Below, one piece after another: positions 1-35,095 of a stretch of DNA of 35,095 bases (the stretch's first letter is position 1; every line of letters begins with the position of its first letter). Source of the DNA: Spirochaetaceae bacterium (lineage in GTDB: Bacteria; Spirochaetota; Spirochaetia; Treponematales; Rectinemataceae). The stretch is from assembly GCA_025356015.1 (NCBI GenBank), contig JANXYO010000098.1:1-35095 (forward strand), read 5' to 3'. Made by a program: the position numbers and the translations under genes. The notes under the pieces are model-generated. The model had not been told where the DNA came from and made no database searches. It was given only the letters and a program-made list of their open reading frames with translations.

Positions 1-1217
1 TCCTCGTAGCCGAGGCCGATGTCGTCGTGGCAGCGCACGTAGGAAAGCCAGGCCGAGCCTTCTTCCAGGCGGGTCTCCCCGCCAAAGGAAAGGGCAAGGA
101 GCCTGGGCTTGCGCGTCGCGAGGGCCTCCCAGAGGGAGGCCATGAGGGAGGCGTGGTAGGCGAGCTGGCACTCCTCCACGCCGCCCGAGTCCAGGTATCG
201 GATGATCTCGGCGGGCCGGACAATCGCCTCGGCGAGGAAGGCGACGCCCGGGGCCACGACCTCGGCGCAGGCCTTGAGGAGGCGGGCGATGACGTGGGCC
301 TCGTCGAGGTTCTGGCAGCTCGTCCCCGCCCGCTTCCAGAGGTAGGGCACGGCGTCGAGCCTTATAAGGTCGATGCCGAGGTTGGCCATGCCAAGGAGGA
401 CGGCGAGCATCTCGAGGAGGAGCTCGGGGTTGGACCAGTTGAGGTCCCACTGGAAATCGTGGAAGACGGTCATGACCCAGGCCTGCATCTCGTCTACCCA
501 GGTGAAGTTGCCGGGGGCGGTCTCGGGGAAGACCTCGGGCATCGCGGCCTCGAAGCGGTCTGGCACCGTCCGGTCGCCGTAGGCGTAGAAGAAACCGCGG
601 CAGCGGCTGTCCCCCGCCCTGGCCGCGGCGGCCCAGGGATGGTCGTCGGCGCAGTGGTTGAGGACGAGGTCGGCGGCGAGGTACATTTCGCGCTCGTGCA
701 GGGCGGCCGCGGCGGCGGCAAGCTCGGCGTTGCTGCCATAGCGCGGATCGACGCCGAGGTAGTCGCTCACCGCGTAGCCCCCGTCATTGTTGCCGGCCGG
801 GCTCTTGAAGAAGGGCATGAGGTGGATGAGCCTGACCCCGAGCTCTGCGAGGTAGGGTATCTTCGACGAAAAGCCCCTGAGGTCTCCGGCGAAGCGGTCG
901 AGGTAGAGCTGGTAGGCCGCCAGGCCCGGCTCGAGGTACCAGGCGCCCGAGCGGCCCTCGGGGCTTTCCCATTTATGGGCCTCCCGGGCAAGGTCGGCGG
1001 CCTTCAGCTCCTCTGGCCGCTCGCGGTACTTCGCGAGGAGGAGGGACTCGAGCCGGGCGAGCAGGGCTTCGAAGCCCTCGGCCTGGCCATAGAGGGATCG
1101 GAAAAGCCCGAGGATGGTCTCGTAGCGGCCTCCCAGGCGGGAGAAGAAGAAGGCGTCGCCCCCAGGCTCTGAAGCGAGACGCGCCACAGCCCGCGCGACC
1201 CTCGCGGCGGTCTTCAC
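1..1217 (-). CDS. Amylosucrase-like GH13 (subfamily 4) enzyme, 3' end outside the window
   Basis: About 405 residues are visible and the frame runs off the left edge, so the C-terminus is missing. The order of motifs fits amylosucrase-type alpha-glucan enzymes that act on sucrose or transfer glucosyl units: GGYAVSDY and DLVLNHCADDH near the start of the barrel, DLNWSNPELL, the nucleophile region GIDLIRLDAV followed by KRAGTSCQN, the acid/base region FLAEAIV, and the transition-state Asp in YVRCHDDIG. An N-terminal helical segment of about 85 residues precedes the barrel, as in amylosucrases. The start is GTG at 1217, which overlaps the stop of the upstream HAD gene (GTGA) and has a GGAGGGG ribosome site. 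Amylosucrase, sucrose hydrolase and related glucosyltransferases cannot be told apart by eye. No signal peptide is seen, so it is probably cytoplasmic and acts on imported sugar. Confidence 0.85.
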   Translation of the reverse strand, partial: MKTAARVARAVARLASEPGGDAFFFSRLGGRYETILGLFRSLYGQAEGFEALLARLESLLLAKYRERPEELKAADLAREAHKWESPEGRSGAWYLEPGLAAYQLYLDRFAGDLRGFSSKIPYLAELGVRLIHLMPFFKSPAGNNDGGYAVSDYLGVDPRYGSNAELAAAAAALHEREMYLAADLVLNHCADDHPWAAAARAGDSRCRGFFYAYGDRTVPDRFEAAMPEVFPETAPGNFTWVDEMQAWVMTVFHDFQWDLNWSNPELLLEMLAVLLGMANLGIDLIRLDAVPYLWKRAGTSCQNLDEAHVIARLLKACAEVVAPGVAFLAEAIVRPAEIIRYLDSGGVEECQLAYHASLMASLWEALATRKPRLLALSFGGETRLEEGSAWLSYVRCHDDIGLGYE

Positions 1218-1954
1218 CAGTCCCCTCCCCGGGAATCCTGGCCAGAGCGGGCGCCCGCCGGGCCGCCCCTGCCCCCCGCGCCGCGCCCCTCCTCGGCCTT
1301 GGCCAAGAGCTCAAGGAGCTCCGCGGGGCCGATGCCGACAAGGTTGTGCAGGACGATGCCGGCACGCGGGAGCCTGGCAGTCTCCCCGATGCCGACAGTC
1401 CCCATGCCGGCGGCGATGGCGCCTTCTATGCCGGCTGCCGCGTCCTCGAAGACGATGCAGGCCTCTGGGGCTATGCCGAGCTCCCGGGCGGCCACGAGGA
1501 AGACGTCGGGGGCCGGCTTGGCCCGCACCGCCTTGTTGCCGTCTGCCACGGCGTCGAAGAGGGAGGCGATGCCCGTGGCCTCGAGGATGGTGGGGGTGTT
1601 TCTGCTCGCGCTCGCGATGGCGGTCCTGAAACCGGCCTCCCTCGCCGCGGTCACGAACTCGCGGGCCCCGGGCAGGACCCCACCCGGATCCATGGTGCGA
1701 AGGTATTCGCGGTACCAGGCGTTCTTCTTGTCGGCGAGGAGGAGCTTCTCCTCAGGCCTGGCCTCGGCCCCGATGATTGAGAGGATGATGTCCAGGCAGA
1801 CCATGCGCGAGACGCCCTTGAGCCTCTCGTTGTCGGCGCTGCTCAGGTCGCCCCCGAGCTCGCGCGCGAGGCGGCGCCACGCGAGGAAGTGGAACTTGGC
1901 GGTATCGACAAGGACCCCGTCGAGGTCGAAGACAAAGGCTTTGATCTGATCCAT
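1214..1954 (-). CDS. pgmB: Beta-phosphoglucomutase-like HAD hydrolase
   Basis: HAD-superfamily protein of 246 residues from the ATG at 1954; a GTG three codons upstream is the alternative start. Motif I, VFDLDGVLVDT, supplies the Asp nucleophile and the second Asp that acts as acid/base. Motif II is IASASRNT, the Lys is in KPAPDVF, and motif IV is VFEDAAAGIEGA. The cap region between motifs I and II and the total length fit beta-PGM, which converts beta-glucose 1-phosphate to glucose 6-phosphate. The neighbouring GH65 phosphorylase would produce that substrate, which supports the call over a generic phosphatase. The last 25 or so residues are a Gly/Arg-rich tail, probably disordered. The gene overlaps the downstream GH13 gene by 4 bp, so the two are probably co-transcribed. 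Confidence 0.85.
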   Translation of the reverse strand: MDQIKAFVFDLDGVLVDTAKFHFLAWRRLARELGGDLSSADNERLKGVSRMVCLDIILSIIGAEARPEEKLLLADKKNAWYREYLRTMDPGGVLPGAREFVTAAREAGFRTAIASASRNTPTILEATGIASLFDAVADGNKAVRAKPAPDVFLVAARELGIAPEACIVFEDAAAGIEGAIAAGMGTVGIGETARLPRAGIVLHNLVGIGPAELLELLAKAEEGRGAGGRGGPAGARSGQDSRGGDW

Positions 1955-2007
1955 TGTCGCCACTTATAAACCCGTGGACAGGTGACGCGCAAGCGGCCCC
2001 AGGGCCG

Positions 2008-2751
2008 CTAGGCGATGAGATGGGCCTTGCGGTAGGCCGTGGGCGACATGCCGAGGGTCTTCGCGAAGACGCGGGCGAAATGGGCCTGGTAGGTGAAGCC
2101 GAGCCTCTGGGCGATCTCCATCACGCTCATGTCGGTGGCCCTGAGGAAATAGGTCGCCTCCTCGACCTTGGTCCTGTGCACGAAGTCGACGAAGCTCGCT
2201 CCCATCTTCTTCCTGAACTGCGAGGACAGGTAGGGTGCGCTCACCCCCAGGGCGGCGGCAGTCTCGGCGAGGGTGATCTTGCGCTGGATCCTGGACCGCA
2301 CGATCCTCGCCGCCCTCGAAACAAGGACGTCCCGCTTCTCGGTGCGGTAGCGCAAGACGAGCTCGATGAAGCGCTCGACCATGCCCTCCTCGAAATGCGA
2401 GAGCTCCTCCTCCTCCCTCGCGGCCTCGATCCTGCGGATGAAGGTGTCGCTCAAGGTGAAGGCGAGCTCGGAGTCGACACCGCCCTCGATGGCGGCCCTC
2501 GTGTAGATGGTGCAGGAACCGATGATCCCGTTCTTGAGGGAACGCAGCCTCTCCCCGGCCAGTGTCGCCCTCTCCCTTGAGTTGATCAGGGCGAGAGTGG
2601 CCAGGGCCGCCTCCCTGTCGCCGGCGACAATGTAGTCGGAGAGGCGGCGCTCGACGAGGAAGGGCGCGTGGACGAAACGGCGGTCGATGTTGCGCATCCG
2701 CTCCCGGGCGAAGGCCCGCTCAATGATCGATGCGATGGAAGGGTCGCTCAT
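2008..2751 (-). CDS. AraC-family transcriptional regulator of the alpha-glucoside locus
   Basis: About 247 residues from the ATG at 2751; a GTG at 2757 is the alternative start. The C-terminal 90 residues hold the two helix-turn-helix motifs of AraC/XylS proteins (TLAETAAALGVSAPYLSSQF, then MSVMEIAQRLGFTYQAHFAR and the closing GMSPTAYR). The N-terminal part is not an obvious cupin. It resembles the helical sensor region seen in many Firmicute and Spirochaete AraC proteins, with segments such as RSLKNGIIGSCTIYTRAAIE. The gene sits divergently from the sugar-binding protein gene and directly upstream of the HAD and GH13 genes, so it most likely controls both arms. The inducer is not known from sequence. 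Two 9-bp direct repeats in the divergent spacer are candidate binding sites. Confidence 0.85.
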   Translation of the reverse strand: MSDPSIASIIERAFARERMRNIDRRFVHAPFLVERRLSDYIVAGDREAALATLALINSRERATLAGERLRSLKNGIIGSCTIYTRAAIEGGVDSELAFTLSDTFIRRIEAAREEEELSHFEEGMVERFIELVLRYRTEKRDVLVSRAARIVRSRIQRKITLAETAAALGVSAPYLSSQFRKKMGASFVDFVHRTKVEEATYFLRATDMSVMEIAQRLGFTYQAHFARVFAKTLGMSPTAYRKAHLIA

Positions 2752-2767
2752 GACCACATTTTAGGTT

Positions 2768-2796
2768 AAAATCGTGCTCAAGGAAAGAAAATCGTG
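2768..2796. promoter_or_regulatory. Candidate AraC-type operator: two 9-bp direct repeats
   Basis: The spacer between the AraC gene and the sugar-binding protein gene contains AAAATCGTG at 2768-2776 and again at 2788-2796, in the same orientation with start points 20 bp apart. AraC-family dimers usually bind half-sites about two helical turns apart in direct orientation, so spacing and context fit. Just downstream lies the palindrome AACGCGTT (2799-2806), which resembles the core of a LacI-family or cre-like site. Both assignments are inferred from position. Confidence 0.45.
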
Positions 2797-2850
2797 TAAA
2801 CGCGTTCCAGATCCCGGACTTAGGATTTGGAGGCAATCCGTTTGTTCCAA

Positions 2851-4166
2851 AGGAGGCTTCCATCATGCAGAAAGGTATTGTTGCGGTCCTCGCGCTCGCG
2901 GCTCTCCTGGTCGCGACCATGGCGATTTCGGCCGATCCGCTTTCCGACGCCTATGCTGGCAAGTACAAGGGCACCATCATCCGCATGGCGGGACCCTTCA
3001 CCGACAATGACGCTGTGAAGTTCAACGAGTCGATGAAGAGCTTCGAGGCGAAGACGGGCATCGACGTCCAGTACGAGGGCTCGAAGGAATTCGAGGCCTC
3101 GATCTCGATCCGCGTCGACGGAGGCAACGCCCCCGACATCGTGGACTTCCCCCAGCCCGGCCTCCTCGAGAGCTTCGTGAAGAAGGGCAAGGTTGTCGAC
3201 CTCAGCAAGGTCCTCGACATGAACAAGGTCAAGGCCAACTACAACCAGAGCTGGCTCGACATGGCCACCATGACCGGGCCCAAGGGCAAGATCGTCGCCG
3301 GCGTCTGGGGCCGGGTCAACGGCAAGAGCTGCGTGTGGTACAACAAGAAGGCCTTCGACGCGGCCGGCTACAAGGTTCCGGCCACCTGGGCCGAGCTCGT
3401 GAAGCTCTGCGACCAGATCAAGAAGGACGGGGACACTCCCTGGGCAATCGGCATCGAGTCCGGCGCGGCCACCGGCTGGGCGGCCACCGACTGGATCGAG
3501 GACATCATGCTGCGCACCACGACCCTCGCCAACTACGACAAGTGGGTCAAGGGCGAGCTCAAGTTCGACAGCCCCGAGGTCAAGAAGGCCATGCAGACGA
3601 TGGCCGACATGTGGTTCACCGACGGCTACGTCTACGGAGGCCGCAAGGCCATCGCGACGACCTTCTTCGGCGACGCACCCAAGCCGATGTTCGACAATCC
3701 GCCCAAGGCCTGGATGCACCGCCAGGGCAATTTCATCACCTCCTTCTTCCCGAACAACCTCGTGGCGGGACAGGACTACGACTTCTTCTACCTGCCGCCC
3801 ATCGACCCCAAGTACGGCAAGCCCGTCCTCGTCGCCGGCGACATCTACGCGATGTTCAACGACCGCCCCGAGGTCCGCGCACTCATGCAGTACTTCTCCA
3901 CGGCCGCCTCGGTCGAGTCCTGGGTCAAGGCCGGCGGGGCGATCTCCCCGCACAAGGACTCCAAGCTCGAGTGGTACTCCAACTACGTCGACCGCAAGGT
4001 CGCCGAGATGATCCTCAACGCGAGCTCGGTCCGCTTCGATGGCTCGGACATGATGCCGGGCGCCGTGGGCGCCGGCTCCTTCTGGAAGCACATGACGGCG
4101 TGGGTGAGCGGTTCCGAGACCCTCGACCAGGCCGCCAAGGCCATCGACGCCTCCTGGCCCAAGTAA
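2851..4166 (+). CDS. ABC transporter sugar-binding protein (AglE-like, alpha-glucoside family)
   Basis: The coding part is 2865-4166 (433 residues); the interval also includes the strong ribosome site AGGAGG at 2851-2856, 8 nt before the ATG. A signal peptide of about 22 residues (hydrophobic core ending ATMAISA-D) has no lipobox Cys, so the mature protein is probably periplasmic rather than lipid-anchored. The rest has the look of a carbohydrate family-1 binding protein: FEAKTGIDVQYEG near the N-terminus, GNAPDIVDFPQPG, and KVPATWAELVKLCDQIK. Overall style and the two permeases downstream match the AglE/AglF/AglG transporters of alpha-glucosides such as maltose, trehalose or sucrose. Exact substrate is inferred from the neighbouring glucosidic enzymes. 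Confidence 0.85.
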
Positions 4167-4189
4167 GCAGCGAAGAACTGATGCCCTCC

Positions 4190-4213
4190 GGGCGGCGCCC
4201 AAAGGCGCCGCCC
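4190..4213 (+). terminator. Intercistronic GC hairpin after the binding-protein gene
   Basis: A perfect 10-bp stem (GGGCGGCGCC at 4190-4199 with GGCGCCGCCC at 4204-4213) closes a 4-nt CAAA loop. There is no U tract. Such hairpins between a binding-protein gene and its permease genes often cause partial termination or protect the upstream mRNA from decay, so that the binding protein is made in excess. That role is inferred. Confidence 0.6.
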
Positions 4214-4236
4214 GCTTCCCGTCCATGGAGGCCCCG

Positions 4237-5319
4237 ATGAGCGGACAGCAGGGCAGGATCAGCAGGTATTTTGGCCTGGTGGCCCTGCTTGCCCTGACAG
4301 TGTTCTTCCTCTACGGAGGATTCGCCTTCCTTCGTGCCTGGCACGGCTCAAAGATCGTCATCGTCCTCCTTGCCGTGGTGTGGGGCATCGGCTCGGTGGG
4401 CCTGCTCTACACGGTGCTCAACGCCATGGCCGAGACCTTGCCGCGCAGGGCCAGGAGCATCGCCCTCCCTGCCGTCTTCGCGGGCCCGGCTCTGGTCCTC
4501 CTCTTCTGGTTCCTCGTCCTGCCCACCTTGCGCACCCTCTGGCTTTCCTTCTTCGACGAGTCGAGCCTCAAATTCGTCTTTCTCGAGAATTACCGCTTCG
4601 CCTTCAGCGACCGCATCATGCTCGAGGCCTTCCGCAACAACCTCATCTGGATGGTCTTCGGCACGGCCTTCTGCGTCGGGCTTGGACTCATAATCGCCGT
4701 CCTCGCCGACCGCAGCCGCTTCGAGCAGGTCTACAAGGCGATCATCTTCATGCCCATGGCCATCTCCTTCGTCGGCGCGGGGGTGATCTGGAAGTTCATC
4801 TACGCCTACAAGGGCGAGGGCGTCGGGCTCGAGGAGATTGGCCTTCTTAACGCGATCGTCGTGGCTCTGGGGGGCAGGGCCCAGGCCTGGCTCCTCTACC
4901 CCGGCTGGAACAACTTCCTCCTCATCGCAATCATGGTCTGGCTCCAGACAGGTTACGCGATGGTGATCCTCTCCTCGGCCATAAAGGGCATCCCCGCCGA
5001 GATGATCGAGGCCGCCCGCATCGACGGGGCGACCGAGTTCCAGGTCTTCTTCCGCATCATCATCCCCGCGATCCGGGGGAGCATCGTCACGGTCACGACG
5101 ACGATCGTCATCTTCAGCCTCAAGCTCTTCGACATCGTGCGCGTCATGACGGGCGGCAACTACGGGACGAACGTCATCGCCAACGAGTTCTACCTCGAGC
5201 AGTTCACCTACGGGAACACGGGAAGGGCCAGCTCGATAGCCATCGTCCTCCTGGTCGCCGTCATACCCGTCATGTTCTACAACCTGCGGCAGTTCTCCGA
5301 AAGGAAGGCATTCAAATGA
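4237..5319 (+). CDS. ABC sugar transporter permease, MalF/AglF type
   Basis: About 360 residues from the ATG at 4237, chosen because GGAGG (4227-4231) sits 5 nt upstream; an ATG at 4225 is possible but has no ribosome site. The protein has two extra N-terminal membrane spans before the usual six-span core, as in MalF/AglF-type permeases. The EAA-type cytoplasmic loop that docks the ATPase reads EMIEAARIDGATEFQVFFRI followed by IIPAIRG. It pairs with the next permease, whose start overlaps this stop by 4 bp (ATGA). Function: one half of the membrane channel for the sugar delivered by the upstream binding protein. Confidence 0.85.
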   Translation: MSGQQGRISRYFGLVALLALTVFFLYGGFAFLRAWHGSKIVIVLLAVVWGIGSVGLLYTVLNAMAETLPRRARSIALPAVFAGPALVLLFWFLVLPTLRTLWLSFFDESSLKFVFLENYRFAFSDRIMLEAFRNNLIWMVFGTAFCVGLGLIIAVLADRSRFEQVYKAIIFMPMAISFVGAGVIWKFIYAYKGEGVGLEEIGLLNAIVVALGGRAQAWLLYPGWNNFLLIAIMVWLQTGYAMVILSSAIKGIPAEMIEAARIDGATEFQVFFRIIIPAIRGSIVTVTTTIVIFSLKLFDIVRVMTGGNYGTNVIANEFYLEQFTYGNTGRASSIAIVLLVAVIPVMFYNLRQFSERKAFK

Positions 5320-6428
5320 GGAAGAAGGGCATAGCCGCCGGGAGCCTCGAACGCCGCAGGGGCGGCTCCCTCGTCAACCTGGTCCTCGTCATCCTCTGCC
5401 TGGTGTGGATTGTCCCGGCCTTCGGCGTCCTCGTCACCTCCTTCCGCGATTCCCGGGACATCTTCTCCTCGGGCTGGTGGACGGTCTTCCCCCACAGGGC
5501 CTGGATCAAGACGGGCGAGGTCAAGGTCGACCCGAAGCTCGACCTCGACGGAGAGATATCCATCGAGGGCAAGAGCGCGAGCTTCGCCGAGTGGCGCGAG
5601 GGAGTCCAGGTCAGTCCCGAGCGCAGACTCCAGTGGTACGGCAACAAGCGCACCCTCACCCTGGTCGCCCAGGAGAGGAAGTGGGTGGGCTTTGGCGTGA
5701 ACCTCACCCTCGACAACTACAAGGGCGTGCTCACGGGCGGGGAGGTGCAGTACAAGAACGGCAACGGGGACACGATCACGCGCCAGGGGAACAACTTCGC
5801 CGACGCGGTGCTCAACTCCCTCGCCGTCGCCATACCCTCGACCCTCATACCCATCCTCATCGCGGCCTTCGCCGCCTACGCCTTCGCATGGATGGAGTTC
5901 CCGGGGCGCAAGACCCTTTTCGTCATCGTCGTGGCCCTCCTCGTCGTGCCCCTGCAGATCGCCCTCATCCCCGTGCTGCGCGACTTCACCAAGCTGGGCC
6001 TCAACGGGCAGTTCCTCGCGATGTGGCTGGCCCACACCGGCTTCGGCCTCCCCCTCGCGGTCTACCTCCTCTTCAACTACATTAGCCAGCTGCCGCGCGA
6101 CATCTTCGAGTCGGCCTTCCTCGACGGGGCGACCCCCTTCACGATGTTCGTCCGTCTCGTCATCCCCCTGTCGATGCCAGCCCTCGCCTCCTTCGCGATC
6201 TTCCAGTTCCTCTGGGTGTGGAACGACTACCTGGTCGCCCTGATCTTCCTCGGGGACAGGAACCGCGTCGTGACGAGCGCCCTCGCCGCGATGGTGGGCG
6301 AGAAGGGCCAGGACTGGCACTACCTCACCTCGGGGGCCTTTCTGAGCATGATCCTGCCGCTGCTCGTGTTCTTCAGCCTGCAGCGCTACTTCGTGCGGGG
6401 TCTCATGGCGGGCTCGGTCAAGGGATAG
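5316..6428 (+). CDS. ABC sugar transporter permease, MalG/AglG type
   Basis: 370 residues. The first membrane span (about residues 18-40) is followed by an unusually long extracytoplasmic segment of about 100 residues before the remaining spans; AglG-type permeases of alpha-glucoside transporters have this insertion. The core is strongly AglG-like (IPILIAAFAAYAFAWMEFPG, AHTGFGLPLAVYLLFNYI). The docking loop reads IFESAFLDGATPFTMFVRLV. Translationally coupled to the preceding permease (4-bp overlap, AAAGGAAGG upstream). No ATPase gene follows; the transporter probably shares a MsmK/MsiK-like ATPase encoded elsewhere. Confidence 0.87.
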   Translation: MRKKGIAAGSLERRRGGSLVNLVLVILCLVWIVPAFGVLVTSFRDSRDIFSSGWWTVFPHRAWIKTGEVKVDPKLDLDGEISIEGKSASFAEWREGVQVSPERRLQWYGNKRTLTLVAQERKWVGFGVNLTLDNYKGVLTGGEVQYKNGNGDTITRQGNNFADAVLNSLAVAIPSTLIPILIAAFAAYAFAWMEFPGRKTLFVIVVALLVVPLQIALIPVLRDFTKLGLNGQFLAMWLAHTGFGLPLAVYLLFNYISQLPRDIFESAFLDGATPFTMFVRLVIPLSMPALASFAIFQFLWVWNDYLVALIFLGDRNRVVTSALAAMVGEKGQDWHYLTSGAFLSMILPLLVFFSLQRYFVRGLMAGSVKG

Positions 6429-6453
6429 GGCCCCGTTCGGCGACAAGAAAACT

Positions 6454-6623
6454 CACCGCGGAGGGCGCGGAGAACGCGGAGGGATAGGAAGCAGAATCAA
6501 ACGAAGCGAATCGGGTCGGCCTCGTCCCTTTGAGATGGTGGCTTGCGATTCGCATCCCATCCGCCTTATCCAGCGTTCGTATCTTCAGGCCCATTCTCCG
6601 CGGCCTCCGCGATCTCCACGGTG
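6454..6623. repeat. Intergenic element with 28-bp imperfect terminal inverted repeats
   Basis: The 208-bp gap between the AglG-like permease and the GH65 gene is mostly filled by this element. Its left arm (6454-6481) and right arm (6596-6623) are inverted copies that agree at 23 of 28 positions. Each arm is built of a 9-bp periodic unit, CGCGGAGNN, starting CACCG. Inside lies a further perfect 8-bp inverted repeat (GCGAATCG 6506-6513, CGATTCGC 6546-6553). No open frame of note is inside. It could be a small non-autonomous mobile element or a structured intergenic repeat. A second, related-looking element lies at 32513-32598. Confidence 0.6.
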
Positions 6624-6636
6624 CATTGATGACTAG

Positions 6637-8955
6637 GTGGTCCACGTGTCCCATGTGCTAGAGTCGACGGTCTTCGATCCCTCCCGCCTCCTCCTCGAGG
6701 AGACCCTCTTCCACTGCGCCAACGGCTACCTCGGCGTGCGCGGCAACTTCGAGGAGGGCTATCCCGAAGGGCTCGCCTCGGTCCGGGGCAGCTACATCAA
6801 CGCCTTCTACGACACCCACCCGATAGAGCACCCCGAGAGGCTCTACGGCTTCCCCGAGACGGGCGAGAAGATCGTGAACGTCACCGATGCCCAGGGCATC
6901 GTGCTCATCGTGGGAGGCGAGCGGGTCGTCCTGGAGCCCGGCAGGACAAGGGGCTACAGGCGTAGCCTTGACCTTGGCACGGGCGTCGCGAGCCGCTCCT
7001 TCGTGTGGCGCTCGTCCACGGGGACCGAGCTGGCCGTGGGGGTGAGGCGCCTGGTCTCCCTATCGACCCGCGAGCTCTTCGCCGTCGAGTATTCCGTGGC
7101 CGCCCTGGCTTCGGCCCTCGATCTTGAGCTCATCATCGGGCTCGATGGGGACGTCGAGAACTTCTTCGACCCTTCCGACCCGAGGGTCTCGGGCAGCGCC
7201 TTCAAGCCCCTCGAGGTCCTCTCGAGCGAGGCCTCGGCCTCTGGCAGGGGAGGGAGGCTCTATGTCGAGTCGCGCACCCGGTCGACGGCTGTCTCCCTTG
7301 GCGTCCTGTCGGATTTCTCCTGCGAGGGAGGATCGGGCCTCGAGGTCGGGGCCCTGAGGACGGCGACCGGTGCCTCGGCGAGGCTGCTCTTCCACCTTGA
7401 GCCGGGAGAGGTATTTCGCCTAACGCGCAAGAATTTCTACGCCGACTCGAGGCGGCACGGCAGGGTCGCCGGCTCGGTCAGGGCCATCGCGGCCAGGCTC
7501 GATTCCAGGAGCTTCGAGGAGCTCGCGGCCGAGCAGGCCGAGATACTAGCCGGCTTCTGGAAACGGGCGGGTGTCGAGATCGGGGGCGACGGCGGCCTCG
7601 ACGAGGGCCTGCGCTTCAACCTCTACCAGCTCCTCCAGAGCGCACCCTGCGACGGGGCCTCGAGCATCCCCGCGAAGGGCCTCTCGGGCGAGGGCTACGA
7701 GGGCCACTACTTCTGGGACGCCGAGATCTACATGCTGCCCTTCTTCTGCTACACCAACCCGGCCCTTGCACGCGGCATGCTCATGTACCGCCACTCCACC
7801 CTGGAGGGCGCGCGCGCCCACGCCCGCGAGATGGGGCAGAAGCGGGGCGCAGCCTTTCCCTGGCGGACCATCGCGGGCCGGGAATGCTCGGCCTACTACC
7901 CCTCGGGCTCGGCCCAGTACCACATCAACGCCGACATAGCCTACGCGGCCTGGCGCTACTACGAGGCCACGGCCGACCTGGGCTTCCTCGTCGAGGGCGG
8001 GGCCGAGCTCCTCCTCGAGACAGCCAGGCTCTGGCTCGCTCTCGGGCATCCCTCGCCCGAGGGCTTCAGGATCGAGGCGGTCACGGGCCCCGACGAGTAC
8101 ACCTGCATCGTCGACAACAACTACTACACAAACGCGATGGCTGCCTTCAACCTAGAGAAGGCCCTCGAGGCCAGGGCCATCCTGGCCTCGCAGGCCCCGC
8201 GCGAGCTTTCGGCCCTGGAGCTGAGGCTCGGCCTGGGCGAGGAGGAGCGCACCCTCATGGCCAGGGCTGCCGCCTCGATGTACCTGCCCCACGACAGGGA
8301 GCGCGACGTGAGCCCCCAGGACGACGGTTTCCTTCGAAAGGCTCCCTGGGACTTCGCGGGGACCCCCGCCGACCACTATCCCCTCCTGCTCCACTACCAC
8401 CACCTCACCCTGAGGCGTTTCCAGGTCTGCAAACAGGCCGACGCCGTCCTGGCCCACTTCCTCCTGCCCGGCCTCGCGGCAGAGAGCACGGTCCGCAACA
8501 GCTATGCCTACTACGAGGGAATCACGACCCATGACTCCTCACTCTCCTACGCCGCGTTCGCCGCGATGGCGGCCCGGCTCGGGGACGCGGAGAAGGCCCT
8601 GCGCTATTTTGCGGAGACGGTGCGGCTCGACCTCGACGACGCCCACGGCAACACCAAGGACGGGCTCCACGCCGCCAACATGGGCGGGACATGGCTCGCC
8701 CTGGTCTTCGGCTTCGGCGGCTTCAGGCCCCTGGGCGAGGCCATCGGCCTCGATCCCGTCCTGCCCCGGGCCTGGACGGGGCTCAGCTTCAGGATCGCGT
8801 ATCGCGGCAGATCCGTCCTTGTGCGTTCCCGCCGCGAGGGAGCGGTCCCGCGCACCGAAGTGACGCTCGAAGCCGGGGAGGCGATCAGGGTCGAGCATGG
8901 GTCGGGCTCGAGCCTGCTCTCGGCCTCGTCCCCCCTCGAGCTGCCCCCCTCCTAG
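6637..8955 (+). CDS. GH65 family disaccharide phosphorylase (maltose/kojibiose/trehalose phosphorylase type)
   Basis: 772 residues, normal length for the family. GH65 phosphorylases split alpha-linked glucose disaccharides with phosphate, with inversion, giving beta-glucose 1-phosphate. Seen here: the N-terminal beta-sandwich start FHCANGYLGVRGNFEE (about residues 25-40), the (alpha/alpha)6 barrel opening GHYFWDAEIYMLPFF, the loop PWRTIAGREC, the general acid Glu487 in VTGPDEYTCIVDNNYYTNAM, and the phosphate-binding HDSSLS at 632-637. The start is GTG at 6637; a GTG at 6646 with AGGTGG upstream is an equally likely choice. The product feeds the beta-phosphoglucomutase-like enzyme at 1214-1954. 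Which disaccharide is used (maltose, trehalose, kojibiose, nigerose) cannot be read by eye. The stop overlaps the convergent Hsp33 stop. Confidence 0.88.
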   Translation: MVHVSHVLESTVFDPSRLLLEETLFHCANGYLGVRGNFEEGYPEGLASVRGSYINAFYDTHPIEHPERLYGFPETGEKIVNVTDAQGIVLIVGGERVVLEPGRTRGYRRSLDLGTGVASRSFVWRSSTGTELAVGVRRLVSLSTRELFAVEYSVAALASALDLELIIGLDGDVENFFDPSDPRVSGSAFKPLEVLSSEASASGRGGRLYVESRTRSTAVSLGVLSDFSCEGGSGLEVGALRTATGASARLLFHLEPGEVFRLTRKNFYADSRRHGRVAGSVRAIAARLDSRSFEELAAEQAEILAGFWKRAGVEIGGDGGLDEGLRFNLYQLLQSAPCDGASSIPAKGLSGEGYEGHYFWDAEIYMLPFFCYTNPALARGMLMYRHSTLEGARAHAREMGQKRGAAFPWRTIAGRECSAYYPSGSAQYHINADIAYAAWRYYEATADLGFLVEGGAELLLETARLWLALGHPSPEGFRIEAVTGPDEYTCIVDNNYYTNAMAAFNLEKALEARAILASQAPRELSALELRLGLGEEERTLMARAAASMYLPHDRERDVSPQDDGFLRKAPWDFAGTPADHYPLLLHYHHLTLRRFQVCKQADAVLAHFLLPGLAAESTVRNSYAYYEGITTHDSSLSYAAFAAMAARLGDAEKALRYFAETVRLDLDDAHGNTKDGLHAANMGGTWLALVFGFGGFRPLGEAIGLDPVLPRAWTGLSFRIAYRGRSVLVRSRREGAVPRTEVTLEAGEAIRVEHGSGSSLLSASSPLELPPS

Positions 8956-9890
8956 AGCGGCCTTGCCGAGGCCAGCATCGTCTCGAGTTCCACCCTGTCG
9001 AAATAGTAGGCCGAACCGCAGTTGTGGCAGAGGGTCTCTGTGGGCCAGGGGCCCTTCTCGATGAGATCCACGAGGAGCTCGCGACTGGCCGAGCCCAGGA
9101 AGGAGCCGAAGCGCGCCTTCGAGCAGTCGCAGGAGAAGGAGACGGCCTTTTCCCCCATGCGCTGGGGAGAGAGCTCCTTTAGGAGCTGGTCGATGAAGCG
9201 GTCCCTGGTGCCGCCCTCGGCGAACCACAGGCCGATCGAGGGCAGGGAGCCGAGGCAGTCCTCGACCTCGGTGAGAAAACCGTCGTCCGAGCCAGGCAGG
9301 GCCTGGAAGAAAAGGGCGCCCGCGCCCATGGATCGCCCCTCCCTGTCGAAGTGGATGCTGGCGTCGAAGGCCGTCCTCGTCTGCTCGGACTCCATGTAAT
9401 AGACAGCGAGGTCCTGGGCGAGCCTGCCAGTGCGCAGCGCTATGGTGCCGGTGTAGGGGCGGCCCCGGTCGCCGCTGAAGCGGGTCATGGTGAGGCCCCC
9501 CCTTCCGAAGAGCCGCGAGGTGTCGATGGCCTCGCTCGGGGCATCGGGGAAGATGGGGCTTTTAAAGAGGTAGCCCCTGACCGCCCCTTCGGCCTTGGCC
9601 TCGACCGAGAAGCCCTCGGCCGGGCCGTCGCCGTCGACTCGCAGAGCGAGCCCGTCCTCTCCCTTGATGGTCGCGCACAGGAGGCCGGCGCACAGGTAGG
9701 CCCTTCCGAGCACGAGGGTCTCCAGGGGTCCAAGTCCGTGGTTCGCCCTCATCTGGTTCACCATTCGGGTCCCATGGAGGAGGGCGCCCCTCACCCTCCC
9801 GCGACCGAGGGTGAACACCGTCATGCCGTCGGGGGGGAGGGAAGCGATCCTGCGGACGAGGCCTGCATCCTCGATGGGGGCGGGAATCAT
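8952..9890 (-). CDS. hslO: Redox-regulated chaperone Hsp33
   Basis: 312 residues. Hsp33 is a cytoplasmic holdase that is activated when oxidants remove zinc from a C-terminal cysteine cluster. The four zinc ligands are present: CDC at 254-256 and CHNC at 288-291 (CxC, 31 residues, CxxC). The N-terminal core carries the family pattern ALRVDGDGPAEG and later GAGALFFQALPG. The start is the ATG at 9890 with AAGGAG 8 nt upstream; the open frame continues further upstream without other support. The gene is convergent with GH65 (stops overlap) and divergent from the chemoreceptor. Confidence 0.93.
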   Translation of the reverse strand: MIPAPIEDAGLVRRIASLPPDGMTVFTLGRGRVRGALLHGTRMVNQMRANHGLGPLETLVLGRAYLCAGLLCATIKGEDGLALRVDGDGPAEGFSVEAKAEGAVRGYLFKSPIFPDAPSEAIDTSRLFGRGGLTMTRFSGDRGRPYTGTIALRTGRLAQDLAVYYMESEQTRTAFDASIHFDREGRSMGAGALFFQALPGSDDGFLTEVEDCLGSLPSIGLWFAEGGTRDRFIDQLLKELSPQRMGEKAVSFSCDCSKARFGSFLGSASRELLVDLIEKGPWPTETLCHNCGSAYYFDRVELETMLASARPL

Positions 9891-9995
9891 CGGCTTATCT
9901 CCTTCGCTTTCGATCGGGGATTGGCTTTGCGCCGGCATTTCATCATACTTAAGAATGCCCGGCCTCGCCAAGGCGAAAGCGGGGCGAGGAGTGCC

Positions 9996-12287
9996 ATGAC
10001 CGCCGCCAAGACGCGTTTCTCCGTTGCCTGGAAGCTGTTTCTCCTCACCCTCGTCCTGCCGGTCCTCGCGGTGCTCGGGATCGCGGCCTTCCTTTTCGCC
10101 ACCGAGCGCAGCATGGCCCTCTCCAACAACGCCGAGCTCCTGACCGCCAAGGGCATCCACGTGAGGGACACCATCGAGTCCTACGTGCAGAAGAACATGC
10201 AGGTCCTCCAGTCCCTCGCGGCCTCGACCCTCATCGGCGACTACCTCGCCTCGGGCCCCATCCTTCCCAGGACAGAGAAGGACTATGCCCTGCCGCGCAA
10301 CCGGGAGCTCTCCCGCTACCTCCACGCCTACCTTCCAAAGGGAGCCTTCAGGCTGATCTACCTTGGTTCGGGAGGGAGCCCCGACCTCCTCATGGACCAC
10401 TGGGACGGGCCCCTCCCCGCGGACTATGACGCCAGGACGCGGCCCTGGTACAAGGGCGCCGCGATCAAGGGGCCCGAGGACCTGTACGCCTTCGTCACCG
10501 AGCCCTATGTCGACGCCTCGGCGAGCAACGCGGGAGCCATCGTCGTGAGCCTCGCGGTCCCGGTCTTCGGGGATAAAGGCAAGGTCACGGGCATCGTGGC
10601 CGCCGACCTCGACCTCTCCGGCCTGATCCAGCTACTCAAGGACCAGAGCGCCGCCTACGGCCTGCGCACCATCCTCTACACCAGGGCCGACGGCAAGGTG
10701 ATTTTCCACCCCGACTTTGACCTTTCGGCACATCAGACGATCCAGGCCAGCTTCGAGAAGCTGGGCGTCAGCTTGAGCGCCGACGCACTCTCCAAGCTCG
10801 CTGCGGCGAAGATCTTCAGCGTCGACTACCGGGACCAGAAGCTCGGCAACCTGAGCGCCTACGTCTTCCCCCTGTCCGGCACCAAGTGGAACGTCCTCTT
10901 CACCATCTCGCGTGACCAGGCAGTGAGCGAGGCCGTGAGGATCGTCCTTCCGCCCATCCTCGTCCTCGTCCTGGTCTTCCTCGGGATCGCCGTCCTGGGG
11001 CTTTTCGTCCTGCGCGCCCTCGTCCTTGGCCCCCTGAAGCGCCTGACGGGCACCCTGGTCGACCTCGCGCAGGGAGAGGGCAACCTCGACAGGCGCCTCG
11101 AGGTCAGGTCGAACGACGAGTTGGGCGATCTCGCCACGGGCTTCAACACCTTCGTCGACAAGCTGCGGACCATCGTCGTGCGGGTGATGAAGTCGACCGA
11201 CGAGGTCGTATCCCGGAAGGAGGACCTCCTCTCCAACATCGAGGAGACCGCCTCGGCGGCCGTCCAGATCACCAGCAACGTCCGCTCCATCACCAAACGC
11301 ATCGACAGGCTCGACGAGGAGGCCGCCTCGGTCTCGTCGGCGATGGAGGAGATCGACGCCACCGTGCGCAGCCTCGACGGCACGGCGAGCAGCCAGGCCG
11401 CCGCGGTCGAGCAGACCTCGGCCTCGGTCGCCCAGATGATAGCCCAGCTCAAGAACGTGGCCCTCGTCGTCAACGCCAAGAAGAACGCGGCCGAGGCCCT
11501 GACCGAGACGATAGAGCGAAGCGGGGCGGCGATACTCAACGCGACCCAGGCGAGCAAGGAGATCCAGTCCCTCGCCGAGGGCATCGTCGAGGCATCGGCC
11601 ACCATAAACATGATCGCCTCGCAGACCAACCTCCTGTCGATGAACGCGGCCATCGAGGCCGCCCACGCCGGGGAGTTCGGCAAGGGCTTCGCCGTCGTCG
11701 CTGACGAGATCAGGAAGCTCGCGGCGACCTCCTCGAACTCGGCGAAGCAGATCGGTAAGGTCATCAAGGACATCATGAAGAAGGTCGAGGTCGCCGCCTC
11801 GGCCTCGAGCGAGAGCGAGAGGACCTTCTCCCTCCTGCGCTCCGAGATACGCTCGACCATCGAGGCCCTCGAGGAGATCAACAACAACACCCAGGAGCTC
11901 GCCTTGGGCGGGGAGCAGATCATCGACGCGACGACCGACCTCAACAACGTCACCTCGACGGTGAAGAACGCCACTGTCGAGATGGCGGCGACCGTCGAGC
12001 TCGTGACGAGGTCGGCCCGCCAGGTCTCCGACATCAGCGCCGAGGTCAACAGGGGCATGGCCGAGATCGGGGTCGGGGTCCAGGAGATCGCGACGGCGAC
12101 CAACTACCTCCACCAGGTCTCCCAGGCCCTCGGGACGACGGCCGACGACCTCAAGGACGAGACCTCAAACTTCCGCACCGGCGGGGAGGCTGCCCCTGTC
12201 CCCGAGGGCGGGAAGGCCGAAGCCGAAGCCGGTCTGGTCGAGCTCGGAGGCGAATCCCCAGGCGATACCAAGGCGACTGCGGGCTAG
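9996..12287 (+). CDS. Methyl-accepting chemotaxis protein with dCache sensor
   Basis: 763 residues. Membrane span 1 lies at about 12-33, a large extracytoplasmic sensor at about 35-310, span 2 at about 314-340, HAMP at about 340-395, then the cytoplasmic signalling rod. The rod tip reads NLLSMNAAIEAAHAGEFGKG at about residue 545, the CheA/CheW contact region. The sensor has the dCache signature DYDARTRPWY, with Y144, R149, W151 and Y152 at the spacing of the amino-acid-binding motif known from PctA-type receptors; D173 and D204 are candidates for the partner carboxylate. The start ATG 9996 has GAGGAG 4 nt upstream. The C-terminus lacks a CheR-binding pentapeptide and ends in a Glu/Ala/Gly-rich tail. 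Confidence 0.9.
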   Translation: MTAAKTRFSVAWKLFLLTLVLPVLAVLGIAAFLFATERSMALSNNAELLTAKGIHVRDTIESYVQKNMQVLQSLAASTLIGDYLASGPILPRTEKDYALPRNRELSRYLHAYLPKGAFRLIYLGSGGSPDLLMDHWDGPLPADYDARTRPWYKGAAIKGPEDLYAFVTEPYVDASASNAGAIVVSLAVPVFGDKGKVTGIVAADLDLSGLIQLLKDQSAAYGLRTILYTRADGKVIFHPDFDLSAHQTIQASFEKLGVSLSADALSKLAAAKIFSVDYRDQKLGNLSAYVFPLSGTKWNVLFTISRDQAVSEAVRIVLPPILVLVLVFLGIAVLGLFVLRALVLGPLKRLTGTLVDLAQGEGNLDRRLEVRSNDELGDLATGFNTFVDKLRTIVVRVMKSTDEVVSRKEDLLSNIEETASAAVQITSNVRSITKRIDRLDEEAASVSSAMEEIDATVRSLDGTASSQAAAVEQTSASVAQMIAQLKNVALVVNAKKNAAEALTETIERSGAAILNATQASKEIQSLAEGIVEASATINMIASQTNLLSMNAAIEAAHAGEFGKGFAVVADEIRKLAATSSNSAKQIGKVIKDIMKKVEVAASASSESERTFSLLRSEIRSTIEALEEINNNTQELALGGEQIIDATTDLNNVTSTVKNATVEMAATVELVTRSARQVSDISAEVNRGMAEIGVGVQEIATATNYLHQVSQALGTTADDLKDETSNFRTGGEAAPVPEGGKAEAEAGLVELGGESPGDTKATAG

Positions 12288-12393
12288 GCCACCCTCAATC
12301 GGGGCCTCCCGCTGGCGAGACCCCCCGCAGGCCGGGCCCTCAGGCCAGGTCCGGCCCTAGCCCCCTGAGGCGGCTTCGTGGCAGACTCCCGCG

Positions 12394-13233
12394 ATGTCCT
12401 TGTTCCTCGCCGGGATCTCCGCCCTCCTTTATGGCCTCGCCGATTTCTCGGGGGGCTACGCCGCCAACCGCAGCCCCCTGCTCTCGGTCCTCCTGGTCTC
12501 GCAGTTCCTTGGCCTGGTCCTCGCGGCCGCCCTCGTGGCATTCATCTCGCCCGTCCTGCCCGCTCCTGCCGACATCGCCTGGGGCCTCCTCGCCGGGCTC
12601 TGCGGAGCCCTCGGGCTCTTCACCCTCTACCGGGGGATAGCGACGAGCATCGTGGCGATCGTTTCCCCTCTGTCCGCCCTGGTGAGCGCCGTCGTGCCGA
12701 TGGCCTACGGAGCCATCCTCGGGGAGAGGCCCTCTGCCCTCGCCATCGCGGGTGCCCTGCTCTGCCTCCCGGCGATAGTCCTGCTCTCCTGGGGAGGGGA
12801 GGGCGAGGGTGGCAGGAAGGAGATACGCTCGGCCATGGTGCAAGGCCTGGTCGCTGGTCTGGGCTTTGGCTGCTTCTTTGTCGCGGTCTCGCGCAGCTCA
12901 CCCGGCTCGGGGCTCTGGCCCCTCCTGGCCTCGCGCCTGGTCTCGATCCTGGTCATGGGTGCAGCCCTTTTGCTCAGGGGCCAGAGGCCCCTGATCGCCA
13001 AGGCCGGCCGCCTCACCACGGCCCTGGCCGGGACCGCCGACATGGGCGCCAACATCCTCTTCCTCCTGGCGGCGCGCAGCGGCCTTCTTTCGCTGGTGTC
13101 GGTCGTCACCTCCCTCTATCCGGCCCCGACCGTCATACTTGGGAGGATCTTCCTCGGCCAGAAGGTGCCGAGGATCAGGGTGGCGGGCATAGGACTGGCC
13201 ATAGCCGGAGTCGCCCTGATCAGCCTGAGGTAG
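12394..13233 (+). CDS. EamA-family (DMT superfamily) transporter
   Basis: 279 residues made of about ten hydrophobic segments in two similar halves of five, the EamA/DMT plan. Telling segments are YGLADFSGGYAANRSPLLSV at the N-terminus, LFTLYRGIATSIVAIVSPLS and AMAYGAILGERP-like loop at about residue 110 (PMAYGAILGERPSALA), and a matching GRIFLGQKVPRI near the C-terminus. Family members export amino acids or other metabolites; the substrate cannot be told here. No clear ribosome site is seen before the ATG at 12394. The last 14 bp overlap the end of the convergent DUF1848 gene. Confidence 0.85.
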   Translation: MSLFLAGISALLYGLADFSGGYAANRSPLLSVLLVSQFLGLVLAAALVAFISPVLPAPADIAWGLLAGLCGALGLFTLYRGIATSIVAIVSPLSALVSAVVPMAYGAILGERPSALAIAGALLCLPAIVLLSWGGEGEGGRKEIRSAMVQGLVAGLGFGCFFVAVSRSSPGSGLWPLLASRLVSILVMGAALLLRGQRPLIAKAGRLTTALAGTADMGANILFLLAARSGLLSLVSVVTSLYPAPTVILGRIFLGQKVPRIRVAGIGLAIAGVALISLR

Positions 13234-14134
13234 GGCCTTTGCCGAGAGACTCGTCGCCCGGCCGGGGCATGAGCCTGATGGCTCCGCCGCGCGAGGCATA
13301 GCAGTAGGCGCATCCGGCGGGACAGGAGCCGTAGGCGCCGATGTCGACGCTCGGGGCGCAGCGGCAGGCCTTCCTCTGGCCCCTGTCCCGCATGCCCGTG
13401 AGTTCCCGCCCGAACAGGGAGGATATGTGGCTCGAATCGATGCAGGCGCCGGCCTCGATGCCAAGAGGCCCCAGATCGTAGGGCTCGGCGCAGGCCGAGG
13501 GCCTGAAACCCCGCGCTCGCGCCGTCGTGGCGATGCCGGCCAGGATCGTGGCCCAGGGCTCGGGTACCCGTGCCCCACGCGCCGGGGGGGCCGCCTTTGC
13601 GCTGCCGAAGACCGCGTTCGGGTAGCCTGCCCGGGCGAGCCGGGTGCGGGTCCCCGCGTACTCGTCGAGGAGGCTCAAGACGAGACGGCTCGAGGAGCCC
13701 TCCATGGCACCCGCGAGCCTTGAGAAATTGCTGGCATGGTCGGCCGCGTCGATACCGTCGGCGAGAAGGATGGGGTCGTAGCGCCAGACCAGTCTCTCGG
13801 GTCCGGCGCGTTGCGCGAAGTCGGCAGCGGCGGCCGCCGACTCCTCCCAGGCCGGGACCCCGGGTTCGATCGCCCTGGGGTAGCCGGTGAGGCTCAGGTG
13901 GACGATGAAGCGCGGGCAGAGCTCCCCGAGCTCGTCCAGATGCGCAAGGAGGGGCCCCAGGTCCCTGGTCCAGAGCACGAGGCAGTCGAGGTCCGCGGCC
14001 TCGAGGCTCACCCTCCTGCGCAGGCGGGCGTCGAAGGGGCTGGCCACGAGGCAGAAGCCGGCCTTGAGCCGCTCGAGGAGCCAGGGCAGGTAGTGGGCGG
14101 GGATATCGGTGCGCCGGGAGGCCGAGATGATCAC
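13220..14134 (-). CDS. DUF1848 family protein with C-terminal cysteine cluster
   Basis: 304 residues. The N-terminus MIISASRRTDIPAHY and the segment LDCLVLWTRDLGPLL are typical of DUF1848, a TIM-barrel-like family of unknown function related to radical-SAM/photoproduct-lyase-like proteins. The C-terminal part has the cysteine pattern CRCAPSVDIGAYGSCPAGC followed by AYCYA, which could hold an iron-sulfur cluster; this is inferred from the spacing. The start is the GTG at 14134. It lies 19 bp after the LuxR-type gene on the same strand and may be in its operon. The biochemical role is unknown. Confidence 0.8.
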   Translation of the reverse strand: MIISASRRTDIPAHYLPWLLERLKAGFCLVASPFDARLRRRVSLEAADLDCLVLWTRDLGPLLAHLDELGELCPRFIVHLSLTGYPRAIEPGVPAWEESAAAAADFAQRAGPERLVWRYDPILLADGIDAADHASNFSRLAGAMEGSSSRLVLSLLDEYAGTRTRLARAGYPNAVFGSAKAAPPARGARVPEPWATILAGIATTARARGFRPSACAEPYDLGPLGIEAGACIDSSHISSLFGRELTGMRDRGQRKACRCAPSVDIGAYGSCPAGCAYCYASRGGAIRLMPRPGDESLGKGPTSG

Positions 14135-14153
14135 GATGGGGCTTAGTATGGAC

Positions 14154-14594
14154 CTAGAAGTCGAAACGCACGAGCCCGAGCCTGACCGCCTCGCGCACGG
14201 CCTCGCCCCGGCGGGTGACGCCCAGCTTGGAATACAGGCTCTCGAGGTGGAAGCGCACAGTGCGCACCCCTATGCCGAGGGCCGAGGAGATCTCGGCGTT
14301 CGACCAGCCGTCGGCGAGATAGTCCACGATCTCGAGCTCGCGGGAGCTCAAGGAGAGGGCTCCCCGTGGGGCGGTCCTCTCGGCCCCCCTTGTGGCCTCG
14401 AGCGGGGCCCCTGGCCCGGCACGGGGGGCGCCAAGCCCGGGCCTGGCCGCGGAGGCGACCAGGTCGGCCTCCTCGCCCGGTGCCGCCAGGACGAGGCCCT
14501 CGGCGCGGGCCCTTGAGCCGAGCTTGTAGGCCCCCGGGCCTTCGATCCTGATCCTCAGCGGCCCCTGCCGAAGCCCCACGCCATGCCTCCCCAA
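14154..14594 (-). CDS. Small LuxR-type (GerE) DNA-binding protein with unknown N-terminus
   Basis: Up to 146 residues, starting at TTG 14594 or more likely GTG 14579 (GGGAGG lies 6 nt before the GTG). The C-terminal 65 residues are a clear LuxR/GerE helix-turn-helix: LSSRELEIVDYLADGWSNAE then ISSALGIGVRTVRFHLESLY and SKLGVTRRGEAV. The N-terminal 70 to 75 residues match no receiver, PAS or autoinducer domain that I recognise; they begin with a short beta-like stretch (PLRIRIEGPGAYKLGSRARA) and continue as an Ala/Gly/Pro-rich linker. The start lies inside the end of the upstream HtrA-like gene (overlap of 25 to 40 bp), so the two are likely translationally coupled. Target genes are unknown. Confidence 0.75.
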   Translation of the reverse strand: MGRHGVGLRQGPLRIRIEGPGAYKLGSRARAEGLVLAAPGEEADLVASAARPGLGAPRAGPGAPLEATRGAERTAPRGALSLSSRELEIVDYLADGWSNAEISSALGIGVRTVRFHLESLYSKLGVTRRGEAVREAVRLGLVRFDF

Positions 14595-15520
14595 CCATGG
14601 TCCCTTCGCCCGCCGTGGCCCCAGTGGCGCCCCTGGCCCTCCCCCTCGGGGCTGGCCGAGGGAGTGGCGGAGAGCTCGAGGCGGGCGCCTCCACGGATCA
14701 GGCCGATCGGGAGGGCCCGGCCAGGTCTCGCCGCGTCGAGGGCCGAGCGCAGGTTGGCCGGATCGGGAACGGCCTGGCCACCGATCGATACAAGGATGTC
14801 GCCTGCCATGATGCCCGCCTTCGCCGCGGGGCCGCCCGTTTCGAGGCCGGCCACCATGAGGGCCGATCTTCTGTCGTCGCCGAAAAGGGCCTCGAAGCTC
14901 TCTGGCGCGTCCACGGGGACTGTGGACACGCCGAGCCAGGCCTTGCCGGGGAAGCCCCGCTCGAGGATCGAGGCGATTGCCGCCTTGGCCTGGCCCGCGG
15001 GCATGGCCCAGCCCCTGTTGCCGCCCCTGTCCACGGCTATGAAGCCGGCGAGGAGGCCGTCGGGGCCGACGAGGGCGCCGCCTGAGAAGCCGGGGAAGGC
15101 CGGGCCGTCGGTCTGGAGGTAGGCCTCCTCGCCCTCGCCTCCGGCAAAACGCACGGCGTCGAGCCTTGCTTCGGGCCCCTGGGGCGAGGGGAAGGCGGCG
15201 GCGAGGACGAGGGAACCGAGGGCAGGCAGGCCCTCCATCGCCTGCCAGGCCGTGGAGGGCAAGGGGCTGGCCAGCTCAAGGACGGCAAGTCCCCGCCGGG
15301 TATCGAAGCCCCTGACCTGGGCTTTTATGCCTGAGCCGCCGGGGGCGAGGATCTCAAGCTCCTCGGCCTCGGATGCCTCCACAGCGGGCACAAGCAGATA
15401 CTTCCCGTCGAAACCGAGGGCCGTCCTCCCGCCAAGGGAAGAGGGAACGTGGAAAAGCCTGGCCCGCGCCGTGGCTGCGAGCTGGGCGAGGGCATCGGAT
15501 AGGCTGTGCAAGGCGTCCAT
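14555..15520 (-). CDS. HtrA-like trypsin-fold/PDZ protein lacking catalytic His and Asp (pseudoprotease)
   Basis: 321 residues from the ATG at 15520, chosen for the AGGAGG site just upstream. It has the HtrA plan: a trypsin-like domain (about 25-190) and one PDZ domain (about 196-285, AKAGIMAGDILVSIGGQAVP). The Ser loop is kept: LQTDGPAFPGFSGGALVGPD, with Ser146 in GFSGG where active HtrA has GNSGG. The His position (TNxHVV in active enzymes) aligns with VPAVEA, so Ala46 replaces His; the Asp position (xDLAVL) aligns with RGLAVLEL, so Gly77 replaces Asp. No signal peptide or membrane span is seen, so it is probably cytoplasmic. The tail (about 286-321) is rich in Gly, His, Trp and Arg. A peptide-binding or regulatory role is inferred. 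Confidence 0.75.
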   Translation of the reverse strand: MDALHSLSDALAQLAATARARLFHVPSSLGGRTALGFDGKYLLVPAVEASEAEELEILAPGGSGIKAQVRGFDTRRGLAVLELASPLPSTAWQAMEGLPALGSLVLAAAFPSPQGPEARLDAVRFAGGEGEEAYLQTDGPAFPGFSGGALVGPDGLLAGFIAVDRGGNRGWAMPAGQAKAAIASILERGFPGKAWLGVSTVPVDAPESFEALFGDDRRSALMVAGLETGGPAAKAGIMAGDILVSIGGQAVPDPANLRSALDAARPGRALPIGLIRGGARLELSATPSASPEGEGQGRHWGHGGRRDHGWGGMAWGFGRGR

Positions 15521-15584
15521 GGAACCTCCTAGAGAGGGAAAATACTTCTCATTTGATAATATGGCTGAACCCGGGCCCATCATC

Positions 15585-15602
15585 GCCGGCCATTTGGCCG
15601 GC
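15585..15602 (+). other. Perfect GC hairpin in the spacer before the second EamA gene
   Basis: GCCGGCC (15585-15591) and GGCCGGC (15596-15602) form a 7-bp stem with an ATTT loop. The genes on either side diverge from this spacer, so a terminator is not expected. It may be a leader hairpin of the plus-strand gene. Function is unknown. Confidence 0.35.
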
Positions 15603-15651
15603 AAGGTCCCGATCCCCGGCGGCTTGAAGCTCCTCCCTCGGGGCAGCTAGG

Positions 15652-16560
15652 ATGGCGCACCGGAGGCTCAATCTGCGCATCAGAGGTTTTGCGGCCCTTT
15701 ACGCCGCGGCGACGATCTTCGCCTTCACCTCCCTCATGGTGAAGCTAAGCTCGCCCTACTTCTCCGGCTTCTTCATGTCGGGGGCCCGTTTCGTGATCGG
15801 GGCGGCCCTCTGCCTCCTCGTCCTGTACATGCGGTATGGGGGGATAAAGTCGGAGCGGCCCTGGGTCCTGGTCTTCCGCGGCCTCTTCGGCGCCTGCTCG
15901 ATGGCCTGCACCTACGCCGCCATCGCCCTCACCGGGCCCGGGAGGGCTTCCCTCCTGAGCAACATCTATCCGGTCTTCGTGCCGCTTTTCGGGGCCCTGT
16001 TCTTCCGGGAGCGCTTCAATCCGAAGACCCTGATGAGCCTCTTATTCTGCTCTCTCGGGGCCATCCTGGTCGTGCGGGACGGCTCGGGCGCGACCCTGGC
16101 CGGCGACCTCCTCGCCCTCCTGGGTGCCCTCCTCGCCGGTGTCGCCGTCAACTATGTCCGCAGCGCCTCAAGGACCGAGAACCCCATCATCATCTATCTG
16201 AGCCCCTGCATCTTCGGCCTGCCCATCCTCGCCTTTGCGCCCCTGCCCCATTCCCTGGGGGGTCCAGTAGGGATCATCCTCCTCCTGGGCATCGGCGTCG
16301 GGGCCTTCTTCGCCCAGGCCCTCATGTCCTACGGCTACCGCAGCGTCCCCGCGGGCCGCGGCAGCGTGGTCTTCTTCTGGGAGACTGCCCTGACAGTCCT
16401 CCTCGGCTTCCTCCTCGCCGGCGAGCGTTTCAACCTGCGCTTCGCCGGGGGTCTCGCTCTGATCATCGCCGGCCTGTGGTGGAACCGCGAGCGCAGGCCG
16501 GGGCGGCGCGGGGCTGCAGGCCCCGAGGCCCCCGAGCCCGCGGTGGCCAGGCCGGCCTAG
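15652..16560 (+). CDS. EamA-family (DMT superfamily) transporter
   Basis: 302 residues with about ten membrane segments in two EamA repeats. Recognisable parts include FAFTSLMVKLSSPYFSGFFM, the loop ALFFRERFNPKTLMSLLFCS between spans 4 and 5 of the first half, and LLAGERFNLRFAGGLALII in the second half. It is not close in sequence to the EamA protein at 12394-13233. Likely an exporter of a small metabolite; substrate unknown. The C-terminal 25 residues are a charged Arg/Pro/Ala tail. The stop overlaps the convergent msrA stop by 4 bp. Confidence 0.83.
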   Translation: MAHRRLNLRIRGFAALYAAATIFAFTSLMVKLSSPYFSGFFMSGARFVIGAALCLLVLYMRYGGIKSERPWVLVFRGLFGACSMACTYAAIALTGPGRASLLSNIYPVFVPLFGALFFRERFNPKTLMSLLFCSLGAILVVRDGSGATLAGDLLALLGALLAGVAVNYVRSASRTENPIIIYLSPCIFGLPILAFAPLPHSLGGPVGIILLLGIGVGAFFAQALMSYGYRSVPAGRGSVVFFWETALTVLLGFLLAGERFNLRFAGGLALIIAGLWWNRERRPGRRGAAGPEAPEPAVARPA

Positions 16561-17075
16561 AAGCCCGCCTTCTTGACCTTCGGGGCGATAACGACCCTGC
16601 AATAGCCCGACTCGGGATGGCGCTTGAAATACTGCTGGTGGTAGTCCTCGGCGGGCCAGAACACTGGGGCGGGAAGGAGCTCGGTGACGATGGGCTCGAC
16701 GAGGCGGCGCTGCTCGGCGTGGAGAGATTCCTCGGCAAGGCGCTTCTGCTCCTCCCCAAGGTAGAAGACCACCGAGCGGTACTGCCTCCCGACATCGGCC
16801 CCCTGGCGGTCCCTGGTCGTCGGATCGTGGATCTTCCAGAACCAGTTGAGGATTTCCTCGTAGGAGACGCGGTTCCTGTCGAAGCCTATCCTGACCACCT
16901 CGGCGTGGTTCGAGAGCCCCGCGCAGACCTGCTCGTAGGTCGGCGACTCGAGCTCCCCTCCGGCATAGCCCGATCGCACTTCCACTACCCCCGCGACGTT
17001 CTCGTACACCGCCTCGAGGCACCAGAAGCATCCACCGCCCAGGATCGCGTATTCAAGCTCGGGGTCATCGCTCAT
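16557..17075 (-). CDS. msrA: Peptide methionine (S)-S-oxide reductase MsrA
   Basis: 172 residues, typical for MsrA, which repairs the S-form of methionine sulfoxide in oxidised proteins. The catalytic Cys is Cys16 in GGGCFWCLEAVY; further family motifs are GYAGG, SNHAEVVRIGFD and DVGRQYRSVVFY. Cys159 near the C-terminus (GYCRVVIAPK) is a candidate resolving Cys, and Cys19 lies in the active-site loop. The ATG at 17075 has GAGGAG upstream. There is no fused MsrB domain. Confidence 0.95.
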   Translation of the reverse strand: MSDDPELEYAILGGGCFWCLEAVYENVAGVVEVRSGYAGGELESPTYEQVCAGLSNHAEVVRIGFDRNRVSYEEILNWFWKIHDPTTRDRQGADVGRQYRSVVFYLGEEQKRLAEESLHAEQRRLVEPIVTELLPAPVFWPAEDYHQQYFKRHPESGYCRVVIAPKVKKAGF

Positions 17076-17189
17076 GCTTGCTCCTCGGCTTCAACATACT
17101 GATTAACGAGCCCATCCTGGCCCGCACTGAGGGCCCCTGGAGCCTGGCCTGCGGCCTTCAAGCCTTGACCCCCGGCCGGAATCCCCACC

Positions 17190-17636
17190 ATGATCCTCAT
17201 CATGCTCAAGGAAACCCGGACCACGAGGCTCGTGAAGAGCCAGGACCTCAACCACCACGGCACACTTTTCGCGGGCCGCATGGCCGAATGGTTCACCGAA
17301 TCCTGCTTCCTCGCCGCGGCCCGCTACCTTGGCCGGCCCGAGGACCTCGTCTGCGCCCAGATCCACGGTCTGACCTTCACCAAGCCGGCCATGCCCGGGG
17401 ACTCCATCGAGATAGTCTCGCTTCCGGCCCGCACCGGGACAAAGAGCATCACGGTTGGGGCCGAGGTCTTCGTCAACGACGAGGCTGAGCCGACGATAAG
17501 GGGCTTCGCGACCTTCGTCACGGTCGACGCCGGAGGCAGGCCCTACGCCCACGGTCTCTCCCTTCCCCTCGACTGGACCGAGGCCCACAGGGGCCTCTGC
17601 GAGGACGCCAACAAGCTTCAAGGCAGGGGCAAATAG
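17190..17636 (+). CDS. Hot-dog fold acyl-CoA thioesterase family protein
   Basis: 148 residues; ATG 17190, or ATG 17202 four codons in. Single hot-dog domain with the acyl-CoA hydrolase pattern: LVKSQDLNHHGTLFAGRMAE followed by WFTE on the central helix, then CAQIHGLTFTKPAMPGDSIE. The common acyl-CoA hydrolase signature has GG and a WxD on this helix; here they read AG and WFTE, a variant that I associate with a separate clade of this family, so the acyl substrate and even activity are uncertain. The reaction expected for the family is hydrolysis of acyl-CoA to acid and CoA in the cytoplasm. It stands alone between msrA and the tungstate operon. Confidence 0.75.
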   Translation: MILIMLKETRTTRLVKSQDLNHHGTLFAGRMAEWFTESCFLAAARYLGRPEDLVCAQIHGLTFTKPAMPGDSIEIVSLPARTGTKSITVGAEVFVNDEAEPTIRGFATFVTVDAGGRPYAHGLSLPLDWTEAHRGLCEDANKLQGRGK

Positions 17637-17793
17637 AACAGGGCCGCCCTGGCGGATATCCATAAAGGTTTATCGCTTGACGGCCCAAAACTCCTCGGAT
17701 ATTCTGAGACCCAGCTCCGAACCGTATCGCCTTCCGGTCCAAGCACTTGGTGCCGATCCAGAGGGCGGCAGCGGGCGCCGCAAAGCGCGCGCC

Positions 17794-17918
17794 TGCGGGA
17801 CGCCTCCGATCGGGCAGCACTGTCTGCCCGCACTCGTGGCTCCACGGTCGTGACCGGCCGGCCCCTTGGGGGAAGGCGTGGTCGAAGGCCCTTGCCGGAA
17901 ACGGATAGGCCTCCCGCA
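17794..17918 (+). ncRNA. Structured leader of tupA, candidate Moco/Tuco (molybdenum/tungsten cofactor) riboswitch
   Basis: The 300-bp gap before tupA (17637-17936) has no gene but folds well. A long closing helix pairs 17794-17808 with 17902-17918 (7 bp, one C-C mismatch, 3 bp, a 2-nt bulge, 4 bp). Inside are a perfect 7-bp hairpin CGGGCAG/CTGCCCG (17811-17817 with 17824-17830), a small hairpin CGTG/CACG (17835-17838, 17843-17846), and a third arm closed by CCGGC/GCCGG (17854-17858, 17894-17898). The unpaired GAAACGGATAGGCCTCCC run and the link to tungstate transport plus moeA/moaA/moaC point to the Moco/Tuco riboswitch class, which senses the pterin cofactor. The class is assigned from context and memory of the motif, not from a covariance search. 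Confidence 0.55.
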
Positions 17919-17919
17919 C

Positions 17920-17936
17920 TTGGAAAGGAGTTCCAA
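17920..17936 (+). promoter_or_regulatory. Hairpin with the tupA Shine-Dalgarno in its loop
   Basis: TTGGAA (17920-17925) and TTCCAA (17931-17936) form a perfect 6-bp stem whose 5-nt loop is AGGAG, the tupA ribosome site. The stem ends directly before the ATG at 17937 and begins 1 nt after the closing helix of the leader structure. This arrangement could let the leader fold control translation by opening or presenting the ribosome site. Confidence 0.6.
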
Positions 17937-18743
17937 ATGAAAAGGCTCGGCCTCATCGTCCTCGCATGCGCACTTGCCCTGTCCGCCCTCTGGGCCCAGA
18001 GTCCCGCCAATCCCCGTCTCAAGCTCGCGACCACCACGAGCACCGAGCAGTCGGGCCTCCTCTCCGCCATCCTCCCGGCCTTCGAGAAGGAGACGGGCTA
18101 CAAAGTCGACGTGATCGCCGTGGGCACGGGAGCGTCACTGAAGATCGGGGAGAAGGGCGACTGCGATGTCGTCCTCGTCCACGCCCGCGCCCTCGAGGAC
18201 GCCTTCATGGCCGCCGGATTCGGAGCGGACCGCAAGGACGTCATGTACAACGACTTCGTCGTCCTTGGGCCGGCCTCCGATCCCGCGGGCATGTCAAAAG
18301 CAAAGACCGCCCTCGATGCCTTCGCCCTCATCGCCAAGGCCCAGGCGGGCTTCGTGTCCCGCGGCGACAATTCCGGCACCGACGTCAAGGAGAAGGAGAT
18401 CTGGAAGGCCGCCGCCCTCGCCCCCAAGGGCGTCGCCTGGTACAAGGAGGCGGGCCAGGGCATGTCCCAAGTGATCGTCATGGCCGAGCAGATGGGCGCC
18501 TACACCCTCGCCGACCGGGCCACCTGGCTCGCGATGAAGGACAAGTCCAAGCTCGCCATCCTGAACCAGGGTGACAAGATCCTCTTCAACCCCTATGGCA
18601 TCATCACGGTCAGCCCGGCGAAATGGCCCCAGTCAAACTACGCGGGGGCCCTGGCCCTCATGAACTGGATCACCGGTCCGCGCGGACAGGCCCTCATCTC
18701 CGCCTACAAAATAGGCGGAGAGCAGTGCTTCTATCTGTACTGA
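17937..18743 (+). CDS. tupA: Tungstate ABC transporter substrate-binding protein TupA
   Basis: 268 residues from the ATG at 17937. A signal peptide of about 20 residues ends in ALSALWAQ. The mature protein has the TupA hallmark TTTSTEQSGLLSAILPAFEK at the oxyanion pocket, then GDCDVVLVHARALED, RGDNSGTDVKEKEIW and YTLADRATWLAM. TupA binds tungstate very tightly and passes it to TupB; related WtpA/ModA proteins lack the TTTS start. It is followed by tupB and tupC and then by cofactor-synthesis genes, which is a typical tungsten-cofactor setting. No lipobox Cys is seen. Confidence 0.93.
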   Translation: MKRLGLIVLACALALSALWAQSPANPRLKLATTTSTEQSGLLSAILPAFEKETGYKVDVIAVGTGASLKIGEKGDCDVVLVHARALEDAFMAAGFGADRKDVMYNDFVVLGPASDPAGMSKAKTALDAFALIAKAQAGFVSRGDNSGTDVKEKEIWKAAALAPKGVAWYKEAGQGMSQVIVMAEQMGAYTLADRATWLAMKDKSKLAILNQGDKILFNPYGIITVSPAKWPQSNYAGALALMNWITGPRGQALISAYKIGGEQCFYLY

Positions 18744-18754
18744 GCGCTTGAAGG

Positions 18755-19426
18755 ATGCGTGAGGCGTTCAGGCTCCTGTTTGGCGGCGATGCCGAGACGT
18801 GGGGCATTGTCACGAGGAGCCTGGGCTTCTCGCTCTTCTCCACGATCTTCTCGACCCTCCCCGGCATCGCTGTCGGCATGGCCCTGGCCTCGCGGGACTT
18901 CCCCGGGAGGCGGGCCCTCGCCGCGGTGGTGAACGCCCTCACCGCCCTACCCACAGTCGTCATAGGGCTGTTGGTCTATTCCCTCATCTCGCGCTCAGGC
19001 CCCTTCGGTTCCCTGGGCTTCCTCTACGTCCCAGCGGGCGTCGTCGCCGGCCAGTCAGTCCTGGCCTTCCCCATCGTGGCCTCCCTCACCTACGCCGGCC
19101 TCTCCAAGCTTGACCCCCGCTTCGCCGAGACCCTCGTGACCCTGGGCGCCGGTCCCTACGCGCGGATGCTCGCCACCCTGCGCGAGGCCAAGGTCGTCCT
19201 CGTGGCGGCGATCGTCTCAGCCTTCGGCAGGGTCACCGGGGAGGTCGGGGTCTGCATGATGCTCGGCGGCAACATCCGCTTCTCCACGAGGACGATGACG
19301 ACGGCGATCGCCCTCGACGCCGGCAAGGGCGAGTTCGAGCGGGCAATCTCCCTCGGTCTGGTCCTTCTCATCATCGCCCTCGCGGTCAACCTCGCCCTCC
19401 ACGCGATGACGCCGAGGGAGGCCTAG
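18755..19426 (+). CDS. tupB: Tungstate ABC transporter permease TupB
   Basis: 223 residues with about five membrane spans, usual for TupB. The docking loop and following segment, ETLVTLGAGPYARMLATLRE and FGRVTGEVGVCMMLGGNIRF then STRTMTTAIAL, are characteristic of TupB permeases. The ATG at 18755 follows GAAGG closely. The gene starts 11 bp after tupA and ends 1 bp before tupC. Confidence 0.93.
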   Translation: MREAFRLLFGGDAETWGIVTRSLGFSLFSTIFSTLPGIAVGMALASRDFPGRRALAAVVNALTALPTVVIGLLVYSLISRSGPFGSLGFLYVPAGVVAGQSVLAFPIVASLTYAGLSKLDPRFAETLVTLGAGPYARMLATLREAKVVLVAAIVSAFGRVTGEVGVCMMLGGNIRFSTRTMTTAIALDAGKGEFERAISLGLVLLIIALAVNLALHAMTPREA

Positions 19427-19427
19427 G

Positions 19428-20078
19428 ATGTACGCCGTCGAGGGTCTCGAGATCAGGTACGGCAAGGGCCTCGCCTTCGCCGCGAGCGAGCTCCACATTC
19501 GCGAGGGGGAGTGCGTCGCCCTGCTCGGGCCAAACGGCTCCGGCAAGACCACCCTCCTCAAGGCCCTGAACGGCCTCCTGAGGCCCAGCGCGGGGCGCCT
19601 CCTGTTCAGGGGCTCTCCCGCGGCGCTCTCGAGCGAGCTGCGCCAAAGGAGCGTCTATCTTCACCAGATGCCCTACATCCTGGCGGGAACGGTATCGTAC
19701 AACGTCTGCTTCGGAAGCAAGTCGAGGTCCGTGGCTAGGGACGTGGCCGAGCGCAGGGCCGCGGAGGCGATGGCCCTCCTGGGCCTTTCCGGCTTCGAGC
19801 GCAGGCGGCACCGGGCCCTCTCGGGCGGCGAGGCCCAGCGCGTCGCCCTCGCGAGGGCCCTGGCCTCGGGCGCCGACGTCCTGCTCCTTGACGAGCCGAC
19901 CGCCTCGGCCGACTCGGCCTCCCGCGACCTCATCCTCGGCGGCCTTGAGCGGATGGTCCGCGAGGGAGCGACCATCGTCTTCAGCACCCATGACCAAGCC
20001 ATCGCGTCCGCTCTCGCCGGCCGCGTCCTGACCCTCGAGCGCGGCGAGATCACCGAAGACAGGAGCACGAGCCGATGA
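19428..20078 (+). CDS. tupC: Tungstate ABC transporter ATPase TupC
   Basis: 216 residues, compact ABC ATPase. Walker A is GPNGSGKTTLLKAL, the Q-loop region is YLHQMPYIL, the ABC signature is LSGGEAQRVALARAL, Walker B is VLLLDEPTASAD, and the switch His is in FSTHDQA. It has no C-terminal regulatory (TOBE-like) domain, consistent with TupC. The downstream moeA start overlaps its stop by 4 bp. Confidence 0.92.
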   Translation: MYAVEGLEIRYGKGLAFAASELHIREGECVALLGPNGSGKTTLLKALNGLLRPSAGRLLFRGSPAALSSELRQRSVYLHQMPYILAGTVSYNVCFGSKSRSVARDVAERRAAEAMALLGLSGFERRRHRALSGGEAQRVALARALASGADVLLLDEPTASADSASRDLILGGLERMVREGATIVFSTHDQAIASALAGRVLTLERGEITEDRSTSR

Positions 20079-21295
20079 AAGCGAGCGCCAGAACCGCCCT
20101 CCATCCCGACGAGGCGAGGCTTCTCGTCGAGCGCTACGCCGTCATCGGCGCCACCGAGAGGCTGCCCCTCGACGACGCTTTGGGCCGCGCCCTCGCCGAG
20201 GACCTTCCCGCCCTCGTGGACCAGCCGCCCTTTGACAAGTCGGGCATGGACGGCTTCGCCTGGGGGGAGCCCGGACCGGGGCCGGAATGGAGGGTCGTCG
20301 GGGTCGTTGCGGCCGGCTCGGCCTTTTCCCCCCTGCTCGCCCCGGGCGACTGCGTCCGGATCATGACCGGGGCGCCCGTCCCGCGGGGGACCCAGGCTGT
20401 CCAGCGCGTCGAGTTCACCAGCGAGTCCAGGGCGGGCGACGGCTCGGCCATCGTGAGCTTCACGGCTGAGGAGAGCGGCGACAACATCATCCGCCGCGGC
20501 GAGAACCAGCGCAGGGGAGACCAGCTGCTGCGGAGGCGGATCCTCTCGGCCCAGGACATCGGTGTCCTCGCCTCCTCGGGCTACGCCACGGTTCCGGTGG
20601 TGACGAGGCCCCTGGTAGGGGTAGTCTCGACCGGGGACGAGCTCGTTCCCGCCGGCAAGGTCCTCGCTCCGGGGGCGATCTACGACTCGAACGGACCCCA
20701 GCTCCTCGCCCAGGCCAGGGCTGCCGGTGCCCTGGCGCGGCATTACGGGATAGTCTGCGACGACGGCAAGGCACTCGCTGCCGCCCTCTCGACGGCCCTC
20801 GAGGAGTGCGACATCGTCCTTGTCTCCGGAGGGGTCTCCATGGGGGACTTCGACCACGTCCCGCGAAGCCTCATCGCGGCCGGCGTAGAGCAGCACTTCC
20901 ATGGCCTCGCGATGCGCCCAGGCAAGCCAACCTTCTTTGGCATGAAGGGGCCGGTCGCGGTATTCGGCCTGCCCGGCAATCCCGTCTCCACCTTTGTCAA
21001 TTTCGAGGTCCTGGTGAAGGTCCACATCATGCGCCGCATGGGCCTCGAGCTCGAGCCGCGCATCCTCCCCTGCAGCCTCGCCGCCGCGATCGAGCGCCGC
21101 GAGACCGACCGGGTGGAGTTCTACCCGGCCCGCCTCGAGGCCGGGAAGGGTGGCATCGCGGCCAGGCCCCTGGCCTACCACGGCTCCTCGATGCTGAGCG
21201 TCCTGGCTGAGACCGACTGCCTCGTGCGTATGGAGTTCGGCGAGAAGCGCCTCGAGGAAGGAAGGATCGTCGATGTTCGACTCGTACGGCCGTGA
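20075..21295 (+). CDS. moeA: Molybdopterin (tungstopterin) metal transferase MoeA
   Basis: 406 residues. MoeA inserts molybdate or tungstate into adenylated molybdopterin in the cytoplasm. Domain order is normal: N-terminal part with LPLDDALGRALAEDLPALVD and FDKSGMDGFAW, IMTGAPVPRGTQAVQRVEF, the linker GDNIIRRGENQRRGD, then the MoCF-like domain (about 178-330) with VSTGDELVPAG, VLVSGGVSMGDFDHV and GLPGNPVST, and a C-terminal domain IV (about 335-406). Directly coupled to tupC, which suggests the imported metal is used at this step. The last 23 bp overlap moaA. Confidence 0.94.
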   Translation: MKASARTALHPDEARLLVERYAVIGATERLPLDDALGRALAEDLPALVDQPPFDKSGMDGFAWGEPGPGPEWRVVGVVAAGSAFSPLLAPGDCVRIMTGAPVPRGTQAVQRVEFTSESRAGDGSAIVSFTAEESGDNIIRRGENQRRGDQLLRRRILSAQDIGVLASSGYATVPVVTRPLVGVVSTGDELVPAGKVLAPGAIYDSNGPQLLAQARAAGALARHYGIVCDDGKALAAALSTALEECDIVLVSGGVSMGDFDHVPRSLIAAGVEQHFHGLAMRPGKPTFFGMKGPVAVFGLPGNPVSTFVNFEVLVKVHIMRRMGLELEPRILPCSLAAAIERRETDRVEFYPARLEAGKGGIAARPLAYHGSSMLSVLAETDCLVRMEFGEKRLEEGRIVDVRLVRP

Positions 21296-22070
21296 GATAA
21301 GCTACCTCAGGGTCTCGGTGACAGACCGCTGCAACCTCCGCTGCACCTACTGCATGCCGCCAGAAGGGGTGAAGCTGCTGCGCCACGACGAGATCCTGAG
21401 CTTCGAGCAGATCGCCCAGGTGGTGGGCGCCGCCGCCTCCATGGGCTTCCGCAAGGTCAGGCTCACCGGGGGCGAGCCCCTGGCGCGGCTGGGCCTAATC
21501 GACCTTGTGTCGCTCATCGCGGAAATACCGGGTATCCAGACCATCGGCATGACCACCAACGGCAGCCTCCTTGCGCCGGTAGCCGCCGAGCTCAAGAAGA
21601 GGGGCCTTCATTCGGTCAACGTCTCCCTCGACACCCTCGACCCGGAGCGCTTCGCGGCGATCACCAGGGGCGGCTCGATCGAGGCCACCTTCGAGGGTAT
21701 CAGGGCCGCCATCGCGGCCGGGCTCGCGGTCAAGCTGAACACTGTCGTCCTCCCCGAGACGAGCGAGGCCGAGTACCAGGCGATCCGGGACTACGCGGCG
21801 GGCATCGGGGCCAGGGTCCAGACCATCGCCCGCTACCACCTTGACGAGGAGAAGCGCGACGGGGGGGAGTACGACAGGCCCCCGCCCTGCTCGCTCTGCG
21901 ACAGGCTCAGGCTCCTCGCGAACGGGGTACTGCGGCCCTGCCTCCACGGCGAGCTCGGGGTGAAGGTCGATTTCGGCGACATAGCGGGGAGCATCGAGAG
22001 GGCCGTGGGGCTGAAGCCCGCGCGCGGCCTCGCAGCGCGGGACCTCGCCGTGGGGCAGATAGGGGGCTGA
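21273..22070 (+). CDS. moaA: GTP 3',8-cyclase MoaA, compact form
   Basis: 265 residues, clearly shorter than the usual 320 to 340. MoaA is a radical-SAM enzyme that starts molybdopterin synthesis from GTP. All key elements are kept: the SAM cluster Cys20, Cys24, Cys27 in TDRCNLRCTYC, the SAM-binding GGEPL, the second cluster Cys206, Cys209, Cys223 (CxxC, 13 residues, C), the Arg residues of CDRLRLLANG and the C-terminal Gly-Gly at the very end. The stretch between the barrel and the second cluster is about 50 residues shorter than in the S. aureus enzyme as I recall its numbering: QTIARYHLDEEKRDGGEYD leads directly into the second cluster. No frameshift or stop suggests decay. The start lies 23 bp inside moeA. 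Confidence 0.9.
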   Translation: MFDSYGREISYLRVSVTDRCNLRCTYCMPPEGVKLLRHDEILSFEQIAQVVGAAASMGFRKVRLTGGEPLARLGLIDLVSLIAEIPGIQTIGMTTNGSLLAPVAAELKKRGLHSVNVSLDTLDPERFAAITRGGSIEATFEGIRAAIAAGLAVKLNTVVLPETSEAEYQAIRDYAAGIGARVQTIARYHLDEEKRDGGEYDRPPPCSLCDRLRLLANGVLRPCLHGELGVKVDFGDIAGSIERAVGLKPARGLAARDLAVGQIGG

Positions 22071-22072
22071 AG

Positions 22073-22528
22073 GTGGGAGACAGGCTGACGCACGTGGACG
22101 AGTCCGGCAAGGCCAGGATGGTCGACGTATCGGGCAAGGAGAGGGTGAGAAGGACGGCCAGGGCCTCGGGCCGGATCGACCTTTCACCCGCCACCGTGGC
22201 CCTCGTCCTCGCCAACGGCATGAAGAAGGGCGACGTCCTCTCGGCGGCGCGGCTGGCCGGCATCATGGCGGCCAAGCGCACGAGCGAGCTCATCCCCCTG
22301 TGCCACAACATCGAGATCGAGCACGCCGGCGTCGAGCTGCGGGTCCTGGAGGACGGGATCGAGATCGAGGCCACGGCGACCTGCACCGACAAGACGGGGA
22401 TAGAGATGGAGGCGCTTACGGCCGTGGCCGTCGCCGCCCTAACGGTCTATGACATGTGCAAGGCCGTCGACAAGGGCATGCGCATCCGCGACATTGTCCT
22501 CGTCGAGAAGACCAAGGAGAAGCTATGA
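22073..22528 (+). CDS. moaC: Cyclic pyranopterin monophosphate synthase MoaC
   Basis: 151 residues, full length. MoaC converts the MoaA product to cyclic pyranopterin monophosphate. Conserved segments: THVDESGKARMVDVSGKE, AAKRTSELIPLCHNI with the catalytic Lys, and GIEMEALTAVAVAALTVYDM followed by CKAVDKGM, which holds the catalytic Asp. The start is GTG at 22073, 2 bp after the moaA stop. The stop overlaps the next start (ATGA). Confidence 0.95.
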   Translation: MGDRLTHVDESGKARMVDVSGKERVRRTARASGRIDLSPATVALVLANGMKKGDVLSAARLAGIMAAKRTSELIPLCHNIEIEHAGVELRVLEDGIEIEATATCTDKTGIEMEALTAVAVAALTVYDMCKAVDKGMRIRDIVLVEKTKEKL

Positions 22529-23022
22529 GCGGGATTCCGGCTGCCGAGGGCAGCTTTGAGATTGTATCGGTCAACGTCTCGCAGAAGACGGGGACGCGCA
22601 AGCTGAGCGTGCCCAGGATCTCGCTCGCGGTAGGCCTCGGCGTCGACGGCGACGCCCACGCGGGGGGCTACGAGAACCGCCAGGTGTCCCTGCTCGCCAT
22701 CGAGGAGATCGAGAAGGCGAGCGCGGCCTGCGCCGGCTACGCCGCGTCCCACCCCGGGGCCCCTTCTGGCCTCGTGCCCGGGGACTTCGCCGAGAACATC
22801 ACGACCAGGGGTATCGTGCTGCACGAGCTGCCGGTCGGCACGAGGCTCGAGATCGGGGGCGCCGTCCTCGAGGTCTCCAAGATCGGCAAGGAGTGCCACG
22901 CCGCCTGCGAGATCAGGACCCTGGTCGGGGACTGCGTCATGCCCAAAAAGGGCATATTCGCGAGGGTGCTCTCCGCAGGGGAGGTGAGCCGTGAAGATCA
23001 CGGTCATTACCGTATCGGATAG
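22525..23022 (+). CDS. Stand-alone MOSC domain protein
   Basis: 165 residues from the ATG at 22525, which overlaps the moaC stop by 4 bp. A single MOSC domain with GLGVDGDAHAGG, NRQVSLLAIEEIE, VPGDFAENITTRGI, and IGKECHAACEIR; the Cys at residue 124 is the conserved one implicated in sulfur handling. MOSC proteins act on or carry the sulfurated molybdenum cofactor. In many anaerobes a short MOSC protein is next to or fused with MogA/MoaB; here it overlaps mogA by 32 bp, a near-fusion. Exact reaction is unknown. Confidence 0.88.
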   Translation: MSGIPAAEGSFEIVSVNVSQKTGTRKLSVPRISLAVGLGVDGDAHAGGYENRQVSLLAIEEIEKASAACAGYAASHPGAPSGLVPGDFAENITTRGIVLHELPVGTRLEIGGAVLEVSKIGKECHAACEIRTLVGDCVMPKKGIFARVLSAGEVSREDHGHYRIG

Positions 23023-23458
23023 GGCCTTCAAGGGAGTCTACGCGGACCGCTCGGGCCCTGCGATCGAGGAGACCTTACGCGATCTGGTGCCCGGCATCGA
23101 GCTCGAGAGGGAGATCGTCCCGGACGAGCGGGACCTCATCGTCGATGCCCTGCAGCGCCATTCCTCCGCAGAGTGGATCATCACCACGGGCGGCACGGGG
23201 CCCGCGCCCCGCGACGTGACGCCCGAGGCCACCCGGGCCTTCTGCGACCGCGAGCTCCCCGGCATCGCCGACTACCTCAGGACCGAATCCCTCAAGGAGA
23301 CGCCCTACGCCCTGTTCTCAAGGGCCACCGCGGGCATGCGCTCCTTCCAGTACGTGGTGAACCTTCCGGGAAGCGAGAAGGCTGCGCGTTTCTGCGCCGC
23401 CCTCCTCGCCCCCCTCCTGGACCACGGGGTGAAGATGGCCCGGGGCGAGGGACACTAG
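22991..23458 (+). CDS. mogA: Molybdopterin adenylyltransferase-type protein MogA/MoaB
   Basis: 155 residues from the GTG at 22991. The MoCF-type fold shows ITVITVSDRAFKGVYADRSG at the N-terminus, the key TTGGTGPAPRDVTPEATRAF, and NLPGSEKAARFC near the C-terminus. MogA adenylates molybdopterin before MoeA inserts the metal. MoaB paralogues look alike, so the symbol is a family-level choice. The gene ends the tup-moa operon; a strong hairpin follows 31 bp later. No moaD, moaE or moeB is in the window. Confidence 0.88.
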   Translation: MKITVITVSDRAFKGVYADRSGPAIEETLRDLVPGIELEREIVPDERDLIVDALQRHSSAEWIITTGGTGPAPRDVTPEATRAFCDRELPGIADYLRTESLKETPYALFSRATAGMRSFQYVVNLPGSEKAARFCAALLAPLLDHGVKMARGEGH

Positions 23459-23488
23459 GGCAGGGGGCCGAGGCCGCCGCAGACGGGA

Positions 23489-23523
23489 AGGGGGCCAGAG
23501 AGCTGATCGCTCTCTGGCCCCCT
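23489..23523. terminator. Strong hairpin between convergent genes
   Basis: A perfect stem of 14 bp (AGGGGGCCAGAGAG at 23489-23502 with CTCTCTGGCCCCCT at 23510-23523), extendable by one pair to leave a 5-nt TGATC loop. It sits between mogA and the convergent repeat-protein gene, so it can serve both strands. A clear U tract is missing on the plus strand. Confidence 0.75.
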
Positions 23524-23572
23524 GTCATTATGTGTGACCCGCCTTTGGCGGGGGATTGCCACGTCTTCAGGG

Positions 23573-24400
23573 CTACCAGCCGCCGCCCATCATGCCGCGC
23601 CCGCCGAAGCCGCCGCGCTTGCCCATCTTGCCGCCAAAGGCTCCCATCATGGAGTGGTCGAAGCCGCCATTGCCGGGGAGGGTGAAGTCGTAGACCTTGC
23701 CGTTGATCGTGGCCTTGGTGACGATGAAGTAGGCCTTGTCCTGGCCGGCCGGGGCAGGGAGCTCGTAGCCGTCGGCCTTGACCTGGGCGCCATCGGCGAT
23801 CTTGTCGGTATAGGCGTACTCGTAGAACTTGGGCATGTACACCACGTAGGACTTGTCGGCGGCCTTGAGGACAGGGGTGGAGTCGACAAAGCCGAGCTTG
23901 CCCTCGACCGACTTGGCCTGGGGGGCCGCCGCTCCGCGGCCAAAGCCCTTGCCCATCCTGGGTCCGGCTCCGGGCGCAGTGCCGCGCGCCGAGCTGTCAT
24001 AGGTCTTGCCGTTGATCGTGGCCTTGGTGACGGCGAAGAAGGGCTTGTCCTGGCCCGGGAGGCTCGGGAGGGCATAGCCCTCGAGCTTGAGCTGGCTACC
24101 CTCGGCGATCTTGTCGGTGAAGGCGTAGTAGTAGAAGCGGGCCATCTCGAAATAGAAGGTCTTGTCCTTGGTCTGGATGGCCGGATAGCCGGCTATGAAC
24201 TGCAACTTGCCCTCGATGGTCGATGCCTGGAGCTGGGGGCCGCCGCGATTGGCGAGTGGCCCGCCCTGGCGACCCATCATGGGACCGTAGCCGGGTCCGC
24301 CTTGGGGGCCGGGTCCGCCCTGGGGTCCAGGGCCCTGCTGTGCAGCTATAAAGCCGATGCCGACCATGGCAAGGACGAGCGCGATTGCGGAACGTTTCAT
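23573..24400 (-). CDS. Secreted protein of two tandem repeats, family not recognised
   Basis: 275 residues. A signal peptide (about 1-20, ending GFIAA-QQ) is followed by a Gly/Pro/Gln-rich linker (22-58). Then come two homologous repeats at about 61-135 and 164-238. Both contain EGKLxF, a variable strand, FY-rich YxYAxTDKIAxGxQxKxxGY, LPxxxGQDKxxFxVTKATIN and GKxYD. A second Gly-rich linker separates them, and the C-terminus (240-275) is rich in Gly, Met, Phe and Arg. The start ATG 24400 has GGGAGA upstream. It is probably exported and might bind a ligand or surface through the repeats; no function can be assigned. Confidence 0.8.
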   Translation of the reverse strand: MKRSAIALVLAMVGIGFIAAQQGPGPQGGPGPQGGPGYGPMMGRQGGPLANRGGPQLQASTIEGKLQFIAGYPAIQTKDKTFYFEMARFYYYAFTDKIAEGSQLKLEGYALPSLPGQDKPFFAVTKATINGKTYDSSARGTAPGAGPRMGKGFGRGAAAPQAKSVEGKLGFVDSTPVLKAADKSYVVYMPKFYEYAYTDKIADGAQVKADGYELPAPAGQDKAYFIVTKATINGKVYDFTLPGNGGFDHSMMGAFGGKMGKRGGFGGRGMMGGGW

Positions 24401-24690
24401 TGCGTATCTCCCTTCATTGGAAAAGCTGTGATCTCCAACCTGTTTCCCAGGTCGCTCCGGGCTGCATCGCCCGGCACTCTATATAAAGCAACTACCGTGC
24501 CACGGCTCGATGTTTTTGAGGACATAATAGAGCTAAGGCCATTGCACCTGTAAGTCGTTGTTTTGAGGTGAATTAACGAGTGCCTCGAAGCCTGTTGGTG
24601 GAACAAGGTCACGATCAGGCACCGGTGGCGGCAGGCTTCCTGGATCGCGGCAAGGGCGCGACGGGCAAGTATTTCCCTCGTGGGTGGCAG
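24401..24690. other. 290-bp intergenic region with leader hairpins, more AT-rich than its surroundings
   Basis: No gene seen. On the minus strand the leader of the repeat protein contains two hairpins: ACCTG/CAGGT with a GGAAA loop near the gene, and CCGGGC/GCCCGG (24457-24462, 24469-24474). An AT-rich patch (TATATAAA near 24480) further upstream is a plausible minus-strand promoter, but no well-spaced -35 box is evident. Nearer the HATPase gene an 8-bp inverted repeat (GAAGCCTG 24587-24594, CAGGCTTC 24632-24639) may belong to the end of the signalling operon. Confidence 0.4.
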
Positions 24691-25215
24691 TTATTTCTCG
24701 ATGAGGCTGAGCCGGGGAATATCGTGGCCGCTCCGGGCATCGTCATCCCCATCAGGCTCGAGGAGGAAGGTGAGGAAGATCCTGTCGACGAAACGGCCCG
24801 GCCTGAGCTTCATCGAGTGGGAAAGGTTGCGGCACATCACCATGCCGATACCGCGCCAGCGCCTGTGGGTCGCGTCGAAGAGGGGCTCGGGATCGGAGCA
24901 GCGGGCGGCGAAGGCAGCGAACTTGGGCGAGCGAAAGAAGAAGGACAGGGCGATTCCCGATCTCCGCCGCGAGACACGGACCGAGAGGCTTCCGCCGGCA
25001 AGGGGGGCAGAGTGCCGCACAAGGTTGTCGAGGATCTCGTCCCCGGCGAGCTTGATGCGGTAGCGCTCCCGGCGGGCGAGGAAGTCCAGGCCGTCGATGA
25101 AGGCTTCGAGGCTCATCACTGCCTCGGCCGAGGCGACGAGGATCTGCGTGGCCCGCGACCCCGGCCTCGGACCTTCGTCCGCTTCAGGCCCGGGCTCCTC
25201 CTCGGCTGCGAGCAT
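24691..25215 (-). CDS. RsbW-like HATPase-fold protein with a degraded ATP site
   Basis: 174 residues. The fold is that of anti-sigma regulatory kinases (HATPase_c_2). The N-box is present as GDEILDNLVRH (Glu60, Asn64) and the G2-like turn as WRGIGMVMCRNLSH (about 120-133). The G1 box (DxGxG) expected between them is absent: the matching strand reads LSFFFRSPKFAAF (about 90-102). ATP binding or kinase activity may therefore be weak or lost. The start overlaps the STAS gene stop by 1 bp. In partner-switching systems such a protein binds a sigma factor or another target and is released by a dephosphorylated STAS protein. No sigma factor gene is nearby. Confidence 0.78.
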   Translation of the reverse strand: MLAAEEEPGPEADEGPRPGSRATQILVASAEAVMSLEAFIDGLDFLARRERYRIKLAGDEILDNLVRHSAPLAGGSLSVRVSRRRSGIALSFFFRSPKFAAFAARCSDPEPLFDATHRRWRGIGMVMCRNLSHSMKLRPGRFVDRIFLTFLLEPDGDDDARSGHDIPRLSLIEK

Positions 25216-25538
25216 CAGAATTCCTTGAGGGTCTGGATCACGGGGAAGCGGTCACCGAAGCCCGTCGAATCCATGGCGAGAACCACGATCTCCGAGGGCC
25301 GGAGGACTGCGAGCTTGTGCCCGGCGGCCTCGCCGTCGTCGAGGGCGGCCATGAGGACGCCGATGCCCGCTGAGCTCAGGGTGGTGACCTTGCTCATGTC
25401 GATGACGGTGTCCCCGGCCTTGATCGCCTTGTACACCTTCTCCTGGAATTCGGTAAAGGTGTAGCTGTTGACGGGGCCGGAGACGGCGAGCACCTCGTGT
25501 CCTTCCTCGTTCTTCAGGGAAATATCGAGCTGGGTCAT
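25215..25538 (-). CDS. STAS domain anti-sigma factor antagonist
   Basis: 107 residues, a single STAS domain like SpoIIAA/RsbV. The phosphorylation site region is VIDMSKVTTLSSAGIGVLMA; by alignment with SpoIIAA the target is Ser56, and the usual Asp before it is Ser55. It is coupled to both neighbours (ATGA overlap with the phosphatase upstream, 1-bp overlap with the HATPase gene downstream). The two PP2C proteins of the operon are the likely phosphatases for its phosphoserine. Confidence 0.9.
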   Translation of the reverse strand: MTQLDISLKNEEGHEVLAVSGPVNSYTFTEFQEKVYKAIKAGDTVIDMSKVTTLSSAGIGVLMAALDDGEAAGHKLAVLRPSEIVVLAMDSTGFGDRFPVIQTLKEF

Positions 25539-27688
25539 TTCGCGCTCCTGTTGGGGAATTTGATGACGAAGAGGGTCAGGTCGTCGTCCTGCTTTCGGTC
25601 CGAGAAGGAGAGGAGGTCCTCGAGGGTCCCGTCGACGATGGCGTTGGCGGGCTCTCCGAGGCGCTCCTGGATGGAGCGGCGCAGGCGCTCCTTGCCGAAG
25701 CGCTCCCCGCGGAGGTTCTCGCTGTCCGTGATGCCGTCGGTCGCCGCCACCAGCACGCAGCCGGTGGGCATGATGAGCTTGCGGGGCTTGAGGTAGGGCT
25801 TGATGTCGCGCACGAAGCCGAGGATCTTGCCCTCGCCCTGGACCTCGATGAAGGACTCGAAGCTGGGCGAGTAGAGCAGGAGGGCGGGGATGCCGCAGTT
25901 GATGTAGTAGAAGGCGTCCTTCGACAGGTCGAAGTAGCCGAAGATCCCGGCGAAGAAGTTGCCCCGCGGCAGGTTGTCCTTGATGAAGGTGTTGATCCTC
26001 GACACGAGGCCGACGAAGTCCTTCTCGACGCGCAGGAAGGTCCTGATCATGGACTTGAGGATCAGCATGTTCATCGAGGCCGAGAGCCCCTTCCCCGAGA
26101 CGTCGCCCATGACGAAGAACCAGCGGTCGGGCGAGAGGCGGACGAAGTCGATGAAGTCGCCCCCGAGGGTGCGCATGTAGCGCAGGGCCCAGGCCGCGTC
26201 GGCCTTGGGGTGCTCGAAGGGGTCCACCTTCTCGAGGGCGAAGCGGATGATCTGGTCGGACAGGGCGATCTCGCGGTCGACCGTGTACAGCAGGGACTCC
26301 CTGGCGACGTTCTTGAGGTAGTAGGCGAACACGAAGAGCTTGCCGTAGATGGATTTGAAGGTGTCGTAGTCGTAGTCGGTGAAGTCGGCTCCCGTGCGCC
26401 TCGCGCCCAGGATGAAGGCGCCGATAATGTGGCGTCCCTCGCGGGCGAGGATGAAGGCCTCGGCGTTGAGGTTCTCGAAGAGGCCCATGAACTCGGCGCG
26501 CACGTCGGCGTAGGCGGGGTGGGCGAGGGCCTCGGACTTGAGGAGGACGGTGGCGTCCGAGCGGTCGAGGGCGATGGCCAGGTCTGAGCCCTTCTCGATG
26601 TTGGCCTTGCCTCCGGTCGGGGAGAAGACGCTCCGCAGGGATCCCTGGTCGTCCTCGATGAGGACGGTGAAGTCGGAGAAGTCGAGGGCGTTCGACAGAA
26701 GGCCGTAGAGCTTGCCAAGGACAAGGTCGCGGCCCTCGGAGAGGTCGATGTGGGCCAGACCGCTCTCGAGCTCCTCGCGGTATTCCCCGAAGGAGCCGGC
26801 TCGCTCGAGGAAGCGCGCCGAGAAGGCCCTGGCCAGGAAGAGGGAGATGAAGAAGACGACGAAGGTGCCGACCAGGGGGACGGTCTCGGAGACGATGCGC
26901 AGGAGGGTCAGGACATAGATGGCGAGGCCAGTGGGCAGGCCGACGACGAGGGTCAAAAGGCCGAAATAGAAGAGGCGGCGGCCGATCGAGCGCCAGTCGA
27001 AGAGCCGCGAGAGGTAGAAGGAATAGGTGACGACGGTCGCGAGGACGAGGGCGGCGACCGGGGTGAGGGCGAAGACCGAGCGGACGACCGAGCGCGAGAC
27101 GACGAGCTGGGGAAGGATCCAGATGAAGCCCGCTCCGAGGACGATGCCCGCGAAACCCACGAGGGCCCGCTGTCTCTGGATCCTGCTCGCGAAGGTGAAG
27201 CTGCGAGCCAGGAGGATCGCGGCCGAGAGGGCCGCGAGGCCGGTCTCGAGGTTGTTGATAAGGCCGTACGCGGAGCCGTCGACTCGGACTATGTCTGAGC
27301 CGGCGCGGACCGTGGCGAGGATGTAGTCGGTGCTGAAGACGATGCGCCAGAGGGCCAGGGCGGCGGCGGCGGTCGCCAGGAGGCCGCCGATGACGCGGAT
27401 CCAGCGCGGGAGGGCGACCGGGAAGTCCAGGACGAAGACAAACACCAGGAGGTAGGACAGGGCGAAGAAAAAGGCCGAGACCTTGATGAGGTTGTGGGAC
27501 AGATGTGGCATGGCCGCGGCCGAGATGAAGGCGAGGGCGAGGCTCTGGCAGAGGGCGTAGGCCGCGAAGCTGAGGCTGATGCCCTCGGTGATGCGCAGGC
27601 CGGCCACGCCGCGGAAGCGGCTGCGGACGATGAGGATGTTTGCGATGAAGGCGGGGAAGACGAGGAACGAGAGTAGTATCAGTCCCAT
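25535..27688 (-). CDS. Membrane-bound SpoIIE/PP2C-type serine phosphatase with multi-span sensor and GAF-like domain
   Basis: 717 residues from the ATG at 27688. The first 290 residues contain about eight or nine hydrophobic spans, resembling the 7TM-type sensor heads of some histidine kinases. A GAF-like domain follows (about 318-455), then the SpoIIE/PP2C domain (about 485-717). Metal-binding motifs are present: TLGGDFIDF, FVMGDVSGKGLSASM, AATDGITDSEN and QDDDLTLFVIKF. It should remove phosphate from the STAS protein when an unknown signal reaches the membrane or GAF part. The start lies inside the end of the upstream phosphatase gene (10-bp overlap). Confidence 0.88.
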   Translation of the reverse strand: MGLILLSFLVFPAFIANILIVRSRFRGVAGLRITEGISLSFAAYALCQSLALAFISAAAMPHLSHNLIKVSAFFFALSYLLVFVFVLDFPVALPRWIRVIGGLLATAAAALALWRIVFSTDYILATVRAGSDIVRVDGSAYGLINNLETGLAALSAAILLARSFTFASRIQRQRALVGFAGIVLGAGFIWILPQLVVSRSVVRSVFALTPVAALVLATVVTYSFYLSRLFDWRSIGRRLFYFGLLTLVVGLPTGLAIYVLTLLRIVSETVPLVGTFVVFFISLFLARAFSARFLERAGSFGEYREELESGLAHIDLSEGRDLVLGKLYGLLSNALDFSDFTVLIEDDQGSLRSVFSPTGGKANIEKGSDLAIALDRSDATVLLKSEALAHPAYADVRAEFMGLFENLNAEAFILAREGRHIIGAFILGARRTGADFTDYDYDTFKSIYGKLFVFAYYLKNVARESLLYTVDREIALSDQIIRFALEKVDPFEHPKADAAWALRYMRTLGGDFIDFVRLSPDRWFFVMGDVSGKGLSASMNMLILKSMIRTFLRVEKDFVGLVSRINTFIKDNLPRGNFFAGIFGYFDLSKDAFYYINCGIPALLLYSPSFESFIEVQGEGKILGFVRDIKPYLKPRKLIMPTGCVLVAATDGITDSENLRGERFGKERLRRSIQERLGEPANAIVDGTLEDLLSFSDRKQDDDLTLFVIKFPNRSAK

Positions 27689-29070
27689 AGTCTTCCTACC
27701 TTGGCAGCGAGGATGGTGACATCGTCCTTCAGGGGGGCGTCGCCCACGAAGGAGTACAGCAGGCCCGAGGTGCTCGCCACGAAGTCCGTCGCTCCGAGGC
27801 GCGAGGCCTGGGCCAGGGTCTTCTCGAAGAGCTCGGTCTCCCCGAGGCGGTCGCCGTTCGCGCTCTCGACCTCGGTGACCCCGTCCGATGCGAGGAGGAT
27901 GATCTCGTCGGTGCGAAGGGGCATCTCCTCGACGTCGATCTTCTCGAGGGGTATCAGGCCGACGAGGCCCATGGTGGGCTCGAGCCTGCGGATCCTCGGT
28001 CCGAGCGCGGTCTGGGACACGATGATCGGGTCGGCCATGGCGGCGTTTATGTAGCGCAGGGTCCGGTTCTTGGTGTCGACGAGGCCCAGGAAGATGACCG
28101 TGTACTTGTCGTCGAAGCCCATGTCCCTGACCGCGCTGTCGACGCTCCGTATCAGGGAGGCCAGGTCGGCCTTGTCCTGGGTGACGCGGATGGTGTTGAC
28201 GATGATGCCCATGATCAGGGCGGCGGCGAGGCCCTTGCCGGAGACGTCGCCGACGACCAGGAGGGTCCGGTCCTCGTCCACCTGGATGACGTCGTAGTAG
28301 TCGCCCGAGACGTTGACAAGGGGGCGGTAGCTCACGGCGAGGTCGAGTTTCTTGATGGTCGGCAGGGTCTTGGGCAGGAAGGAGCGCTGGGTCTCGGCGA
28401 TGAGCTCCCACTCCTTGGAGAGGGAGGCCACCTCGAAGAGGTCCGAGATGGTGATGACGCGGTCAAAGTAGATGCGGAGCTCTCCGTGGAGGGAGCGGAA
28501 GGCCTCGAGCTCGATGAGGGGGCACAGGCGGGTGAGGACGAAGAAGCCGAAGCCCTTGACGTTGAGGAAGAAACCGCGCGCGTCGGTGTTCGAGGAGGTC
28601 AGGGCGAGCTCGTCGTTGATGAAGCAGAAGCCCTCCGACCACTCGCGGAAGTTGCGCTGGAGGATCTCGTGGGTCTTCGGGTCGCTGGCGGCCGCCGAGG
28701 GGCTCTGGTACATGATCTCCCAGGTGTTCGACCTGACCAGGATGACCCCCATGTCGCCCTGACGCTCAAGCTTGTCCCTGATGGCCTCGACAAGGTCGGG
28801 GATCGTGAAGGAGGTTCCGATCCGGTCGGCGAAGTCCAGGATGAGCCTCGTCTGGGGCTGGCGGAACCGGCTTCGGTAGAGGGCGCGGTCGGCCGCCACG
28901 GCTCCGGAGTTCCTGAGGGCGAAGAGGACGGTGAAGGTCACCGCCCCGAGGGCGACAATGGTCGCCGGCCTGATCTCGGCCGAGGCGACGATGGGCACTA
29001 TGAGGAGGGCTGCGGCCGCGGCGAGGGTCGCGGCCCCTTCGACGAGCCTTCGGGCATTGCTGTACGTCAT
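27679..29070 (-). CDS. SpoIIE/PP2C-type serine phosphatase with two membrane spans
   Basis: 463 residues from the ATG at 29070 (GGAG lies 11 nt upstream); the open frame extends to a GTG at 29124 without a ribosome site. Two N-terminal membrane spans (about 12-30 and 36-53) are followed by a GAF-like region (about 80-215), and then the PP2C domain (about 225-460) with LVNVSGDYYDVI, VVGDVSGKGLAAALIMG, LLASDGVTEVES and LKDDVTILAAK. It differs from the next phosphatase in its sensor part, so the operon can take in two signals for one STAS switch. First gene of the signalling operon. Confidence 0.88.
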   Translation of the reverse strand: MTYSNARRLVEGAATLAAAAALLIVPIVASAEIRPATIVALGAVTFTVLFALRNSGAVAADRALYRSRFRQPQTRLILDFADRIGTSFTIPDLVEAIRDKLERQGDMGVILVRSNTWEIMYQSPSAAASDPKTHEILQRNFREWSEGFCFINDELALTSSNTDARGFFLNVKGFGFFVLTRLCPLIELEAFRSLHGELRIYFDRVITISDLFEVASLSKEWELIAETQRSFLPKTLPTIKKLDLAVSYRPLVNVSGDYYDVIQVDEDRTLLVVGDVSGKGLAAALIMGIIVNTIRVTQDKADLASLIRSVDSAVRDMGFDDKYTVIFLGLVDTKNRTLRYINAAMADPIIVSQTALGPRIRRLEPTMGLVGLIPLEKIDVEEMPLRTDEIILLASDGVTEVESANGDRLGETELFEKTLAQASRLGATDFVASTSGLLYSFVGDAPLKDDVTILAAKVGRLWD

Positions 29071-29178
29071 CTCTTGAAGTACTCCAGATAGGGTATCGGC
29101 ATGCGTTTCGCGTTTCGGAACCACTATGGGACCGAAAAACGGCGCAGCCGCCCGGGGATCAAGGCCCTTAGGGTCGTG

Positions 29179-29215
29179 ACTGATCAGTTTTAAATGCTGA
29201 ACTTTCCCAAGTCAA
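29179..29215 (-). promoter_or_regulatory. Sigma-70-like promoter of the phosphatase/STAS operon with palindrome
   Basis: On the minus strand TTGACT (29215-29210) and TAAAAC (29192-29187) are separated by 17 bp, a good match to a vegetative promoter, and the start site would lie near 29180. The perfect palindrome ACTGATCAGT (29179-29188) overlaps the -10 box and start site and is a possible repressor site. The untranslated leader would be about 110 nt. Confidence 0.55.
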
Positions 29216-29252
29216 CAGGAATCGCCGGACGATACTCTGGACAGAAGGCCGC

Positions 29253-29870
29253 CTAGCCCGCCCTGACGACCGAGTTGATGAAGGTGACCAGGACGTCCAG
29301 GGCGCGCTCGTTCGCCCCACCCTCGGGGATGATGATGTCGGCGAACTGCTTGGTGGGCTCGATGAACTCGTAGTGCCCGGGGCGGACCACCGTGAGGTAC
29401 TGCTCGATGACCGAGTCCAGGGTCCTCCCCCTCTCCTTTATGTCGCGGGTCAGCCTTCTGATGAAGCGGATGTCGTCGGGGGTGTCGACGAAGACCTTGA
29501 GGTCGATTCGATCGCGGACCTCGCGGTTGGTGAAGATCATGATCCCCTCGAAGATGACGAGCTTTTTGGGCTCGATCTTGACCGTCTCCTCGGTCCGGCG
29601 GTGGTGGACGAAGTCGTAGGTGGGCATGTCGATGCCCTCGCCGCGCTTCAAGGCGTCGAGGTGCTCGACGAGGAGGGCGTTGTCGAAGGCGTCGGGGTGG
29701 TCGAAATTGAAGGCGGTGATGTTCGAGTTCGAGATGAATTCGGCCGACTTGTAGTAGTTGTCCTGGGGGAGGAACACGAAATCCGAGACCACCTCGGAAA
29801 TCTTGCGGACTATCGTCGTCTTGCCCGAGCCAGAGCCCCCGCAGATCCCGATTATTCTCGCATTGGCCAT
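29253..29870 (-). CDS. udk: Uridine kinase
   Basis: 205 residues. Uridine kinase phosphorylates uridine and cytidine in pyrimidine salvage. The P-loop is GGSGSGKTT (11-19). Other family motifs are LPQDNYYK, FNFDHPDAFDN, MPTYDFVHHRR, FEGIMIFTN and IRRLTRDIKERGR (lid region). Length and motifs are standard. ATG at 29870. Confidence 0.93.
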   Translation of the reverse strand: MANARIIGICGGSGSGKTTIVRKISEVVSDFVFLPQDNYYKSAEFISNSNITAFNFDHPDAFDNALLVEHLDALKRGEGIDMPTYDFVHHRRTEETVKIEPKKLVIFEGIMIFTNREVRDRIDLKVFVDTPDDIRFIRRLTRDIKERGRTLDSVIEQYLTVVRPGHYEFIEPTKQFADIIIPEGGANERALDVLVTFINSVVRAG

Positions 29871-29939
29871 TGGGCGACAGCCTAATCCGGATCTTCCCGC
29901 CTTGTATAGCCGGCGCCTCCTGCAGGCTGTTGAACTACT

Positions 29940-30506
29940 CTAGGCCGGGCTCCATGGCGAGGTCCAGGAATCCCTGAAGGCGACCTCGAAGAGGGGCTTG
30001 CGGTCCCGGGGGCTTCGCTCCTTCTCGAGGTGGCCCTCCGACAGGAGCTCGCTCGAGCCAGGCTTGCCGACGATGATCAGGGTGAGGGGGACGAGGTCCT
30101 CGGGCAGGTCCACGGCCTTTGCGGCCTTGGCCGGCGAGTATCCCGCGATGGGGTGGGCGTACAGGCCCTCCCTGGTCGCCTGGAGCATGAGGTTCATCGC
30201 CGCCATTCCGAGGCCGAAGTAGGCATAGTCCCGGCCGTAGTCAAGGCGGCAGTCCAGGGAGGGTTTTGTCGCCATGACGACGATGAGGGGGGCACGGGTC
30301 GCCCATTTGTTGTTGGCGCTGAGGGCCTCCTTGAGGGCGCCGAGGCGCTCCCCCATGACGGCTATCATGCGCCAGCCCTGGCTGTTGAAGCAGGAGGGTG
30401 CCAGGGTGGCGGCCCGCAGCAGGCGCTCCACCACCTCGTCGGCAAGGGCATCCTCGGACAATGCGCGGAAGGAGCGGCGCTCCTCGATCTCGCTGATGAT
30501 CTCCAT
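29940..30506 (-). CDS. Nitroreductase family protein (FMN-dependent oxidoreductase)
   Basis: 188 residues from the ATG at 30506, with AGGAGG 7 nt upstream. The FMN-binding nitroreductase fold shows IEERRSFRALSEDALADEVV, LAPSCFNSQGWRMIAV and, near the middle, YFGLGMAAMNLMLQATREGL and YSPAKAAKAVDLPEDLVPL. Physiological substrates of this family vary. It starts 14 bp after ispH and is probably co-transcribed with it; a functional tie to ispH is not known. Confidence 0.88.
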   Translation of the reverse strand: MEIISEIEERRSFRALSEDALADEVVERLLRAATLAPSCFNSQGWRMIAVMGERLGALKEALSANNKWATRAPLIVVMATKPSLDCRLDYGRDYAYFGLGMAAMNLMLQATREGLYAHPIAGYSPAKAAKAVDLPEDLVPLTLIIVGKPGSSELLSEGHLEKERSPRDRKPLFEVAFRDSWTSPWSPA

Positions 30507-30520
30507 GGAAATCCTCCTTG

Positions 30521-31366
30521 TCAGACGCGTGAGACCAGGGCTGCCTCGACCTCGGCGACCAGGCTTTCGGGCGTGCTCGCCCCCGCGGTGACGCCGACCC
30601 GCTCGTAGGCGAATACCTCGTCGGGGAGCTCGGCGGCGGTCTCCACATGCCAGGACGGCTTGCCCAGGGCCATGGCCGTCGTGTAGAGGCGGCTCGTGTT
30701 CGCCGAGTTGCGGCCCCCCACGACGACGATGGCATCGGTCTCGGCGGCCAGGCGGGCGAGGGCGCGCTGGCGGTCCTCGGTTGCCGGGCAGATGGAGTCG
30801 ACGACCTCGACGCCCGAGAAGCGCCTGGCCAGGACCTCGCAGATGGACCGGTATTCCTCGTTCTTGATGGTCGTCTGGGCTATGACCGCGACGGGCCCTT
30901 CCAGCTCGAGGGCCTCGGCCTCGGCGGGGGAACCCACTACGGCCCAGCCGGAGCTGGCGAAGCCGGCGATCCCGGTCACCTCGCCGTGGTCGCGGTCGCC
31001 GACGATGATCACCTTCCAGCCCCGGGACGCGTAGCCCCTGGCCTTGCGCTGGCTCGCGATGACGCGGGGGCAGGTGGCGTCGACAAGCCTCGCTCCCAGC
31101 TCCTCGAGCCGTGAGCGGAGGAGGGGAGGCACACCATGCGCCCGGATCACCACCGACTTGCCCCTCACCCTCTCGTCGATGTCGTCCGATCCCAGGGCGA
31201 CTACGCCCCTTGCCTCGAGCTCGGCGACAGCCTGTGGGTTGTGGATGAGGGGGCCCAGGGTGTAGACGGGCCGCGAGGCATCCGAGTCGGCCGTGGCCAT
31301 GGCCAGGTCGACTGCCCTGCGTACGCCCATGCATCTGCCCAGGACCTCGGCGCGCTTGACGATCAT
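30521..31366 (-). CDS. ispH: 4-hydroxy-3-methylbut-2-enyl diphosphate reductase
   Basis: 281 residues from the ATG at 31366; an ATG at 31390 would add eight residues that are not typical of the family. IspH makes IPP and DMAPP in the last step of the non-mevalonate isoprenoid route. The three cluster cysteines are Cys12 (GRCMGVRRA), Cys99 (DATCPRV) and Cys193 (DSICPATEDRQ). Active-site residues include His42 (LIHNPQAV), His77 (RAHGVP), and His127/Glu129 (DRDHGEVTG), plus QTT and GASTPESL. The box TATAAT lies just before the chosen start. Confidence 0.93.
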   Translation of the reverse strand: MIVKRAEVLGRCMGVRRAVDLAMATADSDASRPVYTLGPLIHNPQAVAELEARGVVALGSDDIDERVRGKSVVIRAHGVPPLLRSRLEELGARLVDATCPRVIASQRKARGYASRGWKVIIVGDRDHGEVTGIAGFASSGWAVVGSPAEAEALELEGPVAVIAQTTIKNEEYRSICEVLARRFSGVEVVDSICPATEDRQRALARLAAETDAIVVVGGRNSANTSRLYTTAMALGKPSWHVETAAELPDEVFAYERVGVTAGASTPESLVAEVEAALVSRV

Positions 31367-31472
31367 CTCTGGATTATACAGGGAAGCCATGGGAGGGCGG
31401 AAGCGGCGCGGGACCCAGGTGATTCCGTATTTGCATGCTCAGGAATCGCATATTTATCGAAGCCATAAGAGC

Positions 31473-31502
31473 TTGTCCAAAACCCGAGGCCCGAAGTATA
31501 CT
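31473..31502 (+). promoter_or_regulatory. arcC: Sigma-70-like promoter of the carbamate kinase gene
   Basis: TTGTCC (31473-31478) and TATACT (31497-31502) are 18 bp apart, upstream of arcC. Downstream in the leader, CCTTGG (31526-31531) can pair with CCAAGG (31550-31555), the latter overlapping the start of the AAGGAGAGG ribosome site; this might lower translation. Confidence 0.5.
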
Positions 31503-31563
31503 CGTTCCTTTCCGCCCCGGACGGGCCTTGGGCGTGAAGCCCGCGGAAGCCAAGGAGAGAGGA

Positions 31564-32505
31564 ATGGACAGGAAGACTATCGTTGTAGCCTTGGGCGGCA
31601 ACGCCATCATCGAGGAAGGTACCGAGGGCACCGTCGAGCAGCAGTTCGACAACACCCGCAAGAGCCTGGCCGCAATCGTCGGCATGATCATGGAGGGACA
31701 CAAGGTCGTCCTCACCCACGGCAACGGCCCCCAGGCCGGTGTCCATCTCATCAGGAACGAGGCCGCCTCGAGCCAGGTTCCCCCCTCCCCCCTCAATGTC
31801 ATCGTCGCCGATACCCAGGGCTCGATGGGATACATGATCGCCCAGTGCCTCGCCAACGCCCTCAGGAAGGCGGGGGTCGACAAGGATGTCGTGACAGTCA
31901 TCACCCAGGTCGTGGTCGACCCTGCCGATCCATCAATGATCAACCCCACGAAGTACGTGGGACCCTTCTACAAGGCCGAGCAGATCGACAAGCTGCGCGA
32001 GCGAGGCTGGGTAATAAAGGAAGACCCGGGCCGGGGTTTCCGCCGCGTCGTCGCCTCCCCCATCCCCCTCGACGTGGTCGAGAAGGGGACCATCAAGGAC
32101 CTCATCGACGACGGCAAGGTGGTCATCGCGGTCGGCGGCGGCGGGGTTCCCGTCCAGCGCGCGCCCGACGGGACCCTCTCCGGCGTTGACGCCGTGATCG
32201 ACAAGGACAGGGCCTCGGCACTCCTGGCCAACCTCATAGGCGCCGACGAGCTGGTCATCCTCACCGGGGTCGACCGGGTCGCCGTCAACTACAAGAAGCC
32301 CGACATGAAGTACTTGGACAGGATGACCGTCGCCGAGTGCTCCAAGTACATGGCCGAGGGCCAGTTCCCCAAGGGATCGATGGGCCCGAAGATCGAGGCG
32401 GCCTGCGACTTCATCAAGAGGGGCGGGGCCAAGGTCATCATCACGAGCATGGAGAACGCCACCGCCGCCGTCGACGGCAAGGCCGGGACGGTGGTAACCG
32501 CCTAA
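31564..32505 (+). CDS. arcC: Carbamate kinase
   Basis: 313 residues from the ATG at 31564 (AGGAGAGGA upstream). Carbamate kinase makes ATP from carbamoyl phosphate, or the reverse. Motifs: VALGGNAIIEEG at the N-terminus, LTHGNGPQAGVHL, IAVGGGGVPVQR, DKDRASALLANLIGADELVI, TGVDRVAVNY and KGSMGPKIEAACDFI. No arginine deiminase or ornithine transcarbamylase gene is in the window, so here it stands alone; it could serve another carbamoyl-phosphate-producing route such as purine or agmatine breakdown. Confidence 0.94.
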   Translation: MDRKTIVVALGGNAIIEEGTEGTVEQQFDNTRKSLAAIVGMIMEGHKVVLTHGNGPQAGVHLIRNEAASSQVPPSPLNVIVADTQGSMGYMIAQCLANALRKAGVDKDVVTVITQVVVDPADPSMINPTKYVGPFYKAEQIDKLRERGWVIKEDPGRGFRRVVASPIPLDVVEKGTIKDLIDDGKVVIAVGGGGVPVQRAPDGTLSGVDAVIDKDRASALLANLIGADELVILTGVDRVAVNYKKPDMKYLDRMTVAECSKYMAEGQFPKGSMGPKIEAACDFIKRGGAKVIITSMENATAAVDGKAGTVVTA

Positions 32506-32512
32506 CAGAAAA

Positions 32513-32598
32513 AACCCCAGAGACGCAAAGGGGGGGGCATGAAGGGCGAGCTGCCCGCTTCCCAATTCCCAGCTGGGCTTCTCTGCGCCTCTGCGGTT
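32513..32598. repeat. Intergenic inverted-repeat element with GCAGAG-type arms
   Basis: Left arm AACCCCAGAGACGCAAAG (32513-32530) and right arm CTCTGCGCCTCTGCGGTT (32581-32598) are imperfect inverted copies (15 of 18). A run of eight G follows the left arm, and CCCAGCTGGG (32568-32577) is a palindrome inside. Arms of this kind (AACCGCAGAG...) recur between genes in many unrelated genomes. It resembles the element at 6454-6623 in layout and arm composition. Confidence 0.55.
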
Positions 32599-32636
32599 CT
32601 CTCCGAAGGTGTCCCAAGGCAGGCGGCGTGCCAAAC

Positions 32637-32664
32637 TTGACGATCCTCTTCCATCCGTGATAGC
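32637..32664 (+). promoter_or_regulatory. Candidate promoter of yajC-secD-secF
   Basis: TTGACG (32637-32642) followed after 16 bp by GATAGC (32659-32664, within GTGATAGCT). The -35 box is good and the -10 box is weak. It lies 35 bp upstream of yajC, directly after the inverted-repeat element. Confidence 0.4.
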
Positions 32665-32698
32665 TTTCCCGGACACTTCACTTTAAAGGAAACCTACT

Positions 32699-33070
32699 AT
32701 GGATGCCCTTTCTTCCGGACTCGTCATCCTGCAAGCCCAGGCGGGTGGAAACCCGACCATGCAGATGCTCTCGACCCTCGTGACCTTCGGACTCGTCTTC
32801 CTCATCTTCTATTTCCTCATCATCAGGCCCCAGAACAAGAAGCAGAAAGAGGCCAAGGCCATGGTCGCGGCGATGAAGAAGGGCGACAAGGTCGTCACCA
32901 TCGGTGGGGCCCACGGCGTGATCACCTCCGTCAAGGAGACCACCGTCGTCGTCAAGGTGGACGAGAACACCAAGATCGAGTTCTCCAAGTCGGCGATCCA
33001 GGCCGTGACCGCGAAGAGCGAGGAAAAGCCCGCCGAGGTCGAGGAAAAGAGCGCCGAGGAGAAGAAGTAA
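32699..33070 (+). CDS. yajC: Preprotein translocase subunit YajC
   Basis: 123 residues. One membrane span (about 24-42) leads into the family signature FYFLIIRPQNKKQKEAKAMV, then GDKVVTIGGAHGVITSVKET and a short beta domain. The C-terminal 20 residues are Lys/Glu-rich and likely disordered. YajC associates with SecDF at the Sec translocon, and the secD gene follows 120 bp downstream. AAGGA precedes the ATG at 32699. Confidence 0.94.
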   Translation: MDALSSGLVILQAQAGGNPTMQMLSTLVTFGLVFLIFYFLIIRPQNKKQKEAKAMVAAMKKGDKVVTIGGAHGVITSVKETTVVVKVDENTKIEFSKSAIQAVTAKSEEKPAEVEEKSAEEKK

Positions 33071-33116
33071 GCATCTAGAGCCTGTCCACAGGGCCGCTCC
33101 GCGCAGCTAAAGTCCA

Positions 33117-33161
33117 CGAGGGCCGGTTGAAACCGCGCTCGACGGAAGTAAGCCGCCCTCG
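33117..33161 (+). other. Hairpin in the yajC-secD spacer
   Basis: CGAGGGC (33117-33123) pairs with GCCCTCG (33155-33161), and GGT/ACC with a TGAA loop can form inside. It lies about 30 bp before secD. It may be a processing or attenuation structure; no known RNA family is recognised. Confidence 0.35.
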
Positions 33162-33190
33162 GCCCAACACCCTCAAACGGAGCAGCCGGA

Positions 33191-34924
33191 ATGAGTAAGA
33201 CCCAACGATTTCTAGTCGTACTAGTGGTCCTCGCAGTCGCCTTCGCCTTCCTCTGGCCCACCATCAGCTGGTACTGGCTGACCCCTAAAGAGGACATGGC
33301 CCTCGCCGTCGGAAGCCGCGAGCAGATCCGAGACTACGCCAGGCGCATGGCCTACACCGACCTGACCGAGCTCAAGGCGAAGGCCGTGGCCAACGACGAG
33401 TCCGCGCCCGATGCAACGAAGTATCCAGCCGTCTTCCAGACCGCCACCAAGGCCTACAAGGACGCGCGCAAGGCTGTCCCCAAGACCTGGACGGCCAAGT
33501 CCCTCCTCGCCGCCTTCGACAACGAGCGCGCCGCCTATGACGCGACAGAGGCTGTCTACCGCGACCGGATCATGGGCCTCAAGGCCAGGAAGGGAAAGGC
33601 GATCCAGCTCGGCCTCGACCTATCCGGCGGCATGAGCGTCGTGATCCAGGCCGACATGGACGCCCTCGCGAAGAAGGTTGGCCATACCCTATCGGCCGCC
33701 GAGCGCGATGACGCCATGAAGCGCGGCATCGAGGTCCTCAACAGCCGCATCGACAAGTTCGGCCTCACCGAGCCCGTGATCCGCAGACAGGGTGACAACC
33801 AGATCTACGTGGAGATCCCCGGCGCCGCCGACCCCGAGCGCATCAACTCGATCATCATGGGCCGAGGCAAGCTCGCCTTCCACATCGTCAACGACGAGGC
33901 CTCGGCGGCCCTGGACAAGCTGCTCTCGAACAATCCCCTCGCCGTCGACGAGAAGACCATGACGGTCGCCGACCCCAACCTCATCCCCGCCGGCAACATC
34001 ATCAGGAAGTTCTACAAGAAGGACACCTACGGCCTCGACGAGTTCACCGGCACCTACCGGGTGATCAGCGAGGTCCCCGGACTCGACGGCACCCACATCC
34101 AGAGCGCCCAGGTCTCCTCAGACCCCATCACGGGAGCGCCCGAGATCAACTTCGTCCTCGACAAGGAGGGCGGAGAGCTCTTCTACAAGCTCACGAGCGC
34201 CAACGTCGGAAAAACCATGTCGGTCGTCCTCGACGACCGCGTCAAGGCGGGAGCCCGCATCCAGGAGCCCATCCGCGACCAGGTCCGCATGACGGGCTTC
34301 GGAGCCGACGAGGCCCAGAACATAGCCCTCATGCTGCGCACCGCGGCCCTGCCGATCGAGCTCACCCCGGTAAACCAGCAGGCCATCGGCGCCTCCCTCG
34401 GAGAGGACGCCGTCCGCTCGGGTATCTTCGCGGTCACCATCGCCTTCTTCCTGGTCATCGGCTTCATGCTCGTCTACTACAAGGGCGCCGGCATCAACAC
34501 GGCCATAGCCGAAATCGTCAACCTCTTCATCATGATCGGCGTCCTGTCGGCCTTCGGGCTCACCCTGACCCTGCCCTCGATCGCGGGCTTCGTGCTCACG
34601 ATCGGAGTATCGGTAGACGCCAACGTCCTTATCTTCGAGCGCATCAAGGAAGAGCTCAAGCTCGGCAAGGGGAGGATCTCCTCGATCAAGGCGGGCTTCA
34701 ACAAGGCCTTCTGGACGATCTTCGACTCCCACCTCACGAACCTCATCGCCGCCCTGTTCCTGGCCCAGCTCGGCTCGGGCCCCATCCAGGGTTTCGCCAT
34801 ATCGCTCGCCATAGGTACCGTGTGCTCCCTCTTCACCTCGCTCTTCGTGTCCCACCTGATCTTCGACTTTGAGACCGATGTCATGAAGATCAAGCACACG
34901 AGCATTTCCTGGAGGGTCAAATGA
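33191..34924 (+). CDS. secD: Protein translocase subunit SecD
   Basis: 577 residues. SecD works with SecF to drive late steps of protein export with the proton or sodium gradient. An N-terminal span (about 7-29) is followed by a long extracytoplasmic part: an Ala/Lys-rich helical insertion (about 40-135), then the P1 region with LGLDLSGGMSVVIQAD, NSRIDKFGLTEPVIRRQGDN and YVEIPGA. The RND-type membrane half has SVDANVLIFERIKEEL and ends FDFETDVMKIKH. The stop overlaps the secF start by 4 bp. Confidence 0.95.
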   Translation: MSKTQRFLVVLVVLAVAFAFLWPTISWYWLTPKEDMALAVGSREQIRDYARRMAYTDLTELKAKAVANDESAPDATKYPAVFQTATKAYKDARKAVPKTWTAKSLLAAFDNERAAYDATEAVYRDRIMGLKARKGKAIQLGLDLSGGMSVVIQADMDALAKKVGHTLSAAERDDAMKRGIEVLNSRIDKFGLTEPVIRRQGDNQIYVEIPGAADPERINSIIMGRGKLAFHIVNDEASAALDKLLSNNPLAVDEKTMTVADPNLIPAGNIIRKFYKKDTYGLDEFTGTYRVISEVPGLDGTHIQSAQVSSDPITGAPEINFVLDKEGGELFYKLTSANVGKTMSVVLDDRVKAGARIQEPIRDQVRMTGFGADEAQNIALMLRTAALPIELTPVNQQAIGASLGEDAVRSGIFAVTIAFFLVIGFMLVYYKGAGINTAIAEIVNLFIMIGVLSAFGLTLTLPSIAGFVLTIGVSVDANVLIFERIKEELKLGKGRISSIKAGFNKAFWTIFDSHLTNLIAALFLAQLGSGPIQGFAISLAIGTVCSLFTSLFVSHLIFDFETDVMKIKHTSISWRVK

Positions 34925-35095
34925 CTCGCGTCATAAACTTCGACCGCAGTTTCAAGATCACGGTGCCGATCTCGGTCGTGATCATCATAGCGGGCCTCTT
35001 CGGCGCGGCCTTCCTCGGCTTCAACAACGGCGTCGACTTCCAGGCGGGCCTCAACTCGACCGTGCAGTTCGTGCCGCCCTCGATGGACGTGGGCT
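34921..35095 (+). CDS. secF: Protein translocase subunit SecF, 5' end only
   Basis: 58 codons are visible before the window ends. The first membrane span (about 12-33) is followed by FNNGVDFQAGLNSTVQF, the SecF counterpart of the NxGIDFxGG signature just after span 1. Position after secD with an ATGA overlap confirms the call. Confidence 0.9.
   Translation, partial: MTRVINFDRSFKITVPISVVIIIAGLFGAAFLGFNNGVDFQAGLNSTVQFVPPSMDVG

Follow-up and report, generated by a model that had tools for sequence, protein, structure and literature searches.

Genes and Features at the tupA Locus

The DNA analyzed here, hereafter the window, is a stretch of 35,095 nucleotides from an uncultured spirochaete (Spirochaetaceae bacterium, contig JANXYO010000098.1). 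It carries on its forward strand an operon in the order tupABC, moeA, moaA, moaC, a MOSC-domain gene and mogA, which the original prediction had read from the letters alone and which Pfam and NCBIfam profiles bear out (table 1). The TupA- and TupB-like proteins score under the tungstate equivalog cut-offs, and specificity for tungstate is likely by family, as judged from their sequences. The profile match of MoaA covers positions 1-198 of 336, and the match to its relatives also spans all 265 residues. The best matches of the window TupA are found in Spirochaetes metagenome genomes, and the same gene order, preceded by the same RNA, recurs in relatives having TupA identities of 46-73%; a search of genome contigs found no relative closer to the window.

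Table 1. Position and supporting evidence of the elements in the tupA leader and the genes that follow it.
Feature	Position	Strand	Basis
Promoter, sigma70-like, TTGACG-17-TATTCT	17677..17705	+	consensus match only
Whole Moco-type aptamer, P1 to P1, best reading	17713..17932	+	unconstrained fold of 17712-17940; RF01055, R1 and R3 for the 3' two thirds; R2 for the 5' part
P1 5' strand AGCUCC, anti-Shine-Dalgarno	17713..17718	+	minimum-energy fold, partner strand 17927-17932
P2 basal helix, 5' strand ACCGU (partner ACGGU, 17844-17848)	17721..17725	+	fold; P2 basal pairs of relatives covary (5/5)
Inner P2 arm, CGCC 17728-17731 / GGCG 17764-17767, with GAUCCAG element	17728..17767	+	R2 match; comparison with relatives
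Lineage-specific P2 insert, two hairpins; second CUCCGA (17804) and CGTG/CACG arm	17768..17843	+	fold
P2 basal helix, 3' strand ACGGU	17844..17848	+	strand agreed by R1 and R3 alignments and fold
P3 arm, GACCGGCC / GGC-G-UGGUC, 8 pairs	17852..17883	+	R1; fold; P3 pairs covary in relatives
P4 with GAAA tetraloop	17886..17912	+	R1; R3; fold
P5 (CC/GG), conserved CCCG...UUGG	17913..17923	+	R1; covariation analysis; fold
AAA and P1 3' strand GGAGUU, including tupA Shine-Dalgarno AAGGAG	17924..17932	+	sequence; models; fold
tupA-like substrate-binding protein	17937..18743	+	NF041772, 225.5 bits (cut-off 400); PF12849; conserved TTTS motif
tupB-like permease	18755..19426	+	NF038017 above cut-off; NF041773, 187.5 of 320
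tupC-like ATPase	19428..20078	+	PF00005
moeA	20075..21295	+	Pfam/NCBIfam
moaA, short (265 aa)	21273..22070	+	TIGR02666, 237 of 284 bits
moaC	22073..22528	+	TIGR00581 above cut-off
MOSC-domain protein	22525..23022	+	PF03473
mogA	22991..23458	+	PF00994; NF006932, 140.7 of 158

A Moco-Family RNA Precedes tupA

Scanned with Rfam at default settings, the window returns no match at all, because the score of the leader against the Moco RNA model, RF01055, lies under the gathering cut-off of 36 bits; the riboswitch is thus overlooked by default annotation. In a permissive scan, the leader matches the complete model (positions 1-135 of 135) at 17792-17946 of the forward strand with 34.9 bits (E 1.2e-6), so that the Rfam check proposed in the original prediction yields the anticipated family at a sub-threshold score. 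RNAs ahead of the same operon in relatives do exceed the cut-off, and RF01055 matches above it are present in 30 of the 59 genomes searched, the genome of the window included.

Models built from relatives, from which the window was excluded, give much stronger matches. Model R1 was derived from four tup leaders, a restricted set chosen because P2 and P3 were misplaced between gene classes when all P3-bearing RNAs were aligned with MAFFT; its match at 17800-17934 reaches 46.3 bits (E 1.4e-11), as against 5.6 bits for the runner-up in the 35 kb searched. R3, made from the RNAs of 25 relatives, scores 61.2 bits (E 3.5e-14) on the tupA leader, the runner-up in the window being at 13.1. When applied to 80 fetched tupA loci, R3 finds 22 matches in 19 of them, mostly in Spirochaetota with a few in Bacillota. 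Multiple copies also occur: two Desulforudis genomes carry a tandem pair of Moco-class RNAs upstream of tupA (L138:6542-6872 and L150:6452-6738), and in another locus (L098) two copies lie about 5 kb apart.

Covarying pairs, which the original prediction had expected in homologous leaders, are indeed found, the helices concerned being those of the model. Among 50 RNAs fitted to R1, compensatory base changes affect 23 of the 27 model pairs, 92.0% of pairing cells can pair versus a mean of 69.8% after shuffling, and the score, 0.559 with the true partners, is no higher than 0.110 once they are slid by one to three columns; alignments fitted to R1 are biased towards that model, yet both controls are exceeded by a wide margin. 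The 25 P3-bearing RNAs other than that of the window behave alike, with compensation in all five pairs of P3 and all five pairs of P2. The outcome named in advance as refuting the original prediction, absence of both a model match and compensatory changes, is thus not what is observed. Folding stability is only modest (z-score -1.88 for 17794-17936 and -2.0 for the full leader, 17712-17940), and the case for a Moco RNA therefore rests on homology and covariation.

According to the models and the fold, the leader contains P1, P2, P4 and P5 with conserved joints, P4 being mismatched in places and capped by a tetraloop of the GNRA type. The purine-rich runs noticed earlier are real, namely GGAAAGGAG and the loop of P4. 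On these sequence criteria, the tupA leader is a genuine Moco-family RNA in an uncultured spirochaete, which adds one more case to a known riboswitch class. It shares with the Moco RNA described by Regulski et al. (2008; PMC2408646) the P1-P5 order, the conserved joints, the GAAA loop on P4, a Shine-Dalgarno sequence inside P1 and a location before transport and MPT-synthesis genes, whereas it differs in its sub-threshold Rfam score, a P2 longer by about 75 nt and the lack of a clear tetraloop receptor. Spirochaetota are not among the phyla listed in the 2008 abstract (PMC2408646), and the literature searched contained no paper on a Moco riboswitch in this phylum.

The P3 Arm and the Nature of the Metal

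RNAs without P3 have been proposed to sense the tungsten cofactor, Tuco, while those bearing P3 have been assigned to Moco (PMC2408646). The original prediction suspected a Tuco variant from the short CGTG/CACG arm, taken as a reduced P3; this arm belongs to the P2 insert, while the true P3 occurs in the window leader as well as in the other tup leaders of its family that were examined (11 of 11 altogether). Having P3, the tupA-leader RNA is of the Moco type by the published rule and not a Tuco variant. In tallies that were corrected by hand after automatic calls, and which count sequences rather than independent events, P3 is present in 17 tup leaders and absent from 6, present in the single moeA leader and in 8 of 8 YdhY-YdhV leaders, and absent from 2 of 2 classical AOR leaders, 8 of 9 P5C dehydrogenase leaders and 7 of 7 leaders of an operon encoding a solute-binding protein, a sulfite-oxidase-fold protein and a permease.

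We consider it nearly an even chance, although slightly on the unfavorable side, that the RNA is a Tuco riboswitch nonetheless, that is a member of the same class tuned to the tungsten cofactor despite its P3, a proposal that overlaps with the Moco-class explanation. The tup genes downstream favor this proposal, as does the TTTS motif of their TupA, described as a TupA signature in PMC4139814, even if TupA proteins are also able to bind molybdate (PMC4139814) and the score of this TupA on the tungstate equivalog model is just 225 of 400. ModA was not found in the genome of the window, and 12 of the 17 P3-bearing tup leaders come from genomes without a ModA over its cut-off. The same genome has five to six genes of the AOR/WOR family, with six matches (G000: C138, C150, C100, C19, C57 and C99), one of them GAPOR-like. 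A Class V, YdhV-type enzyme from a TupABC-bearing host takes up mainly tungsten (PMC13328260), while molybdenum is preferred by YdhV of E. coli (PMC12096430). Against all this stand the published correlation itself, which gives P3-bearing RNAs to Moco (PMC2408646), and the fact that ligand preference is beyond the reach of sequence.

The metal sensed cannot therefore be fixed from sequence, and a role for tungsten may be compatible with what is observed. Within this clade, P3 may fail to indicate the metal, given the TupA-like uptake system, the several genes of the tungsten-oxidoreductase family and the lack of a detectable ModA. The window RNA resembles the proposed Tuco variant (PMC2408646) in preceding a tungstate-type transporter within a genome of this kind, but it has the P3 whose absence defines that variant. 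This mismatch between P3 and metal is the interesting part of the finding. P3-bearing and P3-lacking RNAs coexist inside single genomes of the clade, and such natural pairs make it directly testable whether P3 separates molybdenum from tungsten cofactor sensing, as has been proposed. As a side observation, six AOR/WOR-family matches without detectable ModA amount to a tungsten-rich enzyme set; the genome also encodes a formate-dehydrogenase-like and a DMSO-reductase-like enzyme.

Where the Aptamer Begins

All full-length models (RF01055, R1 and R3) place the 5' strand of P1 at the CUCCGA of 17804 and not at 17715, plausibly because an insert of about 75 nt is costly to them. Model R2, restricted to the P1 5' strand and the P2 arm of 16 relatives with the window excluded, instead scores highest, over the 35 kb as a whole, at 17715-17776 (CUCCGAACCGUAUCGCC...GAUCCAGAGGGCGGCAGCGGG), with 19.9 bits (E 0.031 for the window) as compared with 11.9 for the next. 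Folded without constraints, 17712-17940 displays all five Moco helices, P1 to P5, in its minimum-energy structure (-111.9 kcal/mol), and a promoter-like -10 element sits 7-9 nt ahead of the P1 so defined, a spacing that is similar in several relatives, even if a -10 of such quality is found at about 6% of random positions in the window. The R2 match, the promoter spacing and the fold energies together lead us to propose a single aptamer at 17713-17932 with a P2 enlarged by about 75 nt, which we regard as probable on the strength of models and predicted folds. The 5' boundary is less certain than membership in the family. Long P2 arms are also seen in relatives, in which the P1-P2 stretch reaches up to 111 nt; no close relative was found that could show covariation within the insert. 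The GAUCCAG of the P2 arm resembles the 3' strand of the relatives' tetraloop receptor, but the canonical 5' strand is not seen, and no canonical receptor for the P4 tetraloop is evident in the leader.

The alternative is a shorter aptamer with CUCC at 17804-17807 as the P1 5' strand and AUCG/CGGU as P2, the match at 17715 being then fortuitous or a decayed copy. Although this is the top-scoring placement in every full-length model, it drops a base from the GA joint, which is otherwise nearly invariant, requires a U-G pair in P2, obtains only 4.7 bits from R2, lacks a -10 element ahead of it and, when P1 is forced to 17804, yields a fold of -101.6 kcal/mol, 10.3 kcal/mol worse than the unconstrained one. 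We thus consider the shorter aptamer unlikely. We also entertained, and rejected, a second aptamer in tandem at 17715-17800: R1 matches none there and neither a P1 3' strand nor a P5 follows, so that this segment is taken to form the 5' half of the one aptamer.

With the single long aptamer, the element probably begins about 80 bases before the start at 17794 that was originally proposed. The long closing helix TGCGGGA...TCCCGCA of that proposal does not correspond to P1 of the family; it has the lowest energy in an RNA truncated at about 17790, and from 17712 onwards the Moco helices appear in its place. The original prediction suspected the right riboswitch class but gave it wrong bounds, a partly wrong set of helices and a wrong subtype. 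The same long helix was considered as a conserved antisequestor of the ON state and rejected as a general feature after computing alternative folds of other leaders also, for an upstream complement to CCUCCCG is present (by eye) only in the window.

Proposed Shine-Dalgarno Sequestration and Switching

The GGAG in the 3' strand of P1 coincides with the tupA Shine-Dalgarno sequence, which lies six bases ahead of the AUG at 17937. In E. coli moaA, the Shine-Dalgarno sequence is likewise within P1 and cofactor production represses expression (PMC2408646); by this analogy, a translational OFF switch is the best inference here. Our main reading, to which we assign a probability of roughly 0.85, is that the tupA-leader RNA belongs to the Moco class and acts as a riboswitch through a translational OFF platform, its direction and ligand being inferred. 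The leader of E. coli moaABCDE (149 moaA RNA) has the ribosome-binding site in P1 and predicted translational repression in common with it, but the window operon opens with tupABC, lacks moaB, moaD and moaE and differs in overall order.

Binding of the pterin-metal cofactor (Moco, or possibly its tungsten analogue here) would lock P1 and hide the Shine-Dalgarno sequence, whereby translation of tupA would drop and, through coupling, that of the rest of the operon as well. Without cofactor, P1 would open, in partial competition with a small Shine-Dalgarno hairpin and alternative pairings of the P2 insert. That the conserved leader is a mere transcription or translation signal, such as a ribosome-binding hairpin without any aptamer, is very improbable: the Shine-Dalgarno sequence accounts for part of the strongest conservation and is enclosed by a UGGAA/UUCCA hairpin, but covariation extends to P2, P3 and P4, distant from it, and RF01055 recognizes the leader.

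Other Moco-Class RNAs

The genome of the window has a second RF01055 copy above the cut-off (52.6 bits). This copy (L023:8073-8206, minus strand; G000:C57) precedes ydhY-ydhV-like genes (PRK09849 above cut-off), and its expression platform is likely to differ, since the GGAG of its P1 is not beside a start codon.

Further Moco-class RNAs (L053:5901-6006, L043:6613-6724, L062:5812-5916 and similar ones), eight of nine without P3, precede a gene for L-glutamate gamma-semialdehyde dehydrogenase, an identification based on TIGR01236, which is above its cut-off in all three proteins scanned. Most of these RNAs have a Shine-Dalgarno sequence within P1. The dehydrogenase requires neither molybdenum nor tungsten, and it is possible that its leader RNAs swap between cofactor-free and cofactor-dependent routes of aldehyde oxidation. 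We tentatively suggest, while deeming it rather less probable than the opposite, that in Spirochaetota the P3 arm is no marker of Moco versus Tuco, P3-bearing RNAs controlling tungstate-type uptake and YdhV-type oxidoreductases and P3-lacking RNAs preceding P5C dehydrogenase and the sulfite-oxidase-fold operon. If this were true, one cofactor pool might repress a cofactor-independent aldehyde dehydrogenase besides the supply of cofactor.

P3-lacking Moco-class RNAs are also found before a gene for a solute-binding protein (L036:8856-8983; also L065, L066, L031, L025, L027 and L071), which in several loci is followed by a protein with an Oxidored_molyb domain and a double permease. Finally, another P3-lacking RNA (L026:9145-9270, minus strand) has its next long frame 393 nt further on, beginning VIVAAGLSSRM..., which we take to resemble the start of a molybdopterin nucleotidyltransferase.
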